Of a DNA stretch of 64,000 nt, positions 1 through 64,000 are shown piece after piece. The notes beneath the pieces were generated by a model, which searched no databases, was not told where the DNA came from, and was given only the letters and a program-made list of their open reading frames with translations. A program made the position numbers and the translations under genes. This DNA is from Phytoactinopolyspora limicola (GTDB taxonomy: Bacteria > Actinomycetota > Actinomycetes > Jiangellales > Jiangellaceae): contig NZ_JAAOEN010000001.1 of assembly GCF_011320225.1 (NCBI RefSeq), forward strand, positions 1,035,652 to 1,099,651. Direction: 5' to 3'. The stretch's first letter is position 1. The number at the start of each line of letters is the position of its first letter.

Positions 1-947
1 ATGTCGCCGTCGCCCCATGGCGACCACTGGCTGCGAGAAGAGTCCGAGCCGAGACACATCCGGACACCAGTGGCATGCAGCGTCAGGACGTCCGGGACGG
101 GCAGGAGGCCGTGTACGCCGACAGCCACCGCGACCCCGGCCTCTGCGAGCACTTCACCGGCCCGCCGGGTGGCGTCGGCGTCGAGGTAGGCGAGGCTGAA
201 GACGTCGCACAGGGTGACCCGGCCCTGCATGCCGAATGCGATGGTGCGCTGAGCGATCTGTTTCATCAGCCACAGCCCGAGTTCGCCGTCTTCGTGCATG
301 TGGAAGTCGACCGTGGCCTGGTATTTGCCGGCGAGACCGAAGACGATGTCCAGTACTCGGCCAGCGTCACCGTCGACGCCGGCCGGGTCCAGCCCACCGA
401 TGCCGTCGGCTCCGGCCTGAAGAGCCTGTTCGAGCAGATCTTCGTTGCCGGGGCGGCGTAGTAACCCAAGCTGAGGAAAGGCGACGATCTGGATGTCGGC
501 GGCATCCGCGAGTTCTTCCCTGGCTGCCATAGTGCCGTGCAGGCCGTCCAGTCCGATCGCGGGGTCGACGTCGGCAAAGGTGCGGATGAAGGTCGAGCCG
601 TTCGCCACACATTGGCGCATGAAGGCACCTGCTCTGATGGCCACGGGCGTGGTGATCTCCTCCCATTGCCGGAGCGTGTCCTCGAACATCTGATTCATCG
701 ATACCTCGACCGAGTCACGACGAGACCACGGCTCTCCCCACAGGCTCTTGTCGGCGTGGCAGTGCCCGTCGATGAAGCTGGGTAGCACGATCTGGCCGCC
801 GACGTCGATCGTCTGGCCGTTGTCGACGCCGGGGTGGGCGTTGTTGTCGCTGTCGACCACGGCGTGGATGCGACCGTCGGCGATGTGGAGGTCGTGGCGA
901 CTTTCGCTGCCGTTCGGCCGGCAGTTGAGCAAGGTGACGTTCGTCAT
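1..947 (-). CDS. Cytosine-deaminase-like amidohydrolase (3' end outside window)
   Basis: The frame opens at the ATG at 945-947 and stays open to base 1, so the C-terminus is missing. The metal-dependent hydrolase signature is visible: LPSFIDGHCHADKSLW puts an HxH pair at residues 62 and 64, VDFHMHEDGE follows near residue 215, and LGSDSSRSQWSPWGD near the edge matches the GSDxxRDPWxPxG block of cytosine deaminases and isocytosine or triazine deaminases. The next gene upstream is an ABC permease ending about 46 bases away, so it is probably the last gene of the transporter operon and acts on the imported base or its derivative in the cytosol. Oddity: the usual V-S-H-x-F metal-ligand block reads VTLCDVF here, with Asp where His is expected. 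The amidohydrolase call is firm; the substrate is inferred. Confidence 0.82.
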   Translation of the reverse strand, partial: MTNVTLLNCRPNGSESRHDLHIADGRIHAVVDSDNNAHPGVDNGQTIDVGGQIVLPSFIDGHCHADKSLWGEPWSRRDSVEVSMNQMFEDTLRQWEEITTPVAIRAGAFMRQCVANGSTFIRTFADVDPAIGLDGLHGTMAAREELADAADIQIVAFPQLGLLRRPGNEDLLEQALQAGADGIGGLDPAGVDGDAGRVLDIVFGLAGKYQATVDFHMHEDGELGLWLMKQIAQRTIAFGMQGRVTLCDVFSLAYLDADATRRAGEVLAEAGVAVAVGVHGLLPVPDVLTLHATGVRMCLGSDSSRSQWSPWGDGD

Positions 948-993
948 GGTGGTCCAATCTGGCTGGGTGGCGAAACAGGCGCCCGGCCCGGGG

Positions 994-2571
994 TCAGGAC
1001 AATCGTTTGAGGGCTTGCTGTTCGAGTTGGGCCGCTATGTGGTAGGCGATCAACGAGGTGAAGAGAACGACGACGACGCCAGCCCAGACGAAGTTGTAGT
1101 CCGAAACTGTGGCGGCAACAGTCATGGCAGCGCCCAGGCCCTGCCCGGTGGCAAGCCATTCGGCCACCATGGCGGCACCGATCGACAACGGCAAGGCGAT
1201 CTTCACTGAGGCGAGCAGCGCTGGAAGGCTGTACGGCAGGTACAGCTTGCGCAGTCTCATCAGCCGTCCGGCACCCGCGGCGGCGAATACGTCGGTGGCG
1301 CTCTGGGGTACTGACCGCATCGCGAGCAGCAGGTTCACCAGCGTGGGGAAGAACGTCATGATGGTGACGAGAACGGTGATGGCCAGCAGTCCACGGCCGA
1401 AGACGATCGCCAGCAGGGGCATGGCGGCGACGATCGGCACGGAGCGCAACGCGATCGATACCGGCATGAGGATCCGTTCGATGAAGACCCACTGAAACGC
1501 GAGAACGGCGGCCAACACTGCCGCGACCAGCCCGATTCCGAATCCGATACTGGCGTCGAAGATGGTCCGGCCCAGGTTCGACAGCAGGTGGTCGAGGGCG
1601 CTGCCCTCGGTGGCGTCGGCGGCTGTGATGAGCTGGGTGGATTCGGAGGTGAGGTACGGCAGTACGTCGCCGGGCCCGCGGGCGACGTACTCGCCACCGG
1701 GTATGAGTTGTACCGCTACCCACCACATGACGAGCACTCCAACCGCGGTAGTGACGAGGGCGGCGCCGAGCCGGACCGGCACCAGGTGCCAGCCACGGTT
1801 CGCAGTGTGATCGGCACGTGCTCCCAGCACGGTGAGCGGCACTCGCGACCACGGCAGCAGCAGCCGAGCCAGCAGCGGGATCCCGGCGTAGGCGGCGGCG
1901 GCGATGACGGTCGTGACGATGGCCAGCCCCCAGACACGAGGAACGTCGAAGGTTCCCTGAGCTTGGATCATCGCCACGCCTAATCCCTGGGTGCCGCCCA
2001 TGTACTCGCCGATGATCGCACCCAGGATGGCGCTGGGCGCGGCGATCTGAAGGCCGGCGACGAGTTGTGGAATCGCCGCCGGGATACGGACCTTGCGGAT
2101 CGCCGTCCACTGCGAACCGCCGGCGGCAAGGGCGATCTCTACAGACGCTCGATCGACCGACCGAAGACCCAGGATCGCGGCGACGGTGGTGGGAAAGATG
2201 ACGGCCTGAGCGGCCAGAATCACCCCAGGTGTGTTGCCTTGGAAGGCGATCGCCAGGACCGGCGCCACCGCGATCAGGGGCAGTGCCACCGCCCCGACGG
2301 CAACGCGTTCGACGAGTGCCTGCAGCCGTCGGAACGGCATCGTCATGACGACGAGTCCGATCGCGATGGCGTTGCCCCACACAAAGCCTTGTGCGGCGGT
2401 GGACACGGTTATGGCCGCATTGCTGGGGTAGAGGTCGAGGTCATCACGCATCGTGGTCGCCACGGTGACCGGTGAGGGCAGCACGGCGGAGAATTGGTCG
2501 AGGGTCGAGAGGAACCACCAGGCGCTGAGCAGGAACGCGAACGATGCCAGGGGTAGGACGATCCTGTTCAT
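994..2571 (-). CDS. ABC transporter permease, two fused permease domains
   Basis: Membrane permease of the BPD_transp_1 (SsuC/TauC/ThiX) type, but with two permease modules in one chain of about 525 residues; the usual length is 250-280. Each half has about six hydrophobic segments and its own EAA loop (EIALAAGGSQWTAIRKVRIP in the first half, DVFAAAGAGRLMRLRKLYLP in the second), so a single polypeptide can replace the usual homodimer. It sits 3' of the ATPase and SBP genes in the same direction. The start used is the ATG at 2569-2571; an in-frame TTG at 2590-2592, preceded by GGAAGG, would add seven residues. Substrate is inferred from neighbours (nucleobase or pyrimidine-like). Confidence 0.85.
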   Translation of the reverse strand: MNRIVLPLASFAFLLSAWWFLSTLDQFSAVLPSPVTVATTMRDDLDLYPSNAAITVSTAAQGFVWGNAIAIGLVVMTMPFRRLQALVERVAVGAVALPLIAVAPVLAIAFQGNTPGVILAAQAVIFPTTVAAILGLRSVDRASVEIALAAGGSQWTAIRKVRIPAAIPQLVAGLQIAAPSAILGAIIGEYMGGTQGLGVAMIQAQGTFDVPRVWGLAIVTTVIAAAAYAGIPLLARLLLPWSRVPLTVLGARADHTANRGWHLVPVRLGAALVTTAVGVLVMWWVAVQLIPGGEYVARGPGDVLPYLTSESTQLITAADATEGSALDHLLSNLGRTIFDASIGFGIGLVAAVLAAVLAFQWVFIERILMPVSIALRSVPIVAAMPLLAIVFGRGLLAITVLVTIMTFFPTLVNLLLAMRSVPQSATDVFAAAGAGRLMRLRKLYLPYSLPALLASVKIALPLSIGAAMVAEWLATGQGLGAAMTVAATVSDYNFVWAGVVVVLFTSLIAYHIAAQLEQQALKRLS

Positions 2572-2595
2572 GAGTCCACTTCGCCGTCTCAAGGC

Positions 2596-3393
2596 TCAGC
2601 CTTCCGTACTGCCGGTGAAGAGCACCTCACTCAGCCGATCGCACAGGGCATGGAAGTGAGGGTCCTTTAACACCGCTGGGGTGCGGGGGCGGGGCAGGTC
2701 GACGGTGATGACGTCCTGCACGCGTCCGGGCCGCGGGGTCATGGCGACGATCGTGTCGGACAGCAGCACGGCCTCCGGGATGCTGTGAGTGACGAGGATG
2801 GTCGTGGTCCCGCGCTCGGACCAGATCCGCTGCAGCTCGAAGTTGAGCCGGTGCCGGGTGAGATCGTCCAGCGCGCCGAAGGGCTCGTCGAGGAGAAGTA
2901 ACTCCGGCTCGACGACCAGCGCGCGTGCCAGGGCGGCCCGCTGCTTCATCCCGCCGGAGAGCTGCCCCGGGCGGGAACGTTCGAATCCGGCCAGGCCCAC
3001 GAGGTCGATCAGCTGGCTGACTTTGCTCCGGTCAGTGTGGCCGGCGACTTCCAGCGGCAGCCTGACGTTGCCTTCCACTGTGCGCCACGGCAGCAAGGCC
3101 GAGTCCTGGAAAGCCACGCCGGTGCCGTGCCGGCGGCGCAGTTCTCGTGGGGACGCGCCATGCACCACGGCGCTACCGCTCGTTGGGATCTCCAGATCGG
3201 CGAGAATGCGCAGGACCGTCGACTTGCCACACCCGGATGGGCCGACGATGCTCATGAACTCGCCGCGCTTGGAGACGTGTGAGAAGTCGGAGACGGCGTC
3301 GACCGTGCGTCGCCCCTCGGTGACGAAGGCCTTGCTGATCGACTCCAGGCGGACGCCGTCGATACCCGTGAGCGGGGCGGCGGCCGTGCTCAT
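2596..3393 (-). CDS. ABC transporter ATP-binding protein (SsuB/TauB/ThiZ type)
   Basis: Cytosolic nucleotide-binding subunit of 265 residues. It shows Walker A GPSGCGKST, Q-loop AFQDSALLPWR, signature LSGGMKQR, Walker B LLLLDEPFGALD and the H-loop TILVTHSIPEA, all as in nitrate/sulfonate/taurine-class importers. The ATG overlaps the end of the SBP gene by 4 bases (ATGA) and the stop lies a few bases before the permease start, so SBP, ATPase and permease form one translationally coupled unit. It powers import through the double-domain permease. Confidence 0.92.
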   Translation of the reverse strand: MSTAAAPLTGIDGVRLESISKAFVTEGRRTVDAVSDFSHVSKRGEFMSIVGPSGCGKSTVLRILADLEIPTSGSAVVHGASPRELRRRHGTGVAFQDSALLPWRTVEGNVRLPLEVAGHTDRSKVSQLIDLVGLAGFERSRPGQLSGGMKQRAALARALVVEPELLLLDEPFGALDDLTRHRLNFELQRIWSERGTTTILVTHSIPEAVLLSDTIVAMTPRPGRVQDVITVDLPRPRTPAVLKDPHFHALCDRLSEVLFTGSTEG

Positions 3394-4427
3394 CCGAGTA
3401 CCTCGTTGCTGAACATAGACTCGTCAGCCCGCACCCCGATGAAATCGAGACTGGTGATGGTCTCCTGAATCAGCTCGTCGCTCATCCAGAATTGCGGGTG
3501 GTCGTCACCAGCGTCGCGCTCGATGAACGGCCGCACCGCTTCGAGGGACATGGTCTGTTCGTCCACGTCCAAGCCGAGATCCGCCCCGTATTCCTCGACG
3601 GTGATCCGGGCGGCGCCGGCGGGATCCCGGAGCGCGGCTTGCCAGCCCTCCTGGGACGCCTTGAGGAAGGACCTGACGGTGCCGCTCTTGGCCTCGTCCG
3701 CGAGGGTCTCCTCCGTCACGAAGAGCACGTTTTGCATTCGGTTGAACCCGAAGTCGGCCAGGGGCATGACGGCGGTCTCGTGGCCGCGCAGCTGGAGCGA
3801 GACAGGCTGGTTGGAGGCCAGGCCCCACAGCGCGTCGATCTCCCCGGCGACGAGGGGTGCGGGGTCGAACTGGATAGGGACCAGCTCGACCTTGGCGGGG
3901 TCGACGCCGTTCTCACGCATGAAGACGAGGGCGGTGTTCTTGCCGGCCAACGTGATCCCGAGCCGCTTGCCCTCGATGTCCGTGGGTTCCAGGATGGGGT
4001 CGGATGCCAGTGAGACCCAGCATTCCGGACTCCGCTGGAACATCGCTCCGACGATCTTGAGGTTGCTGCCCGAGCCGATCGCGTTGGCGACGTTCTCGGG
4101 GATCGCCTCGATACCGATTAGTGCTTGATTCGACGAGATCAGCGGAATGACGGACGAGTTAGGACCGCCGGGGAGAAAGTTGGGCTCTACGCCGGATTCG
4201 GTATAGAGGCCATGGTCGGCCGCCACGAAGAACCCGGCGTACTCGACGTTCGGGATCCATGCCAGCTTGATGTCCAGCCGTTCATCGCCGCCTTCTTCTG
4301 CCCCCGATCCGCATGCCGAGAGAAGAGGGATGCCGGTGGCGGCACTAGCAGCCAGGACGCCCGCGGCGGACGTCTGGCGAAGGAACAGCCTGCGTGACAC
4401 GGGACGTGTCAATGTCTCAGCACTCAT
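3390..4427 (-). CDS. NMT1/THI5-like ABC substrate-binding lipoprotein
   Basis: 345-residue extracellular solute-binding protein. The N-terminus carries a twin-arginine-like run (SRRLFLRQ) followed by a hydrophobic stretch and a lipobox (LLSACG), so it is probably exported folded and lipid-anchored. The mature part (LAWIPNVEYAGFFVAADHGLY, then a GGPNSSVIP loop and GKRLGIT) is typical of the NMT1/THI5/SsuA family, whose characterised members bind pyrimidines (ThiY, RibY), sulfonates or nitrate. Neighbouring nucleoside phosphorylases and a deaminase-like enzyme favour a nucleobase, nucleoside or pyrimidine-type ligand; that is inference. Confidence 0.88.
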   Translation of the reverse strand: MSAETLTRPVSRRLFLRQTSAAGVLAASAATGIPLLSACGSGAEEGGDERLDIKLAWIPNVEYAGFFVAADHGLYTESGVEPNFLPGGPNSSVIPLISSNQALIGIEAIPENVANAIGSGSNLKIVGAMFQRSPECWVSLASDPILEPTDIEGKRLGITLAGKNTALVFMRENGVDPAKVELVPIQFDPAPLVAGEIDALWGLASNQPVSLQLRGHETAVMPLADFGFNRMQNVLFVTEETLADEAKSGTVRSFLKASQEGWQAALRDPAGAARITVEEYGADLGLDVDEQTMSLEAVRPFIERDAGDDHPQFWMSDELIQETITSLDFIGVRADESMFSNEVLG

Positions 4428-4475
4428 GTCCTTCCAATCTCTCGATGTGCCCCTTGGCCCAGCGCGGGCCAGTGT

Positions 4476-5246
4476 CTACCGGCCGGAGGGAGCGGTGATG
4501 TTGTCCTGGAAGAGCTTTTTGATGACGGCGGTGCTGGTGTTCGCGGCGAAGTCGGCGATTTCGGCCATCATCCGATCGATGTGCCGGATCATGAGCCGCT
4601 CCGCGGTGGATGCGTCGCGGGCGTTGATGGCGTCGGCGATCGCGTGGTGCTCCACATCGGAGGCTCCGAGCGTGCCGGCGTGGGTCCCGACGAGGAAAAG
4701 TAGGTGTTCGAGGCGCTCGTGACGGGAGTCGAACGCGACTTCGGTCAAGGCCAGCAGCTGTTGGTTGTGAGTGATGCTGCCGATGTAGGAGTGGAATTCG
4801 ATGCGTTCATGCCACAGCTCCGGTGTGCGCAAATCTGGCTCTGAGGCGCCTAAGGTGCGCAGGTGGGCCAGCTCCGCTGGGGTAGCCCGTTCCGCGGCGG
4901 CACGCACTGTCTCCCGCTCCAGTCCGCGGCGTGCCGCGAGAAGATCGAGCAACTCGCTCGGGCCGTTGATGTCGAGCGCCTTGTGGAGTTGGGCATTGCG
5001 CTGAGCGTCTGCTCGTAGCGAGTCTGCCAGTCGGCGCCCGGATGTGGTGAGCTCGCGGCCCTTCTTCCCGACGACCCGGCTGAGCTCCCGGGAGTCCAGG
5101 TCGCTGAGGGCCCGGCTGACGGTCGACTCACTGAGCGCGAACCCTTTGTTGCTCAGGTCACGCCAGATCGTACGCGCGCCGACCGGACCATGGTGTTTGG
5201 CCATCTCGCCAAGCACGACGTTGATCAGAGATTCGCTTTCACGCAT
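4476..5246 (-). CDS. FCD-domain transcriptional regulator with N-terminal winged helix
   Basis: About 256 residues from the ATG at 5244-5246, chosen because GAGGTGG lies 6-7 bases upstream; a longer reading to 5363 would run across the divergent gene's start and the operators. Residues about 5-65 form a winged-helix domain (GARTIWRDLSNKGFALSEST then RALSDLDSRELSRVVG) less like classical GntR and more like the RNase-R-type winged helix. The C-terminal half is an all-helical FCD-like ligand domain with spaced His residues (HERIEFHSYIGSITHNQ, then HIDRMMAE). It is divergent from the phosphorylase operon and upstream of the ABC genes, so it probably controls both through the paired palindromes at 5303-5336. 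Confidence 0.8.
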   Translation of the reverse strand: MRESESLINVVLGEMAKHHGPVGARTIWRDLSNKGFALSESTVSRALSDLDSRELSRVVGKKGRELTTSGRRLADSLRADAQRNAQLHKALDINGPSELLDLLAARRGLERETVRAAAERATPAELAHLRTLGASEPDLRTPELWHERIEFHSYIGSITHNQQLLALTEVAFDSRHERLEHLLFLVGTHAGTLGASDVEHHAIADAINARDASTAERLMIRHIDRMMAEIADFAANTSTAVIKKLFQDNITAPSGR

Positions 5247-5302
5247 TGATTCCACCTCGGGGACGTGACCGTTGCCATGAAGGTACGAGTCGTCTACGGT
5301 AT

Positions 5303-5336
5303 CTGTCAATAGTGACAGACGAACGTCATTTGTGAC
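5303..5336. promoter_or_regulatory. Paired operator palindromes GTCA-N4-TGAC
   Basis: Two inverted repeats of the same design lie in the 107-base divergent region: CTGTCAATAGTGACAG at 5303-5318 and GTCATTTGTGAC at 5325-5336. Both have GTCA and TGAC half-sites separated by four bases, and their centres are 20 bases apart, two helical turns. They are placed to control both the regulator/ABC side and the phosphorylase side. Binding by the adjacent FCD regulator is inferred. Confidence 0.65.
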
Positions 5337-5353
5337 TGACAAGAGGAGATCGA

Positions 5354-6112
5354 GTGGCCGCAACGGGCAGACAGCATCACATCCACCTTGCTCAGGAACA
5401 CGCGGCGCGCTATGCGTTGCTGCCTAGCGATCCGGCGCACAGCCAGATGATCGCCGCCCACCTCAAGAACGCCGAATTGGTAGCTCAAAACCGCGAGTTC
5501 GAGTCGTGGCGGGGGTACTTAGCTGGAGAACCAGTGTTGGTCACCTCGACCGGTGTTGGCGGCCCGTCGACCGCCCTGGCCGTGGAGGAACTCCGAGCCG
5601 TAGGAGTGGACACATTCGTACGGTTGGGCGTCTCGCTGACGCTCCAGCCGTTCGTCCGGACCGGAGACCTGGCGCTCGCCGTCGGTGCTATCCGTGACGA
5701 GGGCACCACCAGGCAGTATCTGCCTGTCGAGTATCCGGCGGTTGCCGCACCTGACGTCACCGATGCGTTGCGATCCGCTGCCGCGGCCCTGGGGGCAACA
5801 CACCACGTCGGCGTCGTCCACACCAAGGACTCCTATTACGGCGAGGTGGAGCCCGACCGTATGCCCATGGCAGCCGAGCTCCGGTCGCGGCTGGAGATGT
5901 GGGCCACGGCTGGTGTCCTGTGCTCGGAGATGGAGATGGCGGCCGTACTCACCGTCGCCCGGGCGCTGGGTGCCAACGCGGGTGGTGTCGTCATGATGTG
6001 GGGTGAGGACGTGGACCCGGCCCGGCCACCCTCGTTGTCGACCCTTCACCGTACCGGCGTCGGAGCTGTCGAGCTGCTCATCGAGCACGCCGCGCGGCTC
6101 GCCTCATGCTGA
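5354..6112 (+). CDS. Nucleoside phosphorylase, uridine-phosphorylase (PNP/UDP) family
   Basis: 252 residues from a GTG start preceded by AGAGGAGA. Conserved blocks: HLAQEHAARYALLPSDP (phosphate-site P-S-D-P), TSTGVGGPSTA, and SEMEMAAVLTVA, the M-E-M-E ribose-binding block of uridine phosphorylases. The block usually read RxGTxGxxQ is RLGVSLTLQP here, so base specificity may differ. It would split a nucleoside into base plus (deoxy)ribose-1-phosphate in the cytosol. First gene of a three-gene plus-strand unit; its stop overlaps the next start. Confidence 0.85.
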   Translation: MAATGRQHHIHLAQEHAARYALLPSDPAHSQMIAAHLKNAELVAQNREFESWRGYLAGEPVLVTSTGVGGPSTALAVEELRAVGVDTFVRLGVSLTLQPFVRTGDLALAVGAIRDEGTTRQYLPVEYPAVAAPDVTDALRSAAAALGATHHVGVVHTKDSYYGEVEPDRMPMAAELRSRLEMWATAGVLCSEMEMAAVLTVARALGANAGGVVMMWGEDVDPARPPSLSTLHRTGVGAVELLIEHAARLASC

Positions 6113-6372
6113 CTGAAGCCGTCGGGTGGGCCGGGTCGATCCTGCTCCTGATATCCATCATGCAGGTGCGCCCATTGCGCTTTCGGGTGTCCAATCTGGG
6201 CGCTGCGGCGCTCCTGCTGGCTTACACGGTGACCCGCGCCGTGTGGCCTATGGCGCTGCTCAACGCCGCGCTGGTGGTCGTCAACATCTTCTTTCTCGTT
6301 CGTTTGCTGAAACGGCGGGCGGCCAGCGAGCTGCCGTCCGCCCAGAAGCACCCCCAGGATGGAGCCGTATGA
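6106..6372 (+). CDS. Small inner-membrane protein, YgjV/CBU_0592-like
   Basis: 88 residues, almost entirely three hydrophobic helices (VGWAGSILLLISIMQV, LGAAALLLAYTVTRAVWP and LLNAALVVVNIFFLVRLL) followed by a short basic tail. The pattern resembles the YgjV/CBU_0592 family of small membrane proteins, whose function is not known. The start overlaps the end of the upstream phosphorylase gene by seven bases and its stop overlaps the ATG of the purine phosphorylase by four, so it is made with both. A role in nucleoside transport is conceivable but unsupported. Confidence 0.7.
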   Translation: MLTEAVGWAGSILLLISIMQVRPLRFRVSNLGAAALLLAYTVTRAVWPMALLNAALVVVNIFFLVRLLKRRAASELPSAQKHPQDGAV

Positions 6373-7181
6373 CAATGACCGATCGGATGGCCCGAGACGC
6401 CGCGAGCATGATTGGCAACGACAGTGGAGTCGCCGCGCACGACGTCGCCATCGTGATGGGATCGGGCTGGTCCCGTGCGGCCGAGGCGCTTGGCCACATG
6501 CGTTGTGAGTTCCGGCCTACCGAACTGCCGGGGTTCGTCGCGCCCGCCGTAGCAGGGCATGCGGGCCGGATTCGCTCGATCAGCTTCGGGGACACCGATG
6601 TCCTGGCCTTCCTCGGCCGCACCCACCTCTATGAGAACCACGGCGTCGGGGCGGTTGTGCATAGCGTCCGAGTAGCTGCGGCCGCGGGCTGCCGCGCGAT
6701 CGTGTTGACCAACGGATGTGGCAGCCTCAACCCGGACTGGCCCCCTGGGACCCCTGTCCTGATTCGTGACCACATCAATCTGACAGGGACCTCGCCACTG
6801 GTCGGCGCGGACTTCGTCGATCTGACCGATCTCTATTCGGCGGAGCTTCGTGAGCTGTGCCGCAACGAGCTGGGTGGTGTACCGGAGGGCGTGTACGCAC
6901 AGTTGCCGGGGCCGCACTACGAGACCCCGGCCGAGATCACCATGCTGCGCCGGATGGGTGCAGATCTGGTGGGGATGTCAACCGCGCTGGAGGCCATTGC
7001 CGCTCGGGCGGCTGGCATGAGTGTGGTGGGGATCTCGCTGGTCACTAATGCCGCTGCCGGCATGGGGACAGGCGCTCTCGACCATCAAGAGGTCATCGAT
7101 GCCGGTCAGAGCGCGGCCGGCCGGCTAGGCGAGTTCTTGACGTCCATCGTGCCGTGTGTCGCCACGTCCGGTCGATCGTGA
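6369..7181 (+). CDS. punA: Purine-nucleoside phosphorylase (PNP/MTAP trimeric family)
   Basis: 270 residues from the ATG that overlaps the preceding stop (ATGA). Family blocks in order: IVMGSGWSRA (phosphate loop), VAGHAGRIRS, LGRTHLYENHG, LTNGCGSLN, IRDHINLTGTSPL, PGPHYETPAEI and GADLVGMSTALEAIAA, then SLVTNAAAG. All mark the trimeric purine-nucleoside/MTA phosphorylase family, which converts purine nucleosides and phosphate to free base and ribose-1-phosphate. The usual base-contacting Asn of VTNxAAG is present. It is the last gene of the phosphorylase operon; a short imperfect repeat follows but no clear terminator. Confidence 0.92.
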   Translation: MTMTDRMARDAASMIGNDSGVAAHDVAIVMGSGWSRAAEALGHMRCEFRPTELPGFVAPAVAGHAGRIRSISFGDTDVLAFLGRTHLYENHGVGAVVHSVRVAAAAGCRAIVLTNGCGSLNPDWPPGTPVLIRDHINLTGTSPLVGADFVDLTDLYSAELRELCRNELGGVPEGVYAQLPGPHYETPAEITMLRRMGADLVGMSTALEAIAARAAGMSVVGISLVTNAAAGMGTGALDHQEVIDAGQSAAGRLGEFLTSIVPCVATSGRS

Positions 7182-7256
7182 CCGCTGTGGGGCGCACGGC
7201 GGATAGCTCAGGCGACAACGCTTGGTCATGCATGTCCCATCTGCATTGGAGATGCA

Positions 7257-10200
7257 TTATCGCCCTGAGGACCGGGAGAGGCCGCGCTCCACGGCCGCGA
7301 TGATCCGCGGGCGCAGTTCAGTTGGTGGGATGATCGCGTCGACCGACCCCACCTGCTGAGCCCGTTGGATGGAGTGCACACCGTCGAACTCGGTGGCCAC
7401 CTCACCCAGCTTCTCCGCGCGCACCGACGCCCGGGTCTCCGCCAGTTCGGTGACGAGGGCGGCACGTGCGGAACCATCGGACTCGGCGATCCGGTCTTCC
7501 AGCTCGACGACGCGCGGGTCGCGTGCGGTCCGCGCGTTCACCTCGGCAGCGAACACCACGGCCGCAGCGGGAGCACCGCCCAGCACCGACGCGTACGATC
7601 CCTCGACCGCCAAGACGGTCATGTTCGGGTTGAGCGCCTTGGAGAACACCACGAACGCGCCGCCGTGGTATCGCGAGATCACGCAGAACACGATGGGGCC
7701 GCGGAAGTTGACGATGGCCCGGCCGATCTCGGCGCCGTACTCCAGTTGCAGCTTGCGCATCGACTCCGGTGAGCCGTCGAACCCCGAGAGGTTGGCCAGC
7801 ACCACCAGCGGCCGGTTCCCACTCGCCGCGTTGATCGCCCGGGCGGCCTTCTTCGACGACCGCGGGAACAACGTCCCGGCGGTGTACGCATCCGGGCCAT
7901 CGGTGGGCGGGAAACCGTGCCTGGGCACCGACTGCGACTCGATGCCGAGTAGACACACCGGCCGTCCACCGAGATGTGCGTCCTGCACGACGGCGGTTTC
8001 GGCATCGGCCATACCGGCCCACCGCTCCACCACCGGATGATCCTGGTCCGCCAGCGCCCGCATCACGGTACGGATGTCGAAAGGCTTCTTCCGGTCCGGG
8101 TTGGATTCCGGAGAGAAGATCTGGCCCACCGTGGTGAAGTCGCTACCAGCCGCCGGGTGCGGGTAGTCCGAGACATCCCGGTCTATCGGATCAATCGTGG
8201 TGGTCCGGCGTGGGCCCGCCTCACCAGGCACGACGTAGCTGTGGTCGTAGTGCGCCAGCAGCACGCCGTGTGCTGCGCGGAGATCCGGCGCCCAGTACTG
8301 TGCCTGCCCGTTGGGGCCCATCACTCGGTCGTAGCCGCCGATGCCGAAGTTGTCCTCGGCGGACACCCCGCCGGAGAAGTCCAGCGACTGTTTGCCCGTC
8401 AGCACCATCGCCGAGTCCGGGGTCATCACCAGGATGCCCTTGGTGTGCATGAGCATCGTGGCTTCGGCGTTCCAATACGGCTGCGCGCCGACGTTGATAC
8501 CGGCGACGATGATGTTGATCTCGCCGCCGGCCTGGGTGAAATGGACGATGCGCCGCAGTGCTGCCGCGATCCAGTCCATGTTCTCGGTGCCGGAGTCCAT
8601 GGCGATACGAGCCCCTGCTGACAGCGCATACCACTCCACCGGCACCCGCAGCCGCTCGGCGAGATCGAGTGCCGCGACGACTCGGGCGCACTCCGGCTCG
8701 GACAACGCACCCAGCGCCTTCGTCGGGTCGCCGAGCAGCACCACCCGGGTCATCCCCTCGGGATACCGGTCGGTTGGTGTGGTTGCGACGCCCGCGACGA
8801 TCCCCGCCTTGTTAAGGCCCTTGGGCCGGTCGACGGGGACCAGCGCGCCGGCGTCGTCGAGATCGTGTTCGGTGAACGACCCGCCCGGTCCCGCGATCAT
8901 GTCGGTCAGCTCGTACGGGTAGACCGTGCCGCGGCGCCGCGCCCGCAGTACCTTCTGGCCGTAGTCGTCGAGTGGTTGGATCGGTTCGGACGGTGGCTCG
9001 GTGACATCCAGCCGGACACCCGCCCCCACGTCGTAGGAGATCCGGACCGCGATGGGGTGCAGCCGGCCGGTGGACGGGTCGCGCTGGCGGCCGAGGAAGA
9101 CCACCTCCTCCAGGCCGGCCCCGGCCGTGGTGGGGACGACACGTTCGGCGATGGCGCGGAGGTCATCGGGCAAGAGATCACTCGGCGGCCATACGTAGAG
9201 GAAGATCCGGTTGGTGTCCAGCCGTTTGTTGGCGGGACGTTGAGACTGAACCTTGCGGATCGCGTCGAGACAAGCGTCGAGCGCACCTTCCACCGCCGGC
9301 AACGCGTGGATGTTGCCTTCGGTATCGCGCAACGGAGTTAGATCGCGCACCTGTGCCATCGCGACGAGGCGTTCGTCAGCCGGGTTCGTCGGCGCTACAC
9401 ACCGCAACAGATAGACGTCTTCATCAGCGGACGGCAACCGGGTCAGGTCGAAGTGCCGTAGTCGGTGCAGTTGCAGCCGTTGCCCGATCATCGGGTGCAG
9501 ACCGCGGATCAGGCGATCTTCACTGGGGGGCTCCGCTGCCGACAGCCGGAACGTGAAGTGATGGTGCAGCACAGCGCCACTACTTCCAGCCACCGTCACG
9601 GTCACCCGGCGTACGCTCGCGGGCAGAGAAGCGGCGGACAGCGCCTGGTGCAGCTCCGCCGCCATGACGTCGGCGTCGGTGGGTTGACCGGCCCAGGTCA
9701 GGTAGAGGTCGGCGACAAGAACGGCCGAATCGGGCTCGGCCGACGCGGCGTTGGCCACCGTCATCAGGGCGGCGCCCAGTTCGGTGCCGTCGGCCACCGT
9801 GGCGAGCAGCCGCCGCGGTTGATCATCGAGCTCGTAGCTCGCGGTGACGAACGGTCGTCCATTGATCGGCTCGCAGCGCACGCGGGACAGGCCGTGTTCG
9901 CGGTAGTACCGGCGGCTCATGACCTCGAGCAGCGGACCGACGTCCGCGTCGGGGCGCCCGATCCGCTGGCCGAGCAGCCGGACCAGCGGCTCCGGGCTGG
10001 CCACCATGTCGGCGATCCGCTGGCCGCGGTCGGGGGCATCAGGATGCCGGTCGAGGTAACTCAGATGGCGGCGGACCCCCGTGTAGACCTCCGCGCGGGT
10101 CCGGCGGAGCAGCGGCTGGGCGAACCAGCGGAACACCAGGATGCGGGCGAGATCGCCGATCACCGGGAAACGTAGCTGGGTGGCGACCACCAGACGTTCC

Positions 10201-12758
10201 AGCGTCTGTCCGACGGTCTGTTGCATCTCGCCGTCCGGGGGTGCCTCGGTGAGCCACTGCTGCAGCAGGGCGGTGATGACCACAGCGTCAGCGCCGGCGC
10301 GTTGCTGAGCGAGGAAGATCCGGAACACCGCCTCTTCCAAGGCAGGTGTGCGGTCGAGGCCGTCGACCCCGTAATGGCCCAGAACCCGGGTAAGGCGTCC
10401 TTGGAAGGTGTCGGACAACCCGGCCCGGTCGGCGTCGAGGCTCTGCAGATACGTGTGGAAGTGTTCACGAGGGCTGCGGACCCGTGTCTCGGCCTTCGTC
10501 TCCTCGCCCTCCGGCTTGTTCCGGCTGAGCTCGGACAGGTCGGCGAAGACCTCCAGCAGATCGACCTCGGCCGGTAGTGGCCGATGCTTGAGTTCGGCCC
10601 GGGCGGCCAGATAACCCTCGAGGGTCTGGCCGTCGTCGTGTGGATCGATGTCGAAGCCAAGCACCATGCTGCGCAGATCTGCGAGCGCTCGTTGGGCGCG
10701 GTGTTCGGCGGAGAGCCCGTTCGGCTCGGTCGGGAGGTCCAGGTCCACGGCGGCGGTACCAGGTGTTTCGCCGGCGTCGGTGTCGGCCAGCGGTTCCAGC
10801 CGGAGTAACGGCGTGCCGGTTCCGACCTGGCTGCCGACCGAGACTGGGCATTCGCGTACCACGCCGTGAAACGGTGCCCGCAGCACCGTTTCCATCTTCA
10901 TGCTCTCCAGCACCAGTATCGGCGCGCCGGCTTCGATCTCGGCCCCGGGCGCCACCGGGGTAGCGACGACCAGCGCGGGTACCGGTGAGCGCACGACGCC
11001 ACCCTCGTCCCGGCTGATCCGGTGGGTGACGCCGTCGACCTCGACGAGGTGGAACGGTCCGTGGGTGCCGGTGACGAGCCGGAACCGGTGCCCGTTGACG
11101 TGCAGCTGGCCGGTGTACTCGCTGAACCGTTCCAGCGTCGCGTCGATGGAACGGACGCCGGCACCACCGACGAATCCGACTCGGTAACGACTAGGGCCGA
11201 TCTCTGCCACGGTCAGCCGATAGGTGGCGCCCCGTAGTTTGAGGTCGATCGGCCGGCCGCTTTCGTGCTGTACCTGCGGGCGCCCGCCATGTGCCGTGGC
11301 CAGGAGCCGTTGCAACTCGACCTGCTTCTCATCCTGGTACGCCTCGATGGCCGCGGCAGCTAGGGCAACCCCCGAATGCTGCTGAGACACCAGCCGGCCC
11401 TCCGCCCGGGCGCGGTCGATCCAACCGGTGTCGGCGCTCCCGTCGATCACTTCCGGCTCGTCGAGCAGATCGAGGACGAAGCTCTTGTTCGTGGTGCCGC
11501 CTTCGATGACGACGGTCGTCTCTCGCATCGCCCGGCGCAGCCGGGACAGTGCCTCGGCCCGGGTACGTCCGTACGCGATGATCTTGGCGATCATCGAGTC
11601 GAAGTCGGCGGGGATTTCGTCACCCTCGCTGACTCCGGTATCGACCCGGATGCCTGGCCCCGCGGGGAAGTCGAGCAACGCGATCCGGCCCGGAGCAGGC
11701 GCGAAGTCGCGGTCCGGATCCTCGGCGTTGAGCCGCGCTTCGACCGCGTGCCCGAGTTCCGTCGGCTGGGCGCCGGTGAGCGTTCCGCCGCCGGCGACGT
11801 GCAGCTGGGCTTTTACCAGGTCCATGCTGGTGGTGGCCTCGGTGATGGGGTGTTCGACCTGAAGCCGGGTGTTCACCTCGAGGAACGCGAAGAGTTGGTC
11901 TTTCGGGTGGTAGAGGAATTCGACCGTCCCGGCTCCGCGATAGCCGACGGCCAGCGCCAGCCGCTCAGCGGCCGTCTTCAGCTCATCCGCCTGCTCCGAA
12001 CTGAGGACGGGCGACGCCGACTCTTCGATGATCTTCTGATTGCGACGCTGCACCGAGCAGTCACGGACACCCAGAGCCCAGGCGGTGCCCTGGCCGTCGG
12101 CGATCACCTGGACCTCGACGTGCCGGGCGCCGGTCACGAGGCGTTCCAGGAACACCACGCCGCTCCCGAAGGCGCGCTCGGCCTCCAGACTGGTGCGCTC
12201 GTATGCGTCGGTGAGTTCGTCCGGGCCGGTGACGACCCGGATGCCGCGGCCACCGCCTCCAGCGGTGGCTTTGAGCATCAAGGGGTAGCCGATCCGTTCG
12301 GCGGCACTCAGCGCAGCGTCGAGGTCCTCCACCGGACCGCGGCTCCACGGCGCGACCGGGACACCGACCTCCTCGGCGAGCAACTTCGCGCCGATCTTGT
12401 CGCCCAGCTTGCGCATGGCGTCGGGGTCCGGTCCGATGAACGTCACGCCCAGTTTCTGGCACAGCTCGGCGAACGCCGGATCTTCGGCGACGAATCCCCA
12501 GCCCACCCACGCGGCGTCGGCGCGGGTCTCGACCAACGCGCGCTCTAATACGGCGAGGTCGAGGTAGGGCCGCGCGGCCGCGGGGCCCAAATGGTAGGCG
12601 AGATCCGCCTCCCGCACGAACGTCGCCGTAGCGTCGGCGTCGGTATAGAGGGCCACGGTCTCGATCCGTGACCCGCCCTCCGCATTGAGTTCACCGACGG
12701 CGTGGATGAGCCGCATCGCGGCCTCTCCCCGGTTGACGATCGCGACACGACTGAACAC
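7257..12758 (-). CDS. Single-chain acetyl-/acyl-CoA carboxylase (BC-BCCP-central-CT)
   Basis: 1833 codons from a GTG at 12756-12758. Residues 1-450 are biotin carboxylase: ATP-grasp loop TAGGGGRGIR near 165-174 and EVNTRLQVEHP near 293-303. Biotinyl domain: VLESMKMET with the acceptor lysine at about 621. Residues about 680-1200 have no domain I can name and occupy the place of the eukaryotic central region. The last about 630 residues are carboxyltransferase: MIAGPGGSFTEHDL, GARIAMDSG, TGKQSLDFSGGVSAEDNFG, then ANLSGFDGSPESMRKLQLEYGAE and GSYASVLGGAPAAAVVFA. The order copies eukaryotic ACC rather than the AccA3/AccD split usual in actinobacteria. Likely product is malonyl-CoA or another carboxyacyl-CoA. 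It stands alone between convergent and divergent neighbours. Confidence 0.93.
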   Translation of the reverse strand: MFSRVAIVNRGEAAMRLIHAVGELNAEGGSRIETVALYTDADATATFVREADLAYHLGPAAARPYLDLAVLERALVETRADAAWVGWGFVAEDPAFAELCQKLGVTFIGPDPDAMRKLGDKIGAKLLAEEVGVPVAPWSRGPVEDLDAALSAAERIGYPLMLKATAGGGGRGIRVVTGPDELTDAYERTSLEAERAFGSGVVFLERLVTGARHVEVQVIADGQGTAWALGVRDCSVQRRNQKIIEESASPVLSSEQADELKTAAERLALAVGYRGAGTVEFLYHPKDQLFAFLEVNTRLQVEHPITEATTSMDLVKAQLHVAGGGTLTGAQPTELGHAVEARLNAEDPDRDFAPAPGRIALLDFPAGPGIRVDTGVSEGDEIPADFDSMIAKIIAYGRTRAEALSRLRRAMRETTVVIEGGTTNKSFVLDLLDEPEVIDGSADTGWIDRARAEGRLVSQQHSGVALAAAAIEAYQDEKQVELQRLLATAHGGRPQVQHESGRPIDLKLRGATYRLTVAEIGPSRYRVGFVGGAGVRSIDATLERFSEYTGQLHVNGHRFRLVTGTHGPFHLVEVDGVTHRISRDEGGVVRSPVPALVVATPVAPGAEIEAGAPILVLESMKMETVLRAPFHGVVRECPVSVGSQVGTGTPLLRLEPLADTDAGETPGTAAVDLDLPTEPNGLSAEHRAQRALADLRSMVLGFDIDPHDDGQTLEGYLAARAELKHRPLPAEVDLLEVFADLSELSRNKPEGEETKAETRVRSPREHFHTYLQSLDADRAGLSDTFQGRLTRVLGHYGVDGLDRTPALEEAVFRIFLAQQRAGADAVVITALLQQWLTEAPPDGEMQQTVGQTLERLVVATQLRFPVIGDLARILVFRWFAQPLLRRTRAEVYTGVRRHLSYLDRHPDAPDRGQRIADMVASPEPLVRLLGQRIGRPDADVGPLLEVMSRRYYREHGLSRVRCEPINGRPFVTASYELDDQPRRLLATVADGTELGAALMTVANAASAEPDSAVLVADLYLTWAGQPTDADVMAAELHQALSAASLPASVRRVTVTVAGSSGAVLHHHFTFRLSAAEPPSEDRLIRGLHPMIGQRLQLHRLRHFDLTRLPSADEDVYLLRCVAPTNPADERLVAMAQVRDLTPLRDTEGNIHALPAVEGALDACLDAIRKVQSQRPANKRLDTNRIFLYVWPPSDLLPDDLRAIAERVVPTTAGAGLEEVVFLGRQRDPSTGRLHPIAVRISYDVGAGVRLDVTEPPSEPIQPLDDYGQKVLRARRRGTVYPYELTDMIAGPGGSFTEHDLDDAGALVPVDRPKGLNKAGIVAGVATTPTDRYPEGMTRVVLLGDPTKALGALSEPECARVVAALDLAERLRVPVEWYALSAGARIAMDSGTENMDWIAAALRRIVHFTQAGGEINIIVAGINVGAQPYWNAEATMLMHTKGILVMTPDSAMVLTGKQSLDFSGGVSAEDNFGIGGYDRVMGPNGQAQYWAPDLRAAHGVLLAHYDHSYVVPGEAGPRRTTTIDPIDRDVSDYPHPAAGSDFTTVGQIFSPESNPDRKKPFDIRTVMRALADQDHPVVERWAGMADAETAVVQDAHLGGRPVCLLGIESQSVPRHGFPPTDGPDAYTAGTLFPRSSKKAARAINAASGNRPLVVLANLSGFDGSPESMRKLQLEYGAEIGRAIVNFRGPIVFCVISRYHGGAFVVFSKALNPNMTVLAVEGSYASVLGGAPAAAVVFAAEVNARTARDPRVVELEDRIAESDGSARAALVTELAETRASVRAEKLGEVATEFDGVHSIQRAQQVGSVDAIIPPTELRPRIIAAVERGLSRSSGR

Positions 12759-12984
12759 GAAAAGAGCCTCACAGGTTGACGACGCACCGACACGGCACGT
12801 TAGCGCCGTGTCCTAGTCCAGTCCAGCATGCCCCCTACCAGCGGGTAAGGTGCTCGTGGGGCGTGCGACGCACCATGGCACGATTTTCGTGGGAAACCGC
12901 CAAAAGAAGCAGAAGTCGCCCCCGTGCCGAGTGTCCCCTCAGCGGTGGTGGCCGACCATCGTCAGGCCTATTCTCCGAGCAGCG

Positions 12985-13007
12985 CCGTTCTGCCGAGGGC
13001 AGAACGG
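12985..13007. promoter_or_regulatory. Perfect 10-bp inverted repeat upstream of the ClgR/PopR-like gene
   Basis: CCGTTCTGCC at 12985-12994 and its exact complement at 12998-13007 are separated by three bases, about 37 bases before the ATG at 13044. The spacing suits an operator or an RNA hairpin in front of the regulator gene. The rest of the 285-base gap between the carboxylase start and this gene shows nothing else recognisable. Confidence 0.45.
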
Positions 13008-13043
13008 GCCGGACCACGTGCGCGGCCCGACCTACCATGAGAT

Positions 13044-13421
13044 ATGCCTGAGTTGGTTCCATTGCCGCCATCCGTGGCTGAGAAGCCGAACACGTCGCCC
13101 GCAACACCTCCGCGCGGCAGACCTGACCGCGAGCCGTTGTGGCGGCAGGCGCTCGGCCATTGCCTGCGCCGGCTACGCCACGAACGCGGCGAGACGCTGG
13201 TCGAGACGGCCGACCGCGCGGGTGTCTCCCCTCAGTACTTGTCGGAGATGGAACGCGGCATCAAGGAACCTTCCAGTGAGATGATCGCTGCGGTGGCGGG
13301 TGCACTCGACCTGACCCTCGTCGATCTGACCTCTGCCATCGCTGAAGACTTACGCCCGGTTCAGGCTGCGGCCCGCCCGTCGGCGCCGGTCTGCCGGACG
13401 GCCTACGCGCTGGCCGCATAG
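13044..13421 (+). CDS. ClgR/PopR-type XRE-family activator of clp genes
   Basis: 125 residues with a Cro/CI-type helix-turn-helix at about 33-90: LGHCLRRLRHERGETLVETA, AGVSPQYLSEMERGIKEPSS and EMIAAVAGALDL. This near-invariant run is characteristic of ClgR and its Streptomyces paralogue PopR, which activate clpP operons and are themselves controlled by Clp proteolysis. A C-terminal Ala-Ala (AYALAA) resembles the exposed degradation signal known for ClgR/PopR; this is seen at the very end here. It converges on the clpP pair, with 20 bases between the stops. No Shine-Dalgarno is obvious; TACCAT five bases before the ATG may mean a leaderless message. Confidence 0.85.
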   Translation: MPELVPLPPSVAEKPNTSPATPPRGRPDREPLWRQALGHCLRRLRHERGETLVETADRAGVSPQYLSEMERGIKEPSSEMIAAVAGALDLTLVDLTSAIAEDLRPVQAAARPSAPVCRTAYALAA

Positions 13422-13441
13422 CCTTCAGCGACGCTGGCTGG

Positions 13442-14044
13442 TCAGCCGCCCACTAGTGGTCGTTCCTCGATCACCTGGTCGATGAGCCCATACTCCTTGG
13501 CTGCCGCGGCGGTGAACACCCGATCGTGATCGGTGTCCGCCCGAAGCGTCGCCGTGCTCTGCCCGCTGTGCCGGGACAAAATGTGTTCGATATCCGAGCG
13601 GACGCGGACCACCTCGTCCGCTTGCAGGATGAGGTCTGGGATCGCGCCGCGGCCTTGCGCCGCTGGCTGGTGGAGCACGACGCGGGCATGCCGAAGCGCG
13701 GCACGTTTGCCGGGCGCACCCGCGGCCAGGAGAACGGCGCCGACGGCAACGGCCTGCCCCACACAGATGGTCGCCACCTGTGGCCGGATGTATCGCATGG
13801 TGTCGTACACCGCGAGCATCGCGCTCGGGTCGCCGCCCTCGCAGTTGACGTAGAGCTGGATGTCCCGGTCGGGGTTGTCCGCCTCCAGGTGGAGCATCTG
13901 AGCGACGAGGGCGTTGGCTACACCGGCGTCGACGGCTGTACCGAGGTAGATGATCCGTTCGGTGAGCAGGTGGGAGTAGACGTCCATGATTCGCTCGCCG
14001 CGGGGGTGCTGCGCGATGATGTTCGGAATCGTGTAGGTACTCAT
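13442..14044 (-). CDS. clpP: ClpP-like subunit lacking the catalytic serine
   Basis: 200 residues, full length for ClpP. The fold is clear: TERIIYLGTAVDAGVANALV, QLYVNCEGGDPSAMLAVYDTM, LLAAGAPGKRAALRHARVVL, then HQPAAQG and DTDHDRVFTAAAAKEYGLID. The motif that normally reads GQAASxxA is GQAVAVGA here: residue 100, the nucleophile position, is Ala (GCC codon). The triad His (125) and Asp (170) positions remain, and the usual NSPGG reads NCEGG. It starts inside the end of the upstream clpP gene (4-base overlap), so the two are co-translated and probably form a mixed tetradecamer in which this ring is structural or regulatory, like plastid ClpR. Catalytic loss is read from sequence; complex formation is inferred. 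Confidence 0.88.
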   Translation of the reverse strand: MSTYTIPNIIAQHPRGERIMDVYSHLLTERIIYLGTAVDAGVANALVAQMLHLEADNPDRDIQLYVNCEGGDPSAMLAVYDTMRYIRPQVATICVGQAVAVGAVLLAAGAPGKRAALRHARVVLHQPAAQGRGAIPDLILQADEVVRVRSDIEHILSRHSGQSTATLRADTDHDRVFTAAAAKEYGLIDQVIEERPLVGG

Positions 14045-14670
14045 CGAGTGGCTCCTTCGGCGGAGATGCCGAGTCCGAACTGACGCCGATTCGTCGGCGC
14101 TATGTCATCGAAGGTGTGTACTACCTCGTCGATGAAGCCGTACTCGAGTGCGTCGTGTGCGGTATACCAGCGGTCGTGTAGAGAGTCCTCGAATACCCGC
14201 TCGATGGGCTGCCCGGTGTCGGCCGCTATCAGGCCTAGCACTGTGTCGCGGGTGTGCCGGAGGTCGTTGGCCTGCAACTCGATGTCGACCGCGGTGCCCG
14301 CGATACCCGCAGACCCTTGGTGCATCAGCACCCGGGCATGGGGCAAGGCACGACGCTTCCCCGGGGTTCCCGCCGAGAGCAGGAATTGGCCCGCGCTGCA
14401 CGCGATACCAAGCGCGAGTGTGGACACGTCGCAGGGGATGAGCCGGATGACGTCGCGGACCGCCAACATCGATGGGACCGATCCGCCGGGAGAATGGATC
14501 CACAGCGCGATGTCGGCTGACGAGTTCTCGCTAGCCAGCGTGATGAGCTGGGTAGTCAACAACGTGCCGTTGTCATCGTCGAGCACGCCGTCGAGCACGA
14601 GGACACGTTGCTCGTAGAGCTCGCGCCTGGCTCGTTCGTTGAAGTGCGGAGTCTTCGGAGCGTCGGTCAT
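14041..14670 (-). CDS. clpP: ATP-dependent Clp protease proteolytic subunit (active)
   Basis: 209 residues. Serine-protease ClpP fold with IHSPGGSVPSMLAVRDVI, LGIACSAGQFLLSAGTPGKR (Ser at about 92), ARVLMHQGSAGIAG (His at about 117) and EDSLHDRWYTAHDALEYGFID (Asp at about 162), so the full triad is present. It degrades unfolded proteins fed by Clp ATPases. It is the first gene of the pair, and its ATG abuts a GGAGGA. The region upstream holds a ClgR-type double palindrome. Together with the convergent ClgR/PopR-like gene this resembles the Streptomyces clpP3-clpP4/popR arrangement. Confidence 0.9.
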   Translation of the reverse strand: MTDAPKTPHFNERARRELYEQRVLVLDGVLDDDNGTLLTTQLITLASENSSADIALWIHSPGGSVPSMLAVRDVIRLIPCDVSTLALGIACSAGQFLLSAGTPGKRRALPHARVLMHQGSAGIAGTAVDIELQANDLRHTRDTVLGLIAADTGQPIERVFEDSLHDRWYTAHDALEYGFIDEVVHTFDDIAPTNRRQFGLGISAEGATR

Positions 14671-14712
14671 TCCTCCACTCTGCGTTCTCGGGCCAACCGG
14701 TGGCCGCCATAT

Positions 14713-14740
14713 CCGCCGTCAGCGGATCCGCTGTCGGCGG
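14713..14740. promoter_or_regulatory. ClgR/PopR-type double operator before clpP
   Basis: The 28 bases form a palindrome broken only at one base pair. It contains two 11-base sites, CGCCGTCAGCG at 14714-14724 and CGCTGTCGGCG at 14729-14739. Each fits the ClgR core CGCYNANRGCG, as I recall it from Corynebacterium, when read on the minus strand. It lies 43 bases before the clpP start and is the expected target of the regulator encoded at 13044-13421. Confidence 0.6.
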
Positions 14741-14797
14741 CGTGGCCCCGCTTCCTGCGAAGCGACGATTTCATTCGGCCGCGAACGTCCAGTCATT

Positions 14798-14854
14798 AGA
14801 GGCCGCGCGGAATGGGGCCCGCGAAACCGGCGACTCCCATTCTGCGCGGCCTCT
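14798..14854. repeat. 19-bp inverted repeat with 19-base loop
   Basis: Arms at 14798-14816 and 14836-14854 match at 18 of 19 positions; the exception can pair as G-U in RNA. No gene ends here, so a terminator is unlikely. The hairpin lies 44 bases before the ATG at 14899, in the divergent region between clpP and the mycothiol-family gene, and may be an operator or a 5'-UTR structure. Confidence 0.6.
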
Positions 14855-14898
14855 TGGGCAGCGTTCGCAGAAAGTGCCAACAGAGAGGATGGAATCCG

Positions 14899-15567
14899 AT
14901 GCACCTTCGAGAACTCAGAGGGGGCCGCCGGCGGGCAGCAGATGTCTGGGCGCTGGTCCACGCCGAACGGGCCGCGTTGGCGGCAGACCTGGCGGACCTA
15001 TCGACGGAGCGATGGTCGACGCCGTCGCTGTGCACGGGACTGAGCGTGCGGGAGGTCCTCGCCCATCTCACCGCGGCTGCGCGTCTGAACTCCTTGCGAT
15101 GGATGGCCGGGGTGATCCGGTGCCGGTTCGACTTCGACCGAAACGTTGCGATGCGGTTGGCGGAGCAGATGGGAGCCACGTCGACCGAGACCCTCGACCG
15201 GTTCCGCCGTGCCATCGCGAGTACCACCAAGCCGCCGTTGCCGGTTGTGGCGATGCTGGGAGAAGTAATCGTGCACGGAGAGGACATCCGCCGGCCCCTG
15301 GGTATCGGCCGGCATTACCCGATAGAGACTCTGACCCGGGTGGCCGAGTATTACCACGGCACCGATCTGGTGGTGCTGGCCAAAGGGCGGGTCAAGGGTC
15401 TGCGCATGGCCGCGACCGACGGCCCGTTCGACGCCGGTCTTGGGCCTGTCGTCTCCGGTGCCACCGTGGCGCTCATCATGGCGATGACGGGCCGCACCGA
15501 GTACTGCGACGAACTCGACGGCGACGGTGTTGCGACCCTGCGTGAGCGTGGCTCATGGCCCAAATGA
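14899..15567 (+). CDS. Maleylpyruvate isomerase family, mycothiol-dependent-type protein
   Basis: 222 residues from the ATG at 14899, chosen because GAGAGGA lies just upstream. The N-terminal part has the DinB-like/MDMPI pattern (ADVWALVHAERAALAADLAD, WSTPSLCTGLSVREVLAHLT), and MLGEVIVHGEDIRRPLG places the usual metal-binding HxxD-type residues mid-protein. In this family a metal ion and mycothiol (the actinobacterial thiol) support isomerase, transferase or detoxification reactions. The specific substrate cannot be read. It stands alone downstream of the clpP regulatory region. Confidence 0.75.
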   Translation: MHLRELRGGRRRAADVWALVHAERAALAADLADLSTERWSTPSLCTGLSVREVLAHLTAAARLNSLRWMAGVIRCRFDFDRNVAMRLAEQMGATSTETLDRFRRAIASTTKPPLPVVAMLGEVIVHGEDIRRPLGIGRHYPIETLTRVAEYYHGTDLVVLAKGRVKGLRMAATDGPFDAGLGPVVSGATVALIMAMTGRTEYCDELDGDGVATLRERGSWPK

Positions 15568-15725
15568 CCCGGCCGCGCGGCCCGACGCAGAGCTGTGGTG
15601 GTGGCGGGCCGGCCGGTCGTGCGGCATTCCACCCGCCTCCCTGATCACTGGTGAGAGTAGTGTCGGCGAGTGGGGTTGCGGGTGCCCGTACCCGCTCGCC
15701 GCTATCCATGAAAGGGGTCGATGAC

Positions 15726-16139
15726 GTGCGGATCGCCTTCGCCTCGGACGACGAGAACGAGAGTGTCTCTGCTGTGCGGTCGTACATCGAGAGCCACCAT
15801 GATCTCGTTGCGGTGGCTGATGCCGACTCCTGGCCGACCATGTCTCGTGCGGTGGCGGAATCGGTGGCCACCGGTGGCTCCGATCTCGGCGTTCTCATGT
15901 GCTGGACCGGCACCGGCACTGCCATCTCGGCCAACAAGGTGCGCGGAATCCGGGCGGCGACCGTTGCCGATGCCCGGACGGCGAGAGGGGCACGGCTCTG
16001 GAACGACGCCAATGTCGTGGCGTTGAGCCTCAAGCGGCTGGCGCCGGACGTTGCCGTCGAGTGTGTTACTGCCTTCATCGAGCAGGAACAGTTCGATCCC
16101 GACGAGGCGGCGACCATCGACATGATTCGGGACCTCTGA
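15726..16139 (+). CDS. RpiB/LacA/LacB family sugar-phosphate isomerase
   Basis: 137 residues starting at GTG 15726 (VRIAFASDDENES), where RpiB proteins normally begin MRIAxGSDH; AAAGGGG lies 10 bases upstream. ATG 15708 is an alternative. The diagnostic block LGVLMCWTGTGTAISANKVRGIRAATVADA is followed by ARLWNDANVVALSLKRLAPD. The catalytic Cys of CGTGxG is kept, but the next Gly is Trp (CWTGTG). The residue after GSD is Asp instead of the RpiB His. Ribose-5-phosphate isomerase activity is therefore plausible but not certain; a modified-sugar isomerase is an alternative. Confidence 0.8.
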   Translation: MRIAFASDDENESVSAVRSYIESHHDLVAVADADSWPTMSRAVAESVATGGSDLGVLMCWTGTGTAISANKVRGIRAATVADARTARGARLWNDANVVALSLKRLAPDVAVECVTAFIEQEQFDPDEAATIDMIRDL

Positions 16140-16196
16140 GGAGTGCCCGTCGATACAGCGTGCGTGCTCGTCGATACCAGTGGAGCGGGCCGCCGA

Positions 16197-16769
16197 TCAA
16201 GGGCGGGAGGAGCGGTAGCGTGCTGCTTTAGCCTGGTTCCCGCAGGTCTTCATGCTGCACCAGCGCCGACGCCGGCCGCGTGAGGTATCGATGAAGAACC
16301 AGCCGCATCGATCGCAGGTACGCACCGGAGGAGACCACGGGTTCAGCGCGGCTCTCACCCCATGCAGCGCGACGACCGTGAGCGCACCTCGCGTGGTGCG
16401 AGGCGTCACGGAGCCGTCTGGGCCGATGGTGACGTCGTTGCTAATGCCAAGCCGCGCCACATCGAAGAGGCCGGCGAGAGCGTCGGCGGGAAGTTCGCGG
16501 CCGACGGCCTGCGCCTCGAAGATCACCCAGAAGAGCCCGCGTATGTCGTGTGCCTCGCGCAGGGCGGCCGGGGGATCATCGACGTAGTCTCGTGTGTCGC
16601 CGAGTGTCGGTAGCAGTTCGGCATAGTGCAGCCAGGCGATGAGCGCATCGACGCTGTCGATCAGGTCAGCGCCGATCTCTGGTGTACGACGGTAGACGGT
16701 GTTGGCGAAATCGAGCGCCACGTCACCGGCGATGAAGTGGTCGTCGCTCCAGGTGGTAGTAGTGCTCAT
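16197..16769 (-). CDS. ABATE/CGNR zinc-finger transcriptional regulator-like protein
   Basis: 190 residues. The N-terminal part fits the ABATE domain (HFIAGDVALDFANTVYRR and DALIAWLHYAELLP). The C-terminus holds the CGNR-type zinc finger: RTCDRCGWFFIDTSRGRRRR then WCSMKTCGNQAKAARYR, with four cysteines in CxxC-x(n)-CxxxxC spacing. The motif that gives the family its name reads CGNQ here. Proteins of this class are small stress-response or antibiotic-linked DNA-binding regulators in actinobacteria. Its ATG overlaps the stop of the GNAT gene upstream by four bases, so the two are co-translated. Confidence 0.85.
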   Translation of the reverse strand: MSTTTTWSDDHFIAGDVALDFANTVYRRTPEIGADLIDSVDALIAWLHYAELLPTLGDTRDYVDDPPAALREAHDIRGLFWVIFEAQAVGRELPADALAGLFDVARLGISNDVTIGPDGSVTPRTTRGALTVVALHGVRAALNPWSPPVRTCDRCGWFFIDTSRGRRRRWCSMKTCGNQAKAARYRSSRP

Positions 16770-17344
16770 CGCAGGGAGTATCGCATCACCGGGCGGTCGC
16801 TCCGAGGACGCGCGACCTCTGTGAAGCCGGCGGCCCGGAACGCGCTGGCGATACCGGTCATCGCGGTGTCGGCGCCGGCCGTGCGGCCCGTCTCCGGTTC
16901 CACCGGATACGCCTCGACCGTCCGTACCTCGGCGGTTTCGGCGAGGTGGCTGCACACCGCGGCGATCAGGTCCGAACACCGGCCCGTTCCGCGATGACCT
17001 TTCTTGACGAACAGACACGTCAAGGAGATCACGGGTTCGTCGTCGACCGGTTTCAGCAGTGCGGAGCGTTGCATCCGCGGGAAGTCGGAGCGCTCGCCGA
17101 ACCCGCACCAGGCGATTGGTTCGTCATGGACGTATGCCACGACCCCCGGTGGTGTCGTGCCGGCGGCGAGTCTCCGCATCGCGGCCTTGTTGCCGTTGCC
17201 TTTGCCGGCCATCCACTCCTGCATGCTCAGGCGCCAGTGCATACACCAGCAGCCGCGGGCTCCGCCGTTGGTGCCCATGACGGCCTCGAAGTCGTTCCAG
17301 GTGTCCGGCGTCAGCGGCCGGATCGTGAGTCCTGCCGTGCTCAT
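16766..17344 (-). CDS. GNAT-family N-acetyltransferase
   Basis: 192 residues. N-terminal TIRPLTPDTWNDFEAVMG, then the acetyl-CoA-binding segment ISLTCLFVKKGHRGTGRCSD (motif A, R/Q-x-x-G-x-G/A as RGTGRC) and SAFRAAGFTEVARPRSDRP near the end. A Cys/Trp-rich N-terminal stretch (GCWCMHWRLSMQEW) is typical of a group of actinobacterial GNATs of unknown substrate. Overlaps the genes on both sides by four bases (hydrolase stop-GNAT start, GNAT stop-CGNR start), giving a tight three-gene unit. Confidence 0.85.
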   Translation of the reverse strand: MSTAGLTIRPLTPDTWNDFEAVMGTNGGARGCWCMHWRLSMQEWMAGKGNGNKAAMRRLAAGTTPPGVVAYVHDEPIAWCGFGERSDFPRMQRSALLKPVDDEPVISLTCLFVKKGHRGTGRCSDLIAAVCSHLAETAEVRTVEAYPVEPETGRTAGADTAMTGIASAFRAAGFTEVARPRSDRPVMRYSLR

Positions 17345-18237
17345 GAGTGAACCTCCACATGGTCGAGTACGTCACCGACGAAGGCGACGAGTACTGCTGC
17401 GACGTCGGGGGCGTGGGTCTCGAGGAGGAAGTGCCCGGCGTCGTAGATGTGAGCCTCGAGGGAGGTCATGACCTGGTGGTAGGCCATCACCTCGGCGATG
17501 TCGTAAAACGTGTCGTGGCGGCCCCAGAGCACGAGGCACGGGGGCTGGTGCGCCTGGTGGTAGGCCGCGATGTCCGGGAAACGTGCGACGTGGTTCCGGT
17601 AGTCGTAGAAGAGCTGGAACTGGATGTCGATGTTGCCGGGGCGACGGAGCCGTTCCCAGTCGAGATGCCACGACTCTTGTGGGTGCAGAACCTGCAACTC
17701 TTTTCGTAGTCCACTGAGGTACTGATCGCGAGTTCCGGAGAAGTTCAACCACTCCGGCAGCGCCGCCTTGTTCTGCTCGGTGGGGTCTGCCCAGAATCGG
17801 CGGGGTGCGTCCCAGGCGTCGTTCAGCCCCGCCTCGTGTGTGTTGCCGTTCTGCACGACTAGGCCGAGCACCCGTTCCGGGTGGCGCATCGCCATGAAGT
17901 ATCCGACGGGTGTCCCGAAGTCGGTCACGTAGAGCACGTAGCGCTCCACCCCTAGGTCATCGACGAATGCCTCGATCACGTGAGACAGGTGCTCGAAGGT
18001 GTAGTCGAACTGGTCGAGCGGGGGTGCATCCGAGAACCCGAAACCGGGGATGTCCGGTGCGATCGCGTACACGTGCTCACCCAGCGTGGGGAGTACATCG
18101 CGGAACGAGTACGACGAGCTGGGGAAGCCGTGGAGGAGAAGGACCGCGGTTGATGACGGCACCCCCGCCTCGCGGTAGTGCAGTTTTGCCTCGTCCAGGT
18201 CGCGGTAGAGATGCCTCGTTTTGGCTGCGTGTTTCAT
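17341..18237 (-). CDS. Alpha/beta hydrolase, haloalkane dehalogenase/epoxide hydrolase-like
   Basis: 298 residues from the ATG at 18235-18237, chosen for the GAAGGGAG just upstream. The oxyanion block LLLHGFPSSSYSFRDVLP and PGFGFSDAP are standard. The nucleophile elbow reads VTDFGTPVG, with Asp as nucleophile as in haloalkane dehalogenases and epoxide hydrolases rather than Ser esterases. LVLWGRHDTFY supplies the acid region and DAGHFLLETHAPDV the catalytic His. Substrate cannot be predicted. First gene of the three-gene operon with GNAT and CGNR proteins. Confidence 0.85.
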   Translation of the reverse strand: MKHAAKTRHLYRDLDEAKLHYREAGVPSSTAVLLLHGFPSSSYSFRDVLPTLGEHVYAIAPDIPGFGFSDAPPLDQFDYTFEHLSHVIEAFVDDLGVERYVLYVTDFGTPVGYFMAMRHPERVLGLVVQNGNTHEAGLNDAWDAPRRFWADPTEQNKAALPEWLNFSGTRDQYLSGLRKELQVLHPQESWHLDWERLRRPGNIDIQFQLFYDYRNHVARFPDIAAYHQAHQPPCLVLWGRHDTFYDIAEVMAYHQVMTSLEAHIYDAGHFLLETHAPDVAAVLVAFVGDVLDHVEVHS

Positions 18238-18274
18238 TCTGGACTCCCTTCGATAGGCAAATCGTGCCATGTCG

Positions 18275-18306
18275 AGTAACCGTATATAACAAGTTTAAAG
18301 GTTACT
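18275..18306. promoter_or_regulatory. Inverted repeat AGTAACC-N18-GGTTACT in divergent AT-rich gap
   Basis: AGTAACC at 18275-18281 is the exact complement of GGTTACT at 18300-18306. The 18-base spacer is AT-rich (TATATAACAAGTTTAAA). It sits between the hydrolase operon and the divergent HNH gene, where promoters are expected. Possibly an operator; no binding protein can be named. Confidence 0.35.
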
Positions 18307-18402
18307 ATCGGTTCTGCCCAAAGCCGCGCTGCCCATCGATTGGCGGCGATGACCTGTCTTTGACGCCGGACTCTGTCGGTAGTGGCGGTTAGCGTTTGTT
18401 TC

Positions 18403-19719
18403 ATGGTTGCGGACACGTTGGTGGAGATGGTCGCTGCGGTGAAGGAGTTCGCGGTAGCGCCGGTCACTGAGGTGTCCAGTGACGCGGTCGTGGATGAGCT
18501 GGTGGTGTTGCGGCGGTTGGCCGATGTGGCCGAGGCGGCGTATCTGACCCGGTTGCGGGAGTTCGATCAGCGCGGGCTGGCCCAGACGCGGTCGGTGTTG
18601 TCCACCCGGGGGTGGGTCCGGCACGAGTTGCATGTCGCGCCGGGCGAGACCAGCCGGGTGTTGAAGGTCGCCAAACGTCTGGTGGATTTGCCAGTGATCG
18701 AGGCGGCGTTGCTGGCCGGTGAGATCCGGCTGCCGCACGCGGTGGCGATCGCTGATGCGGCCACGCTGCTGGGGGTGGACGTGATCGCCGGGTGTCAGGA
18801 CGCGCTGGTCGAGGCCGACCGCGGCGATGACCCCACCCGGCTGCGCGCGGCGCTGCGGGGCCTCGGGGCGGCGGTGGACAACACGAACGCGGTACGCCGG
18901 GCCGAACGCCGGGATCAGGGCCGCTGGCTGCAGATCTCGGCCACCTTCGACGGGGCGGTCGCGATCGACGGGGTCCTCCCCGGGGGTGACGAGTCCGCCG
19001 GCATCGTCACCGCGGCCCTCGATGCGCTCGCGAAACCCAGCGGCGCCGACGATGAACGCAGCCCGGCGCAACGCCGCGCCGACGCCCTGGTCGAGCTGTG
19101 CCGGCGACACCTAACATCCGGCACTCTGCCCGCCCGGGCTGGCGAGCCCACCCAGGTGATCGTCACCGTCGGGCTGGACTCGTTGCAGGCCGACACCGGC
19201 GGGTTCGGGGAACTACCCGACGGGTCCATCCTGCGCGGGGACACCGCGCGCCGGCTGGCCTGTGATGCGACGATCACCCGGATCATCGTCGGCCCGGACT
19301 CCCACCCCCTCGATGTCGGACGGACCCAGCGCACCGCCACCGCGGCCCAACGCAAAGCGCTGCGCCTACGCGACGGCGGCTGCCGGTTCCCCGGCTGCGA
19401 CCGCCCGTTCGAGTGGACCGATGCCCACCACATCCACCACTGGGCCCACGGCGGCACCACCAACCTGGCCAACCTCATCTCGCTATGCCGCAAACACCAC
19501 ACCGCCGTCCACGAAGGCGGCTGGACCATCCTCATCCGCGGCCCAAACCAGATCACCTTCATCAACCCCGACGGCTGCCCGTCATTCAGCCGGCCGAGGT
19601 CGACGTCGGGGCTTGTCCGGTGGCTCTACGAGGAGCTTCAGAGGGCTCGACCGGTCCGCTACGACGTGGCGCAGACACGAGTGGAGCCGCCGTCAGATGA
19701 TCAGCTCGACGCCGCTTGA
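18403..19719 (+). CDS. DUF222/HNH endonuclease-domain protein (13E12 repeat family)
   Basis: 438 residues from ATG 18403; an in-frame GTG at 18382 would add seven. The N-terminal 280 residues are the helical DUF222 region (VLRRLADVAEAAYLTRLREF, GLAQTRSVLSTRGWVRHELH). The C-terminal HNH block reads RDGGCRFPGCDRPFEWTDAHH, then IHHWAHGGTTNLANLISLCRKHH, with the Cys pairs and His residues of an HNH nuclease. These 13E12-type genes occur in many near-identical copies scattered in actinobacterial genomes, so within-genome recombination is possible. Nuclease activity is predicted from the motif only; biological role unknown. Confidence 0.9.
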   Translation: MVADTLVEMVAAVKEFAVAPVTEVSSDAVVDELVVLRRLADVAEAAYLTRLREFDQRGLAQTRSVLSTRGWVRHELHVAPGETSRVLKVAKRLVDLPVIEAALLAGEIRLPHAVAIADAATLLGVDVIAGCQDALVEADRGDDPTRLRAALRGLGAAVDNTNAVRRAERRDQGRWLQISATFDGAVAIDGVLPGGDESAGIVTAALDALAKPSGADDERSPAQRRADALVELCRRHLTSGTLPARAGEPTQVIVTVGLDSLQADTGGFGELPDGSILRGDTARRLACDATITRIIVGPDSHPLDVGRTQRTATAAQRKALRLRDGGCRFPGCDRPFEWTDAHHIHHWAHGGTTNLANLISLCRKHHTAVHEGGWTILIRGPNQITFINPDGCPSFSRPRSTSGLVRWLYEELQRARPVRYDVAQTRVEPPSDDQLDAA

Positions 19720-19922
19720 GTGCGCAGCGCACGATGTCGCAATCTCAAGAAATCCTCAAAAGCTGACCGCTAGGCCTTGCCATGTCGAGCCAGGCTTGGT
19801 TGGCTCCAGAGCGCAACCACTTGCCGGGGTCTGCCCGGGACCGTCGCCGCCCGCTGACGGTCCAGGAACGGCCCCGGCAGCCTGCGTTCCGGGCTATGTC
19901 ACAACGGGCGCACGGCCGGGGT

Positions 19923-19967
19923 CGCTCTGACCGGACTCGCTCTGACCGGACTCGCTCTGACCGGACT
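19923..19967. repeat. Three tandem copies of a 15-bp unit
   Basis: CGCTCTGACCGGACT occurs three times without gaps at 19923-19937, 19938-19952 and 19953-19967. It lies in the 294-base gap between the HNH gene and the DsbA-like gene, both of which end here. The gap holds no gene that I can support; an open frame continuing past the HNH stop is low-complexity. Confidence 0.8.
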
Positions 19968-20012
19968 CGCCCCTGGTCACAAGCGCCCGGTTCTGGGCTG
20001 GGCCTAAGGTCG

Positions 20013-20693
20013 TCATGCTGGTCCGGTTGTCATGCTGGGCCGGTCACTACGCTGCGCGTGCAGCGAACGGGAAATGAACGTGCTCAGTTGCTCGGCGTCA
20101 TGGGTTCCGCTCAATGCCCGGCCGCCCGCTACGACGGTCGGGACGGCCCGGACGCCCTGCTCCACCCCGGCACGATGATCCGCCATGACCTCGTCGTGCC
20201 GTTCAGTGGTGGCGAAGAACACTCGTACGGCCGTCGACGTCAAGCCGAGCCGCGCGCCTACCTCCGCCAGCACGGTCCGATCCTCCAGGTCGACGTTGTG
20301 GCTCAGGTGCGCCTCGTACACCACATCCCAGGCTAGCTGGGCCGGGATGCCACTGCTGACGGCCAATTTGATCAACCGGTGGGCGGGGCGAGAGTCGATG
20401 GCCCGGGCGGTGTCGATGTGGATATCCAGACCGATGGCGCGCCCGGCCGACTCGATCCGGTCGCGGCGGCCGTTCCACTCGCCCTCATCCATGCCCCACG
20501 GTCCCAACGCCATCTCCCGCACGGTCAGCCGGGACGTCTCAGGCCCGGATGGCTCCAAGAGGAAGCTTCGATGATCAACATGCACGGTTGGTGCGCCGGA
20601 TTGCGCTAGACGTTCCAGCGCCGAAGATAGCTGGCGATGCCCCATCCAGCACCACGGACACCTGATGTCGGCCCACACGGTGATCGTCGTCAC
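20013..20693 (-). CDS. DsbA/FrnE-family thiol oxidoreductase
   Basis: 226 residues from GTG 20691-20693, with GAGGAGAA eight bases upstream. Thioredoxin-fold protein of the DsbA/FrnE type: ITVWADIRCPWCWMGHRQL places a C-P-W-C active site at residues 12-15, and VRAVPTVVAGGRALSGTHDA gives the cis-Pro loop. There is no signal peptide, so it acts in the cytosol, as in FrnE proteins linked to oxidative stress. It is divergent from soxR, and a SoxR box overlaps its promoter, so it is probably induced by SoxR in response to redox-active compounds. Confidence 0.88.
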   Translation of the reverse strand: MTTITVWADIRCPWCWMGHRQLSSALERLAQSGAPTVHVDHRSFLLEPSGPETSRLTVREMALGPWGMDEGEWNGRRDRIESAGRAIGLDIHIDTARAIDSRPAHRLIKLAVSSGIPAQLAWDVVYEAHLSHNVDLEDRTVLAEVGARLGLTSTAVRVFFATTERHDEVMADHRAGVEQGVRAVPTVVAGGRALSGTHDAEQLSTFISRSLHAQRSDRPSMTTGPA

Positions 20694-20730
20694 GGATCTT
20701 CTCCTCGGTATCGGAGTGCTCGTGACGTAG

Positions 20731-20761
20731 AGTCCACTTCATCAAGTGAACTTGATGTCAA
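20731..20761 (-). promoter_or_regulatory. SoxR box in a 19-bp-spacer promoter
   Basis: CATCAAGTGAACTTGATG at 20740-20757 is an 18-base palindrome with perfect 8-base arms and differs little from the known SoxR box CCTCAAGTTAACTTGAGG. On the minus strand TTGACA (20756-20761) and TGGACT (20731-20736) are separated by 19 bases, the long spacer typical of promoters activated by MerR-family proteins. The promoter reads toward the DsbA-like gene; soxR starts at 20815 on the other side. Confidence 0.8.
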
Positions 20762-20814
20762 CTGGGCTTTCCCCAGGATATGGCGGCGAAATATGGCGGC
20801 GAACAGGAGGACGT

Positions 20815-21264
20815 GTGCCCCAGCTTGACCCCAGCGTCACCTGGCTCAAGCCCGGTCAGGTCGCGGAGCGGGCCGGAGTGGCGGTCTCGACGCTGCACTA
20901 CTACGAGAGCATCGGGCTCATCCGTAGCCGTCGGACCAGCGGAAACCGGCGCGAATATCGTCGAGACACGTTGCGCATCATCGCCTTCATCCGTACGGCA
21001 CAGCGGCTCGGGGTGTCCCTCGAGAAGATCAAGGAGGCCCTCGACGAGCTCCCGGATGCTGGCTTGGCGACAAAACGTGACTGGGCCCGGATCGCTCGCC
21101 AGTGGCGCGACGACCTGTCTCAGCGGATCGAGGAACTTACTGCCCTACGCGACCGGTTCTCCAACTGCATCGGCTGCGGGTGTCTGTCGTTGACGTCCTG
21201 CCCGTACTCCAACCCTGGCGACATTCTGGGCCGGGATGGAACCGGCGCCCGGCGTTTCCCCTAG
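20815..21264 (+). CDS. soxR: Redox-sensitive transcriptional activator SoxR
   Basis: 149 residues from GTG 20815, chosen because AGGAGG lies a few bases upstream and SoxR proteins begin just before the helix-turn-helix. MerR-type DNA-binding region: KPGQVAERAGVAVSTLHYYE then SIGLIRSRRTSGNRREYRRD. The C-terminal CIGCGCLSLTSCPYSNPGD holds the four cysteines (118, 121, 123, 129) that ligate the [2Fe-2S] sensor in SoxR. In actinobacteria SoxR responds to redox-cycling metabolites and controls a few genes; the divergent DsbA-like gene is the obvious local target through the box at 20740-20757. Confidence 0.95.
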   Translation: MPQLDPSVTWLKPGQVAERAGVAVSTLHYYESIGLIRSRRTSGNRREYRRDTLRIIAFIRTAQRLGVSLEKIKEALDELPDAGLATKRDWARIARQWRDDLSQRIEELTALRDRFSNCIGCGCLSLTSCPYSNPGDILGRDGTGARRFP

Positions 21265-21480
21265 ATCACCGTTGGCCCTAGGTCGCCGGATCGGGGCGCT
21301 GATGCTCGGCTCATTGATCCGGCGGTAGTTTGAAGTGCGGGCTCGTGGATTGGGCTTGCGGTTCGTCGGCCGCCAGCCCGTCTCGTACGTGTCGAATCGT
21401 GCTCTGACGAGGTAGGTTGGGAGTCAGGGCAGAAGCTCATGCGAGCCGTGCCCCGATCCGCCGGACGGGAGGCCGATCCG

Positions 21481-21918
21481 ATGCCGTGGATAGCGTGGTT
21501 GGTACTTGCCGCAGCCCTAGGAGTTGCGGAGTTCTTCACCCTGACGCTGGCATTCGGGTTACTCGCGGCCGCGGCTGTGGTGGCCGCCGTGGTGGCGGGC
21601 ATCGGTGCGCCGTTCCTGCTTCAGGTCCTGTCTTTTGCGGCGGCCTCGGCCGTTGGAGTGTTGGTCGTGCGGCCCATCGCACACCGGCACATGAAGCAAC
21701 CCCCGGTTGTGCGTGATGGAAGCGACGCACTCATCGGACAGCGTGCGGTGGTCGTCGAGGAAGTCACGGCCCTGGGTGGGCTCATCAAGCTGTCGGGGGA
21801 GCAATGGTCGGCCCGCGCCCTCGACGAGAGTCAGTCGATTCCGGTCGGCGCACTCGTCGACGTCATGGAGATCGAAGGGGCGACGGCCATCGTCTATCCT
21901 CGGGAGCTTCTACCGTGA
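21481..21918 (+). CDS. NfeD-like membrane protein
   Basis: 145 residues from ATG 21481 with GGGAGG upstream; an upstream in-frame ATG at 21439 would add 14 basic residues. Two or three hydrophobic helices (MPWIAWLVLAAALGVAEFF, AAAAVVAAVVAGIGAPFLL, VLSFAAASAVGVLVVRP) are followed by a soluble OB-like NfeD domain from about residue 85 (DALIGQRAVVVEEVTALGG, VGALVDVMEIEGATAIV). This is the short NfeD1b type that partners stomatin-like SPFH proteins; the next gene encodes one 32 bases downstream. The pair is thought to act in membrane microdomain organisation or quality control. Confidence 0.87.
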   Translation: MPWIAWLVLAAALGVAEFFTLTLAFGLLAAAAVVAAVVAGIGAPFLLQVLSFAAASAVGVLVVRPIAHRHMKQPPVVRDGSDALIGQRAVVVEEVTALGGLIKLSGEQWSARALDESQSIPVGALVDVMEIEGATAIVYPRELLP

Positions 21919-21950
21919 ACACCGACCGCTGACCCGTAAGGCGGAAGCAT

Positions 21951-23060
21951 ATGGAACCTTTGGTGCCAATTATCATCGCGGCTGTCGTGATGGTGTTTCT
22001 CGTGATGTCAACCGTTCGAGTAGTTCCACAGGCGCGTCGTTACAACGTTGAGCGGTTCGGCCGATTCCGCACCACGCTGCAACCAGGCCTGAACTTCATC
22101 ATCCCGTTGGCCGACCGCATCAACACCCGTCTCGATATCCGCGAGCAGGTGTTCTCGTCTCGGCCGCAGCCGGTGATCACCGAGGACAACCTCGTCGTGA
22201 ACATCGACACCGTGCTCTACTACCAGATCACCGATCCACGGGCCGCGGCCTACGAGGTGGCCGACTATCTGCAGGCCATCGATCAGCTCACCATCACCAC
22301 GCTGCGTAACGTCATCGGCAGCATGGATCTCGAGCGCACGTTGACGTCGCGTGAAGAGATCAACGCGCAGCTGCGCAACGTGCTTGACGATGCCACCGGT
22401 AAATGGGGCATCCGGGTTAATCGAGTAGAAATCAAGGCCATCGATCCTCCCGGCTCCATCAAGGAGGCCATGGAGAAGCAGATGCGGGCCGAGCGCGACA
22501 AGCGGGCCGCGATTCTCCACGCCGAAGGTGAGCGGCAGGCCAAGATCCTCACCGCTGAAGGTACTCAGCAGCAGAAGATCCTTGAGGCCAAGGGTGACCA
22601 GCAGGCTGCCATCCTCCGCTCGGACGGTGAGGCCAAGGCGGTTGAGCGGGTGTTCCAGGCAGTGCATCGCAACAACGCGGATCCCAAGGTCTTGGCGTAC
22701 AAGTACCTTGAGACGCTGCCCCATCTGGCTGACGGTGAGAACAACACCTTCTGGGTGATTCCGGGTGAGCTCACTCAGGCGGTGCGGACGGTGACGGAGG
22801 CCTTCGGCGACTACTCCCGGATGGGGGCGCCAAAAGGGGCGGCCGGCAGCGACAGTGGTGCGGCTGGACCGGAAGGTGAACGCGCCGGCACCCCCGAACT
22901 CGCCGAAGCTGACACCCTCTCCCTGGATCCAGCCACCGCGGCCGACGAGGTGGCAAGACTGGCCGAAGCGGCAGTGCGAGACGCGAAGGCCGAGGCGGCC
23001 GCCGCTGAAGGTGCGGTCAAAGGCAAGGCGCCGGTGCAGGAGGAAGAAGGGTCCAGCTGA
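21951..23060 (+). CDS. Stomatin-like SPFH/Band 7 membrane protein
   Basis: 369 residues. One N-terminal membrane segment (VPIIIAAVVMVFLVMSTV) leads to an SPFH domain (VVPQARRYNVERFGRFRTTL, PGLNFIIPLADRI, LDIREQVFSSRPQPVITEDN) and a charged Ala/Glu/Gln coiled coil (EKQMRAERDKRAAILHAEGE and later repeats of xKILxAEGxxQ). The closest pattern is QmcA/stomatin. An extra Ala/Glu-rich tail of about 70 residues is low-complexity. Forms oligomers at the cytoplasmic membrane; paired with the NfeD protein upstream. A strong hairpin follows. Confidence 0.92.
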   Translation: MEPLVPIIIAAVVMVFLVMSTVRVVPQARRYNVERFGRFRTTLQPGLNFIIPLADRINTRLDIREQVFSSRPQPVITEDNLVVNIDTVLYYQITDPRAAAYEVADYLQAIDQLTITTLRNVIGSMDLERTLTSREEINAQLRNVLDDATGKWGIRVNRVEIKAIDPPGSIKEAMEKQMRAERDKRAAILHAEGERQAKILTAEGTQQQKILEAKGDQQAAILRSDGEAKAVERVFQAVHRNNADPKVLAYKYLETLPHLADGENNTFWVIPGELTQAVRTVTEAFGDYSRMGAPKGAAGSDSGAAGPEGERAGTPELAEADTLSLDPATAADEVARLAEAAVRDAKAEAAAAEGAVKGKAPVQEEEGSS

Positions 23061-23110
23061 CCTGGCTGGGCCTGGCTTGAGTCCAGCGCCCTGCCGTCAA
23101 CGCTCGTCAT

Positions 23111-23145
23111 GCCGCACCGGGTGCCTGTATGGCATCCGGTGCGGC
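23111..23145 (+). terminator. Hairpin after the NfeD-SPFH operon
   Basis: GCCGCACCGG at 23111-23120 pairs perfectly with CCGGTGCGGC at 23136-23145, and the loop can pair further (GTGCC with GGCAT). It follows the SPFH stop by 50 bases; there is no T-run. Probable intrinsic terminator of the actinobacterial type. The remaining gap to 23490 (about 340 bases) holds the Zur-like box and no supported gene. Confidence 0.6.
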
Positions 23146-23382
23146 ACAACTATGTGTCGGGCCAGTCGCATGCCGAACGTAGGGTCCCGCGGGACTTCTT
23201 CGCTTGCCGTTCGACGCACTCTGACGACTGGGGTGGGGCGCAAGTCCGGCGATGATCACCGGGTTCGGTGGCGGTGCCTGAATCCTGGCCAACGTGACAG
23301 TTGACCTGCTGTGTCGGGGTGGCCGGCCCAGATATACACGCATACGTTCGGCCGGATGTGAGGGGGCTCACGGTAGTCATAG

Positions 23383-23397
23383 TGAGAATCATTCTTT
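23383..23397. promoter_or_regulatory. Zur/Fur-like box before the anchored-repeat zinc operon
   Basis: TGAGAATCATTCTTT matches the Fur/Zur core TGATAATnATTATCA at 11 of 14 defined positions, with a perfect AGAAT-C-ATTCT centre. It lies about 93 bases before the wall-protein start, in a locally AT-rich stretch of a GC-rich gap. A similar box precedes the AztD-like gene at 45.0 kb. Zinc repression by Zur is inferred from the match and the genes it precedes. Confidence 0.5.
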
Positions 23398-23489
23398 ATA
23401 GTCGGTATGTCCTGATCCCACTCTCGACTCCAACGACGGGTGCTGCCCGGGCATGGTCATGTCCAGTTGTGTAAGGAGCCTTGAGGCTG

Positions 23490-26400
23490 ATGTACCGCCA
23501 TACCACCCGATCGGTGTTGGGCGTCACGGGTGCGGTGGCCCTCGCGGCCGCGCTCGTGCTCACTCCCGCGCTTGCGGCCGGATCAGCGCTGGTCAGTGAT
23601 CATGCCAGTGCCGGTAGCGCCGCACCACCACCGGAGGTGTCCGAGCGCCGCCTGCTGACCAACGAACATGTCGACGCGATCAATGTCGGCGTCGACGGCG
23701 CGCAGCTGACCATCAACTCCAAGATCAGTCCACCGGTCGAGTTCGTCGAGGTGGACGAGCTGATCTATCAGCTGTCCGACCTCAGCTATATGACCGGCTT
23801 ACCGGACCAGTTCGTTGAGTTCATCGGGGCTGATAGCGCCTGGATCGTGCCGCAGGTACAGAACCACGACGTGCTCTGGGCAGGTTGGAGCACGGAGAAC
23901 ATCGCGGCCGGGGCGCTTGATGGCAACTCGGTCGACATCACTCTGCTCGACGTCCAAGGGCCGGGGGATGTCGAAGTCTGGCAGATGGTGGGCTTCAGCG
24001 AGATCCGGCGTATCTTCAGCTCGGACGAGAACTACAAGACGCTGTCTCAGTCCGTCAACGCACATGTGCACGCGAACTGGGCGTTCACCGAGCCCGGTGT
24101 CTACACGCTGACGTTCGGCGCCGCTGCGTCCGTTGGTGGTCAGCGTCTAGAGTCCGACCCGGTCGACTTCACCTGGGTGGTGGGCGGCACATCCGGTGAA
24201 CTGCCGGCCCTGGCTGCGTCGGCCACCCAGATCGACGCCCCGTCCATCGCGGAGCCCGGCGAGGACGTGACGCTGCACGCCACGGTCGGCACCGACACCG
24301 GCGTTGACGCGCCACCCTCCCCCGGTGGTTATGTCGAGTTCCTCGCCGGTGGTCAGCCGCTGGGCTGGGCGGCTCTGGTCGAGGGTGCGGCCCAGTTGAC
24401 GACGTCGTTCGGTGAACTCGGCGAGTACGAACTCACGGCGACATATGTCCCGCAGGAACCCCAGTTCTACGCCGGTTCCACCTCCGAACCACACGTACTT
24501 GTGGTGGAGGACGAGACGGAGCCGATCGAGACCACTCTCACGATCGACGGACTGGCTCACCATTACCACTCCGGGGACCGCATCGAGCTGACCGCTGTCC
24601 AGAATCCTCCGACGGAGCTGGACCACTACCACTGGTTCGGCCGGCTGGCCGACGATGACGACTTCGTCGAGGTGGGTGGCGGAGCCGTGTTCGTGACCGA
24701 AGCCGCCGCCGAGCTCGATGGCGCACAGTACTACGTCGAGTTGTCCGGGCACGGGCACGAGGTCGTGGCGCGGTCGGAGCCGGTGACCATCGTGATCGAC
24801 GACCACGATGGGGAACCCGGCGACGAGGATCCGGGTAACGAGGATCCGGGTAACGAGGATCCGGGTAACGAGGACCCGGGTAACGAGGACCCGGGCGAGT
24901 GTGAAGACCCACGGACGGTACTGACCAACGAGCACGTCGACCTCCTTGCCCCCGTCCTGGACGATGGCGAGCTGGCGATGCGGGCGAAGGTTGGTTCGGC
25001 GGCGAGCTACACCTTCTATGACCCGGCCGACCTGCTGGTGCAGGTGAAAGACCCGGAGGCGGCCACCTCGGTACCCGGCGGCGATGGGTACGCCTTCCTC
25101 GGCGAGGAGGGTGACCCGCTGTGGGTCATCCCGCAGACGCAGGACCCCGACGTCGTATGGGCCGGCTGGTCCACCGAGGAGCTGCCGGCCGGCACGTTCG
25201 TCGACGACGCAGTGCGAATGATCATGCACGACGTCGAGGGCCCAGGTGAGGTTGAGGTCTTCCAGAGCAGCGGGCTTGGTGGCGGGCCGACGCGTATCTT
25301 CAGCACCACCGACACCCTTGAACCGGTGCACCAGGCCGTCGGCCGGCATGTGCACGCTCACTGGGCGTTCACCGCACTCGGCGCGTACACCATGACGTTC
25401 GAGGTCGCCGGCACATTGGAGGATGGCGGCGAGCTGACCACCGGTCCGGTCGAGTATGCGTTCGTCGTCGGCGACGTCGAATGTGATCCCGATGACCCCG
25501 GCGATGAGAACGGCGCGGACGAGGGCGGGGCCGAAGGTGGCGGCGACGAAGGCGGCGCAGCCGAGGACGGTCACGATGACGGCACCGACGTCGGTGGCGA
25601 CCAGTCTGGAGATCAGGCCGGTGGTGCTGACGGCTCCGACGACGGCACCGATGCCGGCGGTGACCAGGCCGGGAACGACGACGGCACCGACGCCGGTGAT
25701 GCCTCCGGTAACGACACGGGCGGCGGCGCCGGAACTGGCCCCAAGCCGACCACGAAACCGACGACGGGTGTCTGCCCGCCCGGAACCGTCCCCGCGGGAT
25801 CGCGGTCGGCCAGCAATCCGGCGCCCACCGGTCCGTCGAACGGCACGGGCGACGCGGGTTCCGACGACGGGACCGACGCCGGAGGTGAGTCCGGTGATGA
25901 GACCGGTGACAACGGCGAGAACGGCGGCAACGACGCGCCCAGCGGCGACCAGGTGGTGCTGACCAACGAACACGTCGATCTGATCTCACCCCGCCTGTCG
26001 GGTACGGACGTATCGCTGCGGGCGAAGGTGGGCTCGGCGGCGGACCACACCTTCTATGCGCCGGCCGATGTGTTGACCCAGGTGAAGCCGGAAGCCGAGA
26101 GCACTGTGCCGGCTGGCGACGCCTACACTTTCCTCGGCGCCGCCGGTGATCCCATCTGGCTGATTCCGGAAACCCAGGACCCGGAGATCGTCTGGGCCGG
26201 ATGGTCGACGGAGGAGTTGAGCCGCGGCGAGTTCCAGGGTGACACCGTGGACATCCGGATGCTCGATGTTGATGGTCCGGGAACGCTGGAGGTCTTCCAG
26301 ACGGTCGGGTTCGGAGACGTCGCCCGGATCTTCAGCTCGGAGGATTCGCTGGCGCCACGTCGCCAGGGGGTCGGGCAGCACGTCCACGCCAACTGGGCGT

Positions 26401-26882
26401 TCTCGGTTGAGGGTAGTTACACGGTGACCTTCGAGGTGAGCGGGACACTCGCCGGTGGCCAGACTGTTTCGTCCGGACCGGTGCGGTATTCGTTCGTCGT
26501 CGGCGAGTTGACCGGGGCCAACGCGTCGACCGCCAACGACGCCGGCGGTGCGGATGCCGTAGCGCCGGGTGGCCGGACGGCGAGGGCGGCCGTCCCGGCG
26601 CTGCATCAGCCGGCGATGCCGGCGGCCAACCTGGCCGCGAACCCAACGCCCACCGCGAGTCCGACCGCGAGTCCGACCGCGAACCCCACCTCCAGCGCCA
26701 GTCCTGCGCCACCGGGGGCTACGGCCCGGCCATCGTCCGCGGCATCCGGTGTGAACTGCGTGCTGGCCAACACCGGTGCGGGTGGAACGTCTGGCCTGGT
26801 CGTCGCTGGCGGGTTGTTGCTGGCTGGAGGCGCGGCTGCGCTGTTCGCCTACCGCCGGCGAGGAGTATCGCTGACCGCATGA
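23490..26882 (+). CDS. LAxTG-anchored wall protein with three actinobacterial surface repeats
   Basis: 1130 residues from ATG 23490 (AAGGAG 11 bases upstream). Signal peptide at about 1-35. Three copies of the choice-of-anchor-M/P_ac_wall_RPT-type repeat lie at about 55-235, 473-660 and 820-1005. Each opens LTNEHVD, has an inner VPQ/IPQ/IPE and WAGWSTE block, and ends with HVHANWAF or HVHAHWAF and a beta-strand T-x-x-VVG. Between repeats 1 and 2 are two Ig-like domains (SATQIDAPSIAEPGEDVTLH; TTLTIDGLAHHYHSGDRIEL) and a DPGNE repeat; between 2 and 3 is an Asp/Gly-rich linker. The C-terminus is LANTGAGG, a hydrophobic helix and RRR, a sortase signal of the LAxTG type. First gene of the zinc-type ABC operon; likely captures metal at the cell wall (inference). 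Confidence 0.92.
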   Translation: MYRHTTRSVLGVTGAVALAAALVLTPALAAGSALVSDHASAGSAAPPPEVSERRLLTNEHVDAINVGVDGAQLTINSKISPPVEFVEVDELIYQLSDLSYMTGLPDQFVEFIGADSAWIVPQVQNHDVLWAGWSTENIAAGALDGNSVDITLLDVQGPGDVEVWQMVGFSEIRRIFSSDENYKTLSQSVNAHVHANWAFTEPGVYTLTFGAAASVGGQRLESDPVDFTWVVGGTSGELPALAASATQIDAPSIAEPGEDVTLHATVGTDTGVDAPPSPGGYVEFLAGGQPLGWAALVEGAAQLTTSFGELGEYELTATYVPQEPQFYAGSTSEPHVLVVEDETEPIETTLTIDGLAHHYHSGDRIELTAVQNPPTELDHYHWFGRLADDDDFVEVGGGAVFVTEAAAELDGAQYYVELSGHGHEVVARSEPVTIVIDDHDGEPGDEDPGNEDPGNEDPGNEDPGNEDPGECEDPRTVLTNEHVDLLAPVLDDGELAMRAKVGSAASYTFYDPADLLVQVKDPEAATSVPGGDGYAFLGEEGDPLWVIPQTQDPDVVWAGWSTEELPAGTFVDDAVRMIMHDVEGPGEVEVFQSSGLGGGPTRIFSTTDTLEPVHQAVGRHVHAHWAFTALGAYTMTFEVAGTLEDGGELTTGPVEYAFVVGDVECDPDDPGDENGADEGGAEGGGDEGGAAEDGHDDGTDVGGDQSGDQAGGADGSDDGTDAGGDQAGNDDGTDAGDASGNDTGGGAGTGPKPTTKPTTGVCPPGTVPAGSRSASNPAPTGPSNGTGDAGSDDGTDAGGESGDETGDNGENGGNDAPSGDQVVLTNEHVDLISPRLSGTDVSLRAKVGSAADHTFYAPADVLTQVKPEAESTVPAGDAYTFLGAAGDPIWLIPETQDPEIVWAGWSTEELSRGEFQGDTVDIRMLDVDGPGTLEVFQTVGFGDVARIFSSEDSLAPRRQGVGQHVHANWAFSVEGSYTVTFEVSGTLAGGQTVSSGPVRYSFVVGELTGANASTANDAGGADAVAPGGRTARAAVPALHQPAMPAANLAANPTPTASPTASPTANPTSSASPAPPGATARPSSAASGVNCVLANTGAGGTSGLVVAGGLLLAGGAAALFAYRRRGVSLTA
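24825..24899 (+). repeat. Five tandem 15-bp units encoding the DPGNE linker
   Basis: GAGGATCCGGGTAAC-type units repeat five times at 24825-24839, 24840-24854, 24855-24869, 24870-24884 and 24885-24899, the last two with single-base changes. They encode EDPGN pentapeptides, a flexible acidic spacer between the Ig-like domains and surface repeat 2. Copy number can be expected to vary between strains. Confidence 0.9.
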
Positions 26883-26893
26883 TCACCGGCGCG

Positions 26894-26933
26894 TCCCGTG
26901 GGGTCAGGCCACCGTCGGAAGGGCCCCACGGGA
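26894..26933 (+). terminator. Perfect 10-bp hairpin between wall protein and SBP genes
   Basis: TCCCGTGGGG at 26894-26903 pairs exactly with CCCCACGGGA at 26924-26933 around a 20-base loop. It lies 12 bases after the wall-protein stop and about 44 bases before the SBP start, with no T-run. It may partly terminate or stabilise the message, so that the wall protein is made in excess over the transporter. Confidence 0.5.
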
Positions 26934-26976
26934 TACGGCCACATCGATTGTCCGAAACATCCAGTGAAGGAGGAAC

Positions 26977-28587
26977 GTGACGAGGGCGCCGGCGTCGAAC
27001 TCGACCGTGTGGCGGATGGTGACGGGTGTCGTCGCCGGTGCGCTGGCCGCCGGACTCGTCGCCGGGTGCGGGGCCGACGCGCTGAGCACCCACGACGACC
27101 GCGTCCAGGTGATCACCACCACGGGTATTCTGGCCGACCTCGCCGCGAACGTCGGTGGTGACCGGGTGAACGTCAACACCCTGGTACCGGACGGCGCCGA
27201 CCCCCACACGTACGAGCCGAGCCTGCGCGACATCCGCGACGTCGTCTACGCCGACGTAGCGTTCAGCAACTACATGCTCCTGGAGGAGCAGAGCATCATC
27301 CGGGCGCTGGATGCGAACCTCCGTACAGGGGTGCCCAACGTGTCGCTGGCCGAAGGGGCGGTTAAGTACGCCGCTGAGGTGATCCCGCTGGTGGAGAACA
27401 TCTCCCTCGATACCATCTGGCTCGGTATGCGGGTTCGTGGCACCGGGGAGCAATACGGCGCCACCCGAGCCTCCGAGGTCTACCTCAGCGCCACCGCACT
27501 CGACGGACCCGGCGATCTAGTCACCTACCTGACGGAGGCGTTCGGCAACCCGACCTTCTACGTCGATTCCACCGATGGGTTCGACGCATCCACCGGTTAC
27601 CGGGACGATACCGCGGTCCTCCCTCCCGATGCACACACCCACATGAGCTGGGCATTCACCGAACCAGGGATCTATCGGCTGACCATGCGGGCCAGCCTGG
27701 CGGTGACCCCGGAGAGCCGGCCGGTGTCATTCGACGAGCAGACGTTCACCTTCGCCGTCGGGGTGGACCCACGGTCGGCGCCGGGGATGTCCGACGCCGC
27801 GGTGCTGAACTCGGGGCACGCCGACGTCACGGTCGACCTCGACACGGGTGAGTTGTATCTGTTCGCCGACCCGGATGGCGGTGGCGACGTGAACCAAGAG
27901 GTCTACGACGCCGCCACCACGGTGATCGAGGTACCGAACCGGGCCCTCCATCAGGTCCCAGCAGATCCTGAGTACCGGTTCCTCGGCCGCGCCCGGGATC
28001 AGATCTTCCAGCTGCCGCAGGCTGTGCTCGGCCGGCACGTGCACGGCGAGATCGATCCGCATCTGTGGCAGAACGTCCGCAACACCATCTCCTACGTGCA
28101 GCTGATCCGCGACACCCTGATCGGTGTCGACCCCGAGGGTGCACGTGATTACCGAGACAACGCCCGGGTGTACATCGAGGAGTTGGAGCGGTTGGACGAC
28201 GACGTCCGCGAGACCATCCACCGCATTCCGGAGTCGCGCCGGCACCTCGTCACCACTCACGACGCCTTCGGTTATCTCGGCGCCGCGTACGGTATGCAGA
28301 TCTCCGGGGTCGTCACACCCAACCCGGCCACCGAGCCCAGCCTCGCCGACCGTCGCCGACTGGCCGAGACCATCCGCAACCTGGCGATACCAGCCGTCTT
28401 TCTGGAGCCGAACCTGGCGGCGCGGGCCTCGACGCTCACCGAAGTGGCCGCGGCGGAGGGGGTGGCGGTCTGCCCCATATACGGGGACGCGTTCGACGGC
28501 GAGGTCACCACGTACGTCGACATGATGCGGTTCAACGCCGAATCCCTGTACCGATGCCTGTCCGACAATCCGGAGAGAGACCGATGA
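26977..28587 (+). CDS. ZnuA-like metal-binding lipoprotein with inserted surface-repeat domain
   Basis: 536 residues from GTG 26977, just after AAGGAGG. Lipobox LVAGC (Cys 31). The ZnuA fold is split: the N-lobe at about 42-135 has GADPHTYEPSLRDI (His 77), and the rest from about 350 has GRHVHGEIDPHLWQNV (His 362), TTHDAFGYLGAAYGM (His 428) and VCPIYGDAF, so the three-His zinc site is kept. Residues about 140-345 are foreign to ZnuA. They match the surface repeat but in swapped order: the second half (DAHTHMSWAFTEPGIYRL) precedes the first half (LNSGHADVTV ... RFLGRARDQIFQLPQ). This is the 'anchored repeat-type' SBP architecture of actinobacteria. Usual ZnuA length is about 300. Its stop overlaps the next start by four bases. 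Confidence 0.9.
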   Translation: MTRAPASNSTVWRMVTGVVAGALAAGLVAGCGADALSTHDDRVQVITTTGILADLAANVGGDRVNVNTLVPDGADPHTYEPSLRDIRDVVYADVAFSNYMLLEEQSIIRALDANLRTGVPNVSLAEGAVKYAAEVIPLVENISLDTIWLGMRVRGTGEQYGATRASEVYLSATALDGPGDLVTYLTEAFGNPTFYVDSTDGFDASTGYRDDTAVLPPDAHTHMSWAFTEPGIYRLTMRASLAVTPESRPVSFDEQTFTFAVGVDPRSAPGMSDAAVLNSGHADVTVDLDTGELYLFADPDGGGDVNQEVYDAATTVIEVPNRALHQVPADPEYRFLGRARDQIFQLPQAVLGRHVHGEIDPHLWQNVRNTISYVQLIRDTLIGVDPEGARDYRDNARVYIEELERLDDDVRETIHRIPESRRHLVTTHDAFGYLGAAYGMQISGVVTPNPATEPSLADRRRLAETIRNLAIPAVFLEPNLAARASTLTEVAAAEGVAVCPIYGDAFDGEVTTYVDMMRFNAESLYRCLSDNPERDR

Positions 28588-29639
28588 TCGACCGACTGAT
28601 TCAAACCCGCGCGGCGGCTGCCGACACACCGGTAGGCCCCGGCGGCCGCGCCGGATCGCACCGGCGCGCGTGGCAGGTGGTGATCGTGGCGGCCACGGCC
28701 GTCCTGCTGTGTGCCATCCCGGGATGGGCCGCGGAGGATCCGAACCTCGAGCAGGAGATCGACCGCGACCAGGAGGTCGCCACCGAACCCGCGGTGCTCG
28801 ACGACGGGCACGTCGACATGGGGCCACGGTACGTCGACGACGAGTGGATCTTCCTGGTGCATGACGACACCGTGGAGCCGCCGGTGTGGCGGGTGATGGA
28901 TCAAACGGTATTCCACGTCACCGACGCCGCGTTGCTGGCGGTGCCGGACAACGACACGTACTCGTTCCTGCCCGCGCCGCCTGGGGCCGAGGTCCACGTC
29001 GTGCCGCAGGCGCAACAGCCGGGTGTGGTCTGGCTGGGCTGGAACACCCAGGACCCCACCGTCATGGAGACCATCGATCGCGGCGCCACGTTGCGGCTGC
29101 GCGGAGTATCCGGGCCCGGCGAGATGGTGGTGTTTCTCCAAAGCGGCGATCTTGGCGACCCGGATCCGCTGTGGGACAGCCGGGAAGAGTATCCACAGGA
29201 CATTTGGGTCGAGGTCAACACACATACCCACGCCAACTGGGTGTTCTCCGAACCGGGGATCTATCTGGTGGAGATGGAGGTCACCGCGGACCTCGTCACG
29301 GGCGGCAGGGAGTCGCGGGTCGAGGTGCTGCGGTTCGCCGTCGGTACCGCTACCAGCACCGCCGACGCTTTGGACGCCGAGCACATCCCAGCCGACCTGC
29401 CCGAAGGCGACGCCGACGAGCCGGCTAATGGTGCGGATCCGGACGGTACCGCGGCTGAGGAGTCGGATGACGGGCCCGGCGTCGCCACCGGCCTGCTGAT
29501 CGCGGGGGCCGCCGCTGCGGTGTTGGTGGCTGCCGCCGTCGTGGTGGTGGTCCGGGGTCGGCGGGTGAAGGCACGGGCGGCCGCGGGGCCAGCCGTAGGT
29601 TCCGAGCGCACCGGCGGTGGTACCTGGAGCACACCGTGA
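28584..29639 (+). CDS. Membrane-anchored one-repeat protein of the anchored-repeat ABC system
   Basis: 351 residues from ATG 28584 (ATGA overlap with the SBP stop). Signal peptide at about 28-50 (AWQVVIVAATAVLLCAIPGWAA). One surface repeat spans about 68-260: LDDGHVDMGPRYVDDEW, then HVVPQAQQPGVVWLGWNTQ and VNTHTHANWVFSEPGIYLVE. An acidic linker leads to one C-terminal membrane helix (VATGLLIAGAAAAVLVAAAV) and a short basic tail, with no sortase motif, so it stays in the cytoplasmic membrane next to the transporter. It probably hands metal between wall protein and SBP, or docks them (inference). Overlaps the ATPase start by four bases. Confidence 0.87.
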   Translation: MIDRLIQTRAAAADTPVGPGGRAGSHRRAWQVVIVAATAVLLCAIPGWAAEDPNLEQEIDRDQEVATEPAVLDDGHVDMGPRYVDDEWIFLVHDDTVEPPVWRVMDQTVFHVTDAALLAVPDNDTYSFLPAPPGAEVHVVPQAQQPGVVWLGWNTQDPTVMETIDRGATLRLRGVSGPGEMVVFLQSGDLGDPDPLWDSREEYPQDIWVEVNTHTHANWVFSEPGIYLVEMEVTADLVTGGRESRVEVLRFAVGTATSTADALDAEHIPADLPEGDADEPANGADPDGTAAEESDDGPGVATGLLIAGAAAAVLVAAAVVVVVRGRRVKARAAAGPAVGSERTGGGTWSTP

Positions 29640-30388
29640 GTGTGCTGCGGGTGGACGGCTTGGGGGTCGATCTCGGCGGTCGGCCCGTGTTGCGGGACGT
29701 GGATCTCGCCGTGGACGTCGGGGAGTTCGTTGGGTTGATCGGTCCGAACGGCGCCGGCAAGACCACGCTGCTTCGGTCGGTGCTGGCGCTGATCCGGTCT
29801 CGGACCGGCCGGGTGCTGGTCGACGGCCGCCCCGCCCGGCCGGGGCGTTCGCGGGTCGGCTACGTGCCGCAACGGCACGAGTTCGCATGGGACTTCCCGA
29901 TCTCGGTGGAGGATGCCGTGCTGAGCGGCCGGGCCGGTCGGATCGGCCTGCTCCGTCGGCCGGGGGTGTCCGACTGGCGCGCCGTCGGCGAGGCGCTGGA
30001 CCGGGTCCGGATCGGCGATCTCCGCACCCGACCGGTGGGTGAGCTGTCCGGAGGGCAACGACAACGTGTGCTGGTGGCGCGGGCCCTGGCCGTCCAGCCG
30101 GCCATCCTGTTGCTGGACGAGCCGTTCACCGGCCTCGACATGCCCACGCAGGAGCTGCTCAACGACCTCTTCGTGCAGCTATCGCGGGAGGGTACCGCCC
30201 TGTTGATGACCACTCATGACATCCTGCTCGCCCTCGAATCGTGTACTCGGATCGCCTTGCTCAACGCAACGATCGTCGCGGATGCGGCGCCGGCCGAGCT
30301 ACGCGACCGTGACGTGTGGATGCGCACCTTCGGCGTGAGCGAACACAGCCCACTACTGAAGATGCTCACGACGCTGAAGGCGGCCTGA
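29636..30388 (+). CDS. Zinc/manganese-type ABC ATPase (ZnuC-like, anchored-repeat family)
   Basis: 250 residues from the GTG overlapping the preceding stop. Walker A GPNGAGKTTLLRSV, Q-loop VGYVPQRHEF, signature LSGGQRQRVLVARALA, Walker B AILLLDEPFTGLD and H-loop LLMTTHDILLALE. The VPQRHEFAWDFPISVEDAVL segment is typical of ATPases from the metal (ZnuC/MntA) class. It is translationally coupled to both the anchored repeat protein and the permease, so it energises this transporter. Confidence 0.93.
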   Translation: MSVLRVDGLGVDLGGRPVLRDVDLAVDVGEFVGLIGPNGAGKTTLLRSVLALIRSRTGRVLVDGRPARPGRSRVGYVPQRHEFAWDFPISVEDAVLSGRAGRIGLLRRPGVSDWRAVGEALDRVRIGDLRTRPVGELSGGQRQRVLVARALAVQPAILLLDEPFTGLDMPTQELLNDLFVQLSREGTALLMTTHDILLALESCTRIALLNATIVADAAPAELRDRDVWMRTFGVSEHSPLLKMLTTLKAA

Positions 30389-30389
30389 C

Positions 30390-31340
30390 GTGTCGATCCC
30401 GGAGTTCATCACCGACCTGTTCAACCCGGACCTGGCTTTTCTACCCAAGGCGTTGCTGATCGCGGTGATGTCCAGCGTCGTGTGTGGCGTCGTCGGCTGT
30501 TACGTGGTGTTGCGCGGGATGGCGTTCATCGGGCATGCCGTCGCACATGCGGTGTTCCCTGGGCTGGCGGTGGCGTTCGTCCTGCAGGGCAGCCTGGTGC
30601 TCGGTGGAGTGGTGGCAGGGGTGGTCACCGCCCTGCTGATGGTGGTCTTCGCGCAGAACCGCCGGATCAAAGAGGACTCGATCATCGGCGTGCTGCACGT
30701 GGCGGCCTTCGCGATCGGAATCGTGGTCATCTCCCAGGCGCCCGGCTACGCGGGGTCGTTGCAGCAGTTCCTGTTCGGCTCCCTCACCGGTGTCCCCGAC
30801 GAGGATCTCTACCTGGCCGGGTTGACCGGGGTGGGCGTCTTAGGCGTCGTGTTCTTGTTACACAAGGAGTTCGTGGCGGTCAGCCTGGACCGGGAGATGG
30901 CGCGGGCGATGGGGCTACGCGTGTTCGGGCTGGACGTCGTCCTCTATGTCATGGTCACGGTCGCGATCGTGATCGCCGTGCAGACTATCGGCAACATTCT
31001 CGTCCTGGCGCTGCTGCTGACACCGGCCGCGACGGCACGGCTGCTCACCGACCGGCTGGGGGTGATGATGCTGCTGTCGCCCGTCCTGGGTGGGGTATCG
31101 GCGATCGTCGGGCTGTACCTGTCGTGGAGCTACGACCTGCCGGTAGGCGGCACCATCGTGCTGGTCTTGACGGCGGTGTTCCTGGCGGCGTGGGTGTTCG
31201 CTCCGCGGCATGGTGCCTTGGCCCGTCGTTACCGGCGACACCGGACCCTATCCGGAACCGGCGTCGGACCGGCACTGGGCGGCCAGGAGGATACACCTGC
31301 GGACGACGTCGCCACCGAGTCGGCGTCCGCGCGCGGCTGA
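30390..31340 (+). CDS. Zinc/manganese-type ABC permease (ABC-3 family, ZnuB-like)
   Basis: 316 residues from GTG 30390, one base after the ATPase stop. Eight or nine hydrophobic segments with family blocks YVVLRGMAFIGHAVAHAVFP near the N-terminus, LFGSLTGVPDEDLYLAGLTG mid-protein, MGLRVFGLDVVLYVMVTVAI, IGNILVLALLLTPAATARLL and SWSYDLPVGGTIVLVLTAVF. These are the hallmarks of ABC-3 permeases that move Zn2+ or Mn2+. A short Ala/Asp-rich tail is cytoplasmic. Last gene of the operon, convergent with the DMT exporter 25 bases downstream. Confidence 0.93.
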   Translation: MSIPEFITDLFNPDLAFLPKALLIAVMSSVVCGVVGCYVVLRGMAFIGHAVAHAVFPGLAVAFVLQGSLVLGGVVAGVVTALLMVVFAQNRRIKEDSIIGVLHVAAFAIGIVVISQAPGYAGSLQQFLFGSLTGVPDEDLYLAGLTGVGVLGVVFLLHKEFVAVSLDREMARAMGLRVFGLDVVLYVMVTVAIVIAVQTIGNILVLALLLTPAATARLLTDRLGVMMLLSPVLGGVSAIVGLYLSWSYDLPVGGTIVLVLTAVFLAAWVFAPRHGALARRYRRHRTLSGTGVGPALGGQEDTPADDVATESASARG

Positions 31341-31365
31341 CCTTCGTCGGACTGGCGGCGGTCGC

Positions 31366-32262
31366 CTAACCTGTGGCGGGTTGGTTGTGGATCGCCACTC
31401 CGGCGATCACGAGCCCCACCGCGAACACCTCGATGCTCGACGGGATCTGGGAGAGGACGACGATCCCGATGACGGTCGCGGTGGCGGGCAGGATGGAGAC
31501 CAGCAGCGCGTAGGTCGCCCGGGGCAGCCGGGCCATGGCGAGCTGGTCGCATACGTAGGGGATCACTGAGGAGGAGACACCGACCCCTACCCCGGCGGCC
31601 ACCGCGATGAGGTCGGTGAACGCTGGTGCCGCGCTGGGTACTCCGACCGGTGCGGCGACGACCGCCGCGACGATCATGGCGACGGCCAGCCCGTCGATCC
31701 CGGTGATGGACGGCTCGCGGGCGATACGGTGGGCGAGGACGATGTAGAGCGCGAACAGTACGGCGTTGGCGAAGGCGAAGGCGATGCCCACCGGTTCGCC
31801 GACCAATCGGACGTCGGTCAGCAGATACACTCCGGCCACGGCGGCCACCAGGGCGGCGAGGTTGCGTGGGGTCCGGGCGGCGACGGCGGCTAGCGCGATC
31901 ACCGGCAGGAACTCGATGGCGGCGACGGTGCCCAGTGGTAGGCGGTCGAGTGCGAGGTAGAAGCAACTGTTCATGACGGCCAGCACCACGCCCCAACCGA
32001 TCAGCAGCGATCGGACCCGTGGACTGAGGCCGGACCACAGCCGCCAGGGCCGCCGCCATGCGGCGAAGATCAATGCCGCGGCGGTGATCCGGAGCCAGGC
32101 GACCCCGATGACATCGACGCGGACGAAGAGGAGCACGGCGAACGCCGGTCCGAGGTAGTGGAATACGGCGCTGACGACGAAGTACGCGTGGGGAGGTACA
32201 CGATGGGTCAGGGGCCGACGAGTGGGTTCGCCGGGGGTCGCCCCGGAGCGGAGTTTGGCCAC
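31366..32262 (-). CDS. EamA/DMT-superfamily exporter (RhtA-like)
   Basis: 298 residues from a GTG at 32260-32262. Ten hydrophobic helices in two EamA halves: FVVSAVFHYLGPAFAVLLF, VDVIGVAWLRITAAALIFAA, LALDRLPLGTVAAIEFLPVI in the first, then GIAFAFANAVLFALYIVLAH, and LPRATYALLVSILPATATVI followed by VVLSQIPSSIEVFAVGLVIA in the second. The pattern is closest to RhtA, the threonine/homoserine exporter. It is divergent from an Lrp/AsnC regulator, the usual controller of amino-acid exporters. The specific substrate is not certain. Confidence 0.87.
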   Translation of the reverse strand: MAKLRSGATPGEPTRRPLTHRVPPHAYFVVSAVFHYLGPAFAVLLFVRVDVIGVAWLRITAAALIFAAWRRPWRLWSGLSPRVRSLLIGWGVVLAVMNSCFYLALDRLPLGTVAAIEFLPVIALAAVAARTPRNLAALVAAVAGVYLLTDVRLVGEPVGIAFAFANAVLFALYIVLAHRIAREPSITGIDGLAVAMIVAAVVAAPVGVPSAAPAFTDLIAVAAGVGVGVSSSVIPYVCDQLAMARLPRATYALLVSILPATATVIGIVVLSQIPSSIEVFAVGLVIAGVAIHNQPATG

Positions 32263-32323
32263 ATCTCATCATTGAAGGCGAGGAGAGGTAAGTCCATGGG
32301 CGTTCATCGGAGTAGAGTGAGAT

Positions 32324-32818
32324 ATGCCTTCGCCGCGAACGCCTAGACCGCCTGTTGGCCTTCAGAATGGAAAGGACCTACTCGACGCCGCCAATCGGCG
32401 GGTGCTCGACGAGTTGGCCGGCGACCCGCGGCTGAGTATGTCCGAGCTGGCCCGCCGGGTCGGGATGTCGGCGCCGGCGGTGCGGGAGCGGGTTGCCCGG
32501 CTGGAGGAGACCGGCGTGATCCGTGGCTATCGGCTGGACGTCGACCCCGCGGCTCTGGGTTTGCCGGTAGCGGCGTGGGTGCGGGTCCGTCCAGGTCCTG
32601 GGCAGCTCGCGACCATCGCCGAGCTGGCCCGTCGCCGGCCCGAGGTCAGTGAGTGTCATCGGGTCAGTGGGGACGACTGCTTCTTGCTCAAGATCCACGT
32701 CCCCGCGATTCAGGCTTTGGAGGCCGTGCTCGACGAGTTCCTCCTGTATGGCCAGACCACCAGCTCGTTTATCGTCTCCACCCCGGTCGAGCCACGTATT
32801 CCGGAGGCCGCTGACTAG
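32324..32818 (+). CDS. Lrp/AsnC-family regulator
   Basis: 164 residues. N-terminal helix-turn-helix (LLDAANRRVLDELAGDPRLS, MSELARRVGMSAPAVRERVA, RLEETGVIRGYRLDVDP) and a C-terminal RAM ligand domain (VAAWVRVRPGPGQLATIAEL, VSECHRVSGDDCFLLKIHVP). Such proteins sense amino acids and form octamers. The 61-base divergent gap with the EamA exporter suggests that it controls that exporter and itself. No clear palindrome was found in the gap. Confidence 0.92.
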   Translation: MPSPRTPRPPVGLQNGKDLLDAANRRVLDELAGDPRLSMSELARRVGMSAPAVRERVARLEETGVIRGYRLDVDPAALGLPVAAWVRVRPGPGQLATIAELARRRPEVSECHRVSGDDCFLLKIHVPAIQALEAVLDEFLLYGQTTSSFIVSTPVEPRIPEAAD

Positions 32819-32936
32819 CACCAGGAGGCCCGTGGCATCCGGGTGGTTTGGTGGCGCCGGGGTGGTGCGGCTCTGGGCATAAGCGGTAGATCCTCCGTTT
32901 ATGGGGAATGAGATCGTTCCGGCTGGAGTTGGGGCA

Positions 32937-33383
32937 ATGAAACGCAATCAACGAACACGGATGGAGTCGCGCGAGATGTTGAGCTTCAACGACCGGATCA
33001 TCGAAGAGTTCCGGGCCAACGGCGGCAAGGTGGGCGGAGACTTCGAGGGTGCTCCGATGCTGCTGCTGACCACCACGGGGGCTAAGTCCGGGCAGGCTCG
33101 GACCTCACCGCTGGTCTACACCCAGGACGGCGATCGACTGGTCATCATTGCCTCCAATGGGGGTGCGGACTCGCACCCGAGCTGGTACTTCAACCTGGTG
33201 GCCAACCCCCTCGTGACACTCGAGGTCGGCACCGAAACCTTCCAGGCCAAGGCCAGTGTGGCCGAACCGGATGAGCGTCGGCGGCTGTTCGACGCGCAGG
33301 CCGAGTTGATGCCGGGTTTTAAGGACTACGAGACGAAGACCGACCGGGTGATCCCCGTCGTAACGTTCGAGCGGGCGAGCTGA
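32937..33383 (+). CDS. Deazaflavin (F420)-dependent nitroreductase-family protein
   Basis: 148 residues from ATG 32937, preceded by GGAG; ATG 32901 would add 12 residues. Ddn-like split-beta-barrel fold: FRANGGKVGGDFEGAPMLLL, TTTGAKSGQARTSPLVYTQ, DGDRLVIIASNGGADSHPSW and YFNLVANPLVTLEVGTETF. The GAKSG...R and HPSWYxNLxANP blocks define the F420H2-dependent Ddn/FDR family that reduces nitro compounds or quinones in actinobacteria. Physiological substrate unknown. Confidence 0.9.
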   Translation: MKRNQRTRMESREMLSFNDRIIEEFRANGGKVGGDFEGAPMLLLTTTGAKSGQARTSPLVYTQDGDRLVIIASNGGADSHPSWYFNLVANPLVTLEVGTETFQAKASVAEPDERRRLFDAQAELMPGFKDYETKTDRVIPVVTFERAS

Positions 33384-33395
33384 CGCTTCGGTACA

Positions 33396-33413
33396 GCGGG
33401 TCAGGTGACCCGC
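33396..33413. terminator. Compact hairpin between convergent genes
   Basis: GCGGGTCA at 33396-33403 pairs with TGACCCGC at 33406-33413 with only two bases between. It sits between the stop of the oxidoreductase gene and the end of the membrane-anchored protein, whose stop codon lies within it. Could terminate in both directions; no T-run. Confidence 0.4.
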
Positions 33414-33967
33414 AAGAGCTTGTGATGCTCGAGGTCGGAACGGTCCGGCCGGGCATGCCAGACGACCTCGATGATGTTCTTCTCCGGGTCGTCGGTGGGG
33501 TGGAGCTCATGCTCCTCGGCGTGGCCGGCCGGAAACTCGTCGTAAGAGGCGTTCTTGCCCAGCCGGTGCGCCTTGAGCTTGACCGCGTAGGCCGTCCCGG
33601 TACCCCGGTTGTGTAGCCGGTAGGTGGTACCTCCTCGCTGCTCCAGATGGAACGTGACACGTTCGCCGCGAGCCGCCTCGGCATCTGGGTGGCCAGGCTT
33701 GGTGGTGGACGCCTGTCCGGAACGTTCGGCCGGTGGTGTGCCCGGTCTGGCCTGGCCGGATGGAGGGGCGGGTTGAGCGCCGGTGGATGGCGGGTGGGCC
33801 GGCGCGCCAGTGGAGGCGCTCGGCGTCGCCTGGGCGTCGTCGTCAGCCGGGTGAGTGCCCTGAGGATGGTCCGCTGGTGGGTGCCGTCTGCTGCGGCCCG
33901 ACTGGCGCCACGCGATCAGCGCGACGACGAGGGCGATGACTGACACGACCAATGCGACGGCATCCAT
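33401..33967 (-). CDS. Membrane-anchored protein of unknown function
   Basis: 188 residues. An N-terminal helix (MDAVALVVSVIALVVALIAW) and basic stop-transfer residues are followed by a Pro/Ala/Gly/Thr-rich linker of about 75 residues. From about residue 100 there is a compact domain (GERVTFHLEQRGGTTYRLHN, GTGTAYAVKLKAHRLGKNAS, EEHELHPTDDPEKNIIEVVW) that looks like a small beta-sandwich. I do not recognise the family. The hydrophobic N-terminus without a cleavage site suggests that it is anchored in the membrane. Convergent with the deazaflavin oxidoreductase. Confidence 0.7.
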   Translation of the reverse strand: MDAVALVVSVIALVVALIAWRQSGRSRRHPPADHPQGTHPADDDAQATPSASTGAPAHPPSTGAQPAPPSGQARPGTPPAERSGQASTTKPGHPDAEAARGERVTFHLEQRGGTTYRLHNRGTGTAYAVKLKAHRLGKNASYDEFPAGHAEEHELHPTDDPEKNIIEVVWHARPDRSDLEHHKLLRVT

Positions 33968-34075
33968 GCTGGCAACCTACCCCCTTCCGGCTGGTTTGGG
34001 GGTGGCCATCAGGAAGCTTGCCGTGACGGCCTTCGTGGCGTGATCTTCGCGCCGCAAGGCCGATGCTTCGAGGGG

Positions 34076-34103
34076 TTGACTGTCTCCCATAGGGCCGTAA
34101 TAT
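34076..34103 (+). promoter_or_regulatory. Housekeeping-type promoter for a leaderless message
   Basis: TTGACT (34076-34081) and TAATAT (34098-34103) are separated by 16 bases. The ATG at 34113 starts nine bases after the -10 box, so transcription would begin at or next to the start codon. No Shine-Dalgarno is present, which agrees with a leaderless mRNA. Confidence 0.65.
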
Positions 34104-34112
34104 GAAACTTAC

Positions 34113-35279
34113 ATGTTGGGTGATGAAACCTCGTCGAGGGGGCGCGTCATGGCTGTCGGATACCGATCGTTCCTAAGTGTTGAGGCCGGGCAGTCGCTGA
34201 TCGACGCCGTCATGACCCAGATGCGTCGGTGGTGCGAATACAAAGACATCGACATCGCCGCCGACGTCGCCGGGCGACATCTACTGGGCGAGAACGACAT
34301 CATCACGGTGTCGCTGGAACGAGAAGGCGATGCTGTGATGTACCGGTGGCGTCGGCACCACCCGTTCGCGCAAGGCGCACACGAGATGTATCGATCCACG
34401 ATCACCGCGGTCGAGTACGAAGACCGTCCGGGCTGGGTATGGACGGAGATCGAACTACCAAGCGACAGCGCCCTGGATCCCACGGGGTCGCCGCGATTCA
34501 TGGCGGTCCCGTCGTTCTTGCGGGCACTCATCGACGAGTTGGTGTGTTTCGACGGGAACACACCAGTGACGGGCGAACCACAGTGGATCGCGACGAGTCA
34601 CCTGCCAGATCTCATGGACTACCTGGCCGACGACACCCGGCGCGGACCGGTCTACGTGTTCAGCCAGGACCGGCGTGGCCAGACCGAGTTCGAGCAGTGG
34701 GCCCGCGAGGTCATGTGGGAGGTCGTCGGACTTGGCACCGCGTTTATGGTCGGCGGTGACATCGAAAAGGCGTTCAACGAGATGGTCGGCCCCGGCCATG
34801 CGGTGCGTAAAGCCACGGTCCGCACGTACCAGCCAAGCCTCAATCTCGACGATGCCGAAGATCCACAACGGCACCGATCGCTGAGTCGTGAACGTATCGA
34901 GATGAGCTCGACGCGCCAGCTATGCCACGTCCTCGGCCTGGCGTTGCGCAGCCAAGCCACTCAAACAGCACTACCCCGCGAGGTGCTGACGGCCAACCAA
35001 ATCTTGGCCCAGCGAGACCGCGCCGTCCGCGATCAGCGTTCGCGGCTGATTCGGCTGGCTGACGGTGACATTGCGCGGGCCGCCCCGCCGCGGAAGCCCG
35101 GCCCGCCGCGGAAGCCCGGCCCGCCGCGGGTTCCCGGCCCGCCGCGGGTTCCTGATCAGCCGAATGAGCCGGCGTCGATGGTGCGGGCGCTGGAGTCGTT
35201 GGAGGGTGAGCTGCGCGCGCTACGCAGCAGTCTGCTCAGCACGTCGCAGAATGGGCACCGGCACCTCAACGCCCTGTGA
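34113..35279 (+). CDS. Protein of unknown function with PPRKPG repeats
   Basis: 388 residues from the leaderless ATG at 34113. I do not recognise the family. Visible features: an acidic/aromatic N-terminal region (LIDAVMTQMRRWCEYKDIDI, EGDAVMYRWRRHHPFAQGAH), a central helical part (GQTEFEQWAREVMWEVVGLG then TAFMVGGDIEKAFNEMVGPG), a basic helix (REVLTANQILAQRDRAVRDQ), four PPRKPG/PPRVPG hexapeptides at about 325-348, and a C-terminal coiled coil (LESLEGELRALRSSLLSTSQ). No signal peptide or membrane segment, so it is cytosolic. GC content is slightly lower than in the neighbours. It stands alone. Confidence 0.75.
   Translation: MLGDETSSRGRVMAVGYRSFLSVEAGQSLIDAVMTQMRRWCEYKDIDIAADVAGRHLLGENDIITVSLEREGDAVMYRWRRHHPFAQGAHEMYRSTITAVEYEDRPGWVWTEIELPSDSALDPTGSPRFMAVPSFLRALIDELVCFDGNTPVTGEPQWIATSHLPDLMDYLADDTRRGPVYVFSQDRRGQTEFEQWAREVMWEVVGLGTAFMVGGDIEKAFNEMVGPGHAVRKATVRTYQPSLNLDDAEDPQRHRSLSRERIEMSSTRQLCHVLGLALRSQATQTALPREVLTANQILAQRDRAVRDQRSRLIRLADGDIARAAPPRKPGPPRKPGPPRVPGPPRVPDQPNEPASMVRALESLEGELRALRSSLLSTSQNGHRHLNAL
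35085..35156 (+). repeat. Four tandem 18-bp units
   Basis: Units at 35085-35102, 35103-35120, 35121-35138 and 35139-35156 encode PPRKPG, PPRKPG, PPRVPG and PPRVPD. The first two are identical, and the third differs from them in one internal block, as expected from slippage followed by drift. They form a proline-rich hinge in the unknown protein. Confidence 0.88.
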
Positions 35280-35462
35280 CTGGTGTGAGCCACCACCTCC
35301 CCGGTGATCGTTGCCGCCTTCGTGTCGCTATGACGACCGGATGTGGGGTTCGATCACCGGGGGAGCGACGGCGGGACAGCCTGCCGTGGAGGCCCGCCGC
35401 GGGTATGTCGGATACCCCGCGTTTTTCTACACATGTGCCTGGTGTGCATTACCTTGACAGTC

Positions 35463-36917
35463 ATGAGCGTGGCGGATTCGCCGGCCCACGTCCACCGACC
35501 ACGGTCGGACTGGCAGGGCGGGCATGACACCGGCTCGGCGCACGGGGGCGTCGCGGCAATACCCAGCTGGGAGCTGTGGTCTCGTCCCCTACCGAGCCGG
35601 CGGCAACAACTCAACGACCTTGGCCTGGCGGCGGGACTCGCCGTCGGCGCGATCATCTCAGTGGTGCTCATCAACAGCATGGGTGCGTTCATCTTCGGCT
35701 CCGCCCCCGGTTTGACCGAACAGGTCGTGTGGGCGCTGGCGATCACTGCACCGCTGGCCGTGCGGCGGCGATACCCCGAGGTGGTCCTGTTCCTCGTCGC
35801 CGCCGTGTTCCTTGCTGGTCAGATGCGGCAGATCGGGGACAATCTGTTCCCTTCGATCGCCCTGTTCATCGCCATCTACACGGTAGGGGCCTGGGGCCGG
35901 GAGCGGATCCGGGCTCGGTGGACGCGGATCGTGGTCATCGTCGCCATGTTCGCCTGGCTCGGGTATTCGATCGTGGATGCCATTCACGAAGACTCGTCCG
36001 CGTTCGACCGCGCCGCTGGGCCGCTGGATCCGGTGGTTGCGGCGGCCCTCTATAGCGTCGGGTTCAACCTCCTCTTCTTCCTGGCTCCCTACTTCTTCGG
36101 CAACGTCGTGTGGGTGTCGGTCCGGCGCCGGCACGAGCTCGAAGTCCAGAGCGAACAGCTGCGTCGTTCGCAGGCGGAGAATGCCCGGCAGGCTGTTGTC
36201 TCCGAGCGGATACGCATCGCCCGCGACCTGCATGACGTCGTCGCCCATCATGTGTCGGTGATGGGGGTGCAAGCTACGGCGGCCCGAAGGGTGCTCAGCA
36301 CCGACTACACACTCGCCAGCCAAGCCCTGGAGGTCATCGAGTCCACCGCCCGCGGGGCCGTCTCCGAGCTGCGCGGCCTGCTCGGCGTGTTACGCGCCGA
36401 CCCCGACGACATCGATGGCCAGGCCACTGGTCCGGTCGGCGCACACGTGTCGTCCCCGGGCGTGGAACAAGTTCCCCAGCTGGTCGAGGAGACGACCCGG
36501 GGCGCGGGCCTGAGTGTTGAGCATGCGGTCTATGGCGCACCGCGTGAGGTGCCGGGAACCGTCGCATTGTCGGCCTACCGGGTGGTGCAGGAGGCGCTGA
36601 CCAACGTCGTCAAACACGCCAGGGCCAACCATGTCGACGTCCGGGTTCGTTACCTCGAGCGGTGGCTGGAGATTGAAGTGATCGACGACGGCCGAGGCGG
36701 CGTACCGAGTCGATCCGGGCCACGCACCGGCGGTCTTGGGCTGGTCGGGATGCGTGAGCGGGTAGCGGTGCACTCCGGTGAGCTGGAGGTCGGGCCCCGC
36801 CCGGCAGGTGGTTTCGTCGTCCGCGCGAGGTTCCCGCTTCCGCCAGCCGACGGTCGCACCGCCGACGCCGGGGCCGGCGCCGGGGCCGGGAGCACACCTG
36901 GAACGAGAGCGCCATGA
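35463..36917 (+). CDS. NarL-class sensor histidine kinase
   Basis: 484 residues from ATG 35463; no strong Shine-Dalgarno is seen, and longer in-frame starts up to 35343 exist but give a Cys/Arg-rich head without domain sense. Four or five membrane helices (GLAAGLAVGAIISVVLINSM, VVWALAITAPLAV, VVLFLVAAVFLAGQM, SIALFIAIYTVGAWG, VVAAALYSVGFNLLFFLAPY) precede a HisKA_3 domain with SERIRIARDLHDVVAHHVSV (phospho-His about 257) and an HATPase block (SAYRVVQEALTNVVKHARAN, VIDDGRGGVP, GGLGLVGMRERV). The stop overlaps the response-regulator ATG. Signal unknown; the ABC exporter genes just downstream are a plausible target. Confidence 0.92.
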   Translation: MSVADSPAHVHRPRSDWQGGHDTGSAHGGVAAIPSWELWSRPLPSRRQQLNDLGLAAGLAVGAIISVVLINSMGAFIFGSAPGLTEQVVWALAITAPLAVRRRYPEVVLFLVAAVFLAGQMRQIGDNLFPSIALFIAIYTVGAWGRERIRARWTRIVVIVAMFAWLGYSIVDAIHEDSSAFDRAAGPLDPVVAAALYSVGFNLLFFLAPYFFGNVVWVSVRRRHELEVQSEQLRRSQAENARQAVVSERIRIARDLHDVVAHHVSVMGVQATAARRVLSTDYTLASQALEVIESTARGAVSELRGLLGVLRADPDDIDGQATGPVGAHVSSPGVEQVPQLVEETTRGAGLSVEHAVYGAPREVPGTVALSAYRVVQEALTNVVKHARANHVDVRVRYLERWLEIEVIDDGRGGVPSRSGPRTGGLGLVGMRERVAVHSGELEVGPRPAGGFVVRARFPLPPADGRTADAGAGAGAGSTPGTRAP

Positions 36918-37630
36918 GCGGCCCGCCGACAGCATCGGAGGACGCGCCGATCCGGGTCCTCCTGGCCGACGACCACGATCTGGTGCGTACCGGGTTCCGA
37001 GCCATCCTGGGTGTTGAACCCGGCGTCGAAGTGGTGGGTGAGGCGCGTGATGGCGACGAAGCCGTCCAGCAGGCTCAGCGTCTGGAGCCGGATGTTGTCT
37101 TGATGGATGTGCAGATGCCCGGCGTCGACGGGCTGGAGGCCACCCGCCGGATTCTCGGCCCTTCCTCCCCGACGTCAGAGGTCCGCGTCGTCATCCTCAC
37201 GACGTTCGACCGCGAAGATTATCTCTTCGAGGCGTTGCAGGCCGGAGCGAGTGGATTCCTGCTCAAGAACGCCTCCGCCGACGACCTCGTCGAAGCCGTC
37301 CGCATCGCCGCTCGTGGAGACGCCTTGTTATCCCCGGAGGTGACGCGGCGGGTGATCGCTAGGTTCAGCACCCCTGGGCCGGCGGTGCAGCCGCGTCGTC
37401 CACCTGAGCTGACCGATCGGGAATTCGAGGTGTTGGTGTTGCTAGCCCGCGGCGCGACGAATGCCGAGATCGCCGGCGAACTCTACCTCGGTGAGACGAC
37501 GGTGAAGACTCACGTATCCCGAGTGCTGATGAAGCTCGGCCTGCGGGACCGAACCCAGGCGGTGATCTACGCCTACGAGAACGGCGTCGTCGCCCCTAAC
37601 GGGCCCAGCCGGGACGGCTCGGAGACCTGA
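36914..37630 (+). CDS. NarL/FixJ-family response regulator
   Basis: 238 residues. Receiver domain with RVLLADDHDLVRTGFRAILG and phospho-Asp at about 65 (PDVVLMDVQMPGVDGLEATR), then VVILTTFDREDYLFEALQAG. C-terminal LuxR-type helix-turn-helix (LTDREFEVLVLLARGATNAE, YLGETTVKTHVSRVLMKLGL). The ATG overlaps the kinase stop (ATGA), so the pair is co-translated in the usual desK/liaS-like order. A strong hairpin follows, then an ABC exporter, a frequent target of such systems. Confidence 0.94.
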   Translation: MSGPPTASEDAPIRVLLADDHDLVRTGFRAILGVEPGVEVVGEARDGDEAVQQAQRLEPDVVLMDVQMPGVDGLEATRRILGPSSPTSEVRVVILTTFDREDYLFEALQAGASGFLLKNASADDLVEAVRIAARGDALLSPEVTRRVIARFSTPGPAVQPRRPPELTDREFEVLVLLARGATNAEIAGELYLGETTVKTHVSRVLMKLGLRDRTQAVIYAYENGVVAPNGPSRDGSET

Positions 37631-37643
37631 CCGGGAAGCCCCG

Positions 37644-37665
37644 GGGTCCTCCGTGCGGAGGACCC
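37644..37665 (+). terminator. Perfect 10-bp hairpin after the two-component genes
   Basis: GGGTCCTCCG at 37644-37653 pairs exactly with CGGAGGACCC at 37656-37665 with two bases between. It follows the response-regulator stop by 14 bases and has no T-run. Likely intrinsic terminator separating the two-component genes from the ABC exporter. Confidence 0.6.
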
Positions 37666-37770
37666 TCGATGGCACTCGCGCCGGACGCCGCATCCCGCCG
37701 CGGCCACCTACTGTGGGCTGCGCGGCCGCGGTGCGTGTCGCATGCCGTCGAGATGTGGAGGGCCACGTTG

Positions 37771-38697
37771 TTGCAGATCAGGTCGGTGAGCCGGAGTTTT
37801 GGTGAGCTCCGTGCGCTCGACGATGTGTCGTTTGCCGTCGAGCCGGGACGGATGACGGGTTTCGTTGGTGCCAACGGCTCGGGGAAGACGACGACGATGC
37901 GCATCATCCTGGGGGTGCTCGCGCCGCACGGCGGAACGGTCACCTGGAATGGCGCCCCCGTGACCCAGGGGGTGCGGCAACGGTTCGGATATATGCCGGA
38001 GGAGCGTGGCCTCTACCCGAAGATGCGGGTGGCCGACCAGATCACCTACCTCGGCCGGCTGCACGGGCTCGATCGCGCCACTGCCCAGCACAACACCAGG
38101 GACCTGCTGGAGCAGCTGAACCTCGAGTCGCGGGCCGGCGACCCCATCGAAGAACTTTCCCTGGGCAACCAGCAGCGTGCCCAGATCGCGGCGGCGCTCG
38201 TGCACGATCCCGAGTTGCTGATTCTCGACGAACCGTTCTCCGGTCTCGACCCGATCGCCGTGGAGACCGTGCTCGGGGTGCTGCGCGAACGCGCCGCCCG
38301 CGGTGTGCCGGTCCTGTTCTCCAGCCACCAACTGGACCTGGTCGAACGGCTCTGTGACGATCTGGTGATCATCGCCGGCGGTGCCATCGCGGCCAGCGGT
38401 GGCCGAGAGGAGCTACGCGATAAGTTCGGCTCCCGCCGGTTTCAGATGGTCGTCGGGGACGACGCCGGCTGGATCAGGGACGTGCCGGGGGTACAGATCG
38501 TCGAGCTCGACGGACCGCGTGCGGTGTTCGAGGTCGCGGATGGGATCGCGCCGGCGCCGGAGCTTGCCGGTCGGGTGGAATCGACGCAGGATGCGCGCGA
38601 TCAGGTTGTGCTGGATGCCGCTCTGCGGCGCGGTTCGGTGCATAGCTTCGGCCCGGTGACACCGTCGCTGGCCGAGATCTTCCGGGAGGTCGTGTGA
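37771..38697 (+). CDS. ABC-2-type exporter ATPase
   Basis: 308 residues if started at TTG 37771, eight bases after TGGAGGG; TTG 37768 and ATG 37753 are alternatives. Walker A FVGANGSGKTTTMRIILGVL, GYMPEERGLYPKMRVADQI, signature LSLGNQQRAQIAAALVHDPE, Walker B LLILDEPFSGLDP and H-loop VLFSSHQLDLVERL. The signature reads LSLGN rather than LSGGQ, as in the NatA/DUF4162 subgroup, and an extra C-terminal domain (KFGSRRFQMVVGDDAGW) fits DUF4162. Works with the permease that starts inside its stop codon. Possible target of the two-component system upstream. Confidence 0.9.
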   Translation: MQIRSVSRSFGELRALDDVSFAVEPGRMTGFVGANGSGKTTTMRIILGVLAPHGGTVTWNGAPVTQGVRQRFGYMPEERGLYPKMRVADQITYLGRLHGLDRATAQHNTRDLLEQLNLESRAGDPIEELSLGNQQRAQIAAALVHDPELLILDEPFSGLDPIAVETVLGVLRERAARGVPVLFSSHQLDLVERLCDDLVIIAGGAIAASGGREELRDKFGSRRFQMVVGDDAGWIRDVPGVQIVELDGPRAVFEVADGIAPAPELAGRVESTQDARDQVVLDAALRRGSVHSFGPVTPSLAEIFREVV

Positions 38698-39806
38698 TGA
38701 GTGCGGACACAGCGCGGACCGGCGGAACGTCGTTCTTGGCATCCACCCGGTTGATCGCGGAGCGGGAAATCCGTACCCAGACCGCATCCAAGGGATTCTG
38801 GATCAACTTCGGGGTCATCGTGGTCGGCATCTTCGTTCTGTCGATCGTCCCCGGTCTCTTCGGTGGGGGCGAACCATCGGTGGCCACCGTCGGCAGCGAT
38901 GCCGCGCGGGTCGCCGAGGCCGCGGAACTCGATACCCAGCCCGTGCCCGATCGGGCTAGCGCGGAAGTGTTGGTGCAGGCGGGAGACGTCGACGCCGCCA
39001 TCGTCCCAGACCCGGAGGGTTCCTCACCACTGGGGTTACGGATCGTCGCCGAGCAGAGTTCACCAGATGACATCGTGGCCGCGCTGAGTGTGTCGCCACC
39101 GGTGGATCTGCTGAACCCGTCGGAGGTGAGCGACGGGCTCCAATTCCTGGTCGTCTTCCTCTTCGCGCTGGTCTTCTTCATGGCGTCCTTCATCTTCGGG
39201 ATGGCCATCGCGCAGAGTGTGGTGACCGAGAAACAGACTCGGATCATCGAGATCTTGGTGGCGACCGTCCCGGTGCGGGCACTACTCACCGGAAAGATCG
39301 CTGGTCATTCGGTGCTGGCCTTCGGCCAGATCACCGTGATCGCATTGGCGACGCCGGTGGCTCTGCGGCTCGGCGGACACGACGACCTGCTGAGCACGAT
39401 CGCTGGCCCGCTCGGCTGGTTCGTGCCGTTCTTCGCTCTCGGTTTCGTCTTGCTGGCCTGCATGTGGGCGGTAGCCGGCTCGATGGTGAGCCGGCAGGAA
39501 GACCTCGGCTCCAGCACGTCGCTGGTGTCGACGCTGATCATGATCCCGTACTTCGGAGTGATCTTCTTCCGGGACAACGATCTGGTGATGACCGTCCTGT
39601 CGTACGTGCCGTTCTCGGCGCCGTTGGCGATGCCGGCCCGGCTGTTCTCCGGTGATGCGCAAGGATGGGAGCCTGTGGTGACCTTGGTCATCTTGATCGT
39701 GGCGGTGGCCGCCAGCATCATGATGGCCAGCCGTCTCTATTCCGGGTCGCTCCTGCAGACCGGTGCCCGGGTGCGGCTGGGCCGGGCATGGGCACGTACT
39801 GACTGA
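38697..39806 (+). CDS. ABC-2-type exporter permease (NatB-like)
   Basis: 369 residues from the ATG that shares a base with the upstream stop (TGATG). One N-terminal helix (FWINFGVIVVGIFVLSIVPG), a large extracytoplasmic domain of about 110 residues (VATVGSDAARVAEAAELDTQ and on), then five or six helices: GLQFLVVFLFALVFFMASFI, VLAFGQITVIALATPVALRL, GWFVPFFALGFVLLACMWAV, VVTLVILIVAVAASIMMASR. The block VTEKQTRIIEILVATVPVRA is characteristic of the NatB/ABC-2 family of sodium or antibiotic exporters. Cargo unknown. Confidence 0.88.
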   Translation: MSADTARTGGTSFLASTRLIAEREIRTQTASKGFWINFGVIVVGIFVLSIVPGLFGGGEPSVATVGSDAARVAEAAELDTQPVPDRASAEVLVQAGDVDAAIVPDPEGSSPLGLRIVAEQSSPDDIVAALSVSPPVDLLNPSEVSDGLQFLVVFLFALVFFMASFIFGMAIAQSVVTEKQTRIIEILVATVPVRALLTGKIAGHSVLAFGQITVIALATPVALRLGGHDDLLSTIAGPLGWFVPFFALGFVLLACMWAVAGSMVSRQEDLGSSTSLVSTLIMIPYFGVIFFRDNDLVMTVLSYVPFSAPLAMPARLFSGDAQGWEPVVTLVILIVAVAASIMMASRLYSGSLLQTGARVRLGRAWARTD

Positions 39807-39905
39807 AACGACATCCCCCCGCGGCGCGGGGTTGCGCTGCTGAACGGGTGTGAGGCTGCCCACTTCGGCGGGTGTGGCCCAGCGCCGCGGGGTAAGATCG
39901 AGCAC

Positions 39906-40036
39906 TGCGAAGGGGAGTAGCCCCCAACGTCGCGGTCGACATACTGGTGCCTCCACGGGCGTCCGGCCGCACGGCCTCGAGTGAGGCGGGCGAGACCTTC
40001 GACCACAGGCATATGCCGGGTCGAGGTCCCCAATAC
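39906..40036 (+). ncRNA. yybP-ykoY manganese riboswitch
   Basis: The sequence carries the two conserved internal loops of this class: GAAGGGGAGTAGC at about 39909-39921 and GCGAGACCTTC at about 39990-40000, each next to stems that can close the two coaxial helices. A long pairing follows (GACCTTCGACC with GGTCGAGGTC) that could serve as expression platform. Known members bind Mn2+ and switch on manganese exporters. The downstream gene is a GDT1/TMEM165-type exporter, the classic target. Boundaries are approximate. Confidence 0.85.
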
Positions 40037-40072
40037 TTCGGTCCGGTCTGGATCGAAGGGATCTGTTCGACG

Positions 40073-40660
40073 ATGGCCGAGACATGGGCGGCGTTCCTCG
40101 TCAGCTTCGGCGTGATCTTCGTCGCCGAGCTGGGTGACAAGTCGCAGCTGATGGCGATGACCTTCGCCACCCGGTACAAGGTGTGGCAGGTCGTGGTGGG
40201 CATCACCGCCGCGACCACCGTCGTCCACCTGGCTTCTGTTGGTATCGGCGCCGGACTCGGTGAGGCGTTGCCGACGGGCTGGATCAACATAGTGGCGGCG
40301 GTGGCCTTCTTCGGCTTCGCCGCGTGGACGCTGCGTGGTGACTCCTTGACGGAGGACGAGCAGCAGAAGGCCCGACGGGCCACCGGTTCCGCCGTGATCG
40401 CCGTCGGCGCCGCGTTCTTCCTCGCCGAGCTAGGCGACAAGACGATGCTGGCCACGGTCACCCTGGCCACCCAGTATGACTGGGTAGGTGTGTGGATCGG
40501 TTCCACCATCGGGATGGTCGCGGCCGACATGCTGGCGATCGTCGTCGGCCGGATCCTTGGGCAGCGGCTGCCCGAGCGGGTGGTCCGCTACGGTGCCGCG
40601 ACGCTGTTCGCCCTGTTCGGGGTCGCGCTGCTGGTCGAAGGGATCGTCGAAGTAGTGTGA
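40073..40660 (+). CDS. GDT1/TMEM165 (UPF0016) family manganese exporter
   Basis: 195 residues from ATG 40073. Two pseudo-repeats each carry the family motif E-x-G-D-K-[ST]: FVAELGDKSQLMAMTFATRY near residue 20 and FLAELGDKTMLATVTLATQY near residue 120. Six hydrophobic helices in total. Bacterial relatives (MneA/Mnx-type) export Mn2+, and eukaryotic TMEM165/Gdt1 moves Mn2+ and Ca2+. The Mn riboswitch in the leader supports manganese detoxification. Longer in-frame starts lie inside the riboswitch and are rejected. Confidence 0.93.
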   Translation: MAETWAAFLVSFGVIFVAELGDKSQLMAMTFATRYKVWQVVVGITAATTVVHLASVGIGAGLGEALPTGWINIVAAVAFFGFAAWTLRGDSLTEDEQQKARRATGSAVIAVGAAFFLAELGDKTMLATVTLATQYDWVGVWIGSTIGMVAADMLAIVVGRILGQRLPERVVRYGAATLFALFGVALLVEGIVEVV

Positions 40661-40684
40661 CGGGAACCCAGCACCGGTGGCAGG

Positions 40685-42295
40685 TCAGATCCAGCTGTCG
40701 AACCACATGAGGTTGCGCCACTGGTCATACGGGATGACCTCACCTACATAGATCGGATAGAAGCGGGCCGCCAGAACGACGAGCACCACCACGTACATGC
40801 CGGCGACAGCGATACCGGCGGCGCGCCGCCCGACCGGGGCGTCGGGTGTTCCGATCAGCCGCCCCAGGGCGTAGGCCACGGCCAGGGCGATGAAGGGTGC
40901 CATCACCGCCGCGTAGAAGGAGAACGTCGTCCGCTCCGGGTAGAGCAGCCACGGGGCCCAGGTGGCCACCATGCCGGCCAGAATCGCACCGGCCCGCCAG
41001 TCGCGGCGCAGCAACCAGTACGCCAGGCAAACGACGAGAGCGAGACAGCCACCCCACCACAACGCGGGGTTGCCCAGGGCGAGAACCGTCTGGCTGCAAC
41101 CGTCGGCGGCGCAGCCCTGCTCGTCCCGGTCCAGGCTCTGGTACTCGAACAACACCGGCCGGCCGAGGTACAGCCAGGTCCAGGCGCTCGACTCGTAGGT
41201 GTGCTCGTTCGTGAGAGTGGTGTGAAAGTTCCAGATGCGATCGTGATAGTGCCACAGGCTGCGTACCCAGTCCGGGAGGAGCCCGGCTAGGCCGTCGGCG
41301 GGCCGGGTGGCCGCCCAGTCTCGCGCCCAGGCATTGCTGGAGGTGATCCAGCCCCACCAGGACACGACGTAGGTGACCACGGCTGATCCCACGATCGTCA
41401 CGAAAGCCACTGGTCCGTCGCGTAGAAGCGAGTTCAGGCTTGGGCTGGTGATGCCGACGGCGCGTCGCGCGCTGATGCCCCAGAGCACGGTCATCAGGCC
41501 GAATACCGCCACTACGTAGATACCGCTCCACTTCGTGGCACAGGCCAGGCCCAGCATGACGCCGGCGGCCAGCCGCCAAGGCCGCCACCCCAGCAGCGGC
41601 CCGTCTCCGAGTGGGTGCCCGGCGTAGGTCCTGGTCCGGGCCCACGTCGCCAACGCCGTACGGCTGTGATCTCGGTCGACGAGTAGGCAGGCGAACGCGG
41701 CCACCACGAACATGGCGAGGATGCCGTCGAGCAAGGCGGTCCGGCTCGTCGCGATCGACAACCCGTCGACGGCGACGAACAACCCGGCCGCGCAGCCGAG
41801 CAAGGTCGAACGGAACAACCGGCTGCCGGCCCGGGCGACGAGAATCACCGTGATCACACCGGCCAGGGCGGAGGCCAGCCGCCACCCGGTGGGCTCCATC
41901 CCCAGGGCATGGATGCCCAGGCCGATGAAGAACTTGCCGGCGGGTGGATGTACCACGAACGACGCCGTGTCCTCGAACAGACCCGACTCCGGGTCGAGTG
42001 GGTCGACCTCTCCACTCATGATCAACTCGTCGGCGTCTTCGGCGAATGTCCGGGCGTAGCCGAAGAGCAGCTGGGCGAGGGCATCCTTGGCGTAGTACGT
42101 CTCGTCGAACATGATGCGCGCCGGCCGGCCCAGTTCGACCAATCGGAGCACAGCGGCGAGGGCGCCAACCAGCAGTGGGCCGACCCAGCCGAGGAGCCGG
42201 TGATGGCGGGTGAACCAGGCTGCCGCCGATCCACCCGGCGACGCGGGTTGGCCCGCTGCTGCCGCACCAGGCGACTCGACGGTGGTCGGGGTCAC
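40685..42295 (-). CDS. Protein O-mannosyltransferase (PMT family)
   Basis: 536 residues from GTG 42293-42295. Polytopic membrane glycosyltransferase (GT39) with the catalytic Asp-Glu in the first extracytoplasmic loop (GRPARIMFDETYYAKDALAQ), then FVVHPPAGKFFIGLGIHALG, and later KWSGIYVVAVFGLMTVLWGI and IWNFHTTLTNEHTYESSAWT typical of the Rv1002c family. It transfers mannose from polyprenyl-phosphate mannose to secreted proteins. Surface proteins in this window, such as the Thr/Ala/Pro-rich wall protein, are plausible acceptors. Divergent from rsmI, a conserved actinobacterial arrangement. Confidence 0.95.
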   Translation of the reverse strand: MTPTTVESPGAAAAGQPASPGGSAAAWFTRHHRLLGWVGPLLVGALAAVLRLVELGRPARIMFDETYYAKDALAQLLFGYARTFAEDADELIMSGEVDPLDPESGLFEDTASFVVHPPAGKFFIGLGIHALGMEPTGWRLASALAGVITVILVARAGSRLFRSTLLGCAAGLFVAVDGLSIATSRTALLDGILAMFVVAAFACLLVDRDHSRTALATWARTRTYAGHPLGDGPLLGWRPWRLAAGVMLGLACATKWSGIYVVAVFGLMTVLWGISARRAVGITSPSLNSLLRDGPVAFVTIVGSAVVTYVVSWWGWITSSNAWARDWAATRPADGLAGLLPDWVRSLWHYHDRIWNFHTTLTNEHTYESSAWTWLYLGRPVLFEYQSLDRDEQGCAADGCSQTVLALGNPALWWGGCLALVVCLAYWLLRRDWRAGAILAGMVATWAPWLLYPERTTFSFYAAVMAPFIALAVAYALGRLIGTPDAPVGRRAAGIAVAGMYVVVLVVLAARFYPIYVGEVIPYDQWRNLMWFDSWI

Positions 42296-42445
42296 CGGGT
42301 CATCCTAAGAGACCACGCCTCTCAGAGGTGGTTGCGAGGTGGGTGGAATGCGGCGCCGGTTGGTGCGTCAGCGCGACCCCTGGTTGCGCCGGGGTTGGGG
42401 CCTACCGGCGTCGCTAGCGGGCGGTGGTGTGACCATGGAGACGTG

Positions 42446-43312
42446 ATGCCAGACGATGAGACCACGCCGGGAGCAGGCCGTCTGGTCCTTGCGGCCACAC
42501 CCATCGGCCAGGTCGACGACGCCTCGCCCCGGCTGGCGCGGGAGCTCGTGGCCGCCGACGTGGTCGCCGCCGAAGACACGCGGCGGCTACGCCGACTGGC
42601 CACGTCGCTCGGCGTCACGCTGCCGGCACGGGTGGTGTCCTACTTCGAGGCGAACGAAGCAGCCCGCACCGATGAGCTGGTGTCGCTGCTGCGTACCGGG
42701 GCCACGGTGGTGCTCGTCACCGACGCTGGTATGCCGGCGGTGTCCGACCCCGGCTACCGGTTGGTCGAGGCGGCGGTGCGGTCCGGTGTCTTGGTGACGT
42801 CGGTGCCCGGACCGTCCGCGGTCGTGACCGCGCTGGCCGTCAGCGGGCTGCCGGTGGCGCGGTTCACGTTCGACGGCTTTCCCCCACGGCGAGCCGGGGA
42901 GCGGGCCAGGTGGCTGGCCGAGTTGTCCGCCGAGCGACGGACCATGGTGTTCTTCGAGTCGCGGCACCGGCTGGCCGGCACACTCGACGCCATGGCGGCC
43001 GCGTTCGGCGTGGATCGCCCGGCCGCGGTGTGTCGCGAGCTCACCAAGGTCCACGAGCAGGTTCGCCGCGGTGGTCTGGGGGAACTGGCCGGCTGGGCGG
43101 AGCAGGAGGGGCCCCTCGGCGAGATCACGATCGTGGTGGGTGGTGCACCCGCGCCGTCGGATGACGGCGGCGGGCTGGAGCGCGGGCTCGAACTCGTCCG
43201 AGAGCGGGTAGCGGCAGGATCGAGCCGCCGGGATGCCGTCGCGGAGGTAGCCCGCGAGCTGGGTGTGTCACGGCGGGAGTTGTACGCCGCCGCCGTCGAC
43301 GATCAACGGTGA
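42446..43312 (+). CDS. rsmI: 16S rRNA (cytidine1402-2'-O)-methyltransferase
   Basis: 288 residues from ATG 42446. TP-methylase fold with LVLAATPIGQVDDASPRLAR, ADVVAAEDTRRLRRLATSLG, VLVTDAGMPAVSDPGYRLVE, VTSVPGPSAVVTALAVSGLP and FDGFPPRRAGERARWLAELS, all RsmI hallmarks. It methylates the ribose of C1402 in the decoding centre using SAM. The common actinobacterial N-variant TPIGQ (for TPIGN) is seen. Its end overlaps the end of the convergent GH20 gene by 10 bases. Confidence 0.94.
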   Translation: MPDDETTPGAGRLVLAATPIGQVDDASPRLARELVAADVVAAEDTRRLRRLATSLGVTLPARVVSYFEANEAARTDELVSLLRTGATVVLVTDAGMPAVSDPGYRLVEAAVRSGVLVTSVPGPSAVVTALAVSGLPVARFTFDGFPPRRAGERARWLAELSAERRTMVFFESRHRLAGTLDAMAAAFGVDRPAAVCRELTKVHEQVRRGGLGELAGWAEQEGPLGEITIVVGGAPAPSDDGGGLERGLELVRERVAAGSSRRDAVAEVARELGVSRRELYAAAVDDQR

Positions 43313-44934
43313 TCGAAGCGGGCGCGGGCACCGGTCCCGCCGCTCTGCCACGGGTGCGGTCCGGCCGGCGGCCGGTAGTTGACCCCCAGCGCGTCGAGCC
43401 GGGTTAGATGGGTGGTGAGCCGTTCGGTGACCGGCTGGGCTCGACGGTTGTCCATGCTGGCCCAGGCCATCTCGGCGACGGCGGCCAACCGTGGGAACGC
43501 GGCGTACTCGACCTCGCGTGGGGTCGGCAGGTACTCGGTCCACAGCTGTGCCTGGACACCCAGGACGGCGCCGGGAGCGCGGTGGCCGGCACCGTCGGTA
43601 CGGTCGTCCGGCGAGGCGGGGACGGGGTCGAATTCAGCGATGGTCTCCAGCGGCAGGTTTCCGTGGATGTGGAGCGGCTCCGCGGGTCCTGGCGACGCGT
43701 AGAAGTCGAGGTAGACAGCCTCTTGTGGGGCGACGATGACGTCGTGTCCGGCAGCGAGCGCCTTCGCGGCGATGCCGAATTCGCGCCACACGCTGATGAC
43801 GGCGTCATCCGGCGCACCACCATCCAAGATCTCGTCCCAGCCGATCACGCGCCGACCATGCTGGCGTAGGTGCTGGGCGAACTGGGCGGTGAACCAGGAC
43901 TGAAGGAACTCGACCCCCGGCAGGCCGAGTTCGTCGGCCCGGGCTCGGGCGGCGGCGCTCTGCTGCCACTCGGTGCGGGGGCATTCGTCGCCGCCGATGT
44001 GGATGAACGGGGAGTCGAAGATGTCGACCACGACGTCGAAGACGTCCCGGGCGAACCGTAGGGCTTCGTCGGTGGGCGCCAGGATCTGCTCGAAGACGCC
44101 GAATGTGGTGGCGACGGGTTGGGTGGTGCCGGTGTTGCCCAACTCGGGGTAGGCGGCCAGGGCCGAGCGCACATGGCCGGGGAGGTCGACCTCAGGGACC
44201 ACGGTGATGTGTCGAGCCCGGGCGTAAGCGACCACCTCTTTGAGGTCAGCGATGGTGTAGTAGCCGCCGTGTGGGGTGCCGTCGAAACCCAGCTGGTCGC
44301 GGGCGTGACCGAGGACGGTCTCCGACCGCCATGCGCCGATCTGGGTCAGCTTGGGCCAGCTTGGCACCTCGAGCCGCCAGCCTTGGTCGTCGGTGAGGTG
44401 TAGATGGAGCACGTTGAGCCGGTGCAGCGCTGCGAGGTCGATCAGCCGGAGCAGGAACTCTTTGGGCTGGAAGTGACGGGCGACGTCCAGCATCAGTCCA
44501 CGCCAGGCGAACCGGGGCTCGTCGTCGATTGTCAGGCAAGGCAAGGTGACCGGTTCGGTGAGGACCGGCGCCGCGCGTAATGCGTCAGCCGGAAGGAGTT
44601 GACGAACGGTCTGCACGGCGCGGGTGGCGCCCGCGGGCTGGGCGGCGTGGATCGTGACGTGGTCTTCGTTGATGGCCAGGTGGTATCGCTCGGCGGCGGT
44701 GGAGGGGAAGGCGTCTGTCGTCTCACCGTCGACGAGCACGGTGATGGCCGGTGCGCCGGCGGCGTCGGGCACCACCGGCATGGCGTGGCCGGTGGCGGTG
44801 TGCAACACATCGTGCAGCAGCCACGCCGAGGCCAGGGCTGGGCCCGTGGCGACGATGACGGTGGTGGGCCCCAGGAGAAACGAGCCCTGACGTTCGGAGA
44901 CGGACAGCGGCAGCGGGATCAGCTCGACAGGCAC
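43303..44934 (-). CDS. Beta-N-acetylhexosaminidase, GH20
   Basis: 543 residues if started at GTG 44932-44934, which places the typical GH20 N-terminus (PVELIPLPLSVSERQGSFLL) at the start; GTG 44982 would add 16 residues. TATCGT six bases before the GTG may be the -10 box of a leaderless message. GH20b domain first, then the catalytic barrel: FAWRGLMLDVARHF, LHLHLTDDQGWRLEVPSW, VVPEVDLPGHVRSALAAYPE, the catalytic HIGGDECPRTEW, and VIGWDEILDGG. No signal peptide, so it probably releases GlcNAc from imported chito-oligomers in the cytosol. A CTAGACCAGT stretch at 44957-44966 resembles one half of a DasR site. Confidence 0.92.
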   Translation of the reverse strand: MPVELIPLPLSVSERQGSFLLGPTTVIVATGPALASAWLLHDVLHTATGHAMPVVPDAAGAPAITVLVDGETTDAFPSTAAERYHLAINEDHVTIHAAQPAGATRAVQTVRQLLPADALRAAPVLTEPVTLPCLTIDDEPRFAWRGLMLDVARHFQPKEFLLRLIDLAALHRLNVLHLHLTDDQGWRLEVPSWPKLTQIGAWRSETVLGHARDQLGFDGTPHGGYYTIADLKEVVAYARARHITVVPEVDLPGHVRSALAAYPELGNTGTTQPVATTFGVFEQILAPTDEALRFARDVFDVVVDIFDSPFIHIGGDECPRTEWQQSAAARARADELGLPGVEFLQSWFTAQFAQHLRQHGRRVIGWDEILDGGAPDDAVISVWREFGIAAKALAAGHDVIVAPQEAVYLDFYASPGPAEPLHIHGNLPLETIAEFDPVPASPDDRTDGAGHRAPGAVLGVQAQLWTEYLPTPREVEYAAFPRLAAVAEMAWASMDNRRAQPVTERLTTHLTRLDALGVNYRPPAGPHPWQSGGTGARARFDHR

Positions 44935-45012
44935 CGATTGACGATACCAAGGGAACCTAGACCAGTTGTATAGCTGAAGCACACTTTCGTAGCACCAATC
45001 CCAGATTGCTTC

Positions 45013-45027
45013 TAGGAATCATTATCA
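45013..45027. promoter_or_regulatory. Zur/Fur-like box before the AztD-like gene
   Basis: TAGGAATCATTATCA matches TGATAATnATTATCA at 11 of 14 defined positions and shares the AAT-C-ATT centre with the box at 23383-23397. It stands in an AT-rich stretch between the divergent hexosaminidase and the zinc-chaperone-like lipoprotein, about 70 bases before its ATG. Zur control is inferred. Confidence 0.55.
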
Positions 45028-45095
45028 TTTATGGTTTCATGGCAAACCAATCCGTGACACGACGGTCACGACCTCGAACGGAAAGAAGAGTGTCC

Positions 45096-46430
45096 ATGAG
45101 ACTGCGAGGAACTGCTCCGGCGCTGCTGGGCATCGTGTTGCTCGTTGCCGCTTGTGGTGGTGACGACGGCGATGCGGCCGACGTCGTGCCTGACGACGCG
45201 GCGCCCGCGGCCGGTGAGGACGATCACGACCACGACGATGACGATGACCACGACGACCACGATCACGACGATGACCACGACGACGCCGGCGGCCTGGGGG
45301 CCGTCGAGGTGAACGCCGCGGCGTACCGACTCCTCGTCGCCGACGGCGAGGCCGGGCAGGTGACCGTTCTCGACACCGACACCGGAGAGGTCCTCGACAC
45401 TATCGAGATCCCGGCGCCGCAGGACGCCCCCACCATGCTGGCGACGAGTGACGACGGACGGTACGGCTTCGCCGTGATGTATGACCGCGACGCCGTACAG
45501 GTCATCGACTCCGGGGTGTGGACAGTCGATCACGGGGATCACTCCCACTACTACGTGGCCCCACCCGCGTCCCTGGCCTTACACGAGGGTGACAGCCCGG
45601 CGCACGTCGTCGCCCATGACGATTACACCGCTATCTTCTTCGATGGCGACGGCCAATACCGGATGCTCACCGCGGCCGATCTCGCCCAACGTGCCGAGGG
45701 TGAACTGCTCGACGCCGACGCCCCGCATCATGGGGTCGCCGTACCGTGGGACGAGGGTAGCGCGATCGTCTCCGAGTACGGTGACACCGAACCAGACCAG
45801 AGCACACTTCCACCTGAGGTGGTGGTCCGTGACGCCGAAGGTGAGGTGGTGGAGTCCGGCTTCCCCGAGTGCCCCGAACTACATGGTGAGGCATCGGCCG
45901 GGCACACGGTGGCATTCGCCTGCGCCGATGGCATCCTCGTCCTGGAGGAACATGGCGACCACTTCGACGGCCACAAGCTGGACTACCCCGATGGTGACGG
46001 CCGAAGCGGCACTCTGCGCGGCGCGGCCGGCCTGGAGGTCCTCGTCGGCAATTACGACGAAGACACCATGCTCGTGATCGAGCCCGAGGAACACACCGTC
46101 ACTCCGCTGGAACTGCCCGCGTCCTTCAGCACATTCGCCGTCACCGCACACGGCGACGGAAGCCTGTTGGGTGTGTCCGCCGACGGTTCGTTACACGTGG
46201 TGGACCTAGAAGCCGGTTCGGCCACCTCGATCGACGGCGTCGTTGCGGAGTACTCCGCCGACGCCACCTGGACCGACCCGACGCCGCAGCTCGCCGTAGG
46301 GCCTGACGCATTGGTCTATGTGAGTGACCCGGGGGCTGGTCAGGTGCACGAGGTCGATCTCGACGCCGGTTCGGTGGTGCGGAGCTTCGACGTCGAAGGT
46401 ATGCCGTTCCACGTCGCCGTCGCGGGCTGA
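45096..46430 (+). CDS. AztD-like zinc metallochaperone lipoprotein
   Basis: 444 residues from ATG 45096. Lipobox LLVAACGGD (Cys 20). Residues about 40-70 are an extreme His/Asp run (EDDHDHDDDDDHDDHDHDDD), a likely flexible zinc-collecting arm. The rest is a beta-propeller-like fold (YRLLVADGEAGQVTVLDTDT, TMLATSDDGRYGFAVMYDRD, VDHGDHSHYYVAPPASLALH, FFDGDGQYRMLTAADLAQRA), matching AztD, the periplasmic zinc chaperone that loads AztC of the AztABCD importer. No aztABC genes adjoin it here; the nearest zinc-type transporter is the anchored-repeat system at 27-31 kb. A Zur-like box lies upstream. Confidence 0.88.
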   Translation: MRLRGTAPALLGIVLLVAACGGDDGDAADVVPDDAAPAAGEDDHDHDDDDDHDDHDHDDDHDDAGGLGAVEVNAAAYRLLVADGEAGQVTVLDTDTGEVLDTIEIPAPQDAPTMLATSDDGRYGFAVMYDRDAVQVIDSGVWTVDHGDHSHYYVAPPASLALHEGDSPAHVVAHDDYTAIFFDGDGQYRMLTAADLAQRAEGELLDADAPHHGVAVPWDEGSAIVSEYGDTEPDQSTLPPEVVVRDAEGEVVESGFPECPELHGEASAGHTVAFACADGILVLEEHGDHFDGHKLDYPDGDGRSGTLRGAAGLEVLVGNYDEDTMLVIEPEEHTVTPLELPASFSTFAVTAHGDGSLLGVSADGSLHVVDLEAGSATSIDGVVAEYSADATWTDPTPQLAVGPDALVYVSDPGAGQVHEVDLDAGSVVRSFDVEGMPFHVAVAG

Positions 46431-46434
46431 TCCG

Positions 46435-46519
46435 GCGCACGAGACTAGTTTCCGCGCACGAGACTAGTTTCCGCGCACGAGGCTAGTCCCCGTGCGCGAG
46501 GCTAGTCCCCGTGCGCGAC
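46435..46519. repeat. Four tandem 19-bp units with CTAG cores
   Basis: Units at 46435-46453, 46454-46472, 46473-46491 and 46492-46510, with a partial fifth to 46519, follow GCGCACGAGACTAGTTTCC with drift toward GTGCGCGAGGCTAGTCCCC in later copies. They begin just after the AztD-like stop and end before the terminator hairpin. CTAG is rare in GC-rich genomes, so four spaced copies are notable. Confidence 0.85.
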
Positions 46520-46536
46520 ATAGCCGAGTCGAACGA

Positions 46537-46582
46537 CGAACCGGCCTTCCACCCGCGTCCAGGCGGGTAGAAGGCCGGTTCG
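46537..46582. terminator. Strong bidirectional terminator hairpin
   Basis: CGAACCGGCCTTC at 46537-46549 pairs exactly with GAAGGCCGGTTCG at 46570-46582, and the loop carries a second stem (ACCCGC with GCGGGT). Located between the convergent AztD-like gene and the Cys/Trp-repeat secreted protein gene, so it can stop transcription from both sides. Confidence 0.8.
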
Positions 46583-46644
46583 TTGGCGTTGACCGTCATC
46601 CGGTCGTGGTGCCTCGTCGGCACCGTCCGGACGGCACTATCGAA

Positions 46645-47352
46645 TCAGCTGTTGCAGGCCTCGTAGAAGGCGGTCTGGCCCTCCGTGAGGAAGTTGAGCG
46701 GGCCCTGCCACAGCCACGGCAGCACACAGGCGTTGTTCAGGATGCCATCCTGACCCTCCAGCTCCAGGCTGGTGGTCACCTCGTTGCCGAACCCGCTGAG
46801 CACACTCTCGTCCAGAATGACCTCATGGGAGGTGGCCTCGCCGGTGAGGAACGGCTCGAAGGCGCTCTCGTCGAGCATCTCGGAGTCGATCATGTACTGG
46901 ATGGTCATGTACTGCATGAGGGCGTTGGAGAAGACGTCGATGGTCTCCGTGCTGTTGCACGCCTCGTAGTGTGCGTCCTGGCCGCTGGTCAGCAGGTTCA
47001 ACGGACCCTGCCACAGCCATGGGGCGACGCACAGGTTGTTGAGAATGTTGATGCCGTCACCGGAAACGGTGCTGGCGCCGTTGCACGCCGAGTAGTAGCC
47101 GGTCTGGCCCTCGGTCAGCACGTTGAACGGACCCGGCCAGAACCACGGCAGCAGACAGAGGTCGTTGCCGATGTTCAGGTCCGGAAGGTCGAGCAGTCCG
47201 TCGAGGTCCGCCATCTCCGGAGTTGCGTCGGCGACCGCGGGCGCCTCCACCGGAGCTGCGTCCGGCGTCGCGGCCGCTGCACCGGCGAAGCCAAACGTGG
47301 CCGCGATGGCGATGCCGGCGACCAGGGCACCGCGGAGAGTCTTCGTGAGCAC
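46645..47352 (-). CDS. Secreted protein with three Cys/Trp-rich repeats, function unknown
   Basis: 235 residues from GTG 47350-47352, with AAGGAGA five bases upstream. Signal peptide (LRGALVAGIAIAATFGFAGA, cleavage near AAAA-TPDA). Three copies of a roughly 29-residue unit occur: two close together in the middle (NDLCLLPWFWPGPFNVLTEG and NNLCVAPWLWQGPLNLLTSG, each followed by GQ-x-x-x-Y-x-ACN) and one at the very C-terminus (NNACVLPWLWQGPLNFLTEG). The consensus is N-[ND]-x-C-x-x-P-W-x-W-x-G-P-x-N-x-L-T-x-G-Q-x-x-x-Y-x-A-C-N. Two Cys per unit suggest one disulfide loop each. I do not recognise the family; two cysteines around hydrophobic residues recall chaplins only loosely. Divergent from another secreted protein. 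Confidence 0.8.
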   Translation of the reverse strand: MLTKTLRGALVAGIAIAATFGFAGAAAATPDAAPVEAPAVADATPEMADLDGLLDLPDLNIGNDLCLLPWFWPGPFNVLTEGQTGYYSACNGASTVSGDGINILNNLCVAPWLWQGPLNLLTSGQDAHYEACNSTETIDVFSNALMQYMTIQYMIDSEMLDESAFEPFLTGEATSHEVILDESVLSGFGNEVTTSLELEGQDGILNNACVLPWLWQGPLNFLTEGQTAFYEACNS

Positions 47353-47880
47353 AGTGTCTCCTTGTTCTGCGAGGGGTAGCTTGGCACTCTTGGGCGCCAG
47401 GTACGGCACCCGAGGGTCATGGTTCACACGTGAATTAGCCAATGTCAAGTATGCAGTAAATCTCGGTAATTTCTCCGCGACCTCGCCCATGAATTTCTAT
47501 GGGACGACGCTGAATGTGAGGCGGGCCAGCGTCGTTAGTAGCTTTATGTACCATAAATCAGGACATCTGGACTGTGGGGTAAATGGTCAGGTGTGCCGGG
47601 TATCTTCCGTGGTTGGCTGAACCTGAGTGATGCCATCGTGATCAGCTGCGATTCTCGTATCATGCGTTTGGCCGATGGGTGCTCGGGTGTCTTCCTGAGG
47701 GCGAGTTCGGGTGGGGGCAAATGTGGAGGGGTGTGTCATGTGTCGTTTGTTGACACGACTATTAATCCGTGGATAACGTCCAGTCAGTGCCTGCTCGAAA
47801 TGCAATTGGTGGTAGCTCGGCGTTGTTTCAATCGAGCAGTGCCGCCGAGCGTCGTATACGTCCTTAAGGGGCCATGTTCA
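47353..47880. other. Long AT-rich intergenic region between two secreted-protein genes
   Basis: 528 bases with clearly lower GC than the surroundings. It contains the promoter at 47750-47777, a GTGTCA/TGACAC inverted repeat overlapping its -35 box (about 47732-47755), and several AT-rich stretches near 47440-47560 where the promoter of the minus-strand gene should lie. An open frame reading through from 47593 into the plus-strand gene lacks protein-like composition. No gene or RNA recognised. Confidence 0.6.
47750..47777 (+). promoter_or_regulatory. Probable promoter of the secreted protein at 47881
   Basis: TTGACA (47750-47755) and GATAAC (47772-47777) are 16 bases apart. The start would be near 47784, leaving a leader of about 97 bases. 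The -35 box lies in a GTGTCA-N12-TGACAC inverted repeat, a possible operator. Confidence 0.5.
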
Positions 47881-49110
47881 ATGAGTGAGTTCTCCCGTGG
47901 TGTACGTCCGGCCCGTCGGGCTCTCGTCGTCGCCGCATGCGGAACCGCAGTGGCGCTGACGGTGGGTGCCTTCGGTCTGCCGGCGCACGCCGCCGAGCCC
48001 GACCACCCCGGTGAGTTCAAGATCACCACCGATGGTTACTACGGCTCTGTCCGGCTCGACTTCGCCGGTGGGGTACCGCTGGTTGGTGCTATCCCTGACG
48101 TCAAAGGTGATCTCACCGTCGGTGTGGTGCGGAACGATGTCGACTCCGCCGGCCTCGCCGGCGAGGCCGATGACGTCTACTCCCGTTCGTTCGGTAGCCT
48201 CGTGGGTGCCGACCTTCTCGGTGTCGACCTCCCGCTCGATCTCTATGCCGTCAAGCAGGTCGCGCTGCCCGAGGAGGCCGAACCTAACACCTACGGCATC
48301 CACGACCTCCGGATTCCGCTAGCCGGCAATCTCCGCGCCATCTCCGGTGAGGCGAAGGCCAACTGGAACGACGACGTCCTCGGGCACGGCCAGCCTGGTG
48401 GTGTGCTGACGTCGCTCTACTCCGGAGTGGGGCAGCTGGACCTGGTCGACTTCGGTGATCTTGGCCTGCTGGACGGAATGTTCGCCAGCATGGTGCCGGT
48501 CGAGCTTCCGGTGGCGTCGGGGCCTTTGATCAGCACCGGTGACGGCCAGTTGCTGCAGGAAACCGGGGTGTTCGGCAAGGCGGACGGCAGTCAGGGGGCC
48601 TACGTCGAGGTAAGCGGCCGCTTCGCCGACCTCAACCTGGCCGGTGGAGCCGCGAATGGCGGCGTCACCATCGGGTTCGCGGCGGCGTCCGACACTGAGA
48701 CACCCAACGCGTGGGGACGGCTGGAGGTCACCGGCGAGCCGGGCGGCGCGTCGTTCGACTACGAGCTGCCGGCTCTCGAGTTGTGGGTCGGGGACGAGGA
48801 GCAGGGCATCGCGATCGAGCCCGGCTTCGACCAGACCTTCGAGGTGCTGCCCGGCGTGAGCGTCAACGTCAACTTCGCTGACTACCGCACCGATGACACC
48901 GTGCTGGCCGAAGATGGCACCTTCGCCGCGGCTTCCGGTGGCGGGCTGGCGGTGCGGGTCGACGTTTCTGTCCCGGCACCGTTGGTCGGGGAGGTCGACC
49001 TCGGCACCGCCGAGATCGGTCTGCTGAGCTTCCCCGAGGTGAGTGTCGAGGTTCCCGCTGGCGGTCTGTATGCCGATGGCGACGACCTTCCAGAGCTGCA
49101 TGTGAGGTAA
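47881..49110 (+). CDS. Secreted protein of unknown function
   Basis: 409 residues from ATG 47881, with AAGGGG about 11 bases upstream. Signal peptide: RRALVVAACGTAVALTVGAF with cleavage expected after AHA (LPAHA-AEPDH). The mature part is acidic, Gly/Leu/Val-rich and lacks Cys. It looks all-beta: PGEFKITTDGYYGSVRLDFA, GDLTVGVVRNDVDSAGLAGE, YVEVSGRFADLNLAGGAANG, VSVNVNFADYRTDDTVLAED. No membrane helix, lipobox or sorting signal, so it should be released or loosely wall-bound. Family not recognised. Ends before a strong terminator. Confidence 0.75.
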   Translation: MSEFSRGVRPARRALVVAACGTAVALTVGAFGLPAHAAEPDHPGEFKITTDGYYGSVRLDFAGGVPLVGAIPDVKGDLTVGVVRNDVDSAGLAGEADDVYSRSFGSLVGADLLGVDLPLDLYAVKQVALPEEAEPNTYGIHDLRIPLAGNLRAISGEAKANWNDDVLGHGQPGGVLTSLYSGVGQLDLVDFGDLGLLDGMFASMVPVELPVASGPLISTGDGQLLQETGVFGKADGSQGAYVEVSGRFADLNLAGGAANGGVTIGFAAASDTETPNAWGRLEVTGEPGGASFDYELPALELWVGDEEQGIAIEPGFDQTFEVLPGVSVNVNFADYRTDDTVLAEDGTFAAASGGGLAVRVDVSVPAPLVGEVDLGTAEIGLLSFPEVSVEVPAGGLYADGDDLPELHVR

Positions 49111-49293
49111 ACCCAGCAGGCAGGGCGCGATCGTTCCGAGTTCGGTTCGCAAGAGCTGGCCCAGGAACGGTTCACGGGGGCGCCCGCGGCACGGAGGGGT
49201 CTCCCCAAACGGCTCGGCGATTCGCCGCCGGTCCGTTTCTCGCCTCCGAGTCGACGGGGGTGCTGCGGAGTTTCATGCTCCGGGCGCCGGTTC

Positions 49294-49346
49294 GAGGACC
49301 CGTGGGTTGATACCGCAACGGTGTCAACCCACGGGTCCTCTTTGTT
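49294..49346 (+). terminator. Rho-independent terminator
   Basis: A perfect 17-base stem (49294-49310 with 49324-49340) closes a 13-base loop and is followed by TTTGTT. This is the clearest intrinsic terminator in the window. It lies between the secreted-protein gene and the convergent disA, about 180 bases after the former's stop. Confidence 0.88.
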
Positions 49347-49422
49347 CGTCGGGTGTGGCACAGCTGGTACCACCACCCCGTCATGGCGTGTCCCCGGCAA
49401 CGATCACCGGGGATAGGTGGGG

Positions 49423-50544
49423 TTAGACGTAGCGTTCGAGGATGCTGGACTCAGCCAGCCGGGACAGACCTTCCCGCACGTTGCGGGCGCGGTTCTCGCC
49501 TACGCCGTCCACCGCCTGGAGGTCGTCGACACTGGCCGCCAGCAGCTTCTGCAGACCACCGAAATGGTCGACGAGGCGTTCGATGACCGGTGTGGGCAAC
49601 CGCGGCACCCGAGCCAGCAGCCGGTATCCGCGCGGGCTCACGGCCGCATCGAGTTGATCGCCACCGGTGAACCCGAGAGCACCTGCCACCGATCCGAGAT
49701 CGAGCAGCTCAGTGGCCGACAGGGCGCTGAGCCTGGTAATCGCGTTGGAGACGCCGTTCTTCTTCCGGCCGGCCGCCGTCGGTAGGTAGTCCCGCACGAT
49801 GAGTTCGCGGTCGACATCGACCCCGGCGACGAGTTCGTCGAGTTGCAGACTGAGCAGCCGGCCGTCGGTGCCGAGCTCGACGACGTAGCCGTCGATCTCG
49901 ATGGAGATGCGGCGCACCATTTCCAACCTCTGCGCCACCGTGACGATGTCGCGGACCGTCACCAGGTCCTCGATCTCCAGCGCCGACAACGTCCCTGAGA
50001 CCTCGTCGAGGCGGAGTTTGTAACGCTCCAGAGTGGCCAGGGCCTGATTGGCGCGCGACAGGATCTGCCCCGCGTCCTCCAGCACATGGCGGATGCTGTC
50101 GACGTAGATGGCGACGATCCGCATCGATTGACTCACCGAGATGACCGGGAAGCCGGTCTGTTTGGCGACCCGCTCGGCGGTACGGTGCCGGGTGCCGGAC
50201 TCGGTGGTGGGAATAGAGGGATCGGGGACCAGCTGCGCCGCCGCTCGAACGATCTTGGTACAGTCCCGATCGACGACGATGGCGCCGTCCATCTTCGCGA
50301 GTTCGCGCAGGCCGGTGGCGTTGAACTCGACGTCGAGAACGAAGCCGCCACTGCAGATGGATTCGATGGTTTTGTCGTAGCCGAGCACGACCAACGCGCC
50401 CGTGCGGCCCCGCAAGATCCGCTCGAGCCCTTCGCGCAGTTCGGTACCCGGGGCTACGGCGGCCAGTGCTTGGCGCAGCTTGGCCTCCGCGTCCCTTCTG
50501 TCGCTGCCGGGCACGTGACCCCCGTCGTGACTCGTCGATGACAT
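49423..50544 (-). CDS. disA: Diadenylate cyclase/DNA-integrity scanning protein DisA
   Basis: 373 residues. N-terminal DAC domain with the DGA motif ([15 protein letters not shown], 86-88) and the RHR motif ([20 protein letters not shown], 119-121) required to make c-di-AMP from two ATP. A middle helical linker ([20 protein letters not shown]) leads to a C-terminal HhH DNA-binding domain ([40 protein letters not shown]). Full length for DisA. It pauses at branched DNA and links DNA integrity to c-di-AMP signalling. Monocistronic in this window. Confidence 0.96.
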
Positions 50545-50790
50545 CGGCTGCCAGTGTAAAGCCGGGTGGTGTCATGCGCGAGGATGACGCCCGGCACTGT
50601 CATGAACCAGTTTACGGTGCTCCGGGCCGCGCCCTGCAGGGCCAAGCCGCCACCGCCTCGCCGCGCCGCCATGGCGAACCACTGTTAGGCGTCTGAACAG
50701 GCCCTGCGTCACCCTGTCGTGCACACGTTCGATGGGTTGCCTGAGGGAAACGGCACCCCGGGGGAACACGGGTGGCACACTGGGCGCATC

Positions 50791-51555
50791 ATGCCTACCG
50801 CACTCGTCACCGGCCCTACCGCGGGTATCGGCCTCGCTTTCGCCCGCGCCCTGGCGGCCCGAGGATTCGATCTGATCTTGGTAGCGCGCGACGAGGCCCG
50901 GCTCCAATCCGTGGCAGCCGAGCTGCGCTCCGCCCACGGCATCGTCGCCGACGTCCTGCCCGCCGACCTCGCGGCACGGACCACCCACGTCGAAGCCCGG
51001 CTCCAAGACCCGGACCGCCCCGTCGACCTCCTAGTCAACAACGCCGGGTTCGCGCTGCGCCGGCCATTTCTCGCCAACGACATCGCCGACGAAGAACAGA
51101 TGCTCGATGTCCTCGTCCGGGCCGTCCTGCGGCTCACCCACGCGGCCATCCCACCCATGGTGGAGCGCGGCCACGGTGCCGTCGTCAACGTCAGCTCCGT
51201 GGCCGCATGGGTGCCACGGGGAACGTATAGCGCCGCGAAGGCCTGGGTCACAGCGTTCACCGAAGGCCTCGCCCGACAACTGGCGGGCACCGGCGTGCGT
51301 GCCATGGCGCTGGCACCAGGATTCACCCGGACGGAGTTCCATGACCGCGCGGAGATGACCATGACAGGGTTGCCGTCGTGGCTGTGGCTCGACGCGGACC
51401 CGCTGGTCCAGGCGGCCCTGCGGGATCTCCAGCGAGGCAAGACCGTCTCGGTGCCGGGCGCGCTGTACAAGGTGATGGCGGCGGCGCTACCTAGGCTGCC
51501 ACGGCGGTTGGTTGGTGCCGCCGGCCGCAGACACCCGGACCAACGCCGACGGTGA
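50791..51555 (+). CDS. Short-chain dehydrogenase/reductase
   Basis: 254 residues from ATG 50791. Classical SDR: cofactor loop TALVTGPTAGIGLAFARALA, ILVARDEARLQSVAAELRSA (Arg after the second strand favours NADPH), LLVNNAGFALRRPF, VNVSSVAAWVPRGTYSAAKA with the Ser and Tyr-x-x-x-Lys catalytic set. A C-terminal basic extension (LPRRLVGAAGRRHPDQRRR) is common in this DltE-like subgroup. Substrate not predictable. Confidence 0.9.
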   Translation: MPTALVTGPTAGIGLAFARALAARGFDLILVARDEARLQSVAAELRSAHGIVADVLPADLAARTTHVEARLQDPDRPVDLLVNNAGFALRRPFLANDIADEEQMLDVLVRAVLRLTHAAIPPMVERGHGAVVNVSSVAAWVPRGTYSAAKAWVTAFTEGLARQLAGTGVRAMALAPGFTRTEFHDRAEMTMTGLPSWLWLDADPLVQAALRDLQRGKTVSVPGALYKVMAAALPRLPRRLVGAAGRRHPDQRRR

Positions 51556-51612
51556 CCATCGTCCAGGATGTGCTCCGGAGCCGCGGGACGCGGAACCGGT
51601 TGGCGAGTGAGC

Positions 51613-52263
51613 TCAGGCAGGTAGATGCCGCAGCGCCCGATGCACCGCGGCGGGGATGTCCGCGTCGTCCACCACGGGCCAACCGCGAGCTCGGGCAGAA
51701 CGGGCCCAGAAGGTGATGTCGCCACAGCCCGGCGCTGGGTGGCCCGTGCTGACGTACGTACACGGTGCATCCGGCCAGTCGATGGCCGGTGGCAAGGTCT
51801 CGGTCCAGAACTGGTGATCTCGCGGCCGGGTGCCTGGTGGTTCGGCCGGGACCGGCCAGATCCGTTCACCATCGTGCAGCCGCTCATGTGCCTCGTCCGC
51901 CGCGTGTGGAGCCGCGGCCCGCAGCAGCTCCAGGTGGCTGGCGGTACCTGGCCGCGGCAGCGTGGCGTCGACGAAGACGTACCCCGCCACCTGCCGGCCG
52001 CCCGCCCGCTGAGCCCGGGCCAGTGCTGGTAGTAACGGGCCGGCCGTCCCATGACCGGCGATGACCAGCGGTCCGTCGAGCTCAGAGGTGTTCAATTGCT
52101 GCGCTACCGAAGCGATCCACGACACTCCGAACAGCGGAGCGCGGCTGTGATCCCGCGGGGTGTGAACGGGTAGCCCTGCCTCGCTCAGCTCGGTCGCGGC
52201 GCCGGCCCACCAGTCGGTGGGATCGGTCGGACCAGTGACCAGTACCAACGCGCCGGGATGCAC
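51613..52263 (-). CDS. Alpha/beta-hydrolase-fold protein, probably catalytically altered
   Basis: 216 residues from GTG 52261-52263, with AAGGTG five bases upstream; the longer GTG 52302 would overlap pyrE's start. N-terminal VHPGALVLVTGPTDPTDWWA, then PLVIAGHGTAGPLLPALARA in the place of the nucleophile elbow (GxSxG reads GHGTAG, with no Ser), YVFVDATLPRPG, and a short C-terminal region. The fold call rests on this layout. With the nucleophile missing, it may be non-enzymatic. Divergent from pyrE with a 29-base gap between starts. Confidence 0.6.
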   Translation of the reverse strand: MHPGALVLVTGPTDPTDWWAGAATELSEAGLPVHTPRDHSRAPLFGVSWIASVAQQLNTSELDGPLVIAGHGTAGPLLPALARAQRAGGRQVAGYVFVDATLPRPGTASHLELLRAAAPHAADEAHERLHDGERIWPVPAEPPGTRPRDHQFWTETLPPAIDWPDAPCTYVSTGHPAPGCGDITFWARSARARGWPVVDDADIPAAVHRALRHLPA

Positions 52264-52292
52264 ACCATCACCTTGCCGTACGCTCGGGAACC

Positions 52293-52832
52293 GTGGAGAC
52301 ACGGGACTTACTGCTACAGCACATCACCAACAAGGCCGTCGTGCACGGCCGGGTCGTCCTCTCGTCCGGACAGGAGGCCGAGTACTACGTCGACATGCGG
52401 CGCGTCACCCTCGATGGCGTGGCGTCGCCCCTGGTCGGAGACGTGATGCTCGACGTCGTCGCCGACCTCGACATCACGGCCGTGGGCGGGCTCACCATGG
52501 GCGCGGACCCAGTCGCGACGGCGATGCTGCACGCCGCCCACCGCCGAGGCCGGTCACTGGACGCGTTCGTGGTGCGTAAGGGGGAGAAACAGCACGGTCT
52601 GCGCCGGCAGGTCGAGGGCCCCGACATTGCGGGCCGCCGCGTGCTCGCGGTCGAGGACACCTCCACCACTGGTGGCAGTGTGCTGACCGCGGTGGACGCT
52701 ATTCGGGCCGCGGGCGCCGAGGTGGCCGCGGTGGCGGTCATCGTGGACCGGGACACCGGCGCCCGCGAACGCGTGGAGGCGGCCGGGCTGGAGTATCGGG
52801 CCGCTTTCGGCCTGGCCGACCTCGGCCTCTGA
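52293..52832 (+). CDS. pyrE: Orotate phosphoribosyltransferase
   Basis: 179 residues from GTG 52293. There is no Shine-Dalgarno; TACGCT (52279-52284) could be the -10 box of a leaderless message. Type I PRTase with SSGQEAEYYVDMRRVTLDGV, VGGLTMGADPVATAMLHAAH, FVVRKGEKQHGLRRQVEG and the PRPP loop RRVLAVEDTSTTGGSVLTAV (about 116-134). Converts orotate and PRPP to OMP in pyrimidine synthesis. Solitary here, as is usual in actinobacteria where pyrE lies apart from the main pyr operon. Confidence 0.95.
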   Translation: METRDLLLQHITNKAVVHGRVVLSSGQEAEYYVDMRRVTLDGVASPLVGDVMLDVVADLDITAVGGLTMGADPVATAMLHAAHRRGRSLDAFVVRKGEKQHGLRRQVEGPDIAGRRVLAVEDTSTTGGSVLTAVDAIRAAGAEVAAVAVIVDRDTGARERVEAAGLEYRAAFGLADLGL

Positions 52833-52880
52833 CCAGCGCTCGGCTCATCGTTTCCGCCATCCGGGGATGCGGGCAGGTCT

Positions 52881-53645
52881 TCATCGGCGCAGGGCACGGC
52901 GGCAGGCATGCTCGAGCCGGCGCTGACGCCGGAACCGCTGCCACAGCGTGAGTGTCGGCTCCAGGCCGCGGCGGGCCGGGTGCTCATCGACTCGTAGAGT
53001 GCCGTCGGCCAGCGCGCCGCGCGTCACCCATGACGACCACCGCTCCAGGTCCGGGACCGAGAAGTCATGACCGAGCAAGGTCGCCGCACCATGGGGCAGG
53101 GCAGCGCCGGACAGGCTCGTTACCGTGACCTCGTCGCCGACGATGGCTGGCCAGCGCGGTTGGGCCCGCACGGCGTCGACGACGAGACCCGCGCCGGACA
53201 CGACGGCCAGCACGAGGTCGGTCGGGTCACGGCGCTGTGGCAGGGGCGACACGGTCTGCGGCTCGAGGGTGATCAACAGCCGGGGGACGTACCACCAATG
53301 CTCGCGACGGAGCATCGGCGAGTCGATGAGCGACCGCGCCGGAGGGTATTTCTTCAGCTCCTGCGACACGAGGTGTTCGACGAAGAACGCGCCGTCGCGA
53401 TCCTCGTCGAGCCGCGGTCGAGCCGTCACGACAAGTGGGTGCCAATGTGGACCGGTCATCCGCGGATCCGAGACGACGAGCGCGACCTGTGGTGCCGCGG
53501 CGACCGCTCGGGCCAGGTCCAGCTGAGAGTAGGGCATCGCCACCACCGGCCGGCCGCGCGTCAGCAGCGGAGTGACGGGCACCGCGTCGGGGCGTTGGCC
53601 GGCGTCGATCCAACACAGTTCGGCGACCGTCGCCGACCGGACCAC
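52881..53645 (-). CDS. Conserved protein of unknown function, FMN-barrel-like
   Basis: 254 residues from GTG 53643-53645. No signal peptide or membrane segment. TPLLTRGRPVVAMPYSQLDL, ARAVAAAPQVALVVSDPRMT, HPLVVTARPRLDEDRDGAFF and LAVVSGAGLVVDAVRAQPRW suggest a split-barrel, pyridoxamine-oxidase-like fold, but this is a weak resemblance. The last 30 residues are strongly basic (LWQRFRRQRRLEHACRRALR). It converges on pyrE. Function not known. Confidence 0.65.
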   Translation of the reverse strand: MVRSATVAELCWIDAGQRPDAVPVTPLLTRGRPVVAMPYSQLDLARAVAAAPQVALVVSDPRMTGPHWHPLVVTARPRLDEDRDGAFFVEHLVSQELKKYPPARSLIDSPMLRREHWWYVPRLLITLEPQTVSPLPQRRDPTDLVLAVVSGAGLVVDAVRAQPRWPAIVGDEVTVTSLSGAALPHGAATLLGHDFSVPDLERWSSWVTRGALADGTLRVDEHPARRGLEPTLTLWQRFRRQRRLEHACRRALRR

Positions 53646-53925
53646 CCGGTCGAGTTCGGTGTCGAGGCTCAGAGCCGATCACCCACTTAGGGAAGACGCC
53701 GACGGCGGGCCAACCCACCAGCGTGGATGGGTGACACCAGCCCAGCATAGGGCGGTGCGCCGGCGGGTCCGGATACGACCCACAGTCACGTCGGCAGCCG
53801 GTGGAATGGCAGATTCCGTCGGGAAAGCGGTTGACGTGGTGTGTTGGGCTGCGTCATGCTGCGCACACACACGTCCTGTGATGAACGGTCATGGGGGAGG
53901 CCGGCCGAACGTCTCGGGAGGCCAC

Positions 53926-55692
53926 ATGCCAGCCTTCGTTGTTGCGGTCAGCGTTCTTGCCCTCTTCGCCCTTGGTTTCATCTACTACTCCAGATACCTC
54001 GCCACCAAGGTCTACGCGCTGGATCCGGCGTTCGTCACCCCGGCCCACGAGTTCGCCGACGGCGTCGACTACGTACCGACCAACAAACACGTCCTATTCG
54101 GGCACCACTTCACCTCCATCGCTGGTGCGGCACCCATCGTCGGCCCCGCGATCGCCGTGTTCTGGGGATGGCTGCCGGCACTGCTCTGGATCGTGATCGG
54201 CACCATCTTCGCCGCCGGCGTACACGACTTCGGCGCCCTGGTCGTCTCGGTGCGGCACAAGGCGAAGAACATCGGCACCCTCACCGCCGAGGTCATCAGC
54301 GCGCGCTCCCGAGTGCTCTTCCTCTGCATCATCTTCTTCCTGCTCACGCTCGTGAACGCGGTCTTCGCGGTCGTGATCGCGCGGCTGTTCGTGAGCTACC
54401 CCGGCGCGGTGATCCCGATCTTCGTCGAGATCCCGCTGGCCATCGCCATCGGCCAGTACATCTACCGCACCCGTACCCCCGCCCTGGTGCCCTCGATCGT
54501 CGGCGTCATCGCCTTGTACTTCTTGATCTGGGTGGGTCACCACAACCCGATCGAGATCGGCGGGTTCGCCGACTGGCTGGGTATGGAACCGCAGAACGTG
54601 TGGGTCATCATCATGTTCATCTACACGTTCATCGCGTCGCGGTTGCCGGTCTGGTTACTGCTGCAACCACGCGACTACATCAACTCGCATCAGTTGTTCA
54701 TCGCGCTCGGGGTGACGTTCGCCGGCGTCCTGGTGGGCTGGGAGACCATCGTCGCTCCGGCCGTCAACGACGTCCCAGACGGCTCACCCAGCATCTTCCC
54801 GTTCCTGTTCATCACCATCGCCTGCGGGGCCATTTCTGGATTCCATTCGCTCGTGTCGTCCGGTACGACGTCGAAACAGCTCGACAAGGAGACCGACGCC
54901 CGGCACGTGGGCTACATGGGAGCCCTGGGCGAAGGGAGCCTGGCGCTCGCATCCGTGCTCGCGGTCGCCGCCGGCGTCGCGGCCACCAGACTGGACTGGG
55001 ACGAGCGGTACCCCGACTTCGACACAGCGTCCGGCGGTGCGGTCGGCAACTTCGTCGACGGGATCGCGCAGTTCGCCAGCAACCTCGGCGTCGAACTCGG
55101 ATTGGCCGCGGTGTTCGCCGCCGTGGTGGTTGTCTCGTTCGCGGCCACCACCATGGATACTGGCGTCCGGCTCCAGCGTTACGTGGTTCAGGAGATCGCT
55201 ACCATTCTGCGCTGGCACTGGATGGCTCGCAGCCTCACCGTGGCCGGGTTGGCCGCTATCGCCTTGCCGCTGGCCCTGGCCCTCATGCCCGGTGACGACG
55301 ATCGCGGCTTCGCGTTCGGCACGTTGTGGCGGCTGTTCGGCACCACCAACCAGCTCACCGCCGGGCTTGCGCTGGCCGTCATCGCGGTCTGGGTCACCAA
55401 GCGGATGCGCAACCCGATCGTCATCCTCATTCCCATGGTGTTCCTGCTGGTCATGACCACCTGGGCGCTGTTCATCCAGCTTGGTGAATTCTGGGACGTG
55501 GACGAACGGTGGGTGCTGGTCCCACTCGACCTGGTCATCCTGGTGCTTGCCCTCTGGCTGATCGTCGAAGCGGCGATCGCGTTGCGGCGCACGGTGGCTG
55601 AGCGCCGGGCACTCAACGTCGACGGAACCATTCACGGTGCGGTGTCCGAGCAGCACGACTCAGGAACGGACGGAGATGACACTCGGCCATGA
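53926..55692 (+). CDS. cstA: Carbon-starvation CstA-family peptide/pyruvate transporter
   Basis: 588 residues from ATG 53926 with GGGAGG upstream; a longer frame to 53572 is non-coding in character. About 15 hydrophobic helices. CstA hallmarks: EFADGVDYVPTNKHVLFGHH, FTSIAGAAPIVGPAIAVFWG, FAAGVHDFGALVVSVRHKAK, LLQPRDYINSHQLFIALGVT, CGAISGFHSLVSSGTTSKQL, and TLWRLFGTTNQLTAGLALAV. Members carry peptides or pyruvate under carbon starvation. Its stop overlaps the ATG of a small Cys-containing protein, which takes the place of the ybdD/kdgF-type partner genes seen elsewhere. Confidence 0.94.
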   Translation: MPAFVVAVSVLALFALGFIYYSRYLATKVYALDPAFVTPAHEFADGVDYVPTNKHVLFGHHFTSIAGAAPIVGPAIAVFWGWLPALLWIVIGTIFAAGVHDFGALVVSVRHKAKNIGTLTAEVISARSRVLFLCIIFFLLTLVNAVFAVVIARLFVSYPGAVIPIFVEIPLAIAIGQYIYRTRTPALVPSIVGVIALYFLIWVGHHNPIEIGGFADWLGMEPQNVWVIIMFIYTFIASRLPVWLLLQPRDYINSHQLFIALGVTFAGVLVGWETIVAPAVNDVPDGSPSIFPFLFITIACGAISGFHSLVSSGTTSKQLDKETDARHVGYMGALGEGSLALASVLAVAAGVAATRLDWDERYPDFDTASGGAVGNFVDGIAQFASNLGVELGLAAVFAAVVVVSFAATTMDTGVRLQRYVVQEIATILRWHWMARSLTVAGLAAIALPLALALMPGDDDRGFAFGTLWRLFGTTNQLTAGLALAVIAVWVTKRMRNPIVILIPMVFLLVMTTWALFIQLGEFWDVDERWVLVPLDLVILVLALWLIVEAAIALRRTVAERRALNVDGTIHGAVSEQHDSGTDGDDTRP

Positions 55693-56153
55693 CCACGGCC
55701 ACCCCAGCTGAACCAACTGTGGACACTCGCCATCGAGTGCTGTTGATCCGGCCGTGGGACGTGTCCGACGGTGTGGGCGCTGGCTGCTGTTCCGGGGGAT
55801 CAGCGAAGGGCCTGTGTGTTGATCCGCAGCACCATCCGGTTCGGGGCGGTACCCGGAACATCGAGCGGACCGGCTGGGCGCAATTCGCTCGGGTCTACCG
55901 TGGGTTACGGGCTAGCCTGCCCGCGGACGTCACGGTTGAGGTCGTCGACCCGCGCAACCACCTCTACCTGTTGCCGGCGTTGATCCGTGGTGCACGACGC
56001 CGCGGCGCGCGCTGGCCGGCCGCTGTTCGGGCGGCCCTTCGTGGCCCCGGATACGCCGCGGTCATCGTGGACGGCCAGGTGGTCAGCTCCGGGCGGCTAC
56101 CCAGCCCGGATGAGGCCCTGCACCAGGTCCGGGCGGCACTGGGCGTCGCATGA
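55689..56153 (+). CDS. Small protein coupled to cstA, CC motif, function unknown
   Basis: 154 residues from ATG 55689, overlapping the cstA stop (ATGA), so it is co-translated with CstA. The central feature is GVGAGCCSGGSAKGLCVDP, a vicinal cysteine pair followed by a third Cys, after VLLIRPWDVSDG. The second half (VYRGLRASLPADVTVEVVDP, HLYLLPALIRGARRRGARWP, GYAAVIVDGQVVSSGRLPSP) has an alternating beta/alpha pattern like a thioredoxin-fold or small Rossmann unit. No signal peptide or TM segment. A redox or metal-linked partner of CstA is a guess. Confidence 0.75.
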   Translation: MTTATPAEPTVDTRHRVLLIRPWDVSDGVGAGCCSGGSAKGLCVDPQHHPVRGGTRNIERTGWAQFARVYRGLRASLPADVTVEVVDPRNHLYLLPALIRGARRRGARWPAAVRAALRGPGYAAVIVDGQVVSSGRLPSPDEALHQVRAALGVA

Positions 56154-56298
56154 GATGGCGGTGTCCAGACGCCGACCGGCTACGTTCTCGTCGTCGCTCG
56201 ATGAACCCCACATCGACCTCCTCCTCCGCCTTGCCGGACGACGACGGGACACCGCCCGCATCCGCAAGATCCGTCAGACAGGCCCTAGTCTGCTTGCT

Positions 56299-56931
56299 GT
56301 GAGCGTGCAGGAAGAGCCAACGAGAGACGAACTGGCGACGGGGGTGGGTCCGTGGGAAGGCCCATGGCCCGAGGACCCCCGTTACGACCCGGAACTCCTC
56401 GCGCATGGTGACCGGCGCAACGTGGTTGATCGGTACCGGTACTGGAGCCGCGAGGCGATCGTCGAAGATCTCGATCGCCGTCGGCACTCGTTCCACATCG
56501 CCATCGAGAACTGGCAGCACGACTTCAACATCGGCTCGGTGGTTCGTACCGCGAACGCGTTCCTGGCCGCTGAGGTGCACATCGTTGGACGTCGACGGTG
56601 GAACCGGCGAGGCGCTATGGTCACTGACCGCTACCAACACGTCCGGCACCACGTGGACCTCGCGGCAATGGCGGAATGGGCACGGCAGCGGGAGCTTCCG
56701 GTGATCGGCGTGGACAATCTGCCGGGAGCGGTGCCGCTAGAGACCTTCGATCTGCCGCGTGCCTGCGTACTGCTGTTCGGACAGGAAGGGCCCGGTCTGT
56801 CCGACGCGGCGCGGGAACACGTCGACGTGTGCCTGTCCATCGCGCAGTTCGGTTCGACCCGGTCGATCAACGCCGGCGCAGCTGCGGCGATCGCCATGCA
56901 TGCGTGGATCCGTCAGCACGCCACCCCCTGA
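56299..56931 (+). CDS. TrmH/SpoU-family RNA 2'-O-methyltransferase
   Basis: 210 residues from GTG 56299. No Shine-Dalgarno, but TAGTCT six bases upstream suggests a leaderless message; longer frames are not supported. SPOUT signature 1 NWQHDFNIGSVVRTANAFLA, signature 2 CVLLFGQEGPGLSDAAREHV, and signature 3 FGSTRSINAGAAAAIAMHAW, which forms the knotted SAM site. Methylates a ribose in rRNA or tRNA; the exact target is not predictable. The last three codons and the stop (ATP-stop) lie inside the left arm of the inverted-repeat element. Confidence 0.88.
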   Translation: MSVQEEPTRDELATGVGPWEGPWPEDPRYDPELLAHGDRRNVVDRYRYWSREAIVEDLDRRRHSFHIAIENWQHDFNIGSVVRTANAFLAAEVHIVGRRRWNRRGAMVTDRYQHVRHHVDLAAMAEWARQRELPVIGVDNLPGAVPLETFDLPRACVLLFGQEGPGLSDAAREHVDVCLSIAQFGSTRSINAGAAAAIAMHAWIRQHATP

Positions 56932-57611
56932 TGTGCACCTGATCTTCGAAATGTCACCTGATCCACTCCGTTGAAGCGATCAGATGACGACCGCCCCGCA
57001 ACGACGCCCACCAACTCCACCGCACTGCATCTGATCACGTCTCACCTCGTGGACGTTAAACGATCAGATGCATAATCCGGTTCTCGTCGTCGAGTTGTGC
57101 ATCTGATCACCTGGCATCCGCATGCTGCGGCGACAAGACCGGATGCACAAACGGGCGCGCGACGGTGCGTTCGGGCATCCGACCGTGGTCAAGGGCTGCG
57201 CGCCTTGGCGGGCAAGAGCGCTGCCCTATTTTGCGGTGGCCACGCCAGAACACGCTTGCACACCTCCACAAACTAGGCATATCGGGCCCGCCAGTGGGGC
57301 GCTGGCGTGCCATGCCTGAAGCGCATCTGCCGCGCCTGTACACCGGAAGCCGGTGTATGGGCAAACGGAAACCGCGTCCATGTGCCGTGACAGTGTCGAC
57401 GCGCGAAGGTAAACACCAGTGGATCAGATGCGCTAACCGCCACGTGGTGTCGCCGAGTGCATCTGATCGATCTCCGTTCACATGCCGAGACGCGATCAGA
57501 TGCAGCACGGTGGGGTTGATGGGCGTCGTTGCGGGGCGGTCGTCATCTGATCGCGCCTACGGGGTGGATCAGGTGACATTTCGAAGATCAGGTGCACATC
57601 AGGGGGTGGCG
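56919..57611. repeat. 693-bp non-coding inverted-repeat element with 12 GATCAGATG-type motifs
   Basis: The first about 190 bases and the last about 190 bases are mirror images without a single insertion or deletion. The outer about 48 bases are identical, the next 70 are about 85% alike, and further in only the short motifs remain. GATCAGATG or its complement occurs at 56978, 57028, 57062, 57100, 57422, 57460, 57494 and 57544; the variant CACCTGATC/GATCAGGTG occurs at 56936, 56955, 57567 and 57586. Every motif has a partner equidistant from the centre (57265). Neighbouring motifs face each other in pairs. The core (57109-57421) is not symmetric and holds no convincing gene. It overlaps the ends of both flanking genes. 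Could be a MITE-like element, a structured RNA or a multi-site DNA-protein assembly. Confidence 0.9.
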
Positions 57612-58654
57612 GGGTCGGTCTGGGTGACCTTGGACAGGCCACGCGGAGCGTCGGGATTCAGCCCCAGCCGCCGAGCAAGGCTCTCGACGATCAGCTGCGC
57701 CGGGACGATGAGCGCCAACGGTGCCACCAACTCCGGCAGCGACGGCCCGGGCACAGCCACGTCCACCGCGCCGGCGAAGGAGGTGTCGCCGCCGATGCCG
57801 ACCGTGGCCGCGGCGCCGCGCCGGCGTAGATCGTGGGCGAGCTCGGTCATGCCGCCGACCATCGGGCCGTCGGCAGCGGATACCAGGAGGGCGACGTGGT
57901 CGGCGTCGACGACGGCGATCGGGCCGTGTCTGAGATCGGCGTAGGAAAGCCCACGGACCGGACGCAGGCAGGTCTCCTCCAGCTTCAACGCCGCCTCCAG
58001 GGCGGTGCCGAAGGCGATGCCACGGCCGCTGACGAGTGCTTCGGCGGTCGACGCCAGGCGCTCGGCGGCCTCGTCGACGCCGGCTCGGGCGGAGATCAGC
58101 CGCTCGGCCTCGGCGGGCACGCGGTCGAGATCGGCGTCGAGGGCGTCCGGTCGGGACGCTAACGCGCCCGCCAACACCGCCATGGCGGCCAGCTGTGCGG
58201 TGTACGACTTGGTGGCCGGGACCGCCTTTTCGGCGCCGGCCTGGGTGACGAGTGCGACGTCGGCGGCACCGGCCAGCGAGCTGGTGCCGTCGTTGGTGAC
58301 CGCCACCGTCCGGGCGCCGCGCGCGGCGGCCCATGCCTGGGTCTCGACGATCTCCTCGGTTTCGCCGGACTGCGAGACGGAGACGACTAGGGCTTCGGAG
58401 AGGTCGAGGTCGGCATGATAGTGGGTGGCGACGCTGGGGGCTGCTAGGCCGCTGGCCCGACCGGCGTGAACCTCGAGGAGGTAACGGCCGTAGATGGCGG
58501 CGTTGTCCGACGATCCACGGGCGACGAAGAGTACGACGCGACGATCGGCGGCCAACTGCTTCAGCGTCGGGCGCTGCGGGCGCAACGACTCCAGCGTACG
58601 GGCGAGCGCCGCCGGCTGCTCGGCGATCTCGCGAGCCATGGTCGTTTCGGTCAC
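57599..58654 (-). CDS. SIS-domain aminosugar isomerase/deaminase (GlmS/NagB-II-like)
   Basis: 351 residues from GTG 58652-58654, with GAGGAGAAC upstream. Two SIS domains: FVARGSSDNAAIYGRYLLEV, VVSVSQSGETEEIVETQAWA and TAVTN-like VAVTNDGTSSLAGAADVALV in the first; LVSGRGIAFGTALEAALKLE, ETCLRPVRGLSYADLRHGPI in the second, with the GlmS-type ELKHGP block as DLRHGP. There is no glutaminase domain, which fits the NagB-II/AgaS type that converts glucosamine-6-phosphate to fructose-6-phosphate. Divergent from a GntR/DasR-like regulator; together with the GH20 at 43.3 kb it points to aminosugar use. Its last codons lie in the right arm of the inverted-repeat element. Confidence 0.88.
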   Translation of the reverse strand: MTETTMAREIAEQPAALARTLESLRPQRPTLKQLAADRRVVLFVARGSSDNAAIYGRYLLEVHAGRASGLAAPSVATHYHADLDLSEALVVSVSQSGETEEIVETQAWAAARGARTVAVTNDGTSSLAGAADVALVTQAGAEKAVPATKSYTAQLAAMAVLAGALASRPDALDADLDRVPAEAERLISARAGVDEAAERLASTAEALVSGRGIAFGTALEAALKLEETCLRPVRGLSYADLRHGPIAVVDADHVALLVSAADGPMVGGMTELAHDLRRRGAAATVGIGGDTSFAGAVDVAVPGPSLPELVAPLALIVPAQLIVESLARRLGLNPDAPRGLSKVTQTDPATP

Positions 58655-58769
58655 GGTGTTCTCCTCGGAGCGGCGGGACGGTCGTTCAGCCGGTCACATC
58701 TTGACATCAGTTACTTTCCGGATCTTCGTGTGGTCCCCAGTGAACGCCACGTGAACTACTCTGTCCTCA

Positions 58770-59507
58770 GTGAACGTCGTCGACGGGCCAGTGCCCAAGC
58801 ATCGTCAGCTGCGGGAGATCCTTCTCGCGATGATCGAGGGTGAGCTGGTACCGGACGCTCCCATTCCGTCCGAACGTGAACTGGTCGAGCGTTTCACGGT
58901 GAGCCGCGCCACGGTACGTGAGGCGGTGGGCCGGTTGGTGTCCGAGGGCCGGCTGTACCGGGTCCGTGGCAAGGGGACCTTCGTCGCCGCCCCGAAGGTC
59001 GAGTCGCAGATGCATCTGGCGTCGTTCACGGAGGACATGCGTCGGCGTGGGCACAAGCCGTCAACCGTGGTTCTCGGGGCGGACGAGACCGTCGCCCCGC
59101 CGCCGGCTCGTGCGGCGTTGGGGCTGGACGTCACCGATCGTGCGTTCCGGATCGAACGGCTGCGGTCGGCGGACGGTGCACCGATGGCACACGAGGTGTC
59201 GTGGTTACCGGCGTCGCCGTTGCCGGGCCTGCTGGAGCGCGATCTCACCAGCTCGGTGTATTCGATCTTGGCGCATGACTATGGGCGGGTGCTGGACTCG
59301 GCGGCTCAGAGCGTGTGGGCCGAGGGCGCCGATCCGCTGCGGTCACGGCTGTTGCGGGTACCGCCGGCTGCTCCGCTGTTGGTGTTCCGGAAGACGTCGT
59401 ACGCCTCCGGCCGGCCGTTGGAGCACGTCACGTCGTGGTATCGCGCCGATCGATATCAGGTGCACATGACCCTCGACAGTGCCCTGCACGGTCATCGGTC
59501 TCCGTGA
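58770..59507 (+). CDS. GntR/HutC (DasR-like) transcriptional regulator
   Basis: 245 residues from GTG 58770. Winged helix: VPKHRQLREILLAMIEGELV, PIPSERELVERFTVSRATVR then EAVGRLVSEGRLYRVRGKGT. C-terminal UTRA ligand domain: LASFTEDMRRRGHKPSTVVL, AFRIERLRSADGAPMAHEVS, LVFRKTSYASGRPLEHVTSW. DasR-type proteins sense GlcNAc-6-P or GlcN-6-P and control aminosugar genes; the divergent SIS isomerase is the natural target. TACTCT seven bases before the GTG suggests a leaderless message, and GTGAAC occurs three times nearby (58740, 58751, 58770), possibly part of the operator. Confidence 0.9.
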   Translation: MNVVDGPVPKHRQLREILLAMIEGELVPDAPIPSERELVERFTVSRATVREAVGRLVSEGRLYRVRGKGTFVAAPKVESQMHLASFTEDMRRRGHKPSTVVLGADETVAPPPARAALGLDVTDRAFRIERLRSADGAPMAHEVSWLPASPLPGLLERDLTSSVYSILAHDYGRVLDSAAQSVWAEGADPLRSRLLRVPPAAPLLVFRKTSYASGRPLEHVTSWYRADRYQVHMTLDSALHGHRSP

Positions 59508-59525
59508 GCGTGAGAAGCTGGGATC

Positions 59526-60602
59526 ATGGGCCTTTTTCGACGGAGGATGAAGCGTGCGGTGGACCCGCGCCCAGCCATCGCAGAGTTCTGGTCGTGGTGG
59601 GCCGAACACCGCGATGAGGTGGTCGCCGCGTTGGACGGCGGCCGCACCGAAGATGTCCTGCGGCTGGTGCAGCCCTGGGTCATGGCTATAGATGAGCGGC
59701 TCACCTGGGATATCACGGGCAGCGAGCAGAAGCGGTTCGGACTGGTGGTCACCACCGGCGGACACGACGAACTGCGGTCGACCACTGAGCGTTGGCGGTT
59801 GTCGGCGCCGGATGACCCCGAGGTCGAGTTCTTGTCCACCCGCCGGCGTGATCCGGCGGCCCTGGAGACGGCAGTGCTCGACGTCGACGGGTACGAGTTC
59901 GCGTTGCGCGAGATGGTTGTTGGTGCGCGTGTCGACACCACCGCGCGACGAGTAGACGTGATCGTGCACCACCCGCTGTTCACCTTGGTGGATCAGGATC
60001 ACCGGTTGCGGGTGGCGTTCCATGGCCTTGACGTCGCGCTGGGTGAGGCGGCGGTGGAGCGGTGGCTCGGCGCCGTCAACGTGTCGGTCGACGCTCCGAT
60101 CGACGCCATAGCTCTGACGTCGCTGGAACACGTGGTGGCACAGCTGGCCGGCGAGCCGGCCGGTGCTGTGGCCAACGCTGGCGAGACGGGCGACGGGGGC
60201 GAGTGGGCGGCCATGAAAGGACAGACCGCCAAGGGCCCCGTGTTCGTGATCGTGCGCCGCTCGGCCAACCGATACACCCACCCACTCGTCGACACCCATC
60301 TGGCGGTTGTTCTGACGTATGAGGCCGGTGCCAACGGCATGCCCCTCGACCCCTCGATCTCCCAGGAGATCGAGGAACTGGAAGGGCACGTCATCGAGGC
60401 CTTGGGTGGTGAGGGGCCGCACGCGTTGCATGTCGGACACGTGACCGGCGGTGGCCAGGTGGTCGCGCACTTCTACCTTGACGGGCTGGAACGCGACCCG
60501 GAGCTGGCCCGCCCGGTTCTTGACAAGTGGAGCCGCGGGAAGGTGTCGATGGCGATGGCGTACGACCCCCTGTGGGAGCACGTGGCTCCCTTCCTGCGTT
60601 AG
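59526..60602 (+). CDS. Conserved protein of unknown function, DUF695-like C-terminus
   Basis: 358 residues from ATG 59526. Cytosolic by composition: a basic start (MGLFRRRMKRAVDPRP), then IAEFWSWWAEHRDEVVAALD, WDITGSEQKRFGLVVTTGGH, a middle region with conserved-looking FVIVRRSANRYTHPLVDTHL, and an end with GQVVAHFYLDGLERDPELAR that resembles the DUF695 family. It starts 18 bases after the GntR-like gene and may be co-transcribed, but nothing ties it to sugar metabolism. Confidence 0.7.
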   Translation: MGLFRRRMKRAVDPRPAIAEFWSWWAEHRDEVVAALDGGRTEDVLRLVQPWVMAIDERLTWDITGSEQKRFGLVVTTGGHDELRSTTERWRLSAPDDPEVEFLSTRRRDPAALETAVLDVDGYEFALREMVVGARVDTTARRVDVIVHHPLFTLVDQDHRLRVAFHGLDVALGEAAVERWLGAVNVSVDAPIDAIALTSLEHVVAQLAGEPAGAVANAGETGDGGEWAAMKGQTAKGPVFVIVRRSANRYTHPLVDTHLAVVLTYEAGANGMPLDPSISQEIEELEGHVIEALGGEGPHALHVGHVTGGGQVVAHFYLDGLERDPELARPVLDKWSRGKVSMAMAYDPLWEHVAPFLR

Positions 60603-60738
60603 CGCGGGTGCGCCTGGGCGCGGCGCGCCCAACCGGACATTCTCCGTACGTCGTGTCCGGCCAGGCGCAAGGTGTTCTAGAGTCGGCTCATGTGGGATGT
60701 CAGCGTCCACGCCAGCCAGCTGTGACGGGAGAAATGTG

Positions 60739-61140
60739 ATGACCACGAGGTCCGCGGCCGACGCCGATGTGTCGACCGGCCGGCTGATCGCGGAGATCAA
60801 GGAGGACGTGTCCGGCCTGGTCCACGACGAGATCGAACTCGCCAAAGCGGAAGTGAAGGCCAGTGCAAAGGCTGCCGGCCTGGGTGGCGCACTCATCGTG
60901 GTCGCCGCCCTGCTCGGCCTATTGGCTCTGGTCATGTTGTCCATCGCGCTCGCATACGGGGTGCACGCGCTGGGGCTCGGCCTAGGGTGGTCGTTCCTCA
61001 TCGTGGCGGGCGCTCAGTTGCTGCTGGCCGCGGCCCTGGTGCTCGGAGCCAAGAACCGGTTCGGCGCGGTGGAGGGTCCGACGCGGGCCCAGGAGGCCGC
61101 CCGGCACGCCGTCGACGCCCTGCGGTCCGGTTCATCGTGA
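60739..61140 (+). CDS. Holin-like small membrane protein (actinobacterial phage-holin superfamily III-like)
   Basis: 133 residues from ATG 60739 with GGGAGA upstream. An N-terminal amphipathic helix (GRLIAEIKEDVSGLVHDEIE, LAKAEVKASAKAAGLGGALI) is followed by two membrane helices (VVAALLGLLALVMLSIALAY, LGWSFLIVAGAQLLLAAALV) and a short tail. This is the common chromosomal 'phage holin family' protein of actinobacteria, seen next to epoxide-hydrolase-like and marP genes; it is not evidence of a prophage. Its stop overlaps the GTG of the hydrolase. Confidence 0.85.
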   Translation: MTTRSAADADVSTGRLIAEIKEDVSGLVHDEIELAKAEVKASAKAAGLGGALIVVAALLGLLALVMLSIALAYGVHALGLGLGWSFLIVAGAQLLLAAALVLGAKNRFGAVEGPTRAQEAARHAVDALRSGSS

Positions 61141-62054
61141 GCTTCGTCCAACTGCTCCACAACGACGTGAAAGTGCCGGGTCCGTGGAGCCATCGGCAGG
61201 TTGCGGCCAACGGCGCCCAGTTCCATGTCGCCGAACTGGGCTCCGGGCCGCTGGTGTTGTTGTTGCACGGTTTCCCGGAGTTCTGGTGGGCATGGCGGCA
61301 TCAGCTACCGCGGTTGGCCGCGGAGGGTTGGCGGGTCGTCGCTATGGACCTGCGGGGATACGGCGGCAGCGACAAGCCGCCGCGCGGCTACGACCCGGTG
61401 ACGTTTGCAGCGGACATCGCCGGGGTGATCCAGTCCATTGGTGAGCGGCAGGCTGTGCTGGTCGGGCACAACTGGGGTGCGTACGGTGCCTGGACGGCGG
61501 CGGCGTTGCGTCCTGCGCATGTCCGGGGTGTGGCGGCGTTGTCTATGCCGCATCCGTTGGTGTTGCGCCGGCACCTGATGCAAGGTGGCCTGGCGCGGAC
61601 CGGTTTCCTGTTGGGCGCTCAAACCCCGATGGTGCCGGAACGCAGGCTGACCGCTTCCGACGGAGCCCTGGTCGAGCGGTTGTTGCGACGATGGGCCGCG
61701 CCGGGGAGCGGGTTCCCGGACGATGAGGCGAGCCAGCGATACCGAGCGGCTATGCGGATCTGGCCGGCTCCACATTGCGCCCTGGAGTACATGCGGTGGG
61801 CGGTGCGCTCGTTGCCCCGGGCCAACGGGCGGCGGCTGGCGAAACGGCTGGAGCGTCCTATCGACATGCCGGTCCTACAGATCCATGGTGCGGTCGACCG
61901 CAACATCTCGGCGCCGGTGGCCGCGGCGTCACGGGCGTTGGTGGATGGCCAGTACGAGTGGCTGCGGCTGGAAGGTGTCGGGCATTTCCCGCACGAAGAG
62001 GCACCCGACATCGTGGGCGACGCCCTAGCGGAGTGGCTGCGGCGGTTCCGCTGA
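61137..62054 (+). CDS. Epoxide-hydrolase-like alpha/beta hydrolase with Asn at the nucleophile position
   Basis: 305 residues from GTG 61137 (GTGA overlap with the holin-like gene). Canonical EH features: LVLLLHGFPEFWWAWRHQLP (HGFP-x-x-W), VVAMDLRGYGGSDKPPRGYD, cap-domain Tyr/Trp residues, LQIHGAVDRNI and GVGHFPHEEAP (catalytic Asp and His). The nucleophile elbow reads VLVGHNWGAYGAWTAA: the usual Asp of GHDWGG is Asn. The gene order holin-like protein then EH resembles the ephE neighbourhood of Mycobacterium (inference from memory). Unless deamidated, the Asn should block the covalent step. Confidence 0.87.
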   Translation: MSFVQLLHNDVKVPGPWSHRQVAANGAQFHVAELGSGPLVLLLHGFPEFWWAWRHQLPRLAAEGWRVVAMDLRGYGGSDKPPRGYDPVTFAADIAGVIQSIGERQAVLVGHNWGAYGAWTAAALRPAHVRGVAALSMPHPLVLRRHLMQGGLARTGFLLGAQTPMVPERRLTASDGALVERLLRRWAAPGSGFPDDEASQRYRAAMRIWPAPHCALEYMRWAVRSLPRANGRRLAKRLERPIDMPVLQIHGAVDRNISAPVAAASRALVDGQYEWLRLEGVGHFPHEEAPDIVGDALAEWLRRFR

Positions 62055-62080
62055 CACCCGAGTCGACCACCTCGCGCCCG

Positions 62081-62111
62081 CGTCGTGGCCGGGCTGAGGT
62101 CGGCCACGACG
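62081..62111. terminator. Bidirectional hairpin between hydrolase and mnhG
   Basis: CGTCGTGGCC at 62081-62090 pairs exactly with GGCCACGACG at 62102-62111 around 11 bases. It lies 26 bases past the hydrolase stop and just past the mnhG stop on the other strand, so it can end both transcripts. No T-run. Confidence 0.7.
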
Positions 62112-62118
62112 GAGCGCT

Positions 62119-62472
62119 TCAGCCGGCGCGCTCGTCGGCTTCGCGGGACGCGTCGCTGAGTTCGTCGTATTTGGTAGCCGCCGCGAGCGGGCTGCCCGAG
62201 CGGAACGCCGAGCGTCCGAGGGCGAATCCACCGACGGGCGCGGTGACGAACTGTAGCGCTCCGGCTAGGCCGAGGACGATGAGGCTGGGCCAGGATGGTT
62301 TGCTGAAGAATGCCCCGGCCAGGATCAAGACGACGCCGAGGGTGGCGGCCTTGGTCACCGCGCTGAGTCTGGAGTAGACGTCTGGGAGGCGGATCAACCC
62401 CAAGGCGGCGACGGCGATGAAGAAGATGCCGGCGCCGATGCAGACGGCTGCGGCCACGTCTAAGGCGTTCAT
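62119..62472 (-). CDS. mnhG: Mrp Na+/H+ antiporter subunit G
   Basis: 117 residues. Three hydrophobic helices (VAAAVCIGAGIFFIAVAALG, LSAVTKAATLGVVLILAGAF, LIVLGLAGALQFVTAPVGGF) with the MnhG/PhaG block GLIRLPDVYSRLSAVTKAAT and TAPVGGFALGRSAF. One of seven small-to-large subunits of the Mrp antiporter in the cytoplasmic membrane. Its ATG overlaps the mnhF stop by four bases. Last gene of the operon. Confidence 0.92.
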   Translation of the reverse strand: MNALDVAAAVCIGAGIFFIAVAALGLIRLPDVYSRLSAVTKAATLGVVLILAGAFFSKPSWPSLIVLGLAGALQFVTAPVGGFALGRSAFRSGSPLAAATKYDELSDASREADERAG

Positions 62473-62726
62473 CGATCTCTCCGATCCACCAGGCGGGCCA
62501 GCACCACGGTGCCGAGGAAGCCGACCAGGGTAGCCACGAGGACGACGTCGAAGAACATCCTGGTTTCCAGCCGCACTCCGAGCAGCGCGGCAACCGCCAC
62601 GAACAGGAAGAACGTGAAGTCGGCCGCGGTGGCGCGGTCGGCGTCGGTCGGTCCGACGACCATCCGCCAGATGGCGGGCAGGAACGCTGCTGCCATGATG
62701 ATCAATCCGACGTCGACGATGGTCAT
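62469..62726 (-). CDS. mnhF: Mrp Na+/H+ antiporter subunit F
   Basis: 85 residues from ATG 62724-62726, which overlaps the mnhE stop by four bases; a longer frame to 62774 is not needed. Three helices and the family segment FLPAIWRMVVGPTDADRATA, DFTFFLFVAVAALLGVRLET, VVLVATLVGFLGTVVLARLV. The R-x-x-x-G-P-[ST]-x-x-D-R block is diagnostic for MnhF/PhaF. Confidence 0.92.
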   Translation of the reverse strand: MTIVDVGLIIMAAAFLPAIWRMVVGPTDADRATAADFTFFLFVAVAALLGVRLETRMFFDVVLVATLVGFLGTVVLARLVDRRDR

Positions 62727-63118
62727 GATGTGCCCTCCGTCAACGCGGGGCGGTCGTGGATCCGAAGGGCCCACAGCATCTGCCGCTCGAAGGTCTCTAG
62801 CTCCTTGCGGAAGTCGGCGGCGTTCTCGGCGTACATGCCATGGACGTAGAGGACGTTCGGCTCGGTGTTGATGGTGACCGTCAGGGTTCCTGGGGTGAGG
62901 GAGATCAGGTTGGCGATCATCGTGATCTCCTTGGGCGTGCGGCTACGGATCGGCAATGCGACGATGCCCGCCTTCAGCCGCTGCTTGGGGGTGAGTACGT
63001 CCCAGGCCACCCACAGACTGGCGACGACGAGGGCGTAAGCGAAGTAGCCACCGAAGAAGATCACCAGCCGGCCCAGCCGGGCCACCTCCTGGCCGATCCG
63101 AATGACGAGTCGAGTCAT
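62723..63118 (-). CDS. mnhE: Mrp Na+/H+ antiporter subunit E
   Basis: 131 residues. One or two N-terminal helices (LGRLVIFFGGYFAYALVVAS) then a cytoplasmic domain with IVALPIRSRTPKEITMIANL, ISLTPGTLTVTINTEPNVLY and VHGMYAENAADFRKELETFE; the N-x-I-x-L-T-P-G-T block is the MnhE/PhaE signature. Overlaps mnhD by four bases and mnhF by four, so translation is coupled along the operon. Confidence 0.93.
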   Translation of the reverse strand: MTRLVIRIGQEVARLGRLVIFFGGYFAYALVVASLWVAWDVLTPKQRLKAGIVALPIRSRTPKEITMIANLISLTPGTLTVTINTEPNVLYVHGMYAENAADFRKELETFERQMLWALRIHDRPALTEGTS

Positions 63119-64000
63119 CGGCCCAACACCGCCTGGACGTAGGCGGAGGTGTCGACCAGACCTTCCGCCGCGGTTTGTGCCAGTGGCAGTAACACCTCTG
63201 CTCCCAGGCCGAGTGAGATGGTGACCAGGGCGAGCAGCGCACCAGGGATGATGAGGGCGCGCCGGATTCGGACATCGGTATCGACCATCACGGTGGTGGC
63301 TCGGCCCGGCTGGTCGGCTACCTCGGATGGTGCACCCCAGAACACCGCGTTCCAGATCTTGAGCATCGATAGCAGGGTGAAGATGCTGACCGCGGCCGCA
63401 ATGCCACCGGCGAGATATTCACCCTCGTCCATCGCGGCCCGGATGAGGGTGAACTTGGCGATGAACCCGGAGAACGGCGGTATACCGGCCAGCGACAACG
63501 CAGCGATGAAGAACGAGACGGCGAGAATCGGCTCGCGCCGGGCCATGCCGCCCAACGGGGCGAGCCGGTCGGTGCCGTATTGCGTTTCGATCGCGCCAGC
63601 GGAGAGGAACAAGCTGGCTTTGACGACGGTGTGGTGAAGCAGGTAAAAGATGGCGGCGGCCATGCCGGCGACACCGAAGAAGCCGAGCCCGAGGGCGATG
63701 TAGCCCACCTGGCTGACCATGTGGAAGGCGAGAATGGCCCGCATGTTGTTCTCGCCGAGGGCACCGAATACGCCGACGACCATGGTGGTGACGGTGATCG
63801 CGAGGATGATGCCCTGGACCTGGCTGGCCCCCTCGAAGTAGACGGAGAAGACGCGGAACAGTCCGTAGATGCCGATCTTGGTGAGGAGGCCGGAGAACAG
63901 CGCGGTGATCGCGGGAGACGCGTAGGGGTAGGTACGCGGAAGCCAGCCGTGCATTGGCACGAGGGCACCCTTGAGTCCCAGCGCGATCAAGATGACTCCG
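63115..64000 (-). CDS. mnhD: Mrp Na+/H+ antiporter subunit D, N-terminus beyond the window
   Basis: The frame is open to base 64000, so about 295 C-terminal residues are seen of an expected 500. Proton-channel family (NuoM/N-like): ALGLKGALVPMHGWLPRTYP with the K and HGWLP residues, ALFSGLLTKIGIYGLFRVFS, AFHMVSQVGYIALGLGFFGV, YLLHHTVVKASLFLSAGAIE (conserved HH and K) and GIPPFSGFIAKFTLIRAAMD. The internal TTG at 63990 is not the true start. The rest of the mnh operon (A to C) should lie to the right. Confidence 0.94.
   Translation of the reverse strand, partial: GVILIALGLKGALVPMHGWLPRTYPYASPAITALFSGLLTKIGIYGLFRVFSVYFEGASQVQGIILAITVTTMVVGVFGALGENNMRAILAFHMVSQVGYIALGLGFFGVAGMAAAIFYLLHHTVVKASLFLSAGAIETQYGTDRLAPLGGMARREPILAVSFFIAALSLAGIPPFSGFIAKFTLIRAAMDEGEYLAGGIAAAVSIFTLLSMLKIWNAVFWGAPSEVADQPGRATTVMVDTDVRIRRALIIPGALLALVTISLGLGAEVLLPLAQTAAEGLVDTSAYVQAVLGR

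Follow-up and report, generated by a model that had tools for sequence, protein, structure and literature searches.

The window, a stretch of 64,000 nucleotides from Phytoactinopolyspora limicola, carries a mirror-symmetric element at 56919–57611, between a gene for a TrmH/SpoU-type methyltransferase and a convergent SIS-domain gene. The element consists of two inverted arms around a central spacer (Table 1). Between 56936 and 57594 lie 12 GATCAG[A/G]TG sites, eight of which are exact copies of GATCAGATG and four exact copies of GATCAGGTG. All exact copies of the two sequences in the window fall inside the element, and at up to one mismatch the window contains 28 matches, against 14.7 expected. 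A DNA-uptake sequence was set aside, given that within the window the exact motif copies are all inside the element. Both flanking genes end inside the arms, where their stop codons (56929–56931 and 57599–57601) also mirror each other.

The initial annotation had described inverted arms free of indels, motifs in exact mirror register, and bases that diverge toward the centre while the motifs are kept, and our analysis bore out each of these observations. In all six mirror pairs, the start of the left site and the end of the right site add up to 114530, so that the pairs share one midpoint and the register of the motifs is therefore exact. The two arms match each other without gaps over 154 nt, at 88% identity. 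Over the first 190 nt of each arm, the motif bases are identical in 54 of 54 columns and the remaining columns in 100 of 136; at arm positions 109–190, the corresponding values are 27/27 for the motifs and 26/54 for the spacers. The two halves of the element cease to be related about 200 nt inward of the outer ends.

Table 1. Positions, in the window, of the mirror element's parts and of the genes on either side
Feature	Position	Strand	Remark
TrmH/SpoU-type methyltransferase gene	56155..56931	+	start codon inferred; name read from sequence; stop codon within left arm
Left arm	56919..57108	+	outer end 56919; six motif sites; overlaps 3' end of trmH-like gene
Site m1 (GATCAGGTG)	56936..56944	-	motif search
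Site m2 (GATCAGGTG)	56955..56963	-	motif search
Site m3 (GATCAGATG)	56978..56986	+	motif search
Site m4 (GATCAGATG)	57028..57036	-	long arm class (m3 to m4, 50 bp)
Site m5 (GATCAGATG)	57062..57070	+	motif search
Site m6 (GATCAGATG)	57100..57108	-	inner pair with m5, 29 bases between
Central spacer	57109..57421	.	without mirror symmetry; no nuclease remnant found
Right arm	57422..57611	-	inverted copy of left arm; overlaps 3' end of SIS-domain gene
Mirror of m6	57422..57430	+	motif search
Mirror of m5	57460..57468	-	motif search
Mirror of m4	57494..57502	+	motif search
Mirror of m3	57544..57552	-	motif search
Mirror of m2	57567..57575	+	motif search
Mirror of m1	57586..57594	+	motif search
SIS-domain gene, convergent	57599..58654	-	name read from sequence; stop codon within right arm

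A family of directional arms at the 3' ends of genes

The mirror element has 120 matches in the genome that holds the window, a draft assembly of 6.59 Mb in 40 contigs. It belongs to a repeat family, here called type A, in which the repeated unit is one directional arm, about 175 bp long and carrying six GATCAG[A/G]TG sites. The search for further copies proposed in the initial annotation revealed a multicopy family: the outer direct pair of sites, CACCTGATC-N10-C[A/G]CCTGATC, has 98 forward and 98 reverse matches when two mismatches are allowed (2 and 3 for the reversed-pattern control), and GATCAGATG-N29-CATCTGATC, the inner pair, has 134 (none for its control). Ninety-nine arms pass the six-site pattern, in the window and at loci L009–L046 and L108–L147, with a few outlier offsets and missing sites among them. 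Their outer sites lie at offsets 0(-), 19(-) and 42(+), and their inner sites at 81–82 or 91–93(-), 113–116 or 125–127(+), and 151–155 or 163–166(-). Arm length most commonly changes by about 10 bp, close to one turn of the helix, and the length class is usually equal in both arms of an element, L041 being an exception. The sites share GATCAG[A/G]TG and a weaker extension resembling CNNNAACGG, and the length of the central spacer varies among copies of the family.

The motifs are also conserved in relatives. The six-site arm, 163 or 173 bp long, recurs at loci of Phytoactinopolyspora alkaliphila and Haloactinopolyspora alba, where the 40- and 50-bp classes are both present. This geometry, common to 99 arms of one genome and to two other species, supports the suggestion of the initial annotation that motif and spacing are under selection, and it is old. 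Among 40 genomes screened, at least one outer pair was found in eight, and the pair is frequent only in P. limicola, P. alkaliphila, G011 and G014. Some H. alba arms (L076, L085, L089, L098 and L105) carry three outer sites, not two, in 19-bp steps. Outside type A, tandem copies of GATCAGGTG at exact 19-bp steps were seen in a Myxococcales MAG (L082; seven copies), in Burkholderia (L078) and in Kitasatospora (L090).

By the strict pattern, P. limicola has 42 arm pairs and 36 unpaired arms, some of the latter reflecting a partner missed by the pattern or a contig end. The similarity between the two arms of one element is 0.74, against 0.62 to other arms, and only 22 of 72 arms are nearest to their own partner. 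The unit of the family is the single directional arm, and the mirror element is two such arms facing each other.

The arms sit at gene ends. The gene on the outer side of an arm has its 3' end there in 99 of 121 cases in P. limicola, 46 of 55 in P. alkaliphila and 25 of 32 in H. alba; 81 of the 99 P. limicola arms lie within 60 nt of the stop codon, and in 12 arms of this genome the predicted stop is a TGA within site m1 or m2. Arms facing a predicted 5' end number 22, 9 and 7 in the three species, and since the genes were called by a simple and crude codon-usage caller, some of these may be calling errors. The 76 P. limicola clusters lie between 38 convergent, 28 tandem, 3 divergent and 7 undetermined gene pairs. 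Since the arms usually lie where genes end, two convergent genes will typically bring a pair of them face to face, and this explains the mirror look of the array as two directional arms, usually one per gene end.

Comparisons within and between genomes show movement and turnover. Two P. limicola elements on different contigs, L015 and L018, have 585 of 600 columns in common, with unrelated sequence on their flanks. At the trmH–SIS locus, four other genomes of the genus (G001–G004) have just a short spacer without type-A sites, which in G002 is a stop-to-stop palindrome from another family. Downstream of trmH in G009 (L159), several GATCGTCGTGTGGG-like repeats and an inverted pair of GTGAAGATCGTCGTG were observed, perhaps another repeat family. 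Seven of the 46 arm-bearing genes of P. alkaliphila have P. limicola orthologs (>80% identity) that also carry an arm, against about 0.7 expected by a rough estimate; some arm positions are therefore old or preferred.

The two genes beside one P. alkaliphila element (L196) have their orthologs beside two separate P. limicola elements, L021 and L022, and the arm-side genes of an H. alba element (L100) resemble sdhB on one side and a UvrD/PcrA helicase on the other; an arm can therefore stay with its gene while the other side rearranges. Between P. limicola and P. alkaliphila, only one side aligns for L021, L022 and L034, and both sides for L122 and L036. We read the comparison of L021, L022, L196 and L100 as an exchange of contents, or an inversion, between arms. 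The element by the sdhB-like gene encloses a nuclease-like gene in H. alba (L100) and other DNA in P. alkaliphila (L196). Target-site duplications, proposed in the initial annotation as a test of mobility, were not found in the 42 elements: with the element ends placed approximately, 40 have none and two have 4 nt, where 37.4 would be expected to have none.

A nuclease-like gene and the palindromes around its homologs

The initial annotation had noted the absence of a transposase, which is true of the window; elsewhere in the same genome, a nuclease-like gene lies between two type-A arms. At L021 (contig C7), two inverted arms bracket a gene for a 310-aa protein. A tblastn search of the extracted loci with the L021 and L100 proteins (E ≤ 1e-6) gave one homolog each in P. 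limicola (L021), P. alkaliphila (L205) and H. alba (L100), each of them between two inverted type-A arms. Over the search match, the G011 gene (L241) is identical to the H. alba one. The G014 homolog is also between type-A arms but interrupted, in two pieces with one in-frame TGA. This interrupted gene (L248/L264; C1:4789399–4790143) stands in a genome that keeps 17 forward and 18 reverse outer-pair sites. An arm was found on one side of the gene only in G010 and in G013, where the gene is at a contig end. No remnant of the nuclease gene core was found in the other paired elements, which are therefore not simple deletion derivatives of the cassette.

The 310-aa protein has a putative AbiEi-type winged helix at its N-terminus and a putative DUF559/PD-(D/E)XK nuclease-like domain at its C-terminus. 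Among ten homologs scanned, an N-terminal AbiEi_4 match was above the cut-off in L270, L277 and L282, below it in four others and absent from L238, L255 and L257; DUF559 was listed at the C-terminus of seven at E ≤ 0.1, above the cut-off in L255 only, and similarity to REase_MTES_1575 was also listed. The type-A protein L238 had no Pfam match, and NCBIfam gave nothing useful. The alignment profile matched 3hrl, an 'endonuclease-like protein', over the C-terminus (4.9e-5) and two Abi proteins over the N-terminus (0.057 and 0.072). A match to a '65 kDa virulence protein' (0.026) is probably due to chance, and there is a weak similarity to the mobile intron protein 3r3p (E 0.91). All 42 aligned homologs have G202, E208, D239, E250 and R268 (L238 numbering) without exception; eight of the 50 homolog loci (L246, L248, L250, L256, L258, L259, L260 and L264) were left out of this alignment. 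The acidic residues among these five, E208, D239 and E250, may be read as the active site of a PD-(D/E)XK nuclease.

Homologs are present in 20 of 23 genomes, with up to 10 per genome, and most of them are bracketed by a palindrome of their own. When the 500 nt before each gene were locally aligned with the 500 nt after it, both flanks shared a palindrome (score of at least 30 on both strands) at 36 of 50 homolog loci and at 1 of 250 control genes; with a score of at least 34 on either strand, the counts were 42/50 and 2/250. These 50 loci represent 49 genes, L248 and L264 being the same gene, and the homologs are mutually related. A first flank test had given 7/30 against 0/469 controls. Since the ends of the genes frequently extend into the palindrome, the flank windows were moved to the end of the homology in a second test, which gave 14/30 against 2/656. 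The palindrome differs by clade (CCCATGATCATTGGC.., CCCATGATCATGTTCCC.., CTACCGACAT.. and CGTCCTGCAGG.. are examples). Fourteen of the 50 loci fail the stricter flank test; a convincing flank repeat was not seen in L240, L242, L254, L267, L271, L272, L274 and L284 (in two of these eight the flanks are cut), among others, and palindromes are entirely lacking in the sub-group L271/L272. In P. limicola, the sub-group L271, L272 and L273 lacks flanking palindromes and keeps the invariant acidic residues, and L273 has a long direct repeat.

A class-wide draw recovered a homolog (1e-15 or better) in 34 of 79 genomes. After three of 25 loci had been dropped for cut flanks, 14 of the 22 usable loci scored at least 34, as did 5 of 176 flank pairs that were mismatched as a control; counted on both strands, the figures were 8 of 22 and 0 of 176. 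L292 is the same gene as L253 and is therefore not independent in this draw. Protein identity correlates with palindrome similarity over 47 loci (Spearman 0.374; highest of 2000 permutations 0.177), a set from which L264, L304 and every locus with a score under 40 were dropped and which includes the one redundant pair, L253 and L292. Shared descent contributes to this correlation. At L304 (G075), a homolog lies between inverted arms of 330–390 bp (about 1040–1350 and 2630–2880) with internal 15-bp tandem repeats, possibly a second array-type arm, or else an assembly effect.

Shorter hairpins are dispersed as well. TGATCAT-N22-50-ATGATCA has 214 matches in P. limicola, 163 in G005, 161 in G002, 153 in G001, 140 in G003, 135 in G010, 130 in G014, 74 in G011 and fewer elsewhere, a few of which do not look palindromic; at least one match occurs in 19 of 23 genomes, and the control has none in all 23. 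In 707,825 bases of the P. limicola genome chosen for type-A arms, there are 20 such matches: 12 of the TTGGC kind, which brackets the L269 gene, seven of the TGAACA kind, which brackets the L270 gene, and one other. Four of the 12 TTGGC copies are identical in all 50 bases to one flanking copy of L269. L269 and L270 are two further nuclease-like genes of P. limicola bracketed by dispersed 50-bp hairpins; together with L021, the genome therefore has three dispersed repeat families, each bracketing such a gene.

The GATCATGAA hairpins occur in P. limicola with a spacer of 30, among its TGATCAT-type matches. A mutual exclusion of type A and the GATCATGAA family between genomes was considered and rejected, as the pattern behind it had a fixed spacer of 29 and the flexible spacer gives the 214 P. 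limicola matches. In G002, 29 distinct GATCATGAA hairpins have compensating changes at some column pairs, not all; one pair is C-G in 18, G-C in 6 and T-A in 2 of the 29. The G002 hairpins are perfect stems, often near stop codons, and divergent genes flank 4 of their 31 clusters.

A proposed partnership and its alternatives

The association between gene and repeat is well supported. In our view, the mirror element of the window is probably a gene-free copy of the type-A family, whose arms the cognate nuclease-like protein would spread, in a partnership similar to that of REPINs and RAYTs and built on an unrelated enzyme. The winged helix would most likely bind the cognate motif array; the AbiEi antitoxin of AbiE, a type IV toxin-antitoxin system, binds inverted repeats in its own promoter, according to PMC7319586. 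The nuclease domain may nick or cut at the arms, and copying or repair could then carry arms or whole elements to the 3' ends of genes, where insertion would be tolerated. This process might amount to transposition, to homing with subsequent gene conversion, or to a function at gene ends that has been domesticated.

Among the candidates listed in the initial annotation, a miniature mobile element and a phased array for a protein both fit, while a structured RNA found no support: the spacers of type A lack consistent covariation in P. limicola, P. alkaliphila and H. alba, where the few column pairs with z >2 are matched by others below -2, and no Rfam match was found around the mirror element.

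A different explanation is that the arms serve the host at gene 3' ends, as bidirectional terminators, insulators or nucleoid-protein sites, the winged-helix protein being a regulator or a bystander. Such elements would suit the placement of the arms (99 of 121 at 3' ends, 81 of these within 60 nt of the stop codon), and the conserved motif bases among diverged spacers, the seven arm-bearing genes common to P. limicola and P. alkaliphila and the perfect G002 stems near stop codons would suit them too. However, the four other genomes of the genus manage with a short spacer at the window locus, near-identical elements occur at unrelated sites, and the sequence of the palindrome changes clade by clade along with one gene family, all of which makes a host-serving element unlikely. 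It is also conceivable, though quite improbable, that the palindromes spread by other means, or are themselves host elements, and that a homing nuclease-like gene inserts into them and so becomes bracketed. The position of the gene between two repeat copies, the weak profile similarity to 3r3p and the elements without a gene remnant agree with homing, but the protein–palindrome correlation and the presence within one genome of three repeat families, each around its own bracketed gene, would demand a different spreader for every family. We consider it very improbable that this is an ordinary MITE family, with the arms as terminal inverted repeats of a classical DDE transposon and the nuclease-like gene as a passenger: the long inverted arms with several sites each, the many copies and the other DNA enclosed by some elements are in keeping with it, but target-site duplications are absent (40 of 42 elements with none, two with 4 nt, 37.4 expected with none) and no transposase was noticed between the arms, the family searched being Y1. 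We know of no DDE transposase for type-A elements.

Returning to a cognate protein that would spread its own repeats, we lean, somewhat more cautiously, toward a general form of this reading. Actinomycetes would have a class of gene-plus-palindrome units whose AbiEi-winged-helix/DUF559-like nuclease would recognise its own palindrome or array, sit between two copies of it and disperse it to at least 100 gene 3' ends, as a second, independently evolved version of the REPIN/RAYT lifestyle in which motif and protein co-diverge. Our findings point to a kind of gene-plus-repeat partnership, in actinobacteria, that had not been recognised before. If this is true, the palindrome-plus-enzyme way of life would have evolved more than once, here with an unrelated nuclease superfamily, AbiEi/DUF559-like genes of unknown function would acquire a role, and many natural pairs of protein and DNA motif would become available for recognition studies.

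Relation to known repeat and nuclease systems

Like MITEs, the type-A elements are short, gene-free inverted-repeat elements in many copies; they differ from MITEs in the lack of a target-site duplication and in their placement at 3' ends. Homing endonucleases are known from introns or from between phage genes, whereas the gene described here is bracketed by palindromes dispersed in the host genome. The protein resembles Vsr-like/EDxHD homing endonucleases and DUF559 proteins in its suggested nuclease superfamily (DUF559, REase_MTES_1575, 3hrl), and PMC12907096 describes a Vsr-like DUF559 protein, of the PD-(D/E)XK superfamily, with a link to a DNA-damage response in Caulobacter. With AbiE, the system would have the putative AbiEi-type N-terminal domain in common, whereas the C-terminus resembles DUF559 and the palindromes lie on both sides of the gene and genome-wide. 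Among the open-access literature matches listed, we found no link of DUF559 or AbiEi-type genes to dispersed palindromes.

REPINs with RAYTs are the standard example of dispersed bacterial palindromes with one cognate enzyme. According to passages of PMC3116915 and PMC3733652, REPs and REPINs are dispersed palindromes found mostly downstream of genes, between convergent or unidirectional genes, and a REPtron is a single cognate gene flanked by its own repeats; the searched passages of PMC3733652 report CGTC-type REPs without a dedicated transposase and do not mention actinobacteria. The likeness lies in the dispersed repeats and in the cognate gene flanked by them, here observed at L021, L269, L270 and the homolog loci. 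The enzyme, in contrast, would combine an AbiEi-type winged helix with a DUF559-like domain and is not a Y1/HUH tyrosine transposase. A RAYT/REP system proper was rejected, the Y1 transposase PF01797 being found in 0 of 23 genomes by a search that was positive in 5 of 14 control genomes. The repeats differ too: a type-A arm is a six-site array of 163–173 bp and not a stem-loop of 20–40 bp. REPs carry an unpaired GTAG or CGTC tag, and the TGATCAT hairpins are 50-bp palindromes. In TIRtrons, described in PMC3733652, a RAYT-type gene likewise lies between long terminal inverted repeats, which form a repeated family in their own right, but their enzyme is a tyrosine transposase, to which the present one is unrelated. 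The system described here would work like a REPtron but is not one.
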